Assembly (NCBI GenBank): GCA_903813345.2
Contig: CAIIXF020000001.1
Span: forward strand, 47,015,885-47,079,884
Direction: 5' to 3'
DNA: 64,000 nt
Origin: Owenia fusiformis
Taxonomy: Eukaryota > Annelida > Polychaeta > Sabellida > Oweniidae
Positions 1-64,000 of the stretch are shown in pieces (the stretch's first letter is position 1; every line of letters starts with the position of its first letter). Position numbers and translations under genes: made by a program. The notes under the pieces are model-generated. The model did no database searches and was not told the origin of the DNA. It was given only the letters and a program-made list of their open reading frames with translations.

Positions 1-377
1 CCTGGCATCTCCACTTGAACCATATCCTGAAATTATACAAGAGTAAGAGGATAAAATATTGTCTGTATACATTGCAAATATAGCTATAATTGTATTAAAT
101 CTATATAATTACAAAAATTATCTCTTCTCAGCTCCACCATGAGCTGATCATATATGCCGAATTGGCGCAGTCTCTCTGGATTCAACCATTGTCTCCTCCA
201 GATGCCACGTCCTCTGGCTCCCCTTCTCCGCCTAAAACGGCCTCTGATGAACTCATGAATGTTAAGTTGCTGCGTTAAAACTTCTTGCTGGGCCATAGCA
301 GCCACGTACTGCAGCCTCAGTCGATCTGTGTCTTCCATGACAAAAGAATTATTTGATTTAATTTGGAATTCTCTCAA
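1..377 (-). pseudogene. Harbinger (HARBI1-like) transposase, N-terminal fragment
   Basis: The open frame at 377..84 begins with Met and gives a 97-residue N-terminus. It has a run of arginines followed by a Trp-rich 'WRRQWL..ERLRQFGIYDQLMVEL' type stretch (residues about 60-82), which is how PIF/Harbinger (HARBI1-like) nuclease proteins commonly start, before the helical region and the DDE nuclease. A polypyrimidine tract and AG on the minus strand at 27-28 suggest that the next exon (26..1) runs off the window. The catalytic domain is not visible, so I cannot say whether the copy is intact. The join to the acceptor that I tried gives a stop, so the copy may be decayed. A domesticated HARBI1-like host gene is an alternative. 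Confidence 0.45.
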
Positions 378-2191
378 TTATTCAGCTTAACGTAGATCCA
401 ATTCGTAAGTATTCGTTCCACTGCGTACAAGGTTGCAAACTGCCGCAATGGTTCGTAATGGTTCGTAATGGGATCGTCGTCAGTCGCTTGATATGCAAAT
501 TATGGGGATACGACCTTATCCCCAGCGACCTGTAACGTCACTTGACGAAGCCAATGCGAAGGTTAACCGATCGTTAACGCATTGAAACGAATTTCAACGA
601 ATGACACACGAAACTTTTATTCGCTGCAATCTTTTGAACATGTTCAAAATTTTCCGACGAAAAAGACTAATTTCAACCGAGGTAAACGCTGACAAACGCA
701 TCTATACGAACACTGCGACGTACTGTCACGAACTCGAACTAATGAGAACGAATTTGACTAATTTCCTATTCGCCACTATACGCAAGTTGACGTAAAGGGG
801 TTTTCGTTCATATGTGAGGGGGGCTTAAAATAAGCGTATAAAATTAGTAAAATAATTTAAAGGAATATCGTTTCTATTTCATCATGTAGTGAGAACAGTC
901 CTACATGGTTTAGATCATTGATACTCTGCCTCTATGCATGGAATATATCACAAGTGATATGGAGCAGAGTGAGTCGATGCTCTCTAATATGAATGTTTGT
1001 GTATTCATTGAATCCTACTTATCTCACCTGAAAAACATTTATAGATACTGGGTATAGAGATTTGTGACTTAGAGGTTGAACGTTTTTAAATAGAGCAGGT
1101 GAATGTGTCATAGTTTGTAAACAAAAGTGAAAAAATCTACCTGTTGAAGGATGATGGTTCATAAATCAATGTACAACCATACATAATTTATAGTTTATTT
1201 AACCTGTACATCCTGTTGCGGGACCAAACCCAAAATGCTATCATTACCACATAGACTGAGTGGGATAACTCTAATCAATAAAATAAAACAAACAAAAACA
1301 AGAATATCATAGAAATATGTCTAATCTTGACAAAGAACCGAGCAACATTGCAAATAATATGTTGGGACGAATTATCCCAAGGCCTGAAGTCAGTTTTTGC
1401 CACGGGAAGGGGGGGAGGTCCTTTTTCAGGGGGGTTCACATTTGACACGTTGGCCCAAAATCACTTGATTAGTGCTAAGAATAGTGAGAACCTGTATAAT
1501 GTTGAAAGAATTTTTGGCCCTGGCTACAGGCCTGATCCACATCGTCAATTAACACTAAATAAGGCAATTACAAATCGAATGTCTGTTTAGCAGTGCTTAC
1601 TCTCGTCATCCCAATACATCCCTTTTCAAACTGCTCTTTTTAATTTTTTCATTGATTTTAGGTGTTTGATTTGATAGTAAAATAAATCAAATGACCTGCC
1701 TAATGGGTCATTTTCCCCAAAGGATTCTACTAGACAGTTGTACATACTATTTTCTGCATTAGTAATACAATAATTTGAAAAACCATTGCGTGATCATCTT
1801 ATTCCTCGACTGGGTGCATAGTAATAAAAAGACCGGTGAATTTACCTAGATATAAACACTAGGTATACAAGTATAATTTAAAAAATCAAACAAAAATAGT
1901 AAAGATTTTATGATATATAAAGTGACATAATTTTAGTCATGTCAAAATGTCTCAAAATCTTAATCGCCCAATTATATGGTAGTGGTATTGATTTATATGA
2001 TGTGTCAAAGGCTTACTAATTATGAGTGCATCAATACGTATTATTTACAATCTAGACTAAAGATCACACCTACATCAAAATGGATATAAATGGGTTATGG
2101 ACAATTCGATTCATTTTGCATACATTCATATTCTTGGATAGAGGACCGCGAAGGAAGTTAATACAATTGAACGTGAGATACCTGAGAAATA
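378..2191. other. intergenic, no supported gene
   Basis: AT-rich sequence with only short, unconserved open frames (for example 601-795 and 1327-1590). I recognised no domain, RNA gene or repeat. The promoter and 5' UTR of the EGF gene that starts at 2192 must lie here, but I see no clear core promoter. Confidence 0.5.
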
Positions 2192-5100
2192 ATGACTGGT
2201 AAGTTCTGTTTTTTCCAAAGCAACATATTTATTTGTTCCAATGATTAACCACGGCATAGATAATATTTCCGTAATAAACATTTACATTTAAGCAAAAATA
2301 AAAAAGAAATTAAAGTATTTTGTCATATCCGTACTTGAAGCAAATCTGATCAAAAAGTAATACTTTGGGAAAATAGTACTTGTTTGCTGATTTGATGTAA
2401 AATTGTAATATTTTAGGATATATCAGGCATAGGTTCGTTCTGGGATTTCTCTGCATTACATATTTGTTGTTAGTATCAGGTAAGAATTCGCCAATATTCT
2501 TAAAATGTAATAGGCATATCCATTATAATCAATAAAAATGTATAGAACATTTGGACAATAATAGAAATAAGTTGAAACATCAGGGGCTTGGCCTGTACAT
2601 TTAGGCCGGTTTGTATATTACGACATGTACATTTTGACTTCATTGACATTTTAGTTGAAAATAGGCCTTATAAAGCATATTTTTGTATTTTATTAAAGCC
2701 TGCTTCATGGCTTTCTGCGCCAATGTATATAAATATACAAAATCGTTTTGGAAAAAGATATATATGTATATGATCGTGGGATGTCAATAAATTATTATAT
2801 TCGAGCTTTCCAAGCCATGGTAATTATCATGTAGTCTACCTGAATTGGTTGTATATGTATTTTATGGTTATGATGTAAATTATTTTATCAATCGCAGTGC
2901 ATTCTCAGAACAACTTGTGCCCAGATGGAGATGAATGCGATCCCCTACATGGAAGATGTGTTTCTGGACGATGTGCATGTCAACCTAATTACTACGACCT
3001 ATGTGATAAGTGTAAGTGCATCCAGAACCATAGAAACAACGATGAATTTCAGATAATTGAACTGGGAAGCAAGTATGATAAAGATATAAAGCCCGCTCGC
3101 CCATCTGATGATCTTCACTATTTGAGGTCGAAGCACCTTTTTAAAAACGGTTTTCTTCAATTGTTCTTTAGAAAGATCCGCCATTAATACTTTACATTTC
3201 TTTTCTTATACATATTATGTACTTTTTAACATATGATCTCCGTTACCATAGCATGTGTTGACCAACTTTGATAAAACTTATCATAATGGTAGAACATAAT
3301 AAGTAGATGTTTACCTGTAAATATCAAGATGATTGGTTGAATATTCTAGGAAGTATACATGCCTTTCCTAGTACCCCCCCCCCCCTTAAAATCACATCAG
3401 GGGATACAAATCTGCATATTTCCCGAACACTGAAAAACTAGGCACAAATAACCTACATAAATAGAAATTTGCAAAACCACTTTTACACCACGCTCATCCA
3501 GTATTAGCTAACGTTACAACGACGTTCCACGACTGAAATAGCTCCGGATATATTTGAATATACACATTATTGAAAGTAACCCAATGCAAGGCTGAAATCA
3601 TAACTTTCCGGATATTCGTTTTTAAGAGTCATCCACCCATCTATCAGGCAGTATGTTCATGTTTGCAGATGAAGAACCATGTCTCGTAGAAAGATGTGGC
3701 GGAAATGGAAACTGCATCGCTTCTTCAGAAGGAACCCCCTCGTTTGCACTTGTACCGAGCTACAGGTGTATTTGCTTTAAGGGCTTTTCAGGGGACAATT
3801 GCCAGGTTAACGGTGAGTGTAGCCAATTATACTATAAAATTAAATGCATAGTCTATAGCTATTTTCTATTAGAACAGATGTAATATCGTATTTGTCAAAA
3901 TGTTCAGAGGGGGATTTGGTGACAAAAATTAAGCTAAATTACTTTTATGTTTTCCATGTTTTAAAAAGTGAAATAAATATCATTTCCTGTATTAAATACT
4001 TAATACTTACTAAGTATAATACTTTTAATTTATTTCTCTGGAGACAAATCAAATGGTAAAATAATCCAAGAAGTTATATGAGATAAAAACCATCAATTAA
4101 TTGCTCGAGTTTAGGGAAACTTATTGTATGCTGCCTGTATATTCTAACCGACCTTGGAAGCACGTCAGAATGTCATGCATATTGTTTATAGAGTTGTGTA
4201 GCAGTCCGTCGGACAGGAGATGTCAAAATGGTGGTACATGTCGTGCATCGGGCATCAATGATTACACTTGTTCCTGTCCCCACCCTTACCAGGGTAAAAA
4301 CTGCGAAACCGGTAATTAGTATAATATGAAACTTTATAATAGTGATGAGGATATACGATATCAGAACACGTGTGTGGTAAATTTGACCAAAGCTCAATAT
4401 AGGCACTTTGTAAAAACAATTAGAAAAGAAAAAAATAAACAGTATCGTAATTGCAAATGCATTGTATTGTATACTCCTATTAAAAATCACAACCTTGTAC
4501 ATGTGTAGGATTTTTTTATTCTGTGAGCATTTTTACATCAATTGAGACTCATTGTTTTTTAGAAGGACAATCTCGACCAACTTAAACTTACACAAATCTA
4601 TTAATGTTCTCTCGTCAAATCAATTCAATACACTAAATGCAACGTGTTCAGAATCATCGCCACAATCACTGGGGGGTATCGTGATGCAACAACACCGTGT
4701 TGTTGCATCAAGATGGCCAGACTTCCGGTGATAGACTTTCGTACGATATTTTGTTTTCCCAATTTAAACCCATTTCTAGGACGAGTTGCTCAATAATCAT
4801 ACACGTGCAGTTAGCTCATGATCTATATTTAAAAAATCTCTCATTAGTATGCATGTAGCATCATCAAGAAGCGAGAAATTCGCGGTTTTAATTCCTCACT
4901 ATTGATGCAACAACACCACTCTGTTTATTATCGATGATGCAACAACACCAATGTGGACTTTTTTAAGCCGAGTCATCCAGAAAAAGATGGATGGATGGAT
5001 GAAATAGGAAGGAGGGATAGGACAGAATAGGATGGAACGATAAGAGAGAATAGAGAAGAAAGATAGAATAGAATAGCAAGGAATGATAAGATAGGAAGGA

Positions 5101-8100
5101 TAGGAAGGAAAGGATAGGAAGGATAGATAGGAAGGAACGGATAGGGATAAAAGGGATAGGATAGGAAGGATAGGATAGAATAAGAAGGAACGATAGGATA
5201 GAATAGCAGGATATGATAGGAAGGAAGGATGGATGGAAGGATGGGTGGATTTTTCAACATTTTCTTCGCTACTCTTGACTTTCTATCAGGATACCATCAG
5301 ATCGATTTTTCAAAACGCCATAACTTCCGAACCGGAAGTCGGATCAAAGAGAAAATTCTATTCTTCATTCAAAACTCAAACGTTAAATTTGGAGAATTTT
5401 TTATTTTGACCTACTTCTTGGACACCATATCTCAAAAGTGGGTTAAAATACTTTCTGACGGCAAAAGGCTAACACTATTAGTACACTCTTGGCTACATGT
5501 ATACACAATTTCGAAGAATATAATTGAAGTGTAGTGTCAGAATCACAAAAATAAGGAAAACTTTGAATTTGACCTAGATTTTGACCTAGACATTTTTGTG
5601 TCCAAATTTTGAAGCTAGATTGCTTTTGAGGTACTCTTCATTTAAAGGCTTTCATTAAATTAAGCTGTACTCGGTCGTATATATGTCTTATTTTACACTT
5701 CAAAAATAATTTCCCATTTACTTAACATGGGGCACCAAATTTAGCGATTTTGAGTTTTCAAAACGCCATAACTTCCAATGAGTGTTGGTTTAATGATATT
5801 GCAGTTATACAATGCTATTATATAGAGGTTATTTACTGAGAGGGATTCAATATTGGTTTTATTCCGGGACACATTATGATATTTCCCGAGGGCCCAGGGG
5901 AAATCTGGGATTACTGTACCCCTATCAATTTACCTTTTCGGGACCTAAATCCTATTACCTACCCTTTTTATTCAATCGGGGAGAACGAATCCAAAGATTA
6001 AAATACTTCTACATGTGCGCTGTGCAAGATTTCCAATAGCTCATCGTGTCTACCGAGAACGAAAGATGTTTGTCCACCATTTGAATGATACTAACTGGTA
6101 TCAGGGTCATCAAGCTATGGAACAGGGGTTTATGATAATAGATTGGGTTACTATAGCTTGCAATGTTAAAGGCGATTGAACTATGTTATAAAACAACTTC
6201 CAGTACATTATGATATTTAAAAGTATAAATTTTTGAAAATACGTATATAAAAATTTTTCGCCCGCAGGACGTGTATTTTGAATGCCTGGGAAGAACGCAA
6301 ATGGGTACTGGCCCGGTGTTGCAATGGTAGCATTTAAAAATCTGTTCCTCTCTAGATTTATGGTCTTTTGAAATTATACTATTAATTGGTGTTGTTGCAT
6401 CATTGCTCAAATCTAGAGGAGTGTTGTTGCATCTTCGGTTTGGTGTTGTTGCATCAATAGTGAGGAACTAAAACCGTGAACTTTTTGCTTCTTGATGATG
6501 CTACATGTATACTAATGACAGTTTCTTTAAATATAGATCGTGCGCTAACTTCACGTGTATGGTTATTGAGAAACTCGTCCTAGAAATGGGTTTAAATTGG
6601 GGAAACAACATATCGTACGAAAATCTATCACCGGAAGTCTGGCCATCTTGATGCAACAACACGGTGTTGTTGCATCACGATACTCCCCAGTGACAATAGA
6701 ACGTTTTGATATTACCTTGGCCTAGTTACATAAATAGTAACTGTTATACATTTTTAGTACCGAATCAATGCTCCAGTTACCCTTGCGGACGAGGTGGAAC
6801 TTGCCTAGACCGTCAGCTTTCATACCAATGTGTCTGTCATCCGGGCTTTACCGGTACAAACTGCCAGGAAGGTAAGTTCAAACAAACGTCCACAGTATCA
6901 ATAATTAGGGAGTTTACGTTAGCGCTGTTTTGAATAACGTGTACATGAAACGTGTACACTCATGGTCCCCTATGGACTATTTTCATCTCACTAGCCTTTA
7001 TTTGTCCGATTCAGTATGGAAGGTGTGAGGAAAATATCTGTAATAAGGTCCCTGTCTAAAAGAATTGATAGGTAGACAACACAAGGGGGGTATAATATTT
7101 TACATTCACGTTCAAGATCTCCTAAATGTGTGTTATTTTTCCTCTTTCAATTACAGTGCTTGAAAAGGGTGCTTCAAATTGAGATTTTTAGTTTATTTTG
7201 TCACATGCATGTCTCTTAAAATCTATTCACCGTAATAGACTAATAAATTATAATTTACGATGATTACTCATGATAATGATATGCTTTTTTCAATTTTTCA
7301 TTTGTAGAGTTGGACTTCTGCTTTATTGCTTCCAATGAAACATATGGTTATAACAGAACTTGTTCGGATCACGGTCGTTGTGAGAACATACCTGGTGATT
7401 TTGTTTGTCATTGTGATGATGGATATACCGGGGTAGAATGTGAAACAAGTAATTGTTATTATCTTGATATCTAAGACCACATCGAAAATCAAGCATTCAC
7501 CTAGCTTAAACACAATTTATCGTAGAATAATGTTCATCATGGGCGCGTAAAGTCAAATAATTTCCAAAGGACGATTCTCGGTTTGGAGAACAGTCTCTTG
7601 GGCTAATAATCTTTTTAATGAAAAATATAGAAATATTACCCAAATTAAACTATGAATATTCAAACGAGGACATTTAAATCTACAAGATGTAAAAATAACA
7701 AATTGGTCTGAAGCAGGGATAACGCTCAATTAGACCGATTCAATAAAATACAAGTCTCGATTTGGGGAAAGAAGTTCATCAGTGTACTGCGCTAATATTT
7801 TTTTGGCGAAAAATCTAGAAATATTACCCAAATTAAATTATGACTATTCAAAAGAGGACATTTAAATCTATATTATGTAAAAAAATCAAATTTGTCCGAA
7901 GCAGGGATAATGCTCATTTAGATTGATGAACTTCGTTCTCCAAACCGAGAATCGTCCTTTAGAATTTGGAGATTATTAATGATTGACGCATTTTTTACAG
8001 AAATAGACCCCTGTGACTCCAGTCCCTGTCAGAATAGTGCTTCATGTTTAAGAGTAGAGGAACCGTTCGGCTATACATGTTCTTGTACAGCAGGTTATAT

Positions 8101-9820
8101 AGGCAGGCATTGCGAAACTGGTGAGTAGTGAGTGGTATCAAGACGCTTCACCCCTAGACTGTTCACCCTTCAGGCATTTCATCCCTTAGATATTTCACCC
8201 CTGGACTTTTCATCCCTTAGAATTTCATCCCATAGACGTTTCCCCTTAGACATTTCACTTTCGCTACCTAGACGTTTCGCTCCCTGGAGTTTAACAGCCT
8301 ATGGTTGTCTATTGAATTGTCTAGGGGTGAAATGTCTAATGAAATTGAAAACCAACACCAACATCTGCGCAATGCATTTTACCCACTTTTAAAGCGATCA
8401 CTTATTTTGTGTATCGGTGAGTGTATTTTTTCAGATAAGTTGTCGTATGACACAATGTGGGGTTTTCAGCTGGGGATCTCAATCTTCCTGGTCATCTTCT
8501 TTGTCGTTGTTGTTGCTCTTTTCGTAATGCTATGGCGCCGCCTGAATAGGGAGGAAAAGGAACGGAATTCTCAGTATGTATATCAATCTCTTGACCAGTC
8601 TATATTATATTATCTTGAAAGGTCAACTTACCTATACCAGCAGGTCGTTCAATAAGTTCATGCAAAATCATTCTCATTTTTTTATTTCCTTGAAACGTTC
8701 ACAAAACATAGAAAAATATCTACTCATTAAAAAAACAAAAAATAAATTACTTTGTTCTGCTTGGTCAAAAGACTTTTTTATTCTAAATGAGTATACATTT
8801 TTTCTATGTTGTGTAAAAGTTTCAGGGAAAAACATTGAAAAATAAAAAAATGAGAATGTTTTTTCATGAACTTATTGAACGACCTGGTATATGCTAAATT
8901 CATAACGACTTGACAAGTTTAACTTCTTGTACTTGGCAACATAACACATGGGTCTTTCAAAAAATGCCTATATTTCAGATACCACTACAAACAATTTCAA
9001 AGTGAGAACACCTCTACGGACACTTCTGGTCGGCCCAATAGTGCAACTGACAGGTAATTACTATCCAGCAATGTTTCGAAGCCGTGTACATAAGGATATT
9101 TTGTTTGCAAATATGGCGCTTGTTCTTTCATTCTGTATTGTAAATCAAATTCATTATCAAACCATTTGCAGCAGATACCTGCACTCTCAAGAAAGATGCA
9201 GACGATCGAAAAGAACTTTCAAAATCTGTTAGAATGACATTATAAACAATAGATGATTGACATTTTTACAACTACTACTACAATGTTCAAGAGGTCACAA
9301 GAAATATTGATATTTTTCAAAACATAATAAGAATCTTTAATCATGATTGACCAGTTTGAGCAGTCATACAAACCCGAGATAACACCCTAAATATATAGCA
9401 CAAAATAATTCATACCTCAGTTTTGCTATTCTGGCCAGATAATACTGCAAATGTAAGACCACCAAACTTTTTTAATTAGATTCAGGGCGCCCTGTGAATA
9501 GACCAATCAGATCGCGAGACTCATGCGAGACGCATGCGCAATAGCCTCGTGGAAGGGAAATTTCACTTTCATGATTAACATTGTGTATATAATCAGTTAT
9601 CACTATCCATGTAGCTTCTCATTATCCGTATACTACTACTATTATTACTAATTCTTGTGTTGATCAATTTATCCACACTCTTCTTTTTGATAGTGGAACC
9701 TCGGCTGCCAAGAAAAATCAACCAAACTACGAGGTGATAGGGGAGAATAAAGGAAAATACGGAGTATATGAGGTCGCTGCCGCACAGAAAAGCAGATATA
9801 GAGGTTCGGAATACCATTAA
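2192..9820 (+). CDS. single-pass membrane protein with six EGF-like modules (11 exons)
   Basis: Coding exons: 2192-2198, 2417-2479, 2898-3011, 3669-3812, 4192-4311, 6758-6871, 7308-7448, 8001-8120, 8435-8573, 8979-9053, 9694-9820 (stop TAA). The sum is 1164 nt, 387 aa, with every junction in phase. Exons 1-2 encode a signal peptide (hydrophobic [13 protein letters not shown], residues 11-23). The module exons 3-8 each carry one six-Cys EGF-like module (residues about 24-61, 62-109, 110-149, 150-187, 188-234, 235-274) and are bounded by phase-1 introns, the classic shuffled-module arrangement. Exon 9 holds the transmembrane helix (about 287-309) followed by a basic stop-transfer WRR. The roughly 75-residue cytoplasmic tail is hydrophilic and contains YEVI, a YxxPhi-type sorting motif. 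It is probably a cell-surface adhesion or receptor protein; no named family was recognised. The start rests on a 7-nt coding micro-exon (ATGACTG before GTAAGT). Confidence 0.85.
4977..5245. repeat. purine-rich satellite, GGAAGGATA/GGATAGAATA type
   Basis: About 270 bp of degenerate GGATA, GGAAGGATA, GAATA and final GGATGGAT units on the plus strand, with almost no pyrimidine other than T. It lies inside the inverted-repeat transposon and abuts a dispersed repeat unit at about 5246. Confidence 0.85.
5246..5800 (+). repeat. dispersed repeat unit, copy 1 (related to 61.8-63.4 kb)
   Basis: Begins with ATTTTTCAACATTTTCTTC and continues through phrases shared with 61806-63370: AAAACGCCATAACTTC, TTTTTATTTTGACCTAC, TCTCAAAAGTGGGT, GACGGCAAAAGGCTAACACT, AAGTGTAGTGTCAG. 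It has no coding capacity that I can see. Its left edge is directly joined to a satellite, as in the other copies. Confidence 0.75.
7566..7965. mobile_element. MITE in EGF-gene intron 7
   Basis: Terminal inverted repeats of about 26 bp: AAAGGACGATTCTCGGTTTG near 7567 and its complement CAAACCGAGAATCGTCCTTT ending at about 7963. The interior holds two diverged direct copies of about 190 bp (ATATTACCCAAATTAAA near 7634 and near 7824). There is no coding frame. I found no convincing target duplication. Confidence 0.65.
8155..8345. repeat. degenerate 16-18-bp minisatellite (TTTCAcCCCttAGAcg)
   Basis: About ten imperfect copies of a unit such as TTTCATCCCTTAGA(T/C) in EGF-gene intron 8, starting a few tens of bases after the splice donor. 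The short open frame through it (8132-8392) is a product of the repeat and not a gene. Confidence 0.7.
8637..8887. mobile_element. Tc1/mariner-type MITE
   Basis: 251-bp element with about 50-bp inverted ends (GGTCGTTCAATAAGTTCATG at the left, its complement at the right), flanked by TA on both sides (8635-8636, 8888-8889). The interior is AT-rich and non-coding. It lies in intron 9 of the EGF gene, between the transmembrane exon and the first tail exon. The left end has an extra CAG compared with the right end. Confidence 0.75.
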
Positions 9821-9849
9821 ATCATACGTTTTATTGCAATTTATTCTGT

Positions 9850-11910
9850 CCATATAGCGCAACGTTACGATGGAGCACATCGAATACGCAGGTCCCACTA
9901 TACTGAAAACCCTATTATGTATTTTCCAGAACATTATATATAACGAGTACACTCCACAGATATTCAGAACTGGGACTCTAGTACCGATAATTAAAGGGGG
10001 TACGCGGGACACACTCAAAACTACTGATCACAGAGGAATAACCCTTATGTCTGTTATCCGAAAGCTCTTTGACAGTGTTCTTCTTTCGCGATACAAATCA
10101 CGACTTTTGAACTGTATACCCCAACTACAAGGAGCTTCAATTGATGGATGTTCCTCTCTTCATACGTCATTGACCCTACATGAGACCATTGATTATAATA
10201 CGTCACACGGAAGCGCAGTACACGTCATATTATTAGACATCCAATCTGCATTTGACACCTGCTGGATTGAGGGACTCTTCTACAAGTTATACATTAATGC
10301 CAAAATTAAAGGGAAGCTATGGAGACTCTTGTACAACTCATATCAGAACTACTTCTGCACCGTTCAAGTCGCCGGAACAATGTCAGAGCCCTTTAAAATA
10401 CGCCAGGGAGTATTTCAGGGGGCCGTTAACAGTATGATCCTGTATCAATTTTATATAAGTGACTTATTAACGGAACTCCAAAGGAGCAATTTAGGAGCCA
10501 AGGTCATGGGAATGAATACCTGCTCCCCAGCGTACGCTGATGACATTGCATTAGTAGCTTTATTCCCAGGGGCAATGGACACGTTGCTGAATATCTCATT
10601 TAAACATAGTTCAAAATGGAGATACACTCTTCACCCACAGAAATGTGTCGCGCTAACGTATGGTAGCAACGAAAAATACGTATTTAATTTAGGGACGGAC
10701 ACGATAAAAAACGTCACGAAGGCCAAACATGTGGGCATACCTCTGAGTACAACCGGAGATTTTAGTGACCACACCAAGCACGCTATATCAAGTGGCAAAA
10801 GGAAACTGTTTTCGCTTTTTGGACTCGGTCATAAAACAAACGGCCTATCCCCCATTCTAGCCACTAAGTTGTATAATAGCTTTACTGTTCCTACGTTTCT
10901 CTACGGTGATCAAATCATCAACTATAAACAACGTGATGTTGAAATGATGGAAGTGGCCCAACGCGAAATTGGACGAAGGATACAATTTCTTCCCAGTAAT
11001 TGCAGCAATCCAATGTCGACGATGCCACTGGGAATGTGTTCAGTTAAACTAAAGATGGACTATGACAAACTCCTTATGTTTTTCAGTATTATTACGCTTC
11101 CCATGACAAATATTTACAAACAACTACTGATGATGCGCTTTATGAGCATATTTATACAAGGAAAAAAATGGGATTCACCAATATACAGGATGTGGGATTG
11201 TATAAAACGTCACAATCTATTAGACTATGTGATCAATATGATTACCAACGCGAATTTTCCATCTAAATATACATGGAAAAGGATAATTAGGAATATAATA
11301 GGCACCAAACAGAGAAACGACTACAACACGATTTGCGCAATGTACAAGCGCCACGACATAGGTGTAAAGATTTCGGATGTCTCAACTAGTAGAAGTGGAC
11401 TACTTAAACCATGTATATGGTGGTTACTCGCAAAAATGAAACCAGAAAATCTTCCAGTATGTAAAATTATGATGCGCCTCTCTACAGACTGCCATGAGCT
11501 GCGCGTAAAAAACTCTGGGCTAAATTGTATTTGCGTTTTGTGTAATACGTTTGAGGTAGAAACGATTGAACATTTCCTTAGCTCCTGTGAGGCTTACTTT
11601 GATGAACATGCCAGACTGACTTCTATTATAAATAAATACGGTAACCCTTGTGATTTAAAGAGCGTTGTATTCGGCTATCACGAACATATAACTGAAAATG
11701 ACATGATCCAAATAGGTGAAATTGTTCTCCAAATGAGTATAAAAAGAGCTCGTTTAATGCGAGCGTACACTGGTAACCAGATGTAAAAAGGTGACCAAAA
11801 AACACTTTCTGTAAATAGTTTTGACTTTATTATGTACATGTATATGTGTTGTAAATTATAAAACTACTCTGTTTAACTACAGGTTAATAAATTAATAATA
11901 ATAATATGAA
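9850..11910 (+). mobile_element. 5'-truncated non-LTR retrotransposon (reverse transcriptase)
   Basis: A single open frame at 9870-11786 (638 aa) encodes a reverse transcriptase that lacks the upstream endonuclease. Palm motifs are visible: LLDIQSAFDTCW (motif A), IRQGVFQGA (template-grip region) and AYADDIALVA (catalytic YADD). At the C-terminus a CxxC...H....C cluster (CVLCNTFEVETIEHFLSSC) matches the zinc-knuckle-like tail seen in many LINE pol proteins. The Met used is only the first Met after a TAG, so the true protein began further upstream and the copy is truncated. The 3' end is an (AAT)n tract near 11885-11905. It starts only about 50 bp past the EGF-gene stop, in the same orientation. 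The clade (Jockey-superfamily-like) was not settled. Confidence 0.8.
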
Positions 11911-13107
11911 GAATATAATGATTATATGTATTTTAATATGCAGTATTTTTTATATTGGACTTTAATTTATAAATAAATGCTATTGAGATATCATACATCT
12001 CAGTTTGTTTGTTTATTTGTTTCAGATGGGTTCAGATAGAATGGTAAATTCAGCAAAACAATCGTATGTACTAAAATAGCTGATTTTTGATGTCGTATTT
12101 AATGCAGATTTGACGACAATGGAAAGCTCGACAGTGATATTTTCTGAGTGCTCTGAGTGATTAAATGATTCTGGAAAAGCAAAATATATTGCACTGTAGA
12201 AAGAATGCAGTTCACGGTTAATATATAGTGAAAAGACCAGATTTAGTATGGCAGGTGATTTTTGACAGTCATATCTTTCACCATGAAAATATATGACTGC
12301 TATTTGAAATATACTACACCTTCTGAAGTAGTTTTTGGCAAATAATGTATTAGCATATTAGCAATGTATCAGCTATGGAGCTTATTGTGTTTCAGAGGAT
12401 ACACACTTTGTTTTGTCTGAAATTCTATCTTTAAAGCTATGCTAATATGAACACAGACATCACATTTTTAATAGAACATCAGAAATGTGATGTATCAGTT
12501 ATCGAAAAAGACCCATATATATGTATATAGGTCCATCTGGTATATAGGACATGAGTAACCAAATGCCAAAGGCAAACATGTCATTGCCATATAACAGTAA
12601 TAGGTCATCGCAATTTTTACACATTTTTCGGTTATCAAAGGAAGGAATATACCCGTAATGGCTGAATAAACTTTTCTCAACACACTTAAAGGGTGGTGAG
12701 GTGGTGAAGTAATGTATAGTATTAGCAGGATCGCGTTGCCTCCATATCGTGTCATTGTTTGCAAAACAAATTAATTCTATTGAACACTTCTCTATATCTT
12801 AAGAATAAAGAATGTGTATAGTATAGTCAATATTATTCCTTTTGTTAGAGTTTTTTAAGTGCCAGTAGTAAGTAAATAGACAAGGTACGAGAGATAAGTG
12901 TTTGCAAGGTATCTATGGTATGACATGGCTTGAGTAGACCCAGGCTAAGGAGACAATAAAGAACAAATAGAAAGTAGTCGTCGAATTGATCGAGGTATCC
13001 ACGAAGCAGACACATCAAGTAAGGAATTTGTAGGTTAGTTTTAGAAATCTAATTTAAGAGGCAATGTATATTATATTAACATCATCGTCCATTTGAAGCG
13101 CTTTTAT
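11911..13107. other. intergenic, nothing recognised
   Basis: AT-rich DNA with no convincing exon, RNA gene or repeat. The longest frame (12495-12764 minus) has no recognisable protein character. Confidence 0.5.
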
Positions 13108-13270
13108 GTCACCACCACACGTGGTGACAAATTGTTTTAGTCTCCAACTTTTTGTGGAGTGTGTTTGGCGTCCGGCTGTTAGTGTTCGACATTCAGAGTT
13201 CTACGTCTGTACCAAATGGCAGGTGGTGACATTTGGCATGTTGATGCCTTGTTATGACATGTTTATGATT
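13108..13270. repeat. GTCACCACC/GGTGGTGAC dispersed repeat, copy 1
   Basis: Starts with the palindrome GTCACCACCACACGTGGTGAC and ends with GGTGGTGACATTTGGCATGT followed by TGATGCCTTGTT. The same two ends occur at about 14242, 33283, 39755 and 40770, so this is a dispersed family with a hairpin-forming 5' end. Confidence 0.65.
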
Positions 13271-13769
13271 TCAAAATAGCTAGCATCTTTAAACCTATGT
13301 GACATAAAACGAACAATTGTGATTAAAGGTTCCGTAATGAAACCATCGAAAATTGTATCTTCATATTTTGTGGAGTAGACACACAACAACTTAGAATCGT
13401 TTAGCTAAAATGAGATAAAAAATCTGTTACTGTTATTATACCAATGTCTGGTTAGATTTTTATCTTGGAGGACCAGAATAACGGAGATCAATAGATGCCT
13501 TTGATATTTTCTGGATGCCTCCCTCTGTTGCACTACATAAATAAGTTAAAATAGAAAGAAATGTTTATATAACTATAAGGTCTACAATTGTCGGAAATTA
13601 AATGTTGATAAACGGACTTTAGAATTTCCTAAATCGCAGAGCAATTCTATAGGAAACTCTTTATTAAAGCAACATCGATCATGATTTATTCAAAAGGGTT
13701 CAATTAGTGATTTCTTGTGCAATTGAAACTATATATTGAACTATCAGCTTATGCGTGGTTACGTTTCAG

Positions 13770-13835
13770 GTGCATTTGGGCATCTAAAGCTTACAGCATC
13801 AGACGACTCCTGGGAAGACATACTTGTAGTATCTG
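13770..13835 (+). other. candidate upstream exon of the TRADD-N-like gene
   Basis: A 66-nt stretch bounded by TTACGTTTCAG and GTAAGTAAAA. Read in phase 1 it encodes a short acidic peptide (AFGHLKLTASDDSWEDILVV) and ends in phase 1, so it could splice in frame to the exon at 15741. It would then be an alternative 5' end to the ATG at 15373. No upstream start was located, so it may also be a spurious exon. Confidence 0.3.
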
Positions 13836-14039
13836 GTAAGTAAAAAGTAGTTTCGTTTAATATAAAAATTGTATGGATTCAAGACATGCATACACAAAGA
13901 CTTAAACATTATACCTTGTTGTTGTTGTTTCCCAATAAGGAGTTTTATGTTTAAAGAATATTCGAGTTTTACTGTTTTGATTTAGTTCTCATATTTTGAT
14001 TCACTCTCCTTGCGGCAGTAGCATGCCAAAGGTTAAAGG

Positions 14040-14330
14040 AACACTTATGTTCTAAATTGTTGGATAAAACATATTATCCTACGATTATTGTGTTATCTGT
14101 ACAGTAGCAGCTAGTGTTTTTTTGTGTTTTTTAAATGTCGTTTTTTAAATCATGATTGCTTCGCTCACTCGTTTGCTATTGATATAACTTAAAATGAGCT
14201 GATAGTCTATGTATATCGAAGATCATTTACTGGATTTTTTTTATGTCAGCACCACAAGTGTTGACATATTTGTTTTCTGTATGGCGTTCGGTGGCTGGCG
14301 TCTGTAATAAGTGGCAGGGGCCACACATTG
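14040..14330. repeat. dispersed repeat (copy 2 of the GTCACCACC family)
   Basis: TCCTACGATTATTGTGTTAT near 14077 matches a diverged stretch at about 33157 (TCCAATGATTATTGTGCTAT). A diverged GTCAGCACCACAAGTGTTGA hairpin end follows at about 14246. Confidence 0.5.
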
Positions 14331-15372
14331 CAATGTTTATTACAGTGATTCAGTGATTCGAGGCAGTGGATCGGAATCTATGGGCCATTTACGCATGCAC
14401 TTTTATTTTCGCTTAAAACATTTGTCGATCAATTGTATGAAACCGTTCTTTATTTGCACAGAGATAGAAAATGTCGATCTTTTAGGAAACCAATTAAAAT
14501 ATCAGATCATATTCACGGTGACTATGGGCCGTTAATCGATTGTAGCATTACCAACAAAAGTGAAAAAACGATAGTACATATATATGCTTCTTTTAATGTT
14601 ATTCCCTCTGGTATGAAATGCTTTCCTGTAAACTTCGATTCTGTATACTAAGTACCCTGAATAGAAAAAATATATTGACCACAAAAGATTCAAGACAGGT
14701 CTATCGGAGACTTCACATAGATGCTAAAGTTGGATCATTTTCGATCGACGCTATTTGTGTAACCACATTAGAACCCTTGTTGAGACTCGAGGAGTAGATT
14801 ACCGTGTCGAGTTTGGAAGCCAATTCCAAAACTAACAAAAATACCAATGGATATTGACTCAAATTTAAGCCTTTAAAGGAGTAGTGGTTACACTTCTTTA
14901 GAACAGTTATTCCACAGTGCAAACACTTCAAGAACCTTACATCAACTATTAGGTTAACAGTATCATTGTTGTTCGGTATGGTCCTAACAACGGACACATT
15001 TATACACTCTCATTTAAAGGAGTAGTCTACCCGTGAATGTGTTCGTATATAGTATCTGCGTGGGTATATAAATTGGCGGTGTACTACGTAAATGCAATTC
15101 TTTTATACAATATATTATTTCAATCCTACCGCATGACGATCTTGTTGTTTGGCTCAAATATTACGCGTCAGGGCGTGAGTTAATTGTTCTTGTTTTACAG
15201 TATTAAGAAAGAACATGTTGGGATGGAACATCTCTTTAAGAGAAGTATAATACACATTTGTTACTTTCAGCATCACTTGGACAACATTGTTGGCATTATA
15301 GTTCAAAACTATTAGCTCGAAGAAGATTACCAAAGATCGCTTATTATATTCAACTCACTACCAAAGCTGGAA

Positions 15373-18300
15373 ATGACAGACCAGGAAAAGAAATCCGTTA
15401 GACCTGTCTTTCAAAGGAAAGCTGGTAAGTGTCTTTATGGAATGCAAGCTACCCTCGTGGCTTGCACTACTATCATACTCGTTTATAAGGTATTGCGAGT
15501 TGACCTAATATAATTTTCATGTAAATGAAGATGCTGCTTTGTATCAGTTTTTACTTCAGTTGTTATGGTTTATGGTTCTTATGGTTAAGAGTTTGTGTCA
15601 TGTTGTTACGTTAACAGTGCTGCAGTGCTAATTTCAATAAATGCATAATTTATATCGATTCTGAATACCCGATTTAAAAAATACATTCCAAGTGTATGAT
15701 GTGTATAATATTGATAATTTTCTATTTGTATGTTGTTTAGGTCAGCTGGGGGTGTACATTGACATATATGAGACGACAGCTCTGTCTAAAGATGCCGGGT
15801 CTGCCCACTTCTTCCTAATGACCATGCTGGAAAAACTATACGATGAAATCAAAGACACAGATCTCTCAATTATCAAAGGCGCTTTTGAACGACAGAACTT
15901 ATTAGAGGGAATCATTTTTGAAAAGATGGAAAAGGGTAAATACTACAATGAAAAAGTTTTAAATATTTTTCAACTTTAACTTATTAAATTGATGTTGTAG
16001 CACTGTTTGTAAACCTTTTCGAACGTTTTTGTTATATTTTTATAGGAATTATTTTGATTGTCACATGTGAGAATATTGACGCGTTAACGAACATTTGGGC
16101 TTGTCACAAGAAGAATGAAATCGCCCCTATTCTACAATCTACTTTTATTACTGAATCTCTGAAGAAGAAACTAGATGCCAAGACGCTTACAATAAGAGCA
16201 AAGGTATGTACCATCTGGTTGTACCATGTAACACATCCATATCAAATTCTTGCAAATGGAGCCGGTTGAACCATGTGTTAGTCTGCATAATGTTTGGCTA
16301 CATTAACAAATTCAATTTTGTCATACACTCCCGATCTAAATAGACTTCAACACACTCTCGGGGCTTCAATACGGACATCGACTTGCCAATCTCATAGGGC
16401 GGGGAGTGTACTATGTACCTTTTGCTATCTAGTTTAACTTAATTTAGTAACTATGCTCATATTGTTTTTATTTACTATGAACATATGATGAGGTCATTAG
16501 TCATGGATGAATGCATGCATGTTTCTACAGCGATATTGTTCACTTTCATTAGTGGTATCCAAAATACATACGATGTTCATTTTAATTAAGTCCAGCCTTA
16601 CTTAGTAGTTTTAACAATGTATTTATTATTCTAAACAGATTTATGATGACGAATACAAGTTCTGTTGTGATGAGTTGCTGGCGATGAAGACTTCGAACCT
16701 GACACTTGATCTCAACAATCTTGGTAAGCATCCCTTAAACCTGGTGACAAGTACATGTACATCATTCTGATACTCATAGCATCTCTCTCTGTTGCATCTC
16801 CAGAAGGAAAGAGATGGAGAGGGTGTGGCTTACCACGATGCATGTACATATGTTCAAATCAGTTTACGACAATCTGAACTGAATGTTTTCACAGACCATC
16901 AATATTAGACGAGTAGGGATTTGCCAAAAAGTGCTTATTTAAAGAAATAAAAGGATCGACTGACCCTGTTGGGTTTCTTGGTATTTTTGGAAAGCTTAAC
17001 ATGTCTACTACATATTCCAAATAATGAGAAGTTCTGAAAATGGTCCCATTGCCATGGAAACGGACGCTGATTAAAATACCTACTATTAACAGTATTTAAA
17101 TCTCCAAAAACATGTTTTATTTTATAACTTTTCCATTTCTTATCCGTTTTAAATAATGTTGGTACCAAATGAAAGCATGTTGAGTGCCCTTTCGGATAAA
17201 GTATAATTTATGTAAATTAGCTCATTTGCATATCTTTTGTGACGTCATAATTGCAATTTTTCCTAATATTTTGAGCAAATTTTAAAATCAATGTTATATA
17301 TACCCCCCTTGAATTAAATAAGCGCAGTAAAAGTGTAATATCTTCAGATAATATAAATGTAGGACAGACAGGCTTTATTTTGATATATAGAACATAGCTA
17401 AATCAGTCTAGATGATATAGCCTACATCCTTTTTAATTAGTACATAACTGGAAAATATACAGCTAAACGTAGACCTATTTTATGGTATTTTACAAAATAT
17501 GAGCAGCCTTATTTAAATTATCTGGCCTTGAGATGGAAAACACTGATATTAGAAGGTTACCCCCAGACCCTACTGGGTCTCTAGGTATCTTTAGAAAGCT
17601 AAGCATCTCTACTACATATTCCACATAATGCTAAAATCTGAAAATGGTCCCGTTGCCATGGAAACGGACGCTGATTAAAATACCTGCTATTAACAGTATT
17701 TAAATCACCAATAATATGTTTTATTTTATAACTTTTCCATTTTAAATAATCTTGGTACCAAATGAAAGCATGTTGAATGCCCTTTCAGATAAAGTATAAT
17801 TTATGCAAATAAGCTCATTTGCATATCTTTTGTGACGTCATAATTGCCATTTTTCCTAATATTTTGAGCAAGTTATTAAAATATAATATTATAAATATTG
17901 ACTTGAAATAAATAAGCGCAGTAAACGTGTAATATTTTCATAGAAGATACATATGGGACAGACAGGCTTTATTTTGATATATAGAACATAGTTCAAATAG
18001 TCTAGATGATATGGCCTACATCTTTTTTAATTAGAACATAGCTGGAAAATAAACAGCAAAATGTAGACCTATTTTATGGTATTTTACCAAATATGAGCCA
18101 GCCTAAATAAAATATGTGGGCCTGATATGGAAAACACTGATATTAGCAGGTAGACCCCAGACCCTGATGGTATCTTTTGACAGCTAAGCATCTCGACTAC
18201 ATCTTCTACATAATGAGAAGTTCTGAGAATGGTCCCGTTGCCATGGAAACATACACTAATTAAAATACCTGCTAATAACACTACTGTATTTAAATCACAA

Positions 18301-21300
18301 ATAACCCGCTTTGTATAACTCTTTCATTTCTTATCCGTTTTAAATAATCTTGGTACCGAATGAAAGCATATTGTAGGCCCTATAAGGTAAATCACAATTT
18401 ATGCAAATTAGCTCATTTGCATATCCTTTGTGACGTCATATTTGATATTTTTATACCATTTTTATCAACTTATTATATATGTCATAAATCATCTTCTTTT
18501 AAACAAGTGTAGTAAACCTGTCATATCTCCATATACCGATTTGATGAATGTAACACAACACATCATCATTTTGATAAATAGAGTAGATCTCCACCAGGAT
18601 AGGAAATACAGAATGTACCCTCTTTAAATAGTTCAATTATTCATTCCTGCGTGATATAGACCAAACTATACATATATTTTGTGGTATTTTAGGAAAAGTA
18701 TTAGTTTGCCTCAATCGAAGGCATATCCAAACATCTTTTTCTGGTCTCATTTTTTCATCCCATTGACTTCCATGCTAAAAAAACTTGAAATCTGACCACC
18801 TCCAAATTCGAATAGTGAACACTCATGTTCGAAAAATTAACCTGTCTAATTTGAACACTTTTCACAAAATATCACATATTTTTTTTACACAATTGCTCAA
18901 ATATTTCCAAATTTACACAAATTGGGCAACTCTCTACAGAGCATTTCTTATACCCCCCTGATAAAATATACAGGGGGTACTATAAGGCACCCTCATATCT
19001 CAGACACTAATAAATATATTAACTTGAAATTTTCGGGAGTTAGTTTTAGTATGATACTTCGTGAAGGAAGCACTGAAACCAGCTCCAGTAAAGACCAAAC
19101 GGAGATACTGAACAGACAATATCAATCAGTGTTTACCAAAGAAGACCTGACGAAGATACCAACCATGAATGAGAGTCCCTATGCTAGCATGCCTGTCATA
19201 ACATTCCAGACAGAGGGTATCCTGAAGCTCCTTTTGAATGTCAACCCAAAGAAAGCTTCAGGACCTGATGAAATACCAGCAAGGATACTCAAAGAAGCCG
19301 CTGTGGAAGTTGCTCCTCTTCTCCAGATGATTTTTACGTCATCCTGGTCAGATGGAGTAGTTCCCAAAGACTGGACTCTGGCCAACGTCACAGCCATCTT
19401 CAAGAAGGGTGATCCAACTAGTGCTGCCAACTACAGACCGGTATCTCTAACATCTATACCCTGTAAGATAATGGAGCACATTATCTTCCACCAAATTATG
19501 AACCATCTTGACAAGAACAGCATCCTGAAGCATTACCAACATGGCTTCAGAGGGAAGCACTCCTGTGAATCCCAGCTGGTCCTCACTGTAGAAGATCTTG
19601 TGAGATCACTGGATTTTGGTTGTCAATCTGATGTCCTTTAGCAAGGCTTTTGATACCGTAGCCCACCAACGGTTGCTTGTGAAATTAGAGTATTACGGCA
19701 TCAGGGACAAGACCAAGACCTGGATCACAGAATGGCTAACTAGCAGAACACAGAAGGTAGTTGTAAATGGGGAAATATCTAAACCAGCCAAGGTAACATC
19801 TGGAGTCCCACAAGGCACTGTGCTTGGTCCTTTGATGTTTCTCCTGTACATCAATGACATTGGCGATGGACTCACATCATCTGTGAGACTGTTTGCTGAT
19901 GACTGTGTACTCTACCGAACCATCAAGTCAGCGGCAGATGAAGCTGAACTGCAGAATGACCTCACCAAACTACAACAGTGGGCTGAACGATGGCAGATGG
20001 ACTTCAATGCCAAAAAATGCTACACATTGAGAGTACACAGAAAACGCGAGCCAAGAACTGCCGCATACATCATGAAAGGCCAAGTACTACAGGATGTACC
20101 CCATAACCCCTACCTTGGTGTGGAACTAGAATCCAACATGAAGTGGACCACTCACATCAACAACATAGTGAACAAAGCCAACCGTTCCCTTGGCTTCCTG
20201 AGGCGAAACCTCCACAGCTGCCCACGCAACATCAAAGCCACGGCTTACAATTCTCTGGTCAGGCCCCACTTAGAATACTCTTCTTCAGTTTGGGACCCTT
20301 ACCAGAAGAAGGACAAAGCACGAGTAGAGATGGTTCAGCGTCAGGCAGCAAGGTTTGTAACCAAACAGTACTCTAGGGAGCCAGGAACCATCACCAACAT
20401 TTACAAAGATTTGGAATGGAAACCGCTTGAAAACCGAAGACAAACCAAGAGACTCACCCTATTCCATAAAGCCCTTCATAATGAAATAGCAATACCCATT
20501 CCCCCCTACATCGAGAAATCTAACAGAACTGGCAGAAGAGCCCAACAATTCATCCCTCCCTTTGCCAGAACTGATACCTACAAGAATAGCTTCTTTCCCA
20601 GAACAATAACAGATTGGAACAACCTTCCTTCCACAACCAGGATGATAGAAGACAGTACTGCCTTCCGTGATGCCCTGGTATCTAGTATGCAGGGTTAGCT
20701 CATGACACGAGACCTGTTTTTAGACAGTATTTTAATTGTACATACTGCCATTTTAGATTTTTAGCTTGGATGACTTCCAAAACTAATTGTGTTGCTCTAT
20801 AAAGAGCTTTAATTAGTATAATGATAGATGTAGATGTAGATATAGACATGTGTGACAAAAATCAAGAAAAAATCTTTATCCGTTGCTATAGCAACAGTAA
20901 CAGAACACTATTTGTGACCGTAGAAATGCATTATTTTGCTGATTTTCATAATTTTCTTCATATTCTTGATTCTTAAAGCATCTGAAGTATATACTTATCT
21001 ATTATATACATGATTAGAAGTAAAGATGAAATAATTCATCATATGTTTTATGTAATATACATTTCAGTTGCTATGGTAACATCACTTGATAATCAGGTTT
21101 TTACATTTCACTTTCTTTAAAAAGGTGGTCCAAAATAACACTTCTTGAAAAGGTTATGATCCCAAGGTAAAAGAAAGTGCTGCTTAGAGATAAATAGTCA
21201 CATGAATTTGTTCAAAAAATTATAACTTAATTTTACCCCATCTCGCCAACCACCAAATTTGATAATTTTGGTGAAACTGGCAAAATACATTAATTTACTA

Positions 21301-24300
21301 GGTCACCAGTGGCCCCAAGAAGCTATACAGGGGCCCCGAGTGGCCTCCAGAAGCTAAATGGTGGCTCCCAGGAGCTGTATGGTGGGCCTCAGTAGCCACA
21401 GAAGCTATACAAAGGCCCCCAATGGCCCCAAGAAGCTATAAGGTGGTCCTCAGAAGCTATACAGGGGCCTCTAGTAGCCCCCAGAAGCTATATGTTGGCC
21501 CCCAGAAGCTATACAGGGGCTCCAAATGGCCCCTAGAAGCTATATGGTGACCCTCAGAAGCTATACAGGGGCCCCCAGAAGCTATATAGGGGCTCCAAAT
21601 GGCCCCTAGAAGCTATATGGTGGCCCCCAGAAGCTAAACGGGGACCCCAGAAGCTATACAGGGGCCCCCAGAAACTATACAGGGCCTCCCAGAAACTATA
21701 CAGGGCCTCCAGAAACTATACAGGGACCCAAGAAGCTATATGATGGCCCCCAGAAGCTATACGATGGCCCCCCAGTGGCCCCAGAAGCTATATGTTAGCC
21801 CCCGGAAACTGTACGGTGGTCCCCAATATGGCCTCCAGAAGCTATACAGGGCCCTCCTGAGTAGCCCCCGGAATCTATACAGTGGCCCCTAGTGCTCCCC
21901 TAAAGCTATACAGTGGCCCCGGAAAGCTATATGGTGGCCCTCAGAAGATATACAGAGGGCCCCTAATAGCCCCAGAAGCTATATTGTGGGTCCCAGTAGC
22001 CCCAAGAAGCTTTACAGGGGCCCCTAGTGACCCCAAGAAGCTACATGGTGGGCTAAAGAAGCTATACGATGGCCCCAAGAAGCTATACGTTTGCCCCCAG
22101 AAGCTATACGGTGGCCCCCAGAAGCTATAGGATGGCCTCCAGTAGACCCAGAAGCTATATGGTAGCCCCTAGAAGCTGTACGGTTGCCCCCAATGGCCCC
22201 AAGAAACTATACAGGGGCCCCCAGAAGCTATACGGTGGCCCCCAAAAGCCAGAAGCTAAAACCGAAAACTATATGGTGGCCCCCCACTGTCCCCAAGAAG
22301 CTATACAGGAGCCCCCAGAAGATATACAGGGGCCCCTAGTGGCCCAAAAAACCGATATTGTGGCCCCAGAAGCTATACAGGGGCCCCCAGTGGCCCCCAG
22401 AAGCTACATGCTACATGGTGGGCTAAAGAAGCTATACGATGGCCCCAAGAAGCTATACGTTGGCCCCCAGAAGCTATACGGTGGCCCCCAGAAGCTATAG
22501 GATGGCCTCCAGTAGACCCAGAAGCTATATGGTAGCCCCTAGAAGCTGTACGGTTGCCCCCATTGGCCCCAGGAAACTATACAGGGGCCCCCAGAAGCTA
22601 TACGGTGGCCCCCAAAGGCCAGAAGCTAAAACCGAAAACTATATGGTGGCCCCCCACTGTCCCCAAGAAGCTATACAGGAGCCCCCAGAAGCTATACAGG
22701 GGCCCCTAGTGGCCCAAAAAACCTATATTGTGGCCCCAGAAGCTATACAGGGGCCCCCAGTGGCCCCCAGAAGCTTCATGGTGGGCTAAAGAAGCTATAC
22801 GATGGCCCCAAGAAGCTATACGTTGGCCCCCAGAAGCTATACGGTGGCCCCCAGAAGCTATAGGATGGCCTCCAGTAGACCCAGAAGCTATATGGTAGCC
22901 CCTAGAAGCTGTACGGTTGCCCCCAATGGCCCCAGGAAACTATACAGGGGCCCCCAGAAGCTATACGGTGGCCCCCAAAAGCCAGAAGCTAAAACCGAAA
23001 ACTATATGGTGGCCCCCACTGTCCCCAAGAAGCTATACAGGAGCCCCCAGAAGCTATACAGGGGCCCCTAGTGGCCCAAAAAACCTATATTGTGGCCCCA
23101 GAAGCTATACAGGGCCCCCCAGTGGCCCCCAGTGGCCCCCAGAAGCTATAAGAGGGTCCCCAGTGGCCCCCAGAATTAAGCCCAAATTTTCACTGACAAA
23201 AATATTCACTGTGTTGTCAATCTGAAATGTTTCATGGCCATTAAATTTCACTGTTAGAGAAAATATCCAATTGAATTCAATGTTACATCAAATATTCACA
23301 AGCCTTTAAATTTAAAAGCTACACGATGGCCCCCAGAAGTAATACAGGGCCCCCCAGTAGTCTGATTGCTCAGATGAGGAAAGCCAATGCTTATAAAATG
23401 TAGACATTATGCCAAAATCTAGACTATGCCAACCCCTCTATTGTATGATTACATTAGTTTTCATTATGATGGATGTTCTAAATATTAAACTTACATACAG
23501 AATTGTACTTCTGCAAGATGACCACCAAAGAAGTCTGATTGCTCAGATGAAGAAAGCCAATGCTAATAAAATTTAGACACTATGCCAAAATCTAGACTAT
23601 GTCAACCTCTCCATTGTAAGATTACATTAGATTTCATGCTGATACATGTACTGAATATAAAATTGTACTTACACATGATAACCACCATAGTCTAATTGCC
23701 CAGATGAGGGAAACGAATGCTTAAAATATTTAGACATTATTCCAATGTCTCGAATATGCAAACCTCTCTATTGTATGATTAAATTAGATTTCATGATGAT
23801 ATATGTACTAAATATAAAACCTCCATATAAAATTATACTTGTACATGGTAGCCATCATAGTCTGATTGCTAAGATGATACATTAGATTTCATGGGGATAC
23901 ATATACTAAATATAAAACTGATGGCATATAATATTGTACTTGTACATGATAACCACCAAAGTCGTATTGCTCAGATGAGGAAAACTAATGGTTATAATGT
24001 TAAGACATCATGCCAAAAGTCTAGACTATATGCCAACCTCATTACTGTATGAATTCATTAGATTTCATTTAATATACATGTATATACTACATATAAAATA
24101 TGCAGTGTCCTATATACTAGTGTAATACTATATGCTAGTTTAAGAATCAAGAATATGAAGAAATGTTGCATGTTGCAAAATAATGCATCTCTACAGTAAC
24201 AAATAGTGTTCTGTTACTGTTGCTATAGCAATGGATTAGGATTTTTTCTTGATTTTTTTTCATACATGTCAAGCATCATAGTAAAACTAATTCCTGAAAA

Positions 24301-25524
24301 TTTCAAGTTAATATATATATTAGTATCTGAGATATGGGTGTGTCTTATAGTACCCCCTGTATATTTTATCAGGGGGGTATAAGAAATGCTCTGTAGAGAG
24401 TTGCATATGATACGACGTATGCTAGATAATAATAATAGGGAGGTTAAGATTGAACTGTTTATGGTCCCCTATTGACTATTCTCACATCACGAAGCTTTTT
24501 TTTCGAGTGAATATGAGGGTGTGAGAAAAAGTTGTTTAAACCAATTGAGAGGTGGACAGTAATTCCCGGAGGGTCGTAATTTTATGTGTTTACGCATTTA
24601 CTTCCAAATTCTCACAAAAAGCGTATTATTTAACTTCTCTTATCTATATAGTTGCATATATTATCTTGAAGCTTCAGCTATATTCCCGAAAATGATTTTT
24701 AGTTCAAAATGTCCAGCTCTTATGTTTGATTTGAAGTTTCAATGTCGAAAAACTCACTTTTTAGTATTTGCGAACAAGAGTCTGGAAACATGTTTTACCT
24801 AGGAACAGTCAGAAAACTTCACCTTTAATTTATGCAATTAGTTGAAATTGTGGATTCTTTAAAATGTTTTTTTTAGTATCATTCTGTTTTTCTCTCCTCA
24901 AAGCAATTACTTATGTATGGTACTTGTGTATTGTATATATTTACAGAGAACGACAGGAAAATGTTGAGGATGATCAAAACTTTCCAAGAGAAGCTTGGAA
25001 ATGAAATCTATAAAATAAAGGACGAGGAACAAAAATTCCACCAAGACCTCGGAGAGTTCATACTCATCATAAAACGCAATATGCCGGCCAATATGACTGA
25101 CATTAAATCACTGAGTGGTTTCAAAAGCTACCTGAAGGAGATAAAGGGAAAACCTAACACCAAGATGGTGGTATTTGAAGCGTACATGTCCCTTCTGGAA
25201 CGCCTTGGTGACATTCTGTCTGATATAGAACGTTTTGTGTGTCATCCTTTTGCCGAAATCCATTCAAAATGTGAAACAGAAAATCAAAGAAAAGTCAAAA
25301 AGGAAATAAAGAGGTCGTGCTGTGAAATGCAAAACAACCTTAAAATGGACAATAACCTGACAAAACTTCAACATCTCGAGTGGAAAAAGAAGATAGTCGC
25401 ACGTGACCACAAACTAGTGCTCGGATTGGTCAGTCTTGTTCCATTGACAGTTGATGGGATTTCAGAGATTGATCAAAGTATTGATGAATATTTCTCTGGT
25501 ATAAAGCCTGGAGTAAAATTATAA
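15373..25524 (+). CDS. TRADD-N-like domain protein, 355 aa (5 coding exons)
   Basis: Coding exons: 15373-15424, 15741-15935, 16046-16203, 16639-16723, 24947-25524 (stop TAA). The sum is 1068 nt and all junctions are in phase (1,1,0,1). Residues about 83-163 contain GIILIVTCENIDALTNIWAC, then a basic segment, then KKLDAKTLTIRAKIYDDEYK and a Cys-containing helix. This order resembles the TRADD-like N-terminal (TRADD-N) fold found in many invertebrate immune or death-signalling proteins; I recall this from family patterns and ran no search. The C-terminal exon (residues 164-355) is highly charged and helical, with coiled-coil-like stretches, and no named domain was recognised. No death domain or NACHT follows, so it would be a stand-alone adaptor-like protein, probably cytosolic. 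Intron 5 (16724-24946) is inflated by repeats. The start ATG has a purine at -3. Confidence 0.75.
16251..16905 (+). repeat. segment duplicated at 63383-63980
   Basis: From GCAAATGGAGCCGGTTGAAC onward, through exon 16639-16723, to ACAGACCATCAATAT, this segment matches the right edge of the window at well above 85 percent by eye, with small indels. The copies diverge abruptly at 16906, where the 7.5-kb insertion starts. Confidence 0.85.
16930..18720. repeat. three tandem copies of a ~590-bp unit
   Basis: Units start near 16950, 17545 and 18140. Each repeats AATGGTCCC(A/G)TTGCCATGGAAAC, TTGGTACC(A/G)AATGAAAGCAT, AGCTCATTTGCATATC and GTGACGTCATA in the same order. The third is the most diverged. 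No coding frame is conserved between the copies, so this is non-coding satellite-like DNA. Confidence 0.85.
19060..20844 (+). pseudogene. 5'-truncated, frameshifted LINE reverse transcriptase
   Basis: Frame 1 (to 19641) gives the RT N-terminal part (KKASGPDEIP, ANYRPVSLTS, HGFRGKHSCESQL). Frame 2 (from about 19616) continues with FSKAFDTVAHQRL, SGVPQGTVLGPL, FADDCVLY and a C-terminal thumb region to the stop at 20698. The frames are joined by an apparent 11-bp deletion that removes the residues before FSKAFD, including the first catalytic Asp of motif A, so the enzyme is dead. The element starts at 19060, inside the left arm of the fold-back element, and ends with a (GATGTA)n-like tail at about 20823-20844. 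A Jockey-superfamily (CR1/L2-like) origin is likely. Confidence 0.85.
20979..21300. other. interior of fold-back element, no gene
   Basis: AT-rich non-coding DNA between the left arm and the GC-richer satellite block. Nothing was recognised. Confidence 0.5.
21300..23180. repeat. GC-rich satellite, ~21-bp unit with 370-bp higher-order repeat
   Basis: The basic unit is a degenerate 20-22-mer such as GGCCCCCAGAAGCTATACAG. From 22047 the units form a higher-order repeat of about 370 bp, with starts at 22047, 22417 and 22790 (each GGTGGGCTAAAGAAGCTATA). Open frames through this region (21882-23225) encode only 'APRSYT/GPQKLY' periodic peptides, because the unit length is close to a multiple of three. 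I do not call genes here. Confidence 0.9.
23358..24080. repeat. four to five tandem ~160-170-bp repeats
   Basis: Starts at about 23359, 23530, 23690, 23859 and 23960, each with AGTCTGATTGCTCAGATGAG or a close variant, followed by a TTAGACATTATGCCAAAATC-like phrase. The fourth copy is shortened. Confidence 0.75.
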
Positions 25525-25543
25525 TTAGAATTTATGTACGATT

Positions 25544-25549
25544 AATAAA
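25544..25549 (+). terminator. AATAAA polyadenylation signal of the TRADD-N-like gene
   Basis: AATAAA 20 bp past the stop codon at 25524, the nearest consensus signal downstream. Confidence 0.55.
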
Positions 25550-25899
25550 CATCTAATAACCTACTTTATGAGTAACATTTTCATTTTCCCCCTTTCCAAT
25601 AAAACACGAGAATGAAGATGGAAATGACACGGGTCTGTTTTTGTTACAGCGGGTCGAATATTACAAGATAACTATATGATACTATAATAATATAAATTGA
25701 ATATAATTACTTGCTGAAAATAATAATGGATAAGTCTAATGTCATGATGGTATCGATACAATAAATAAACTGAAAATATAAGTTTATCTAAGAAAATAAT
25801 GTGTTATTTATTAGATTCTACACTATATATTTCATGTACTAATGTTAGTCACAATGTCTGCATTTGTTTCATAAATGCAATTTCTTGGTCAAGCTATCT

Positions 25900-26510
25900 T
25901 TAGCATTTCTTGCAATAGGTATTTGTAAAATGTGTACAAATCGCATTCGTGAGTCTGGTACAGAGTACTTTAATGATGGTTAACATGGCTAGGAATTTAT
26001 GACAATGGTACAAGAATTTCTAAAACTACATTCTTGAATAATAAGGTTTCCTTATAATCGAATCATTTCCATGTGTTCTTATTCTTACGAGGGGTGATAA
26101 ATAAGTGAATGAACGGACACTTATCACCGTTCAGTGTCTTTGATTGATTCATTGTGTTATATCAAACCGTTACTTATCAACTCCTCGTTTTATTCAAATT
26201 ATCTAATCAGTCAAAGCTATGTCTGTTGCATTTCTTTCAATAGGTATTTGTACATTTTATCCCCATCACATTTACTCTTTCGACATTATATTCATGAGCC
26301 TGTTACATACAAAGAATAGTACTCTAACTGATGGTTCACATGGCAAGGAGTTAAAAATGTTATAAAATGATATAATTTCTAAAACTACATTCTTGAATAA
26401 TATTGTTTCCTTATAATCAAATCATCTGTTCTTGTTTTCATACGAGGTGTGAAAAGTAATTCAATGAACATACTTATTATCTATCAATTTCTTTGATGGT
26501 TTCACTGTAC
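25900..26510. repeat. diverged tandem duplication (~330-bp period)
   Basis: TTCTAAAACTACATTCTTGA and flanking sequence occur at about 26017 and 26369. Both copies also share ATAGGTATTTGTA and a CTTTGAT(T/G)G phrase. There is no coding content. This stretch between the TRADD-N-like gene and the MITE at 26681 holds no gene that I can support. Confidence 0.6.
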
Positions 26511-26680
26511 GTGATTCATACCCTTAGTATTGTTCAAAGTATCAATCAATCTAAACGCAAAGCTTTTCTTTTTAATTCATAATCATAGATGCACGGTTAC
26601 GTAATTAAAGTACTTGTATTGTACAAAGGCTCAAAACTGTTAATTATAAACTCAAGAAATAATATTACAAAATCAGCAGC

Positions 26681-27261
26681 ATAGGCCAAGGGAAAAGTCA
26701 TAGTAAGCTGTATATAGAAGAGACAGGTCCACAAGTAAGATTGAAAAATTTTCAAATTTTTTTAGTCTTGGCACTAGTTCTCCTTACTGGTATCAAATTG
26801 TATTCCCAAATCTCTCCAAAATCTTCTTCAAAGTGTTTTTCAAACTTATATCATTGTTTTTTTCAAATCTTTATCTAAAAACTGCATATAATACTGCATA
26901 TAAAACAACAACTATGGATATCTGCAATTGCCTGGCAAGCTGAAACTGATTGTCACTGGTGGAGGTCAGGGAGGTCAGCAGTGACCAATCAGATCACTTG
27001 TTTACTAATGAACTTGCCAGGCAATTGCAGGTTTTCATAAATTCTCTCTTTTAGACAGCATTATTCACTCTACATCATCTGACTGAGTTTCAATCTTTGG
27101 TAAGAGCTACAAACTATTAATTTTCTATCAACTCCCCATGGCTTTTTGAAAATAATACACTAAAAATTGTTGAAATCTCCATCTTAAAAAGTGGTCTAAG
27201 TCAGAGTTGTTCACCTGTCTCTTCTATATACGGCTTACTATTACTTTACCCTTGGCCTATG
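26681..27261. mobile_element. hAT-type MITE with 8-bp target duplication
   Basis: 581 bp. The ends are inverted repeats of about 50 bp (CATAGGCCAAGGGAAAAGTC left, with AGTAAGC(T/C)GTATATAGAAG further in). They are flanked by a perfect 8-bp duplication ATCAGCAG (26673-26680, 27262-27269), the hAT hallmark. A second internal palindrome uses TGCAATTGCCTGGCAAG and its complement near 26926 and 27014. There is no transposase. Confidence 0.88.
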
Positions 27262-27435
27262 ATCAGCAGACTGTATTTTACTGTTCTAATTTCATATCAC
27301 TTGTTTCTGGTAAATTTTGAATGAGGGCAAGTGACAATTATCTTAACTTTGCGCAGAAATATAAATCTCTATTGTTCTATATTGTCATTGTTTCCTACGT
27401 GATAGGCGTCTACTCTGGGATTCACTGGTGTTTGT

Positions 27436-27554
27436 TTACCGTTTGCCCCAACTCCAGCTGCATCTAACACCACAGTAGTACGCGCGTCTCCATGGGCAGC
27501 ACACCCACTGAAAGCTACAGTGCACACCACACCCGCGTTTAAATCGTGTCGATC
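27436..27554 (-). other. exon encoding the candidate antimicrobial peptide
   Basis: The acceptor is TATATCATAG at 27555. The exon is entered in phase 1, matching the phase-1 donor at 27738. It encodes R221-R259. After RFKR the predicted mature peptide is residues 228-256, with Cys at 229, 233, 239, 240, 248 and 252 (spacing C-x3-C-x5-CC-x7-C-x3-C), four Trp, three Arg and one His, and no acidic residue. Gly257 followed by Lys-Arg at the very end is a standard amidation signal. The prediction is three disulfides, a cationic amphipathic peptide and a secreted host-defence role. The activity is inferred, not seen. Confidence 0.75.
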
Positions 27555-30500
27555 CTATGATATAGTTTAAAACATTTGTTTTCATATAATGTATATGTAC
27601 AAAGAGATTCAATAGGGCTCTGATATTGAAGATTATTATTTTATCGATATGCATTATTTTGTTAACGACCAGTACTATTTAGACTTTAATAATCAGATAA
27701 TAGAATAATATATCACTAGGTATATTCAAACTACGTACTTTTTGAGATATCAGTATTCATATGCTCATTAATCAATTCCTCAGGAACCGGCACGAGCCAA
27801 TGCAGAGGTATCTCATCGCAAGCTTCGCGTATCGCATCGGACAGGAAACCTCGCTCAGCAACAGGCTCCTCAGATGGCATCAACCGGGGGATGCTTGAGT
27901 CGTTCTTTGGTTGCTCAATATCAAATGTCCCGTCCTTCAAATGAAGACTTAAATTGAGTCAGGCTATACCAACAGCTTCAGGTCAAGTGTTAAGTTTCAA
28001 TGTTTTATCAATCAAATAATTACCCTATATCTATGTGTCATTCACTACATGTAGTAATTTATTCCTTTTTTAAGAATCAAAATGTAGCTGTTGGAAAGGG
28101 TAGCATACATTATCTATCATGATTTAAAATTGGCAATGCAAAAGCAGTTTAAAAGGAACGAACAAGCGTCAGTATGCATATCTTGAGATAATTGTGCATT
28201 AACAATTCAAATGTATTTTTCATGCAGAAAGGATCTTACCGGATGTGCCTCCATGTAGCTCTCAACAGCCTCTGGACTCATCTCTTCTTTATCGATAGTG
28301 CTGAGGAAGCACCCATAAATATTACCCATACGGGTACGCACTACTGTCAGTCCCTATAGAAATCCGAAATTATTTTGTTATCAAAATGATTCCAATATTT
28401 TTTGGGCTGGAATCACCTAATTCACTCCCAATAAAGTGCATCGCGTTCGGCTATCAATAGCTTGCACTTTGCCCTAAAGGGTGGTCCACAAAAGTGAACC
28501 CTTACAACAAGCTATATTTCAATTATTATATAAAAATTACCCACATTTAAATGGGCTAATATTTTCACATGTTTTAGAGGAAGGCCTGAAGTTTTTGCGG
28601 GTACCATAAAGGTCAGTCAGTCTTAAGTCTTGCAAAAGTTACATGGCATCAACAGATATGCCTGATAATGGATGGTGTCCTGAATCCATGCTCCGCCATT
28701 CTGGAATCTGGATAACTGCTGCAACGCGAATGTTGAGGTTTTTGACATACAAAATAGCCCTAGGCCTATGCATGCTACCTAGAGTGGGTAGAGCAGTGAA
28801 CAACTTAAACATTCGCATGATTGAAGACTGGTTGACCTTTATGGTACTTACAAAAGTTATAGACCTCCCTGAATATAGGTCGTTGCAGCGCAAGAGTTCA
28901 CTTTTGTGGACCACATTGTATATTGTAGACAGAGAAAGGCCTGACAAATGCACTCATCAAAAGAATACATGAGAGGTGATCAAGAATTTCGAACAAGCTG
29001 CACAGAGAATTTCAAGTAACCATTTTGGCCATCATGCAATTTGTAATGACAATGCGCAAGTTTTCCATTCCCCTGAGCAGCAGAGCAGCAACAATGAACA
29101 GATTGTAAACTATTTATTGATTATCAAATTTCTTACCTTGTTGAAATCGTGTAAGACAAAAGAGTGTTGTTTTGGGTCATCAATCTCTGTGGTTCTTTTC
29201 TCCTTATCCACCTTAACAGTTTCGGCACTTTCCCCGTCCTTTCCACCTTTCACGATCACAGAGTACTCCTGTGGTATTTAAATATACATATTCATTTAAT
29301 ATCTAAATCTTGATTTCCCATTGTATATTTACAAAATGATAATTGCGAAATACTATGAGACAAAATTTTAAAAAATACCTTTATTAAATCTTCGTGTGTT
29401 TCCCTAATCATGTGCATGGCACCGACGAGAGAGCCTACTACGATTAGCACAACTAGGACAACTGACACGCCTACTATGGTGTACTTCTTTGTATTTGTTT
29501 TGACTGGCGAAGGTGCCGGCATCTGTGATTAATAAAAAACACAAATGACACACGGTTATATGATACAAACACCTACGGTGTATACAACTAAACCTCGAAA
29601 ACACATCTTGTGTTTCTGATGTTTTAATATTGTTTCATCGGAACAAGGATCAAAAAATAAAAAGTGATATAAAGAGATAAGCAATTAGCTAAACTCCATA
29701 ACGAATGTGATTTTTGATATTTCATGATCACTATTCGGGCCTCCTAGACTTTCACTAACGCGATCATCAGTTCCGACCACGCGAACAAAGTTCCTTCCAC
29801 CCGAAGAACCAGTTCCTCCCTGGTGTAGTTCGTAGTTCGCAAGGTCGAAACTGATGATCACGTTAGTGGAAGACAGTAGACCTTTTATTTTTATTTTATA
29901 TTTTATAAAGCTACATGATGAGCGTCCTCAATAAAGTTTTTAAAACTCACTTGTAAATTATTAATAATTTATTATATTTTTATTAAAAAGTTATAATATT
30001 TTTATTGATTATTTATAAAATTTTCTTTGCAAACATTAAATATTATAGGATATTTTCCTAGTACCTTTTCATCAAAATATATTCGCATTGACTTGAGTGG
30101 AGAAATTTTAAAGTGTGTACCGGTATATACTTTTGTATTATATGCGTGATGTACAGTGCGTTTCAAAAAAACGCAGCAGATTGTTATTTCGGAAAAGCAC
30201 AAAACCAGTGATAACAGCATTGATTTCATTGAATGCACAATAAAGCCATGTGTCTCCTCTTTACAATGATATATCATTCATTGATATTTGGTCATGGTTG
30301 TGTGAGTAATCATTCCATTTGCAAAGTGGGCCAAAATTAGCTTGGGACCAAGTTATAATTAAACATCGCAAAAGTCAGTGTACGGAGCCCGATGCAATAT
30401 TGGAAGAAAACATAAAACCAATGCTGACTGCATCCCTTTCATTCGATGTACCAAAAAGCCAAATTACTCCTCTTTGCAATGGAATATCATTCATTCACAG

Positions 30501-31250
30501 GGAGTCATGGCTAACCTAATAATCATTAATTTTGCAAAGTGGGGCAAAATTCAGTTCGGACCCAAGTTTTAAACATTGCAAAAATCACTGCAAGGGGCAT
30601 AGGGGCTGTTGGGAGAAGGTGTGACAGGTGTTACATAGACAATAAAGTGTTCATACTCATCTTGCAAGAATACATCCTATACCCCTCCAAATTGCCAGCA
30701 CTTCCTTGCACATAAAAATGCGCTCATCTGTCCACGTCATGCATGGTTCAGCCATGAGTCATCTGTGGGTTAAAGCAGAGAAAAGCAGCCCATGGGCAAT
30801 TCTTTCTCGAGGTTTTGCAATATCCGGAGGAGGAATTGTGAGCACAGATGCTCCTGAGATAGCTCCAAAAGAAAAAGTCACAAAAATTCAGGGGAACTTC
30901 CATTGGCACTAGATTAGCCCTTGCACTGATTTTTGCAATATCTAAAACTTGGTCTAGAGCCGATTTTGACCCACTGTGCAAATGGAAGGATTTCTCACCC
31001 AACAATTACCACATGTGAATGAATGACATATCATTGCAAAGAGGAGAGACGTGGCTTTATGGTACATTGAATAAAATTGATGTAGTCATCACTAGTTTTG
31101 TGATTTTAGGAGATAACTACTTGTTGCGTTTTTTTATACGCCCTATATAATACATGCATATACTATATAACTTACGTGTTCTGTGGTGAAGTTCTTTTCG
31201 GTATCACCTGCAGCCGTTTCTTTGCCAACAATGGAAATATCTGGCTTCAT
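27436..31250 (-). CDS. type II membrane BRICHOS precursor with C-terminal cysteine-rich peptide
   Basis: Minus-strand exons: 31250-31176, 29522-29379, 29268-29137, 28353-28240, 27934-27739, 27554-27436 (stop TAA). The sum is 780 nt, 259 aa, and all junctions are in phase (0,0,0,0,1). Residues 1-38 are cytosolic, 40-62 form a transmembrane anchor with no cleavable signal, then come a linker and the BRICHOS domain (about 74-210). That domain shows a VLHDFNKGLT strand region and the conserved Cys pair C132 (IYGC) and C194 (REACDEIP). Exon 6 adds RFKR (224-227), a 29-residue six-Cys peptide and a terminal GKR. BRICHOS domains act as intramolecular chaperones for an aggregation-prone C-terminal peptide, and annelid arenicin-type precursors release antimicrobial hairpins in this way. 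The intron-5 donor (GTACGTAG) overlaps an in-frame stop, so retention would give a 222-aa form without the peptide. Confidence 0.82.
28481..28914. mobile_element. inverted-repeat MITE in BRICHOS intron 3
   Basis: 19-bp perfect ends GTGGTCCACAAAAGTGAAC (28481-28499) and its complement (28896-28914), with further inverted pairing inside (ACCATAAAGGTCA near 28605 against TGACCTTTATGGT near 28833). The overlapping frames on both strands (28639-28972) are a consequence of the palindrome; no protein is supported. No clear target duplication. Confidence 0.65.
29747..29874. repeat. small palindromic element in BRICHOS intron 1
   Basis: ACTTTCACTAACGCGATCAT CAG at the left pairs with CTGATGATCACGTTAGTGGA at the right, enclosing about 75 bp. 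It is likely a short MITE. Confidence 0.55.
30154..31145. mobile_element. TA-flanked inverted-repeat element in BRICHOS intron 1
   Basis: The ends carry CAGTGCGTTTCAAAAAAACG (left) and, in reverse complement, TAGGGCGTATAAAAAAACGC (right). They continue as about 150 bp of inverted homology (AATGATAT(A/G)TCATTCATT, AT(A/C)AAGCCA(T/C)GT) and are flanked by TA. A further internal copy of the arm lies at about 30360-30560. It is non-coding, 992 bp, and probably a Tc1/mariner-derived non-autonomous element. Confidence 0.7.
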
Positions 31251-33129
31251 TTTTTCAGCTGAGTCGAGTTATTTGATGAAACTATCAATTGGTTTGAAAG
31301 TTGTAATAGTACTAGTTGTCTCCAAATAAAGAAATAAGGCGCGCACTGCGAGATCTCAACCCAGGGGCTTCTTTTATATCCAGGGCGCTACGCTCAAGCT
31401 CTGGTGCGTTCCTTTTCGATTGGTTGTTACAACAAGGAAGTTACCTTAAAAGGAAAACATCCTGGGTTCTGTTGAAATTATCTTTAATTAAATTGATATA
31501 ACAATGAAAAGAATGGGCTAACCTGGCCTGGGAACAAGGTAACCTGACAGTTCCAAGAACCGTCAACTGTACCTGTCTTTGATATGGTGTTATTTTTGTC
31601 ATTATTCATGCATTTTAGTCTTTTAAAGAAAGATGAGATCATTCCACAATATCATACGATTCCCACGTAGACAAATAGTCATCAGTAGAAAATAATGGCT
31701 GCTTTCGAATGTGTGCATCACCTGCTTAGTCTGTTGTTACCCTTGAATATCTGTTTCGATCGAACATTGATTTTTCTGCCTCACATGCTTTAAAAATATC
31801 CAATATACATGACCACGCCATCCAAGGACCAAAACCAAATGCAAAGGAATATGTGACAAGGAGGTCAAGGGAGTATATAAGTTCAATGACATAGGGTTGT
31901 TCAGTGGCTGAGAAACTTCCCAAATTCGAGAGGAGCAATAAGAGAAGTGAAAAGACTTTGACATACTAGTAACTAAGTTCGTGATTTAATTTCCTCTCCC
32001 TTCCTCTTCAATTTTTCTCTTTGAATCGTAGCGATTTATTACATGCAATTTGTTTTCAGTTTCCATTATCATGGCTTCAATTGCAAAAATGCATTTGGCA
32101 AAAAACTTTTTGTATTTTTGACCAGGCCTAGTAAAAGCAGGCCCATTGACAGATGTTCGAGACTGCTTTGGCGAACTGATCTCCGTGGATATTCTTCGGG
32201 AAGTAGAGAAAAGTAGTTTCAGCCAAGTTTGCGACCGATACTTTATTTCAGCGCGTTTGTGGAGCCCTAAATCGTCCCTCCTCTATAAAAAAGGTTCCAT
32301 GTCCACTTGCACAATATTTGCAGAAAACGGAGAACAAACATCTAGGTTCCTCTATCTTTGTGATACAGTAAAATAAAATGTTGATATGAATGCTTATGGA
32401 TCATATAGCCATGATGAATCAATCCTGATCAGGATCAAAGAAATGTCAATGTTTTAGCTATAGGCTACTTTAAAAAATGCATTTGGATACCTTTTGCATC
32501 TGTAACAAAAAGATCGGTTCATTTGATGGAGATGGAATCTTTAATAACCATTGAATACAGGGCTAGTCAATGAGATAAAGCTATCTTTTAAGAAGCTAGT
32601 CACATTATTGCGTAGGGTACGGAATCCTAGATCTGTTCAAGTAAATCGTACATCGACTTAATAGTACATCGCAGTTTTGATGATGGGGGGGGGGTTCTTC
32701 GAATAGGTTCGAGTTATAGTTAATGACAGCTTTATTTGACTCACTTTCAAATGTAGGCCTTACCAAATATGGTACTTGAACCTTTTATTTTCAGGATAAC
32801 TTACATCCCTGTAGCAAAAAAAGTTCATGTTCATATGATAGTGCTGCGTATTTGTTTGTCAATCTAGGTATAGTACGCTTATTCTAGATTTCATAGAACT
32901 CATGAATTATTGTGGTCACGTATTAAATCCAATGATGAACGACTCGATGCCATCGTGACATGTCAATCATGCAATACAATTAAATATCAGTTTGATGAAA
33001 AGATACGTTAAAAATAGCATTCGGGGAAATATTCCAAATACGGATTTTCTTTCAGATGTTTATCAAAATACTGAGACAAACAACAGAACAAGGTTTACAT
33101 TCAATATTTAGAAACCAAATTCAAGATGG

Positions 33130-33600
33130 TCGGTGTTTCTTAACAGCATTTTGCTTATCCAATGATTATTGTGCTATCTGTACAATAACAGCCAGTGTGA
33201 TATTTTTCAAAAAATCGTTTATCAGCCAGCCCCTCAATTATACGCGGCTGATATCGCTGGTATCGTTTATTTTTTTTTGAATTTTTTGTCACCACCAGGA
33301 GTGGTTTATCCTTTACATATGTGTTACCATGGCAACAAATAAGTGGACTTGCAATAATTTAACAAGTATGCCTATTGTTACAAGTACTGTTTAGACTGAA
33401 TTCAAATGTTTACTGTGAACATATCTAAACACGTTTTGAGTTCCAACACATTTCTGCCAATATCTGTTACAATGGCAACAAATAAGTGGACTTGTAATAT
33501 GTTGTAACCATTTGCAATGATATTTAACAAGTACTGTTCACACTGACTTCAAATTTTTACTGTCTGACTGTGAATATAAATAAACGTGTCATTGACTGTG
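33130..33600. repeat. dispersed repeat (copy 3 of the GTCACCACC family)
   Basis: Carries AATGATTATTGTGCTATCTG (compare 14080) and then TTTTGTCACCACCAGGAGTG at about 33285. Inside, GGCAACAAATAAGTGGACTTG occurs twice (near 33332 and 33475), so the copy includes a tandem subunit of about 145 bp. Confidence 0.6.
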
Positions 33601-34469
33601 CTAGTCGAAATCCATGGATTCAGTCCTGCACATGTTACGTATCATAAGTTCACACATCTGTTGATTTTATTCCAAGATCAAATTCAAATGATTCATCATA
33701 ATGATGTCATATACAAGTATGACGTCATCTCCAAACATTATTTTTTAACAATCAAAATATCAAAAGTAATATGTTTACTGAGGCACAAATATTTTAACTA
33801 AAGGACAAACAAAATCAATAGCAATAAAACATGGTTCACGAGGGGTAAGTCATCACGTAACCTTTTTTGCTGCTGAGACTGTAAGTATTTCTCGATTTAA
33901 GAAGCCATTTTCCAACCAAAAGTTAAGATTCTTGAGTTATTAGGCCTACTGTTTTCGAAAATTGATGTTGCTGGAATAGCTTTGTGAAATACATTATTTT
34001 GACTAATTAAAAGATACTTAAAAACTACATGTAATTAATCATAAATGCCTACGCTACCCCTAACCATCAGTAACGTACAGCGTCAAAATTACCGCCGCAC
34101 CAGTTCATCTGCACGTTGCTGTTTGGATCGCCAGGAATTGACTTTATCATTGATTTTATCAACACTCTGAGTCAATTCACATCCAATGATTCTCTGCATT
34201 CTTTCGGTGATGGAGTCGCCAATATGTATAACGACTTCAGATCTAAATGATCTCATGATTTCATGATTTCAACATGATTTCCTTGTTATTCATCGACCCA
34301 TACCGTCAGAAATCTTTATTTTTGCTGAATTTCGCAAAATCCTAGATTTTTGTTTTGTTGTGTAGATAACAGTAAAATTACGAATAGCAGACTTGAATAT
34401 AAGTACACACATATACAGTATAGAGAGAGGGTTTATGTCAAACTGCGTTTTATTTTGGATGTTATCATA

Positions 34470-34780
34470 ACCACTATGGAGGAACGTGGTGCAAAAACAC
34501 TGTTTTGGCATCAAGATGGCCAAGCTTCCGGTGATGGATTTTGAAAGATATTTTGTTTTCCGCATTTAAACCAATTTCTCGGACGAGTTTCTCAATAATC
34601 GTATACGTGCAATTAAGAAACGATCTATAATTTTATAAAATGTTCTTAGTATTGATCTAGCATCATTGAGAAGCGAGAAATTCACGGTTTTAGTTCCTCG
34701 CTTTTGATCCAAAGACACCACTCTGTTTATTATCAATGATAAAAAACATCAATGAGCTGATCCAAAAACGCCAATATAAT
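34470..34780. repeat. solo arm related to the 4667-6692 transposon
   Basis: GGCATCAAGATGGCCAAGCT, then GGACGAGTTTCTCAATAATCG and GAGAAGCGAGAAATTCACGG, match the left arm at 4704-4900 in the same order. The outermost CACTGGGG end is missing, so this is a decayed or internal fragment of the same family. Confidence 0.75.
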
Positions 34781-35038
34781 TACATTAGAAACATATATTA
34801 ATGTTTACATGTGTTGGTGGTGCATGAATGAAACGCACGATTCAGTGGTCCATGAATGAAATGCATCTTGTCCGGTTTTAAATGTATTTGTATCAAAATG
34901 GCACGGAGATTAACCAATTATCAAAATGGTCCAGTAGTAGAGATGCCCTGTTGTGAAATTGAAAATCCATCACGCAAGAAAATATTCGAAATACAAATCA
35001 TAGCCAGCGAATGAATTACATTGAGGGCCTAACACCCC

Positions 35039-35287
35039 AGTCGCATTTCCCACGGCCGCCGTGCGGTCTATCATTTCTGCGGCCAGTAGCTTTTCTACGC
35101 TGAACAAATATTATAACTCCGAGTTATAATTTCTACGGCGACCCTGCGGCCTGTAAAAAACTGGATACGCCGTACGAAGGCCGCAAGGCGAGCGTAGTTT
35201 TCCTACGCTCGGCGCAGAAATACACTGATTTAATTGATCTGCGTTCGACGTACGGCCGCCGTACGACAAATGTGACTGGGGTGTTAG
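35039..35287. mobile_element. GC-rich MITE with CTAACACCCCAGTC ends
   Basis: CTAACACCCCAGTCGCATTT at the left pairs with AAATGTGACTGGGGTGTTAG at the right. The interior is strongly palindromic, with repeated CGGCCGCCGTACG and CTACGC phrases. It is about 249 bp and far more GC-rich than its surroundings. Related pieces (CAGTCACATTTGCTACGGCA) continue at 35370-35740. Confidence 0.75.
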
Positions 35288-35299
35288 TAAATTATTGTG

Positions 35300-35760
35300 G
35301 CACGTCTGACTAAATTACGGTGGAGTTGCGTCTGCCGATTGGTTTTGATTGGTAATGTACTCGGGCTTAAGTCAGATTTGCTACGGCAACCATACGGTCT
35401 ATCATTTCTGCGACCAGTAAAATTCCTACGGTCTCATTTCTGTGGTCATAAACTTGAGCAGTCACATTTGCTACGGCAGCCATGCGGCGTTTTTTGGTCA
35501 TGAGGAGAAATGAAAACTACGATGATGATGATGCACGATCATTTAGGGCGCCCTACGGCGGGTAAAAACCTTGATAAAAACAAGGGTAAAAGCAAGCCTG
35601 CCACAGGGGCCCTATTATTATTTGTAGGCCCAGAAGCAAATCTACGGCTGCCGTGGAAATTCTTCGGCAGTCACATTTGTTACGGTAGCTGATTGTCCTA
35701 CGATCCTACGATCGCCGTACGGGCGCCGTACGTTAACAATTGTAATTGCGATTTACAAAG
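35300..35760. repeat. broken copies of the GC-rich MITE
   Basis: CACATTTGCTACGGCAGCCA near 35465, TCACATTTGTTACGGTAGC near 35671 and CGCCGTACGGGCGCCGTACG near 35711 repeat internal phrases of the 35039-35287 element without intact ends. The short frames here are not genes. Confidence 0.55.
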
Positions 35761-35806
35761 GTCAACTAAAACCCAAAATACAGAAGGATAGCTGCAAGTT
35801 GATCAT

Positions 35807-36182
35807 ATGCTCGACGGACGGTCAATATGGAACTTTTTTGACTTTCTATTTGGCTGCGGCTTGTTAACTTCTACAGTGGCCGTAGAAATTAAAACACACC
35901 CCGGTCCATGTTTGCGAAAAAATAGCTCAGATGTGAACATAATCGTCGATTTAGTGTTGTCGTCTGAACTATTTGTTCGCAAATATGTACATTTTCTTAA
36001 ACATATGATACTGATACACGTTTGTGATAAAAAAATGTCGTGGGAATTCTGCCTACAACGTGTGAAATAAGGAAAAAAGAAAAATCGTACCTTCGATGTC
36101 CCGACATTTTGTTACCGAAACGAACCGTTTCGGTAACGAACCGTTTCGGTAACCAGCGTAATCGAGTGGATCACCAGTGACC
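35807..36182 (+). repeat. LINE 5' scrap followed by an arm of the CACTGGTGATC transposon
   Basis: At 35850-35920 a frame reads CGLLTSTVAVEIKTHPGPC, resembling the region that precedes the endonuclease in the LINE at 47-51 kb (ILSGDIESHPGP). From about 35925 to 36182 (ending GGATCACCAGTG) the sequence is a copy of the arms of the element at 56290-57651, including a doubled GAACCGTTTCGGTAAC. Confidence 0.6.
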
Positions 36183-36458
36183 ATTTGACGTCAAGATAAA
36201 TAAAGATGCAAGAAGTATGTTTACATCGATAAAAGTACCTCAGAAACTAGATGGTTGATTTTGGCGGTAGATGGCGGTAAGCAAGAGAGGTGATTCTGAG
36301 GTCATCTCTGAGCTTTGGAGGTTCCCTCCTCTGTCTTGTGTCTTCAACCTTGAGACCTTAAAGCATTGGCCACATTTTCTGAAAAATTCTAAATATAACT
36401 TTTATATATTTTTCAGTCACATTTTCAGAGGGCTATATGTGACAATGCCCATTGTGAT

Positions 36459-37045
36459 TAGGGCCGTGCCATTCGACCGGAATCGGTCCGAACCGCGGAC
36501 TTTTGTTAAAATACCGGAATTCGGAATTTTAATATCATGTTCCGAAGGGTTTCGGAACAATATCGGACCCTTACCTTAGTACTTGCTTTGAATCGTTAAT
36601 ATCCGTGACCATTGTTCCTCCAGTGATGTTTTCCTTCAAACTACATCCAATTTGCATGTGTATTACTCGCATAAACAAAATAAATAGCGGAGAAATCAAC
36701 AGAAATCAAGTTTTGTTTTACGAACTTTGACCTTCGGATTTCATTGGAAGTAGGAATCGACGGGGCGAAAATACTCATAGATAAATGAATAAATTTACTT
36801 TTCCATGACGTCTTACAATCTAACAGCGTTAATTAATTACATTTTAACTCTTACAATATCAGATTAATTGATTTAGAAGAAATTATCTTCCCCATGACAG
36901 ATTTTCCTCGAGTAGTTTCGTATTCGTTTATATTTTTGTAATATTTTCATTTGTGAACCAAAAGGGGTTCCGAAAGTTCCGATTCCGTGAGACCAAGTTC
37001 CGGTTCCGATTCCGAACCGTCCGAACCGGTTCCGGCACAGCCCTA
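36459..37045. mobile_element. hAT-type MITE with 8-bp target duplication
   Basis: 587 bp with inverted ends TAGGGC(C/T)GTGCC followed by CCGG-rich arms (GACCGGAATCGGTCCGAACC left). The perfect 8-bp duplication ATTGTGAT flanks it (36451-36458, 37046-37053). TAGGG-type termini and 8-bp duplications are typical of hAT elements. It is non-coding, and its size is close to that of the other hAT MITE at 26681. Confidence 0.88.
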
Positions 37046-37399
37046 ATTGTGATCCTGGTTGTGTAAATTATATATGGAACAAGTAAAACTGATCAAACAG
37101 AACTTAGTTATCTTAGTTCAAAAAATCCAGCATATTTCAGTTTTGTCACTTTCTGTTAACTATCATTGGACCTTAACGAAATGTTTTTTTATAGGATAGG
37201 CATTTCTATATACTGTGCATAGGTTAACAAACCCCAATGGACGGATCAATAACAAGTATATAGCGAACACAAGCTTGTACCCTAAAATAACTGGTGTGTT
37301 CAATAGTAATACAACGCTATAAGCTACATGTACTCAGTGCTTATAGTAAAATACTTGAAATACACTAAGCCTATACGCATACAATCATACATCACAAAA

Positions 37400-40300
37400 A
37401 TGCCATCGACTAAGAGTGCAGAGGAAAAAGATGGAGATTTTGCAGGTTTCTTTTCGACAGTCGACGAGCATACGACATCTATTGTCGCAGCGGTGACAGG
37501 TACGGTGTTTTGTAATTACAAAGTTGAATCAATGCATGTCATTTTTAGACAATTCCAATTTTGCTTCTTTAAATATCTGGCTGATTTTATTTATTTCACA
37601 CATACATGTCAGATTTAATTCACTTTTACCTGTATCTTATATTTTAAGTCTTAAGTCAAAAGTATTGACTTAAACACTTCAAACCGAAATATATGCTGAA
37701 CGTTTCTAGTTAAGTGGTAAGAGTGCTCGATAAAAAAACAAGCCTCACAAACGACTACTTGCAAACATACAAAATAAGACTGCATAAATATCACTATTGA
37801 TTTTGGATAGATGGTAGCATGGAAAGATATGACCTCGAGTCACGTTTTAGTTTTAGTTTAAGGAATTTCGCGTTCAATGGTAAAAAATATCCAATCCATT
37901 TACAAACTGTTGGTCAGAAGTCAAGGTATCTTGATAGTTTTTTAAACATTGCCAAAGCAGAAAAATGGACATGTATGATTACTAATAATCATTGATTAGT
38001 ACCAAAATGAACCAAAACCAATATATATTAAGCTCCCGGGACTAGTCTAGAACTTTACATTAATTTAGTATGTACAGTTATATATACATAGAATCAAAGC
38101 TGGCACTTGAATGAAACGTTTGTGGTAGTAATAAGGTTTTGATTGGTTTATTGACTTTATACACACGGGCAATGGGGGGGATCAGAATACTCGATATGTA
38201 TCAGTGTGTGATATATGATTTACATGTACGAGGATATAGAGGCGCTAACTCATTTGATGAAATATGATTTCCAGGTACAATTCCCAGTTGGATTAAAGGT
38301 GGATTCCTTCGAAATGGACCTGGAAAATTTGAAGCTGGTAAGGACAAATACAACCATTGGTTTGATGGACTTGCTCTGTTGCATCGGTTTGACTTTGACA
38401 ACGGTGTTGTAAAATATCATAGCAAGTTTCTGAGAAGTGATTCGTACGTACAGGCTTTAGAGCAAAACAGGATCGTTATTTCAGAGTTTGGTACAGCAGC
38501 AACACCAGATCCTTGTAAAACCGTATTTCAAAGGTTTGTATATTAAGGTAGTTCTGCACAAATACTCACACATTTATTGTGAAATCATTGAATTCTCATC
38601 ATGTGAGTCTAATTTAATTAATTTCGTTTTTGTGCTCCATTATCCTCGCAACCGTGAACAAGTGAACAGTTACGTTTCATTTTGGCATATTGGTGTTTAT
38701 CGTTTCTCAGCTTTACTCCCCGGCTCTTATTTTACAAACAGTTAATGAAAACACAGAATGAAATCCTGTGCTAAGGGCTGATGTGAAAAAGTCAGTCCAC
38801 CCCAGTGGGGATCGAACCCATGTCCCCTCGCTTTCCGGAAACCGTCACCAAATTATTTAAACGTTTTCTCTGATTGGATTATTTTTACATAATTTTCTCA
38901 AGATATAAATAACCCTATGCATTAAAAACTGTTATGATAGATTGTATCAAAATATGTGTAAATTCAGAAACGCAATATTTTCACTAAGGCCAACTTAGGA
39001 TGTCCTTATAAATTCTGATAAAGTGTTTTCACCCTTCAACGCAGGTGTCCAGATTCCAGAATCCGTATGAGTTTGCGTTTGATTTCACGATTTGGATTTA
39101 GCTAGGACGTAAATAGAGCTTGTCCAGTATAGGGTTCAGGATATTGAGCTTACCCCTTGGCCAATATAATATATCTGCCCCCGGGACGTCCTTAGCCGAT
39201 AATTTGATTTGTTTATCCCATCATGCCATTCTTGTTCATGTCGTGGTTCACATGACATTGTTCAATTGGCTCAATTCAAACAAGGTCTTACAAACCTACT
39301 GTATAAACCTGAAATACGTCCAAGTATGGGAAAAAACGAAGTATACTTATTTACTTTCTATTATCTTGTTCACAATGAAAATGTCAATGCAAGTGCTAAA
39401 CTAGAATCTGATGCATTTTCTTTCAGATTTGTGTCTCATTTCAAACCTTCACCCGAGGAAATAGCGTCAGATAACAATATCGTTTCTATAACCCGAATAG
39501 GAGATGGTGTGTATGCTGCAAATGACACTGTGATTTTAAGAAGGATAGATCACAACAGTTTGGATACCATTGAGAGGGTAATGGCTTAATACAAAAACTT
39601 CAAAAAATATTTATTAATATGTCCTTTTTATTTATTCTACAAAGTAGATCGGTTAAAGTTGCCCTAGTCCTATTGTAACAGCATGATATTATATCAAGTA
39701 GAAATACAATAGAAAGAACAATATTTGGAAATTGTTTATCGAAATATGTTTATGTCACCACCAAAAAGTGGTGACATATAGTGGTGGTCTCTGTTTTTTG
39801 ACGGCGGTTGGTGGTTGGCGGTTGGTGGTCGGCGGTTGGCGGTTGGTGGTCGGCGGTTGGCGGTTGGTGGTTGGCGTCTGTAACAAATTATTACAACTTC
39901 CAATAACTTAACAAATACTGTTTAGACTGACTCAATTTTTTTTCAAAATCATCTACATGTTTTCAGAAGTTCAAATCTGACTTTATATTTAAGATTTGAC
40001 CTTCAATGACCTTTCAAGGTCAAAAAAGGTCAAAAAGGTTTTATTCAAAATCATCTACAAGTTCTCAACAGTTCAAATCTGACTATAGATTTGACCTTCA
40101 ATGAATTCGCAAGGTCAAAAAAGAGTTGACCTTCAATGACATTCTCAAGGTCAAAAAAGGAATTTTTCATCTTGCTTCATATTTCCAATAAATAATCATC
40201 TACATGTTTTTAGAAGTTCGAATTTGAATTTATATTTGACCTTCAATGACCTTTTCAAGGTCAAAAAAGGTCAAAAACGTCTTTTTTCAACTTGCTTCAA

Positions 40301-43300
40301 ATTGACCAATTTTTTTCAAAATCATCTACAAGTTATCAAAAGTTCAAATCTGACTTTAGATTTGAGATTTGACCTTCATTCCAAAAAGGAATTTTTCATC
40401 TTGCTTCATATTTCCAATAAATAATCATCTACATGTTTTTAGAAGTTCGAATTTGGCTTTATATTTGACCTTCAATGACCTTTTCAAGGTCAAAAAAGGT
40501 CAAAAGTGTATTTTTTCAACTTACTTCAAATTGACCAATTTTTTTCAAAATCATCTAAAAGTACTCAATAGTTCAAATCTGACTATAGATTTGACCTTCA
40601 ATGAATTCTCAAGGTCAAAAAAGATTTGACCTTCTATGACATTCTCAAGGTCAAAAAGGTCTTTTTCTTCTTGCTTCAAATTGACCAATTTGTTTTCAAA
40701 ATCATCTTCATGTTCTCAGAAGTTCAAATCTGACTTAAGATTGAACTCATAATATTGTGAGCAACTAGGTGGTGACATTTTGTCATGTTAATGCCTTGTT
40801 TCTATTTTCATTGCTAAAGCAACCCATAGTTTCATTTATTTCCACTTAACTCATATGTTTGGTTTTATAATAATTTCAAAAATGATAAAAAGGATCCACC
40901 TTATCTGCCATTTTAATTAAGATTTCAAAACTGTCGTCACATCAACTTCATTCAACTGTTCAACATTGTTAGTATAGGGAGGCCTTGGAGAGACATAAAC
41001 CGAGCATGATTTTTATACAATTGATTATATTTTTGTAATATGTTGAATAACCACTGCGCATCTATTTCCTTATAAGAAATCTCTAAATCTTCTTCTTAGT
41101 ATATTATCTGACATTTTCTATACTACAAGTATACCCGTAATGCTAAGGCAGGCTATTGAGCAGCCATTTTTGGGAAAAGTAGGTCAATATGGCAGTTAAT
41201 TAAATAACTTTACCTATCAACGACCTCAATTTTGACCAACTATTTTTGGAATAGGTTTCCTAAATATTATGGATAACACAATCTATGACTAAAGCATGAT
41301 CAGCCTCTTAAACTGTCACATTGCACAGACCAACTTAAAATAAAGGTGATCAACGTAGAAATTACATAGTAATAATATTTTCTAATCGATAGGTGGATAT
41401 GAGCAAACTGATCACTATCCATACATCTACTGCGCATCCGCACACCATGCCAGATGGAACTTATTACAACATTGGAATCAACTTCAAGGCAGGCTGCTAT
41501 CACGTCATTGAGATAGCTCCGGATTCAAAGAAGGATGACCCAGTTGAAGGTGCAAAAATTCTTCATACTATACCAATGGAAAGTCGCATGCACCCTGCAT
41601 ATTTTCACAGGTTTGTTGAGCAAAACTTTGTTATACATTGTATGCGTAATTTGGCATGGGTGTAACCAGACACATATAAAACATGTCTCTGATGTAACTA
41701 ACTATATAATGAGGCAAACTCTTTTTCGAATAAAATTGAAAAAGTTATGTCCAATAAAAGTATAACCCCCTTTTTAATAAGGTTTTGCAACGCCTATTTT
41801 TGTTTCCTAATTAGCCATTCAAGTGTAGTTCAACTGGTCAAACTTCTCGATTTCTCACAGTTACCTTTTGGCGATTTAGGAATTGTAAATTGTATATCTG
41901 AATACTGATTATGAAGTTTAAACTAATATGTATGATCGATAAAATACTTCTCAAGATCCAGATCAAATATCCTACAATACAAGTGCACTAAAGTCATCGT
42001 ATAGGGTATGAGCGACCAGATCAAAAGTGTATTCTCCATTTTTTCAGTTTCAACATGTCTGCCAACTATATTATATTCCACGAGCAGCCATTGAGGTTTA
42101 GTATGTTTAAAGTAATGACCTGGAAACTCTTCAAGTCGGGGGTGGATGCCTTGATGTCGTTTCACAAGAACCTCAAATCAAATTTCCACGTCTGTGACAA
42201 GAGAACGGGTAAGGTGTGATTAAACTGTTTGAAAAACGATGTGTCCTAAGTATAGCAGAGCGCCAACCCTCATATAGTAAAAAGCGGGATGTAGTGTTTT
42301 GGGTCTGATATTCTAAATATGTCATTATCAGATCATGCATGTTGTCTGTAAGATTATGCACAACCTCATTATAAATTCGGTAAAAACTTTGGGCTAAGTA
42401 ATTTTCAAGATCAAATCGTATACGTGCATATCCAAACGCTAGACCCATCTTAAAAACGAGTTTTTCTTTTAAAGGTGAAGTCTTGCCATTGAAATTCGTA
42501 TCCGAACCATTTGTCCACTTTCACGTTATCAACTCATACGAAGAAAGTGGACATTTAATCATTGACTTGTGTGGGGCTGGTGATTCATCAGGATTCGACA
42601 CTCTGTATCTGGCCTATCTTAAAGGAATTGTAAGTAAACGTAACTTTTCAACTTTACGATTATATCTTCTACCTATATGTAGATATGGGTAACACATTAT
42701 AGCAATAGTCTGTTCAGCTGATATATTGAGATTTGTAAAAGAATCCAGAACGCAATTATGTAATGCCCGTGCATCTAAACCTTACAATAAGGTTTACATC
42801 GGGTGTCCCCAAAATTGAATCGCTTTTTGACAAGTGTTTTCTCAGCAATTGATTACTCAAATTCATTGAAAATTTCTATAGGCCTTATTGTATCATTAAT
42901 AAGTCGAAACAATATGAAAGAGATCAGTTACATATTATGTGAGAATTGACAAATTCAAAATTGCATGTCAAAAAATCCAATATCAATAGAAAAGCCACTT
43001 ATTTCTGAAAGAAGCTGTTTTTGGGTTGTGTGACATGCATTTTTGAATTTTCTCTTTCATATTCGTAAAACTTGCTAATGATACCATAGGGCTACTTCAT
43101 AGAAATTTTCAATTTTGAATGATCAATTGCTGAGAAAACACCTGTCAAAAAAGCGATTCATTATTTTGGGACACCCGATATAGACAAGTCAATGGGCACC
43201 CACAAGCCCCCATAGTCCAAAGCTTATATTTTCAGGCTTCCAATTGGTTTATGCATGGGCTTAAAGTTATCGCATACATCTGAGATTTTCAAAGACGTCT

Positions 43301-45725
43301 TTCACTGCGGCATTAACCGCGTTTGTTAGACTTTTGGTATAATATGATGTCAATTCATGTAAACGTTCATTCAATGTATTTGTAAAGTTTTTTGATCATG
43401 ATGTATTGCAGAAAGTGGACGATGAAGAAAGCTACAAAAACAGTAAGCTGTCCAAAGCCCAACGATCTTGGCCCATACGATTCGTCATACCTCTTGATGT
43501 AACGAAGGAAAGTCCAAAGAATACGAACTTGATCACTTTGGCAGGAACAACAGGTAACCGGTGATATTATGTCGAAATTAGGAAAACAAATATATATTTC
43601 CAAGAACGAAATCTACTGCACTCTTTAAAATAATGACGACCTCTTGATATTCGAAAAATATTTTATTCCGTTTAATGGAATTTGTATGATTTCCAGCCAC
43701 TGCAATGTTAAAGAAAGACGGAAGTGTGTACCTTACCTGTGAATCCCTTATTCCCGAGGACCTCCGAAGCAAGACATGCGGAATGGACTTTCCACAAATA
43801 AACTATAACTTTTACAATGGAAAACCGTACCGTTATTGCTACTTCACTGGGTTTCCAGAATTTGTTATCCCGCCTGATAAATTGATCAAGCTCGATGTTA
43901 AAACAAAAACTACACAGGTAAATGTAAAATGTCCTGACTGTTGTTGTCTTATGATAGAACATCATGTTTGCTTCCATTTCAAATCAGAAGACATTTTGTA
44001 TAATACACGTCGCACGAAACTGGGGACAATTAGCGTAACATTATGGCGTCAAAAAACCAAGACAAAACAATTAGCAGCATAGGGCGCAAACAGCCTTACA
44101 ACGTCAAAAACGACAAGCGTCACATTTTTGTCAAGTTTAGTCAACCTAAAAATAAAATACTTTATCCTTATCTAATCATGACAAAATTCACAGGGTAGCA
44201 AGATCTCGAGGACAATATTTCTGAAATGTTTTTGAATTTTGGAAAACGGTCAAGAAATCGACTTGGGGCGTTGGTAAAAATTGATATGTATGGAATTTGT
44301 GGTAGAAAATCGATGCGTCACATTTTTTTCAAGTCTCGAAAACCAGCTCTTATTTTAATATTATTTGCAAAATAAACAAACTGGTTATTGTTTTGTAAAT
44401 TTCGCCATGACAATATTGTGCAGTTAATTTTTCTTTCAAATCAGACTTGAATTAGAAGGTTAAATGAAGGTAAACTTATTGCTCGTCCCATTCGCCTTCA
44501 AAACCAATTTTGACACAATTTTGAAAATTTTAAAAGCGTTCATATATGATAATTTGAACTGTAGCCGTTAAGGAATTGTGACGGCATAAATGAACATGTT
44601 CCATTGAATAAATTGTGAAATTTTAGTGGGATTTTGATCATTATTTCAAAAGTTATCCCAATTTCAATGAGCCCTGTAAGTGTAAAGTGTTACGTCTTAC
44701 AGCGTATTTGACGATTTGGGGATATGTTTAACTTTAAAAATATGTTGGATCCCATCAAAATTTTGAAGAAAAAATAATTTCACTGAAATGCGAATAAAAA
44801 ATACTTCAAAATGATATATAAAACACATAGCTAGCTTTTTAAATAAGGCAGAGATTAACGCTCAAAGCTGAAATCAGCCCGTATTTCCCGAATTGTCCCC
44901 AGGTCCGTGCACGTCATAATAAAGCTATCCTCTCAAAAGACATTTTATATAAAGCTATCCTCTCTTCATGAGATGGAACTTAAAATGTAATTTAACGTTT
45001 TTTCGTGTAACGTAGAACTACAGGGCGTTATAATGAATAACAACCCTTTGACTACAATCGTTATCTCACCACCATTCAATGGTGTTAACAAGAAGTTATT
45101 TATTTGAAAAAAGAAAGATGTAGGCCTATTTATTAGTTTCTGATACCTGATCCTAATCCTGTAGTCAATGTTTTATGTCAATTTTGGTCTCCTCCCATCT
45201 TGTTTGATTTTTAAAGTTTGCAAAATACTTTGTAGATTTGGCAAGAAGATGAGTGCTATCCATCTGAGCCTATGTTTGTTCCTGCCCCTGATGCTACAAG
45301 AGAGGATGAAGGTATGAAATAAGCATAAGGGAATGAAGAAGTTCATTTGTTGTAATCTAATTTTGGTGAACGCACGCAAAATGATATAATAAGTAATTAG
45401 CAATAACTATACGTAACTATGCATGTAAACCAAAGTTCTTATGATATCGAAAATCATTAAAAACACTGTTTTGAGTGATATTTTTTGTACACGTCTGCAA
45501 ATTCTTGATTTTACCATTGTCTAACCTTCATCCTAGGTCTAATTCATTCTCTTCATAAGATTGCTATCATTACTTTTCACAGGAGTTGTGTTGTCAGTTG
45601 TCATCAGCCCAAACAAAGACAAGCCAACGTTTGTCTTAGTGTTAGACGGAGAAAGTTTTAAGGAAGTTGGAAGAGCGTCAATCCCATGTGATATCCCTCT
45701 AGGAGTGCACGGAACTTTCATTTAA
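37400..45725 (+). CDS. carotenoid cleavage oxygenase (BCO/RPE65 family), complete
   Basis: Exons: 37400-37499, 38275-38533, 39427-39577, 41393-41610, 42048-42208, 42475-42629, 43412-43553, 43697-43917, 45236-45311, 45583-45725 (stop TAA). The sum is 1626 nt, 541 aa, all in phase, the usual family length. Landmarks: GGFLRNGPG and HWFDG (61-65), [15 protein letters not shown] with H185, YFHS with H242, FHVINSYEE with H313, [18 protein letters not shown] and C-terminal LGVHGTFI with H537. The four His are the expected Fe(II) ligands of the beta-propeller. The likely role is oxidative cleavage of a carotenoid to apocarotenals/retinal; BCO1-like versus BCO2-like cannot be decided. The start is the ATG at 37400 (A at -3). 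An in-frame ATG at 37328 would add 24 residues rich in Lys/Arg without acids, possibly a mitochondrial presequence as in BCO2. Confidence 0.93.
38773..38855 (-). repeat. tRNA-derived SINE remnant
   Basis: On the minus strand GGACATGGGTTCGATCCCCA contains a perfect RNA polymerase III B box (GGTTCGATCCC) followed by CTGGGGTGGACTGACTTTTT. I see no A box or complete cloverleaf, so this is not a functional tRNA gene. It lies in BCO intron 2. Confidence 0.45.
39751..40800. repeat. dispersed repeat with TTGACCTTCAATGACCTT...AAGGTCA array
   Basis: Opens with TATGTCACCACCAAAAAGTG, then a (GGCGGTTGGTGGTC)n minisatellite (39800-39880). Then come seven or more degenerate 100-150-bp units, each with TTTGACCTTCAATGACCTTT and CAAGGTCAAAAAAGGTCAAA, closing with GGTGGTGACATTTTGTCATG at 40771. 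It is non-coding and lies in BCO intron 3. The repeated TCAAGGTCA is identical to the extended half-site bound by monomeric nuclear receptors. Confidence 0.75.
42797..43180. mobile_element. TA-flanked palindromic MITE in BCO intron 6
   Basis: 384 bp. Left ATCGGGTGTCCCCAAAATTG and, over more than 100 bp, GACAAGTGTTTTCTCAGCAA pair with the right end (TTGCTGAGAAAACACCTGTC, TTTTGGGACACCCGAT). It is flanked by TA (42795-42796, 43181-43182). The interior also folds (TTCAAAATTGCATGTCA against TGACATGCATTTTTGAA). Confidence 0.82.
44020..44902. repeat. possible inverted-repeat element in BCO intron 8
   Basis: CTGGGGACAATT at 44020 has its complement AATTGTCCCCAG at 44891-44902, and GACATTTT(G/A)TATAA recurs just outside both ends. 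The interior is AT-rich and non-coding. With only 12 bp of matched ends and no duplication, this is a weak call. Confidence 0.35.
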
Positions 45726-46690
45726 CCATTGTTCGTCATCAGTCAGATGAGCACGCAAAGGACGATGCTAAGCTGGCAATGATTGTACATTAATTTAGCT
45801 TGAAATGACGATTTCCGATTTATATGATGATCATGACATATCGATAAGACGATATACAGTATTAACTAACAGAGCTAGATTTTCAGGTATAACTCAATCA
45901 TATTTATAAAGTTGAATATCAAAGATAACCGAAATATAATTGAGTTTGCAAAACCGAGTTGGTCTTTGGAGCCCGGGGTTACGTAATCCCTTGATAACAA
46001 ATCACATGTATGCATAGTATATTCATTGAGCCTAGACAACAAGAAGAGGTATCTGGCAGAGGTCCGTGATCTAATCATCAAATATAGATACGGAGGTCGT
46101 TTTGAGTGATATCATTTTTATCGACGAGTAATTGATGCCAAATATCAACACGAGTGAGCGAGGCAAACGAATATTGATATTGGATATTATATTTACGAGA
46201 AACTTGGAATGCAAAACCATTTTATTCCAAGCTGAAAATAATCTGATAGCTGATAATCAGGTATATCCCATGATCAAAATTTGACCAAAAATTAAAAACA
46301 AATTCACTTATTATACAACTGTGTGGGTGATTAACGATATGACCCGTATATGGGGCTGATAAACGATTTTCTGGAAAGTATCCTAGACGAATCGCCATAA
46401 TATCAGAAAAACACTGGCTGTTGTTCAACACAATAATCATCGGCCGGACAAATGAAGGTATTATGACATCACAAAAAAGAACATTTCATTGTCTTCGATG
46501 TTCATTTGATTTCAAAAGTTATAAAAGTAATAGTTTTGGTCTCGTTACTACAGCAAACATTTTAAGTCTGCCAAACAAGGACAAATATAAAGAATTATGA
46601 AACTGCTCTTTATGCAACAAATAACTGCCAAACGATAGGCCCTGGCCTACTATAAGTTGAATTATGGAATTGGTTGAATTTCGTTTTCAG

Positions 46691-49600
46691 CGTTTATGGG
46701 TATTTTAGAAGCAATCGAAGAAGATGGCTCTCATCCTAGAATGCGCAGACGGCCTAGGTTCTGTGTGTCTGACACGGCACTGGACTACTCATGTGCAGGA
46801 AACAATGGCCTCAACGGATGCCACGAAGATCGCCCAACAAGAAATAAAATAAGGCGACTCCATGGCCCAAAGTATATCCCCTTAGCTGACTACCTTTCCA
46901 AAAACGAGGTAACGTCAGAACACGATGAAACTGCATTGATGGATGACAAACACCCAAGTGATTTTTCAGTGATTAGAATGGGCTTTGAACAGCAGTACTC
47001 AAAGATTCCAGAATACTTTTTTTTTTTTTTTATTTATCATGTTTTATTTAATACAATAATATATGTAAAAAGAAAATTTCCAAAAAGGCGACTTTGTTTA
47101 ACATTATAAGTCGCAGGGTTAATTATAAAATTTTATTTCAAAAAACAATCCAATTGGTGAAGCAAATTGGTGAATAAATTAAGCATAGAAGGTTTGATAA
47201 TTGCTGCTAACACTCAGACACTTACACACTTCTGGAGAAAAGAGGCACTAGTTTCAAGAACAGTTATGTTTGTAGCGTAGTTAAGTTTTGAGCTGCCAAA
47301 AAGAAAGAAATTCAATTTCTCTTGTTGGGTCTTAAAATTCTTTTTATATTGGATTTCAAGGTTATTTAGTTTAATTTCGAAGTCAGTTAGGAGGGTCCTA
47401 CGGAGTCTGCAGTTAAAGATGACATGCTTGGATGTTTCACTTTTGAATCCACACTTACATTTTGGTGTATCAGCTAGAGTAAAGTTGTGGGCATGAAAAT
47501 GAGATTGAAAAATCAAGTCGACTCTAGTCCTATTAAGACTGATTTCCTCTGGTCTAGGTAAATGCAATGAGGTAGATGATATGATAGGTTCTGGATAAAT
47601 GAGAAGTGTCAATTTAGATTTGAAAGTACTTAAATTGTCTATCTCTTGGAGTTGTTGGGGTAGTTTGTTCCATTCTGAGATAGCAGTAAAAATGCATGTT
47701 TTCTTTAATATCACAGATCTTTTAGCGGGCAAGACAAATTCAGTTGGATTTCTCAAATAGAGAGGAGGTTGTTGTCTCTTATATTTATCAAATATGTTTT
47801 GAACATATGAAGGAACTTTCTGATTTTGGACATTGAACATGAGGGTTAGTCGATGAAACTTCCTCCTCATCTCTAGTTTAGGCCAATTTAGAATATTGAG
47901 CACCTTTTCAGAAGATGACCCATGAATAGTTCCACTACAAATCAGAGCTGCCTTGTAGTAGAGTTGGTCAATGCGTTTTAATTTGGAAATATCTGCACAT
48001 CCATAGAGGATGTCGCAGAAATCAAAATGTGGTAAGATAAAAGATTTGAACATAAGATTTAGATGGTTTCCATTAAGTTTTTTACTTAATGCTTTAAGTG
48101 GATTTAAAAGCTTATCAATTTTCTTTGCAAGATGAGTAATGTGGAAATTGAAAGATAATTTAGAGTCAAGGATAAAGCCAAGGTGTTTATGCGAAGCACA
48201 CCTAGGTATGGATTCAGTTCCCAATTTTAGGTCAGGGGTTATTATTTCATTCTTTTTTGGACTACTAAATGTCAGATCATCACTTTTAGAGGGTTTGAAT
48301 TTTAATTGCCATTTATCAGACCAATTGTTTATAGAATTTAGATCAGATTGGAGGGTGTTTATACATTCAGGCATATTATCATGGCTGAAGGGCTGATAAA
48401 GAGAAGTGTCATCTGCATACAGAAAACACTTGCTTAAAATATCATCAGGTAAATCGTTTATGTAAACTAAGAATAGCAGAGGTCCTAAGATGGACCCCTG
48501 GGGAACTCCCGAATTGATATAGTCGCTGGCTGACCATGGAGATTCGTGACCGTCAATAAGCACTCTTACTTTTCGATTGGTAAGATAAGATTCAATAAGT
48601 AGCATTATATTTGGACCAAAACCGTATGCATGTAGCTTCTTAAGTAATAGCTTATGGGGTAAAGTATCGAAGGCGGCCGATATATCAAGAAAGACTGCAC
48701 GAACATCATTACCATTATCCATATTAGAAGTTAAAAAATCAAGAATACTTAGTAGTTGGTGTTGTGTACTGTGACCTGGGAGAAATCCACTTTGAAAATT
48801 AAATAGAAGATTGTTTGTTAGCAAATGGTCAAACATCCTTTTAAAAATAACTCTCTCGGCTACCTTTGAAAGGCAGCTTAATAGAGTTATTGGACGGTAA
48901 TTAGAAACAAGATTTTTGTCACTTTTTTTATGGCATGGGATAATATTCCCTAGTTTCCATGAATTAGGAAATTTTCTCATTTCAAACATCTTATTGAGAA
49001 ATTTTGAAAATAATTTTGATAAAGATGGAGCTGCTAACTTGAGCATTTTATTACTTAGCTTGTCAGGACCTAAAGCTTTGCTAACATCGAGTGATAAAAG
49101 AATTTCATAAATCTCTCTGTCATTTGTTGAAAGGATATTTAAAAAAGAATCAGTTCTAAGGTCAAATTGAACACTGTCTGTATCTACGTTATGATCAGAA
49201 TGAAAATTTTTGATGAAATGGTCAAGAAATAAATTAGCCTTTTCTGTGCTGGTGAGTATAGAAGAGCCGTTTTGGTTGGTCAAAATAGGAATCCTAACAA
49301 CTTTAGTTTTGAATAAAAGTTTAGATATGACCGACCAGTAAGACTTGCTGCCATATTTAAGGGAGTTTAATTTCTCATACATGTGTGATTCATACTCAAG
49401 TTTGGCCTTTGTTATTTCCTCGTTAACAATATCACACTGGTCAATGTACTTTTGATAGCGTTCTTGATTGTTGTTGTGGCGGTATTTGAAATGTAGACGA
49501 TTCCGTTTATTAATTAGTGTTTTAATGTGAGGCTTGAACCATGGTTTATCATTGCTCCGAACCTTTATAAGTTTATTTGGAATGGTATTAGTAAATATTT

Positions 49601-51850
49601 GGTAGAGTTGGTTAGTAAATTGATCACATAACATGTCCATATCATATGAATTTTCAATAAGTTGATCAAGTCAGTTTGAATTTCTAATTGAGTCGTTGAT
49701 ATTTTGAACATCAGCCTCGGAATATGACCAAATTCTACGGAAATATGGCAGTTCCTTTACTGTACCAATAAATGAGGTACAGACTAAAGTGCTGTGGTCA
49801 GTATTTCCGATTGGAGGTGTAACATTTGAAGAGGATATAAGATTTGGTTGATTAGTAATAAGAAGATCAATGCAGGATTGGCTTCTATTTGTGACACGAG
49901 TTGGTTGGTCAATTAACTGCGAAAAACCCAGACTTTGGAGATGGTTATTAAGCTCATTTCCAGAAAGGTTTTCATTGTCAGCATCCCACCAAATTTTGTT
50001 ACGAGCATTAAAATCCCCATTAATGACAAGCAGGTCAACATTGGCATTAGTCAAAATGTTGGAGCAGGTATCATAAAATCTTTTAAAATATGCTTTAGAC
50101 TGTTGAGTATCTTGGGAAGGGGAACGGTAAAAAACTCCATATATAATGCTCTTGTGGTGGAGCTTAAGTTCAATAAATAAGGCATCTCCCTCAGCATTAA
50201 CAAAATCATGTCGAGCTATAATAGGGATTTCTTCAGATATATAGATAAGTAAGCCACGATTTTTAGCCGAGTAAATTGGAGGATGGAAATTAGGAATGGA
50301 AAAGCGATTGGTAATTTCATCTTGGGTAAAGGTTCCGACTTCACAGAGACCTACAACTTGGCAATCTTCTGTTAAGATACGTGTTTTAAGAGCATCAAAC
50401 CGAGCGCCAAATTGAGCACTGATGCTATTTATGTTGGAGAACAAAAATTTTACAGTTGACCAGTTATGAGGTCCAGGATGTGATTCTATGTCGCCACTTA
50501 AAATAAGTAAGGATTCAATGGTGTTGGGTATATAGCAAAGTTGAGGAGTAAAAACAATGATAAGAAGCACAAATGAAGTGATAACATATATCATATTACG
50601 CAAACTATATGAAGTTGCACTACATGCAACTTGGACATAATTGATAATACTTAAGACTAGGAAGCCCATAATATTTATATAAACAATAAACACAGTTATG
50701 AGTACTAAGGAAATCATATGCGGTGAGAGATTAAGCAATAAACCATTGACCGTTGTAAGGAGCAATAGTAATCCAGTCAATAGTTGAAAGAGTACTTGAA
50801 GCATTTGGCATTTACTAGGTTTGGGAGAGTCAAGTAATTTATTTGTACTGCAGATACTACTGAATAGACCAATGGCTCTACGCCAAGATTGAGTATCTAT
50901 GCCCATTGCCTTATTAAGCAGTTAGCATAAGAGAAATATACATTTAAAAAAAAAAATCAGGTTGAGGTATGGAAAGCTAAGATGAGAACATACGCTACAT
51001 TCTTCTATGTAAGTTTCATGAGGAAGAGGTAAACAAAGTGTGTAAGTGCCAAAGTGAATGAACCTTTATTAAGACTATGACAAGTTTTTAACCTGTTAAA
51101 TAATAGATGGCAACTAAGTTGCTATCTTGCAAGTGGTTCAGAGTCTGGCAGCAATAAAATAAGAAAGGACCAGTGTGTTTCACCAAGGAGGATTATTGGC
51201 TTGGTTTGCAAGGGAAAAACCTTTGTGAATGGGTCACAAAGTTTGTAAGTTGGTTCAACAAACAAAAGGAACTGGTGTGAAAACAAATTAAGGTTTTCAG
51301 GATCACACTGTGATGCAGCTGGGTTATGAAGATGTCAAAGATCTCTACAAACCCAACTTCAAGAAAGATAGACGAGTTTGGCTTCATAAATCATCCTCTA
51401 AAAAACAATTAAACACTATGAGTATGCCCAATGACCACATGCAAAACGAACCACAAGTGCAAGACATTGGCGTTCAATTAGCAAAGAAAGATTCACGTAA
51501 ATGGCTTCGAAAAATCATCAGATAACAAGAAGGGTGCTATTGATGAACGTAATGATTTTCGATCCCATGACACGTTTCGAAATCATAGTAGCCCCCCAAA
51601 TAGAACTGTTTTCGATGTGGGTAATAGTAGCCCGAGTAAAAGCGTTACACTGATCAGCTCTTCCGCAAGTCTGTATTTGAATTCTTCTTTTGAAAATTTG
51701 TATGTTGACACTGACGAGGATGTAACGGCTTCCAAAAGTAATGATTCGGTCAGGTGTCTTCCCGATCTCGACAATGATTGGTGCATCGTGTAAGAAAAGA
51801 CAGCCACGAGATGCATTTGATCTGATCAAGAGCAATGGAGTACTAGTAAT
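46691..51850 (+). pseudogene. unknown protein, copy A: disrupted by a LINE and a frameshift
   Basis: The exon starts after TTCGTTTTCAG at 46690 and reads as copy B up to QQYSKIPEY, where the LINE enters at 47017. Coding similarity resumes at about 51315 (LGYEDVKDLYKPNFKKDRR). One extra base at about 51509 (GGCTTCGAAAAATC here, GGCTTCATAAATC in copy B) then shifts the frame to an early stop, although the downstream sequence still matches copy B to 51793. Two independent lesions make function unlikely. Confidence 0.85.
47017..51310 (-). mobile_element. near-full-length LINE with endonuclease and reverse transcriptase
   Basis: Read on the minus strand: 5' UTR about 51310-50907, pol frame 50906-47214, 3' UTR, then a 14-A tail abutting the target at 47017. 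The frame would be about 1230 codons but is cut by a single in-frame TGA at 49673-49671; the 411 codons before and the 818 after are otherwise open. N-terminal residues about 35-130 form three or four hydrophobic helices, followed by SGDIESHPGP (a degenerate 2A-like motif). Then comes an apurinic endonuclease (NINSI, LCEVG, INGDFNARN, CIDLLITN, NTDHS) and an RT (FLDISAAFDTL, SGVPQGSILGPL, FLYADDTSLY). A CxC...H....C cluster is near the end. It is a CR1/L2/Rex1-like Jockey-superfamily element, recently inserted. Confidence 0.9.
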
Positions 51851-52701
51851 TGGGTAATTAAAAAAATGACAATTATGTGAGTTTCATTCCACATTTCATG
51901 GAATGACTCAAATGTAATGCGTTATTGCTCGTTTAGTAAAATAAATGACCAAGCAATTTTATAAGAATTTTTGTAAGGTTTCATTTTGAGCCTAGAAAAC
52001 AAGAAGAGGTATCTGGCAGAGGTCCGTGATCTGATCATCAATATAGACAGTGATAGATAAGTCCTACGGATGTCGTTTTGAGTGATATAGTTTTTATCGA
52101 CGAGTAATTGATGCCAAATATCAACACGAGTGAGCAAGGCAAACGAATATTGATATTTGATATTATATTTACGAGAAACTTGGAATGCAAAACCATTTTA
52201 TTCCAAGCTGAAAATAATCTGATAGCTGATAATCAGGTATATCCCATGATCAAAATTTGACCAAAAATTAAAAACAAATTCACTTATTATACAACTGTGC
52301 GGGTGATTAACGATATGACCCGTATATGGGACTGATAAACGATTTTCTGGAAAACATCCTAGACCATAATATCAGATAACACAATAATCATCGGCCAGAC
52401 AAATTATGATATCAGTGTATTATGACATCACAAAAAAAGAACATTTGATTGTCTTCGATGTTCATTTGATTTCAAAAGTTATCAAATTGAAGTCAAAGAA
52501 CAGAGCAATAATCGCCTCTCCCTTCAATTAAATAAAGTGGTAAGTAATAGTTTTGGTCTCGTTATTAAAGCAAAAATTTTAAGTCTGCCAAACAAGGAGA
52601 AATATAAAGAATTATGAAACTGCTCTTTATGCAACAAATAACTGCCAAAAGATAGGCCTACTATAAGTTGCATTATGGACTTGGTTGAATTTCGTTTTCA
52701 G

Positions 52702-53510
52702 CGTTTATGGGTATTTTAGAAGCAATCGAAGAAGATGGCTCTCATCCTAGAATGCGCAGACGGCCTAGGTTCTGTGTGTCTGACACGGCACTGGACTACT
52801 CGTGTGCAGGAAACAATGGCCTCAACGGATACCACGAAGATCGCCCAACAAGAAATAAAATAAGGCGACTTCATGGCCCAAAATATATCCCCTTAGCTGA
52901 CTACCTTTCCAAAAACGAGGTAATGTCAGAACACGATGAAACTGCATTGATGGATGACAGACACCCAAGTGATTTTTCAGTGATTAGAATGGGCTTTGAA
53001 CAGCAGTACTCCAAGATTCCAGAATACTTGAAGCAGCTGGGTTATGAAGATGCCAAAGATCTCTACAAACCCAACTTCAAGAAAGATAGACGAGTTTGGC
53101 TTCATAAATCATCCTCTAAAAAACAATTAAACAGTATGAGTATGCCCAATGACCACATGCAAAACGAACCACAAGTGCAAGACATTGGCGTTCAATTAGC
53201 AAAGAAAGATTCACGTAAATGGCTTCATAAATCATCAGATAACAAGAAGGGAGCTATTGATGAACCTAATGATTTTCGATCCCATGACACGTTTCGAAAT
53301 CATAGTAGCCCCCCAAATAGAACTGTTCGCAATGTGGGTAATAGTAGCCCGAGTAAAAGCGTTACACTGATCAGCTCTTCTGCAAGTCTGTATTTGAATT
53401 CTTCTTTTGAAAATTTGTATGTTGACACTGACGAGGATGTAACGGCTTCCAAAAGTAATGATTCGGTCAGGTGTCTTCCCGATCTCGACAATGATTGGTG
53501 CATCGTGTAA
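52702..53510 (+). CDS. unrecognised protein, copy B, terminal exon (open)
   Basis: The exon begins after the acceptor TTCGTTTTCAG (52701), is entered in phase 1 (CG TTT ATG), and runs open to TAA at 53508-53510. From the Met at 52707 it encodes 267 aa. It is hydrophilic, basic in the first half and Ser/Asn-rich in the second, with no signal peptide or membrane helix. A motif is repeated twice: KKDRRVWLHKSSSKK (about 126-140) and KKDSRKWLHKSSDNKK (about 165-180). It ends PDLDNDWCIV. Upstream exons were not found inside the duplicated unit, so the true N-terminus is unknown. Splicing from BCO exon 9 (also phase 1) is formally possible but would delete the fourth iron ligand. Preservation of the frame while copy A decays suggests a real gene. 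Confidence 0.6.
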
Positions 53511-53775
53511 GAAAAGACAGACACGACATGCATTTGATCTGATCAAGAGCAATGGAGTTATTGGGTAATTAAAAAAATGACAATTATGTGAGTTTCATGA
53601 CTCAAATGTAATGCGTTATTGTTCGTTTAGCAAAATAAATGACCAAGCAATTTCATTAGAATTTTTGTAAGGTTTCATTTTGATTTTAAAACATTCATAT
53701 TTTGCTTGAAGACGATATCTAATGACCTTTTTGAGAACAATTTTTTAAGATTACACGATTATGAATAGTCTATAG

Positions 53776-56700
53776 CTACAAGACAGCTGTTCTTTTTATG
53801 GCTAATACCTTATAAGGTAATGCACATATTGTGAGTCCTATTTTCCCCTGTAAACTTGGCAGGGGCAGATCAGGAGGAAGTCGAAAGTGAAAACGTTGGA
53901 GCATGCTTGTGAAGAATAAGAACAACTCTGTTCGTGCTAGGGACTCCCCTAGACACATTCTTTTACCTGAAAAACAAAATGAAAACAATTAGGACTTATG
54001 AGAGTCTCGTGACTAGCAGAACTCTGAAGGTACAACCAGTAAAAGTGAAACGAACCCTTATATCCAAAGCAAAGATTAAAATAAAAACGCAATGAATCAG
54101 CGTAATATACCCCAACCCTACCATAACATATTCACCAATCCATCACGATCCAAAATCATTTTGATTTATCAGAGCCCTATCGAACAGTAAAGCTGTGTTA
54201 AACCCACAATGATCCAAAATCGTTTGACCATCGTTCGGAATGCTTATGATTTGTTTCTGGTTGGACTCGTAATTGCTTCTTTTCTATCTGTGTTTTATTC
54301 TGTTTTTTTGCTCTGTATCTTTGACAAGGGAAATAAAGATACAATAAACAATTTTTGTGATGTCTGGATACTTTTTACTTTAGATTATCGCCCTAAGCAC
54401 CCTTTGCACTCTTTTGGCCATGGACTGTTCATGACATTATCTTTTGGGACAGATATCAAAATATTCCAGTACTTATATATAACCGCGTAATCATATAAAT
54501 CATGCAATTATACAGGAATACACTTCCATGGTTGTCAAACGTTTTGAGGGAAGTGTAGGACACTTACCTAGAGAAAATGGAATGAAGTGTGCAGGTTTGT
54601 TAACTTTCCCCTTGTCATCTAAGAAGTTTCGAGGATCGAATTCATCCGGATTCTTCCAGAGTTTACTGTCTGCTAGGGCTGCCCATATGTTCGGGAAAAT
54701 CATTGTGCCTTTTGGTAGCATATACTGTCTGAACTTAACATCTTCTGTTGTGGAATGTGGTAAAGCAAATGGGATAATATTAGCAAATCGTTGTATTTCC
54801 ATTATACAAGCGTCAGTGTATGGTACCTTTGGTTTATCAGCCATAGAAATCATTGCTTCTGTTCCTATGTTATCATCTAGTTCTTGGTGGATCTTCGCTT
54901 GGATATCCTGATTTATCGCCAGATAGAGGATCCCCCATCTTAATGTGTTGATCATTGTATCTGTCCCTGCAGCAAATAGGTCGCTTATTACCTCCAGTAA
55001 CTGATCATCTGAAAAAAGAGCCAGTGTGTTATTAGAAAAAACATGTAAGAACACGTACCCTCGAAAGAAAATGTTCATGTACCATAATTAGTATCGATAG
55101 TATAAACAGCAAAATAATGCAAATAGCGTTATAAAACGATACAATTTATCATTATCATAATCATTTTCCATTGGGTAAATCATGGGCATTCAATAGCTAT
55201 TGAAAGCCAATAGGTAAATACATAAATGATACCCTGTAAGTCTTTTCCCCCCGGGCTTTTCCCCTATTTCTTTTTCCCTATACTTTACCCAAAACCTCCC
55301 ACAACATAACCGTCGTTCACTTACCTGTAAACCCATGTTTCCCAGGATTGATCTTCTCTTGGGCTGCCATTTCCTTGAGGTATGCATCCAAGAAATCTTT
55401 TATATTTACAGGACTGTGAGTCTTTTTGTGTTCTGCGATAGTTCTCTCTAGAAACTCGGTAAGTGGTTCATCATTTTCAAGAGCCTCTTTAAACTTAAAT
55501 GGATCCCCGGGAATGTATTTCAAAAATGGAAAATAGTTCAACACAGACGAGGCTCCAATGTGTTCCACATTTTTATTTAGATATTCCAGATACAGTTGAA
55601 TGTCTTCATTATCGTATGTGACTCTTTCACCAAAAACTAAAAGGCAGATTATATTTGCAACTGCTTTTCCAATAATATTCCACATGTCAAAGGCTACTCC
55701 ATTTTCTTTTTCTATCTCAGCTAGGAAGATCGTAATTTCATCTTGTATCCTGGGCTCCATATAGGTTTTTCCCATACCAAAGTCCTTTAAGACCCCTAAT
55801 GCAAAATGCCTTTGCTCTTTCCAAAGTGGCCCCTCGGATGCAGCAAGACCTGTAAGATTACCCTAGAGAGATTAACCCTAATAAATACCATCATCTAGAA
55901 AGACCGGGCTTCTTCATGTTTACAGTTTCTAGTATTAAAAATGAAATGGGGGGGGGGGATCATGCAATGGAGGGACTTCCACATTTATACTCACAGGATG
56001 TCAACGCTTAATTTTCGTAATTTGATGAAACTTGCACTTTAATCAAGACAAATAAAAAAATCACATGATTTATCTTTAACTTAAAATGGTCGCTCTACAC
56101 CAGTCAGTGTTCGCTGTATTTTTCACGGTTACAAAAAAATATTTGACTTTTAATATATTCATCTATAGGGTTAGCTAGGCCACTTGGTTTAAAAATATTG
56201 TTTTGAAAATGGTGACACTCAAGAACATTTCACTTGAAACATACATACAAAATCAAGTAACATAATGTTCTCTTCATTATGAGCTTCAACACTGGTGATC
56301 CACTCGATTACGCTGGTTACCAAAACGATTCGTTTTGGTAACAAAATGACGGAACATCGAAGGTACGATTTTTCTCTTTTCCTCATTTCACGCGTTGTAG
56401 GCAGAATTCCCAAGACATTTTTTAACACAAACGTGTATCAGTATCAAATGTTGATAACCTTGGAAAATTATTTAGAAAAAATGAAGTTTTTGTTTTTGGG
56501 GAGACTGATGGATGCACCCCATGAGTCTGTTCAAAAGCAACTTTTTGTGCGCAGGGTTAGTAGTTACACTATCAAAACAATATGTCATGAAGAATCCAGA
56601 GGATTTATAGCTGATATCAAACATATAATTCAGAAGTATGAACATATTTCAGAGGGTTTCGACAATTTTATTGAAACAGGTGAAAAAATACCTAAGCGAT

Positions 56701-58532
56701 TATGGAAATTGAGGGTAAATGGTTGTATTGACTATTCTGCTGAACAATTATATCTTCATCAAATACAGTCAGATAAAAAGATTAGGCGCTTTTCCAATAT
56801 TCATCCTCATTTAAAGCCTTGCATTCACTACACATTAAGTAAGAAATACCCAGAAAATCTGTGGTCAATAGCACACCTGCTTCAACTTTCCTTGATTGAG
56901 GAACACGAAACAAACGTAATATGTAAAGCATGTAATTGTGAATATATAGATGTCACTAAACATATTTTGCTAGATTGTTCATATGTTAGCAATGTGAGAG
57001 ACGACTTGTTCAGTGAAATTACAAATGTACTTGATGTAACAACATCAACTTCACTCCTTAATGGCGATGAAGAAGTTTTGATTGAAACGCTGTTAGGTGG
57101 TAATTCTGATATTCAATTTATTAATGATGAAATCTATGAGCAGTTTATTATGATGTCATGTAAATACGTTAACAGAATGATTAAATTGTTATATTCAATA
57201 GAACTTTAACTAAATGAGACGTCCAGGAGCTGCTCGTTGTATATTTTTCATGAGATACTATATATTAAATACTGAATATAACGATTTAATGTAAATAATT
57301 GTACATTATACATGTTTTTCCTTTTTTAGCTAAATAGCTCAATATTGTACTCTTCATATATGAAGGAATAAAAGTTATACTTTTAACCCAAACCGTTTAT
57401 GTAACTTAAGTGAGGAATTAAATCGACGATTCTGTTGTCTTTTGAGCTATTTTTTCGCAAACATGTACATTTTCTAAAACATATGATACTGCCATATACG
57501 TTAGTGAGAAAAACGTAAAAAACGTCGTGGGGATTCTGCCTACAACGCGTGAAATAAGGAAAAAAGAAAAAATCGTACCTCCGACGTTCCGACATTTTGT
57601 TACCAAAACGAACCGTTTCGGTAATCAGCGTAATCGAGATGATCACCAGTGTACAAGTGCATTAAGCATATCTCTAGGGGAAGGCTATTCATTTACCTAA
57701 CATTCCGGCCATATCATCTGTAATGAACATAGGCGGCCTTCCAGCAAAAACATCTCCTTGTCTTACAAATGCTTCCTTGATAGCCGCGTAACTGTTCAGC
57801 ACTACGACGGGCTTCCTACCCATCCTGTGAATTTTTTAATACGATATATGTTTTTTGAAAAAACGTTTGATGTGTTGAATAGAATATAGCATGGTAGTTG
57901 TATTCATACTTGTTAAGTCATACTTGCTGATGAGACACATTTAGCATTACCTGAGAATAACATCATGATGGTCTCAAGCATTACGGTTTGCATATTTGTT
58001 TTATTCATCAATACTAGTAATATCAATTTTCAGTGTACAACAGGCAACTGACACCCATATATATGTATATAGTTACATATAATTATATAACATAATTGTA
58101 TTAATCAAGATAAGATATAAAACTGTTTTTATAAGATAGAAAATTAGAAGAAAAGTACCAAGAGAAAGAAATATACATTCATATGAGCTATAGCTAAATG
58201 TTATACAGTTCAATTTAATTACACAATCGCAATTTACATTTACAACCTATGATTAATACAATTTACATCACATGATTATCAATTTGAATTTTGATAATTT
58301 ACAATTACCTCAACGTGAAAACATCTCCATATTTCTTTCCAAGTGAAACGCATGTCTTATGAAGCTCTTTTCCTAGAAACGGGAAATTGCCAACTATTGG
58401 TAGAGCAGCTGGTCCAGGTGGAAGTTGTCCTCTCGAGTTATAATACAGAAATATAAGTCCACATATTAGAACGACAATTAAAGTAACAATTGAGACGTGG
58501 AGAGTCGTTATTGAAAGTAACTCCATCACCAT
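53776..58532 (-). CDS. cytochrome P450, CYP2-like, complete
   Basis: Minus-strand exons: 58532-58309, 57824-57697, 55849-55325, 55008-54568, 53966-53776 (stop TAG). The sum is 1509 nt, 502 aa, with all phases consistent (2,1,1,1). Features: N-terminal signal anchor (about 8-30) and proline hinge [26 protein letters not shown]-helix WKEQR (127-131); I-helix AAGTDT (305-310); K-helix EIQR (363-366); FDPRNF; heme loop FSLGKRMCLG with the axial Cys444. The order and phrases ([15 protein letters not shown]) are those of clan 2 (CYP2U/2J-like) microsomal monooxygenases. The substrate is unknown. Intron 2 carries a transposon with a LINE fragment. Confidence 0.93.
56290..57651. mobile_element. inverted-repeat transposon with CACTGGTGATC ends in P450 intron 2
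   Basis: The left arm (56290-about 56455) and right arm (about 57410-57651) are inverted copies beginning CACTGGTGATC, with an inner ACGAACCGTTTCGGTAA-type palindrome and GTTGTAGGCAGAATTCCC. The flanks are TTCAA (56285-56289) and TACAA (57652-57656), a 5-bp duplication with one mismatch. The interior is a LINE fragment; no transposase. A third arm copy is at 35925-36182. Confidence 0.78.
56450..57400 (+). pseudogene. C-terminal LINE pol fragment inside the transposon
   Basis: From about 56450 to the stop at 57207-57209 a frame encodes the distal part of a LINE pol protein, ending in a CKAC...[12 protein letters not shown] zinc-knuckle-like cluster comparable to that of the element at 9870-11786. 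No palm motifs are present, so the copy is heavily 5'-truncated. The upstream 50 codons of the continuous frame (from 56295) come from the transposon arm and make a chimeric reading frame. Confidence 0.7.
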
Positions 58533-58559
58533 CTCGCTTCTCAGTTTAAATGAACTGGC

Positions 58560-60157
58560 TGAGGAACTACATGCAACAAGAACAAATAATAAAACGTGTC
58601 TTAGGTGAACACTGCTATAGATTAATTTTCTTATTGGTTAAATTCGACCCACTAAATTTTGTTTTTATTGTATTTTAAGTTTTACTTAATATCTGAAAAT
58701 ATTTTAGAATTACTTCCAGACACCAAAGGGTTAACTAATTCATGCGAGCAACCTATGGATGTGGCACTTCTAAAGATAAGATGTCTTAATTTAACAAACT
58801 ATTGTTTTTACAGGAATCACTGTAAGTGTTATCTGGTAGGTATACTGTACTTGTACTGTACATTGTACATCATGAGACTCTAACATTGTTTCATTGGTTA
58901 CAGTATTAATCAATACAAACAATATAATCTCCACGTGTCTTTGAGTCGCACACTCCTCTCAATGAATATGGAAACACAGATGGGCTACATGAATGTCATG
59001 AATTTTGAACTTTTAACGTATGTGTGACTTTGAGTGAATCTAGTACATAGTCTTACCCTTTAAGTTCCCTTATATTTATCAAGATCATCGCAATATAGAT
59101 ATTGACAATAGTATTTTCAAACAATGTCATAAGAAAGGATTTTATAGCATTTCAGAATTCATCTTTGCAGAACCAAAATCCACTTATAATTTTTATTTGT
59201 GATATGATTAGAATAAGCCGTATCGAGTCTTCACTTTTTTCCATATACAGAGTAGGTCAAAAAGAGGACAATTAATACATGGACTATCATTAAAACACTA
59301 ACATTGTTATGCAGAAATGATATACTATATATGATCTTGCTATTTATTGCATCTTTCATCTATCTCGTACAACCAGAGAAAACGGGTGGATTGCACTGCC
59401 ATCTTTTAATAAACATTCTTTCTATAATGTGCATCCTATACCCTGTTCCTTAAATCATGGGCGCCAACTGTATTAAGTAAATCTGAGTTATCGAACGGTA
59501 TATTATCAAGCATACAGAGTATGAGGGTCATTGTATCCTTCATTGATCGATATAAAACATAAACAGGTACATAGCCATAATCTATCAATAGCGTACCTCT
59601 ATACAGAGTAAACACATTCGATGGAGCAACAATGAGGATTCTATATGGCTTATATGGATTCTATAGCTGCATGGGACTAAGTCAAGAGTGAAAATGTAGA
59701 GCGTTGCCTTCATATAAATACTGAATATGGCAATTGTAATCGACAGTAATTCGTTGGTGGATTTGCTGGACCTTTCGGAACAGAAGAACAGATTATCATG
59801 TGCCTTTTTGAGTTGACATACAGTCTGAGATTTTTTGTATTTTACACTAAAAACATAGTCTATTTACCCAACTGACAACCATGGTACTTAGCGTTAGTGT
59901 ATCGATAGGGTGAGGGTGACTCTGATAGAAGATTCGTATACAGGTATAGCAAGTGAAATCCTACCAGTATAGGCCTACATGTAGATGAGTAGCCAGTCTC
60001 ATAAAGTCTTCACATAGGAGTTAAAACCTCCGAAAGGTTACCGGTTAATCTTGGTACCGTTGGAAAGCTTAACATCTAGTCTAGTACTATTCGCTCGATA
60101 GATAATGCTACAACAATAGAATATCAATACACGTTAAAGTGAGTTAAGAAATTGAGA
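58560..60157. other. intergenic, no supported gene
   Basis: The promoter of the minus-strand P450 and that of the gene at 60158 presumably share this stretch. I saw no exon, repeat or RNA gene, apart from a short resemblance near 60050 (GGTACCGTTGGAAAGCTTAA) to the tandem repeat at 16.9 kb. Confidence 0.45.
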
Positions 60158-61255
60158 ATGCCGAAACGCAAGGTTGTGTCTCACGCTCGGCAGCGCCTCG
60201 CTGAAAGGAAAGCGATCAGGGATGAGATGACGGGTGCCGGGAGGAGGCGAGAGGCCAATGCAAGGAAACAGGAGGCTCGGGCGGTTCAGGTCCAAAAGAG
60301 AGCAGATACACAAGCGGCAAAAGCCCGACAAACCGAAGCTAGGCGTGCTGCTAGGCGTGCTGCCAGACCAACAAATGTAGTTGTGCGTCCCACAAGATAC
60401 GTCACTGTGACAAGACACATACCAAGCTCAGCCCAAAGTGGTGCCTGTTACATACCAAGTTCAGCCCAAGACGGTGCTACTAACAGTGTAAATGGTTCTG
60501 GTGCATCTGTCGACAGAAGGCCGGGTGGACCTGTGTCGACCGACAGTACATCAGAAAAGCGTACGTATATCAAGAGGAAGGCATTTCTCAGACTCTGTGT
60601 CTTCCTTCTAGTATTGTTCCTGATAGCTCTAACAGGCATAGCACTGACAACTGTAGGAGTGGTGAAAGACGGCATGGCCCTTACTGTGATCGGCCCCTTG
60701 CTTCTCATAATAGGGATAGGGGCATTGGTAGCAGTTGGAATACTATTTTACTATAAGTCTCGTAAAACTGGCTTCTTTTCTCCATCCGATATAACAGAAC
60801 CTACCAATCCAAGTATAAGGTCTACCTCGATTGATATTAACTCCCCGCCAACCAGAACAACAGCTAAAATTTCTTTTATACCTGCTAGCAAAGATAAACC
60901 AGATAACCCTACAGCATCGGGTGGATCGGCCGATCCCTCCAAACCTCCACCGGGAGGTGAAAAACATGTTGCTGAAACAGTGTCCAATCTTGCTCCTACT
61001 GCTGAATCATCTCCACCAAACTCTAATGAACGTCAAGATGGCTTTGCTAGTGCCACTGCGCCACCTAGTAATATTGCCACTGCCCCATCCAGTTCTTCGC
61101 TACCACCACCCCCATACACCACTGTGAGCGAAATGCCGGAAAGGTCTAACACGCATCAAGCTCCACACGACCGAAGAGACAGTAGAGAGGATATAGATGT
61201 GACAAACTTACCTCCGTCTTATAGCGAAGCCATATCTCGTAAATCAGACGTGTGA
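60158..61255 (+). CDS. intronless two-TM protein with PPxY motifs
   Basis: The ATG at 60158 opens a 365-aa frame; the frame remains open two codons upstream but from a TTG. Residues 1-80 are extremely basic and Ala/Arg-rich (possible RNA- or membrane-surface-binding helix). IPSSAQ is repeated at 88-93 and 99-104. Two hydrophobic helices lie at about 143-165 and 174-198, with a short loop, so both termini are probably cytosolic. The tail is Pro/Ser/Thr-rich and ends with PPPY (317-320) and PPSY (352-355), ligands for WW domains such as those of Nedd4-family ubiquitin ligases. The family was not recognised; some vertebrate TMEM proteins share this two-TM-plus-PPxY layout. The base composition is clearly more GC-rich than the surroundings, as expected for a real coding exon. 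Confidence 0.82.
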   Translation: MPKRKVVSHARQRLAERKAIRDEMTGAGRRREANARKQEARAVQVQKRADTQAAKARQTEARRAARRAARPTNVVVRPTRYVTVTRHIPSSAQSGACYIPSSAQDGATNSVNGSGASVDRRPGGPVSTDSTSEKRTYIKRKAFLRLCVFLLVLFLIALTGIALTTVGVVKDGMALTVIGPLLLIIGIGALVAVGILFYYKSRKTGFFSPSDITEPTNPSIRSTSIDINSPPTRTTAKISFIPASKDKPDNPTASGGSADPSKPPPGGEKHVAETVSNLAPTAESSPPNSNERQDGFASATAPPSNIATAPSSSSLPPPPYTTVSEMPERSNTHQAPHDRRDSREDIDVTNLPPSYSEAISRKSDV

Positions 61256-61448
61256 CAACGATCAAATGTGCAATGCTTGATTTTTTGGTCCGCCACGTGC
61301 TCAACTTTTCATTTATAGGCCGACACAAATATAGGTTATTATAGGTTCTCTAATGAAAGTTCATGAATTCCAATTAATTCAACTTTCATGCATTGGAGAC
61401 CCTTTGATCGGTTAATATAAATGATGTTGCAGTGTCAGTTATAAAGGA

Positions 61449-61454
61449 AATAAA
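61449..61454 (+). terminator. AATAAA polyadenylation signal
   Basis: AATAAA (in GGAAATAAAGT) about 195 bp after the stop of the two-TM gene; the first consensus signal downstream. Confidence 0.5.
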
Positions 61455-61619
61455 GTACTATATTTATTTATATTATCATTATGTCTAGATCCATATGATG
61501 ATTCTATATGTATGAGATCTCTTACGTCCGATCCATTGAGGAGATCGCGTTCAAATTAGAGATCTAGATTGGGAGATTATTCTCACTTCTATTTTGTACT
61601 CATATTCACAGAATAAGTA

Positions 61620-61815
61620 ATAGAACTAATAGAAATAGAAGTAGATAAATAAATAATAAGATGAATAAATTGATAAATATATCAATAAAAAATAAATAAA
61701 TAGATATATATAGAGAAAAATGAATAGATAAAATAGGTAATCAAATAGATAATTAAATAGATCAATAAACAGATAAATAATTAATTTATGGATCAATAAA
61801 TATATACATGGATTG
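61620..61815. repeat. AATA/GATA-type satellite
   Basis: About 195 bp of degenerate ATAAATA, AATAGATA and GATAAATA units ending in TATATACATGGATTG, joined directly to the dispersed repeat unit at about 61816. Confidence 0.8.
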
Positions 61816-63370
61816 ATTTTTCAATATCTTCTTCGATTCTTTTGACCTTCTACCAGGTTACCATCATATTGTTTTTTTCGAAATTTTAAAATGGCGTATA
61901 ATCTAAACCGGTAGTTTGATTTCAATTCGTTTTTCAGATTTGGAATGCTGAGAGAATTTACCATTATTTTGACTCCTCAAACAATAAATTTGAAGATTTT
62001 TTGTTGACCTCCTTTCTGGACATTATATTTCAAAACTAGGTCAAAATACCTTTTGACGGCAAAAGGCTAACACTATAAGCATACTCTTGGCTATCTGTAT
62101 ACCAAATTTCAAAAAGAAATATTTAAGTGTAGTGTCAGGGTTGTAAAAACAAGGAAAATCATAGATTTGACCTAGTTTTTTACCTTGGCATTCAAGTGTC
62201 CAAATTTTGAATTTGGTTAGCTTTATTGGTCCTCTAAATATTGTAGTTCATCTCTAATTTTATTTGAATCTAGTCTGTATCTGGTATTTTTCAAATCATG
62301 TATTTTCCCGTTGACTTAACATAGGGATATCGTCATATCGGTTTTTCGATATTTCAAAACGCAATAACTTCTGAACCGGAAGTTGGATTGAAATTTGGTT
62401 TGCAGATTCTGATTTCTGAGAAAATTTTACCCTTAATCCATTACTCAAACGTTAAATTTAGAGAATTTTATATTTTGAGTAGCCTTCGAGGACCCCTTCT
62501 TTCATAACCTTTCATTATGTTAAGTTGTACTCAGTTTATATCTCGTATTTTACACTTTAAAAAAATTCTATCCTTAATTCTTAACTCATAGATTGAATTT
62601 GTAGAACTTTTTATTTTGACCTACTTTTCGGACACCATATCTCAAAAGTGGGTCAAAATACTTGCTGACGGCAAAAGGCTAACACTATTAGCACTCTCTT
62701 TGCTATACGTATGTACAATTTCGAAGAATATAATTAAAGTGTAGTGTCAGAATCGCAAAAATAAGGAAAAACTTTGAATTTGACCTAGATGTTGACCTAG
62801 GCCCTGGACTGGATTTTGACCTAGACTTGACTTGGACCTGGACAAACACTGGACTTGGACCTGGACTGGACCTTGACTTGGACCTGGAAATGGACTGGAC
62901 TGGTATTTTTTCAATTTTTCTTCACTTTTCTTGACTTTCTACAAGGTTGTCATCAGATCGGTTTTTCTCGAAATTTCAAAACGCCATAACTTTCGAACCG
63001 GAAGTCGGATCGAAATTTGGTTTGCTGATTCGGATTCCTGAGAAAATTCTATTCTTAATTCATAACTCATGTAAAATTTGGAGAATTTTTTATTTTGACC
63101 TACTTTCTGGACGCCATATTTCAAAATCAGAAAGAGTAATCAAAAAACGGATGGCATATTTATGAAAGGGCTGTTTCTGAGCTACATGATGAAAAAAAGA
63201 TGAAGACGTTTCGATAAATAACGACGAAGATAATAGACAGAATGTTGAAAATGTAAGATTTGACCTAGTTCTTGAACTTTGACCTAGATAAAAAATTGAC
63301 CCAATTTCCGAGGAACAAAGTATTGGACCTAAATTGACCATATATAACTTGACTCAATGTCTTCTAGTTA
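61816..63370 (+). repeat. dispersed repeat units, copies 2-4 in tandem
   Basis: Related units start at about 61816, 62335 and 62905, each with TTTTTC(A/G)A(T/A).TT..., AAAACGC(C/A)ATAACTT and GAACCGGAAGT(C/T)GGAT, plus TTTTTATTTTGACCTAC, GACGGCAAAAGGCTAACACT and AAGTGTAGTGTCAG in variable completeness. It is homologous to 5246-5800. The frames within it are not coding. Confidence 0.8.
62780..62905. repeat. GACCTGGACTTG minisatellite
   Basis: Degenerate 6/12-bp units (TTGACCTAGA, GGACTTGGACCT, GGACTGGACCTT) immediately preceding the last dispersed unit. Confidence 0.8.
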
Positions 63371-63382
63371 CATCCATTACAA

Positions 63383-64000
63383 ATCTTGCAAATGGAGCCG
63401 GTTGAACCACGTGTTAATCTGCATAATGTTTGGCTACATTCACAAATTCATTTTTGTCGTACACTTCCGATCTAAATAGACTTCAACACACTCTCGGGGC
63501 CACTCTTCAATACGGTGGTCTTCGACTTGCCAATCTCATAGGGCGGGGAGTGTACTTAGTACCTTTTGTTATCTAGTTTAACTTAATTTAGTAACTATGC
63601 TCATATTTTTTTATTTACTATGAACTTCTGATAAGGTCAATAGTCATGGATGAATGCATACACGTGCCTTCTGCAACGATATTGTTCACATTCATTAGTG
63701 GTAACCAAAATACGAACGATGTTCATTTACGAGTTTAAAGAATATATTTACTATTCTAATAACTCAGTAGTTTTAACAATGTATTTACTATTGTAAACAG
63801 ATTTATGATGACGAATACAAGTTCTGTGGTGATGAGTTGCTGGCGATGAAGACTTCGAACCTGACGCTTGATCTCAACAATCTTGGTAAATATTCCTTAA
63901 ACCTGGTAACAAGTACATGCACATATGTCCGAAACAGTTTACGACAATCTGAGCTGAATGTTTTCACAGACCATCAATATGATACGACGCATACTAGATA
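63383..64000 (+). pseudogene. partial duplicate of the TRADD-N-like locus (exon 63801-63885)
   Basis: Matches 16251-16905. The 85-nt exon has the same splice sites (TTGTAAACAG, GTAAAT) and an open frame, but the second Cys of FCCDELL is Gly. The exon preceding it in the full gene is not in the 400 bp upstream, which are occupied by repeats, so as far as the window shows this is an isolated exon duplicate. It may belong to a paralogous gene continuing beyond 64000. Confidence 0.7.

What the first reader, a model, noticed from the sequence alone, without database searches (positions are those of the whole stretch)
27436..31250. New BRICHOS antimicrobial-peptide precursor gene
A phase-perfect six-exon model joins a type II membrane BRICHOS protein (Cys pair 132/194) to a last exon that encodes RFKR, a 29-residue peptide with six Cys (C-x3-C-x5-CC-x7-C-x3-C), four Trp and no acidic residues, then GKR at the stop. 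Known BRICHOS peptides of annelids (arenicin, alvinellacin, capitellacin types) have two or four Cys in a simple hairpin and usually a cleavable signal peptide. A six-Cys, probably amidated peptide on a membrane-anchored BRICHOS protein would be a different class. The gene structure is seen; processing and activity are inferred.
Basis: partly seen in the sequence, partly recalled or inferred. Interest (0 to 1): 0.92.

Follow-up and report, generated by a model that had tools for sequence, protein, structure and literature searches.

The report
Worm BRICHOS gene for six-cysteine peptide
The window holds a real animal gene, probably from a marine worm, for a chaperone-carrying precursor that ends in a small six-cysteine, probably antibacterial peptide; it is a new variant of a known family of worm peptide antibiotics, and sister genes in the same genome carry other cysteine patterns.

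Summary
Six exons with GT-AG introns and one open frame give a 259-residue precursor: hydrophobic segment, BRICHOS domain (Pfam E 2.4e-8), RFKR, a 29-residue six-Cys peptide, GKR, stop. An intact paralogue 39 kb away, outside the window, keeps all six exons, promoter and exact Cys spacing, so the last exon belongs to the gene. Intron phases (0,0,0,0,1) equal those published for alvinellacin: it is a BRICHOS antimicrobial-peptide gene. It is not a new class: membrane-anchored precursors and Cys-rich payloads are published. What looks new is the C-x3-C-x5-CC-x7-C-x3-C framework with an amidation signal and a related six-Cys peptide spaced as a three-rung ladder. The outer four Cys match a four-Cys paralogue, so I infer a hairpin with two extra Cys near its tip. 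Between the two copies the precursor is constrained (dN/dS 0.11), the mature peptide not (1.06), the reverse of Alvinella. I found 21 BRICHOS genes with about five payload kinds; payload broadly follows the BRICHOS tree. Expression, processing, pairing and activity are untested.

The parts
31372..31378 (-). TATA box (TATAAAA), about 120 bases before the ATG
   Evidence: conserved with its flanks in paralogue B
31176..31250 (-). exon 1, residues 1-25 (start Met1)
   Evidence: same exon in B
29379..29522 (-). exon 2, residues 26-73; begins with ATG (Met26, possible other start)
29418..29480 (-). hydrophobic segment, residues about 40-60 (signal anchor or signal peptide)
   Evidence: Kyte-Doolittle maximum 2.9 at 41-59; Pfam SP_C-Propep 34-77, E 2.5e-5, just under its cut-off
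29137..29268 (-). exon 3, residues 74-117, linker and start of BRICHOS
28240..28353 (-). exon 4, residues 118-155, BRICHOS with Cys132
27739..27934 (-). exon 5, residues 156-221 (first base of codon 221), BRICHOS with Cys194
27436..27554 (-). exon 6 after a phase-1 intron: end of codon 221, STRFKR, mature peptide, GKR, stop
   Evidence: homologous last exon in B, C10a and C7a
27535..27546 (-). RFKR, furin-type cleavage site
   Evidence: sequence; identical in B
27448..27534 (-). mature peptide GCGVHCSFQWVCCPWRRAYYCGVRCSWSW, C-x3-C-x5-CC-x7-C-x3-C
27439..27447 (-). GKR, amidation signal (Gly plus basic residues before the stop)
   Evidence: GKK in B, GK in C10a, GRK in C7a

Best explanation
An annelid-type BRICHOS antimicrobial-peptide gene. 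Shown by sequence: a precursor with a hydrophobic segment, an acidic pro-part, a BRICHOS domain with its Cys pair, a furin-type site and a short cationic, Trp/Arg/Cys-rich tail with an amidation signal. Inferred: the precursor enters the ER by its hydrophobic segment; BRICHOS holds the hairpin-forming tail while disulfides form; furin cuts after RFKR; a carboxypeptidase and the amidating enzyme leave a Trp-amide; the free peptide acts on microbial membranes at the body surface or in coelomic fluid. Most likely fold: a beta-hairpin with rungs C1-C6 and C2-C5 (as in four-Cys relatives), with the adjacent C3-C4 at or near the tip either forming a vicinal disulfide or linking two molecules.
For: Pfam BRICHOS. 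Intact paralogue with the same exons, promoter, furin site, Cys framework and amidation signal. Intron count and phases equal the alvinellacin gene (PMC4002450, legend of Fig. S6). A, B, C10a and C7a share outer C-x3-C ... C-x3-C and SWG plus basic residue, and the phase-1 last intron. The BRICHOS tree puts the five hairpin-type genes together, 100/98. AlphaFold hairpins for A (pLDDT 72) and C10a (pLDDT 81.5, block 11-20 at 90, strand register equal to a three-rung Cys ladder).
Against: No transcript, peptide or activity data were available. The AlphaFold strands for A (3-13, 17-28) do not fall in the register that pairs C1-C6 and C2-C5 (pTM 0.24, weak). The fifth hairpin-type gene, C10b, departs: C-x3-C-x11-C-x1-C and a frame that runs on 28 residues. 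C7a has a long branch, so its place in the tree is unsure. Foldseek gave 0 hits for A and one at E 9.9 for C10a; three mature peptides match no PDB chain. A mature dN/dS of 1.06 could also mean relaxed constraint.
Confidence: 0.82

Rival explanations
1. A BRICHOS precursor whose amidated peptide is a signal (hormone or neuropeptide) and not an antimicrobial.
For: GKR amidation signal and dibasic processing fit secreted signalling peptides (sequence). BRICHOS precursors need not carry AMPs: this genome has strongly acidic and Ser-rich payloads too.
Against: Net +3 to +5, 6-9 aromatic residues and no acidic residue in the mature peptides of A, B, C10a and C7a. Fast change of the mature peptide with the Cys kept is unusual for a hormone bound by one receptor. 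The nearest relatives by gene structure and hairpin Cys are AMPs.
Confidence: 0.1
2. The six Cys do not form a hairpin ladder but another arrangement (for example C3 or C4 paired with C5), so the peptide has a fold not seen among BRICHOS peptides.
For: The CC sits five and seven residues from the outer pairs, so it cannot make a third cross-strand rung in the register of the outer pairs (sequence). AlphaFold places the turn at residues 14-16, out of that register.
Against: The outer four Cys align with a four-Cys paralogue (C7a) and a six-Cys ladder paralogue (C10a).
Confidence: 0.25
3. Gene A is a decaying duplicate and the mature exon evolves without constraint.
For: Mature dN/dS 1.06 between A and B.
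Against: No stop or frameshift in either copy; precursor dN/dS 0.11; 6 of 6 Cys, RFKR, WSWG and the promoter are kept. The chance that all six Cys lie among the 20 identical of 32 aligned residues is 0.04, modest support.
Confidence: 0.05
4. The last exon belongs to another transcript and the six-Cys tail is a chance reading frame.
For: No RNA data here.
Against: Same last exon, same phase, same place and same Cys spacing in B; homologous last exons in C10a and C7a; 0 of 100 shuffles hold the pattern.
Confidence: 0.02

Closest known systems
Alvinellacin and capitellacin (BRICHOS-AMPs; PMC4002450 passages, PMC7761999 passages)
   Same: Hydrophobic segment, BRICHOS, C-terminal Cys hairpin peptide; the alvinellacin gene has 6 exons with intron phases 0,0,0,0,1, as here
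   Different: Two disulfides (alvinellacin C1-C4 and C2-C3) and a signal peptide reported; here six Cys with an adjacent pair and an amidation signal
UuBRI-21, UcBRI-21, BvBRI-21 and HfBRI-20/-23/-25/-28/-54 (PMC9410094 passages; PMC10745061 section 2.1)
   Same: Membrane-anchored BRICHOS precursor with C-terminal peptide after a basic cleavage site
   Different: No six-Cys peptide is mentioned in the text I read: HfBRI-54 five Cys, HfBRI-25 two disulfides, HfBRI-20, -23 and -28 without Cys; the sequences in figures were not seen
HfBRI-75/-91 and AmIMP1/2 (PMC10745061)
   Same: Cys-rich BRICHOS payloads; the 10-Cys acidic tails on C5 and C8 of this genome look alike in kind
   Different: 11 Cys (HfBRI-75/-91), not clearly cationic; AmIMP sequences were not seen by me
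Theta-defensins (PMC13001179, passage)
   Same: Three disulfides on one beta-hairpin, like the C10a sister peptide
   Different: Macrocyclic, from primates; no BRICHOS (recalled); analogy only

Membership tests
BRICHOS antimicrobial peptides (annelids) | BRICHOS domain with two conserved Cys | tested here: met
   Pfam E 2.4e-8, 34.5 bits over cut-off 25; Cys132 and Cys194
BRICHOS antimicrobial peptides (annelids) | N-terminal hydrophobic segment (signal peptide or membrane anchor) | tested here: met
   Kyte-Doolittle 2.9 at residues 41-59; which of the two it is was not settled
BRICHOS antimicrobial peptides (annelids) | Dibasic/furin-type site before a C-terminal cationic peptide | tested here: met
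   RFKR in A and B; mature net +3 and +5
BRICHOS antimicrobial peptides (annelids) | 6 exons, introns phase 0 except the last in phase 1, AMP in last exon | tested here: met
   against the alvinellacin gene in PMC4002450
BRICHOS antimicrobial peptides (annelids) | Double-stranded beta-sheet (hairpin) held by one or two disulfides | tested here: inconclusive
   AlphaFold hairpin at pLDDT 72, pTM 0.24; six Cys, so up to three disulfides; pairing unknown
BRICHOS antimicrobial peptides (annelids) | Antimicrobial activity of the released peptide | not testable with these tools
   needs synthesis and assay
BRICHOS antimicrobial peptides (annelids) | Host is an annelid | tested here: inconclusive
   C1-C12 are 31.9-62.2 Mb, C13 0.66 Mb, 498 Mb in 525 contigs, against 505.8 Mb and 12 chromosome-scale scaffolds for Owenia fusiformis (PMC9977687); contigs after C13 were not looked at and no marker gene was compared

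The most novel reading that the evidence does not exclude
In an early-branching annelid (probably Owenia) the BRICHOS cassette is a general chaperone platform that has been fitted with about five kinds of payload. In the hairpin branch one scaffold has given rise to a four-Cys hairpin, a three-rung six-Cys ladder, and an amidated hairpin whose tip is closed by an adjacent-Cys (vicinal) disulfide, a topology that I met in none of the passages read on hairpin antibiotics. Payload evolves fast while its chaperone is held, the reverse of Alvinella.
Probability: 0.3. Interest if true: 0.72.

Novelty: new variant of a known kind. Interest (0 to 1): 0.52.

Why it matters
If the host is Owenia (outside the two large annelid clades, recalled), the BRICHOS-AMP gene structure is older than its known distribution suggests. 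The genome gives a natural series (four Cys, six-Cys ladder, six Cys with CC) on one scaffold, so the effect of each added disulfide, and how far a BRICHOS domain is tuned to its own payload, can be tested directly. The contrast with Alvinella, where the chaperone and not the peptide diversified, becomes testable in a second worm. The peptides themselves are new antibiotic leads.

Tried and rejected
Phage collection search with the precursor: no match. PDB by sequence: only proteasome-type hits that I read as chance, best E 0.0065, and none for three mature peptides. NCBIfam: one hit, E 0.088, far under its cut-off. Bacterial promoter scan upstream: uninformative for an animal gene. Foldseek with the two hairpin models: 0 hits for A, one at E 9.9 for C10a. 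A search for Owenia chromosome numbers returned unrelated genomes; led to PMC9977687 and to PMC11371463, whose passages gave no size. Papers with BRICHOS and Owenia: 0; BRICHOS and vicinal disulfide: 0; BRICHOS, polychaet and three disulfide: 4. Of those 4 I read passages of two (PMC6780910; PMC13001179), where 'three disulfide' refers to other peptide families; the other two (PMC11767717, PMC10608444) I saw only in the listing. Other listings. The library holds only open-licence papers, so a published six-Cys BRICHOS peptide elsewhere is not excluded.

I considered that a membrane anchor makes a new class and rejected it after PMC9410094 and PMC10745061.

Rows dropped: C10b was left out of alignments A2 and A3 because its frame runs on 28 residues past SGAK; it is in the five-row alignment, cut at SGAK. 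C5d was left out of the tree because its exon 4 was not found with my anchor. A BRICHOS match at C4:82 kb was not made into a gene. C4m is in the tree as kind IV although its tail was not found, so that row was labelled by its BRICHOS sequence and is circular. The Fisher test used truncated counts (17:4 mature, 12:28 precursor).
Full report
WHAT IS THERE. On the minus strand of the window, exons 31250-31176, 29522-29379, 29268-29137, 28353-28240, 27934-27739 and 27554-27436 join through five GT-AG introns (phases 0,0,0,0,1) into one frame of 259 codons. The product has a 19-residue hydrophobic peak of 2.9 at residues 41-59, the next best elsewhere being 0.8, a BRICHOS domain at 108-201 (Pfam E 2.4e-8, 34.5 bits against a cut-off of 25) with Cys132 and Cys194, then KR-STRFKR, the peptide GCGVHCSFQWVCCPWRRAYYCGVRCSWSW and GKR-stop. 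Residues 62-227 have net charge -12; the mature peptide is +3 with no acidic residue. The six-Cys codon pattern occurs once in the window, and 0 of 100 shuffles contain it.

IS IT A REAL GENE. The window lies at C1:47015885-47079884 of a 498-Mb assembly. A complete second copy, B, lies 3.5 kb beyond the window end (C1:47086279-47083381, same strand; the two start codons are 39 kb apart). All six exons are open with the same borders and phases. The last exon reads STRFKR|GYRCGWICNVRLGCCPWRYRYYCGFRCVWSWGKK-stop: same C-x3-C-x5-CC-x7-C-x3-C, same RFKR, same WSWG plus two basic residues, with two codons inserted before the first Cys. The promoters align (76% over 491 columns that include exon 1), with an identical TATAAAAG and a largely identical stretch behind it. 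In G000 the last-exon peptide matched at 3 places at E up to 10: A, B, and a chance place with four stops, E 4.

WHERE IT STANDS IN ITS GENOME. A search with the precursor gave 48 exon matches at E up to 10, the weak ones included. I fetched the stronger places and read them exon by exon. By their tails I sort them into five payload kinds. (I) Cationic hairpin type: A; B; C10a (C10, about 8.536 Mb), RVRR|GCRYYCWVQCGFGGCRYVCGIRCSWGK-stop; C7a (C7, about 7.010 Mb), KYGR|GCRFGCWIRWTGWGRYWYCGITCSWGRK-stop; and C10b (C10, about 8.545 Mb), RVRR|ACKYICYYTPIGGIVRRICRCVGG..., whose frame runs on. (II) Three genes at C7:22.6 Mb with an EKR or KKR site and a 78-residue tail of 8 Cys, net +4 to +11. (III) Four genes on C5 and one on C8 with 95-163-residue tails of 10 Cys, net -11 to -21. 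(IV) Genes at C1:7.53-7.56 Mb and C3 with short tails of adjacent Cys (three to five in a row in C1a, C1b and C3; only CC in C1c, uncertain); for C4:15.55 Mb (C4m) I found no tail. (V) Genes on C12 and C4 with Ser/Cys-rich tails. Splice links between BRICHOS and tail were read only for A, B, C10a and C7a; the other tails are open frames downstream. A tree of exons 4+5 of 20 genes (21 found; C5d dropped) makes each of the five kinds one side of a branch: 4 changes in all, the minimum, against a shuffled mean of 12.5, as low in 0 of 200 shuffles; the hairpin kind has support 100/98. Cautions: kinds II, IV and V have weaker support (85/87, 66/87, 91/94); C7a, C1b and C8a are long branches; C4m was labelled by its BRICHOS and not by its tail; near-copies add to the clustering. 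So payload and BRICHOS have, broadly, travelled together.

CYSTEINE FRAMEWORKS. In MAFFT alignments A, B, C10a and C7a share outer C-x3-C ... C-x3-C and a tail SWG plus basic residue. C7a has no other Cys (C-x3-C-x12-C-x3-C). C10a adds C-x4-C next to the turn (C-x3-C-x3-C-x4-C-x3-C-x3-C). A and B add an adjacent CC before Pro-Trp. C10b departs (C-x3-C-x11-C-x1-C). Alvinellacin pairs C1-C4 and C2-C3 (PMC4002450). By homology I infer C1-C6 and C2-C5 in A; the remaining CC must then pair with each other, pair between molecules, or stay free. AlphaFold on alignments of four exon-6 peptides gave a hairpin for C10a with strands 5-15 and 18-28, exactly the register of a three-rung Cys ladder (mean pLDDT 81.5, block 11-20 at 90, pTM 0.30). 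For A it gave a hairpin with strands 3-13 and 17-28 (pLDDT 72, pTM 0.24), which does not match the inferred register. I count that against a simple ladder in A.

EVOLUTION. Between A and B, Nei-Gojobori dN/dS is 0.023/0.207 = 0.11 for residues 1-227 and 0.277/0.262 = 1.06 for residues 228-259. Replacement against silent changes differ between the two parts with Fisher p = 0.0003 on truncated counts. Silent divergence is alike in both, so the excess is in replacements; within the mature part dN does not exceed dS (p = 1). All six Cys are kept, though with 20 of 32 aligned residues identical that alone has probability 0.04. In Alvinella the abstract of PMC5431198 reports adaptive diversification of the chaperone but not of the AMP, and a passage has the AMP under strong purifying selection. 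Here the pattern is turned round. One pair of genes cannot tell positive selection from relaxed constraint.

COMPARISON WITH WHAT IS KNOWN. The alvinellacin gene has 5 introns, all phase 0 except the last in phase 1 (PMC4002450, legend of Fig. S6): identical here, and the last intron is also phase 1 in C10a and C7a. A review gives the family plan as hydrophobic region (signal peptide or transmembrane), proregion with linker and BRICHOS, and Cys-rich double-stranded tail with one or two disulfides (PMC6780910, passages). Membrane-anchored precursors are published (PMC9410094, passage; PMC10745061, section 2.1 in full), and so are payloads with 0, 5 and 11 Cys. Word searches for 'amidat' in six papers showed no amidated BRICHOS-AMP: no occurrence in PMC10745061, PMC4002450 and PMC7761999, and only other contexts in PMC9410094, PMC6265681 and PMC6780910. 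Figures and supplements were not read. So this is a new variant of a known kind: the features listed as met were tested, hairpin and host are inconclusive, and antimicrobial activity is untested.

HOST. Contigs C1-C12 are 31.9-62.2 Mb and C13 is 0.66 Mb, 498 Mb in 525 contigs. That fits Owenia fusiformis (505.8 Mb, 12 chromosome-scale scaffolds; PMC9977687, passage). No marker was compared and contigs after C13 were not looked at, so this is a probable, not shown, identity. No paper in the library holds both BRICHOS and Owenia. That Owenia branches outside the two large annelid clades is recalled.

MECHANISM, SHOWN AND INFERRED. Shown: gene, paralogue, domain, cleavage motif, Cys framework, amidation motif, selection contrast. 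Inferred: ER entry, chaperoning by BRICHOS, furin cut, amidation, hairpin, membrane activity. Whether the hydrophobic segment is an anchor or a signal peptide is open: exon 2 starts with ATG, and VGA before Met61 would fit a signal-peptidase site by the -3,-1 rule (recalled rule, no predictor run).

VERDICT. Its class claim is too strong. Interest lies in the six-Cys variants, their likely early-annelid host, the payload series on one scaffold and the turned-round selection pattern.

Noticed in passing
C1:47086279-47083381 (L003, L006), 3.5 kb beyond window end: Complete paralogue B with the same six-Cys framework; mature part changed fast, precursor conserved.
   Followed up: yes
L011 999-1079 (C10, about 8.5365 Mb): Related six-Cys peptide GCRYYCWVQCGFGGCRYVCGIRCSWGK with the spacing of a three-rung ladder; AlphaFold hairpin in the matching register.
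   Followed up: partly
L022 (C7, about 7014640-7014410): In the four-Cys paralogue C7a a hydrophobic stretch (ILSVSALLLLFVLGVVS) reads in frame straight into exon 3, like a signal peptide in place of the separate anchor exon.
   Followed up: no
L029-L031 (C7:22.605-22.654 Mb): Three BRICHOS genes with a 78-residue, 8-Cys, cationic tail after EKR or KKR, perhaps another peptide family.
   Followed up: partly
L032-L036 (C5:8.39-8.45 Mb, C8:30.785 Mb): Five BRICHOS genes with strongly acidic 10-Cys tails, in kind like HfBRI-75/-91; the C8 one ends in a long Ser/Asp repeat.
   Followed up: partly
L019-L021 (C1:7.53-7.56 Mb), L023 (C3:21.39 Mb): BRICHOS genes followed by short frames of adjacent Cys (for example RQKR|DEEKPCCCCLICFWCLG); function unknown, splice links not checked.
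   Followed up: partly
L025 (C4:53003, 53103, 53203): At least three tandem copies, 100 bases apart, of the start of a BRICHOS exon 4 upstream of a group-V gene.
   Followed up: no
window 26680-27261: Nested inverted repeats (55-nt arms, 91%, and 52-nt arms, 75%) just behind the gene, MITE-like; a translation of the inner arm recurs almost unchanged near C1:7.550 Mb.
   Followed up: no
window 21307-23173: GC-rich array of about 21-nt units (AGAAGCTATACGGTGGCCCCC-like) with a 370-nt higher-order period, 96% alike.
   Followed up: no
window 30194-31106: Intron 1 of the gene holds diverged direct and inverted copies (144-156 nt, 73-74%), perhaps an old mobile element.
   Followed up: no
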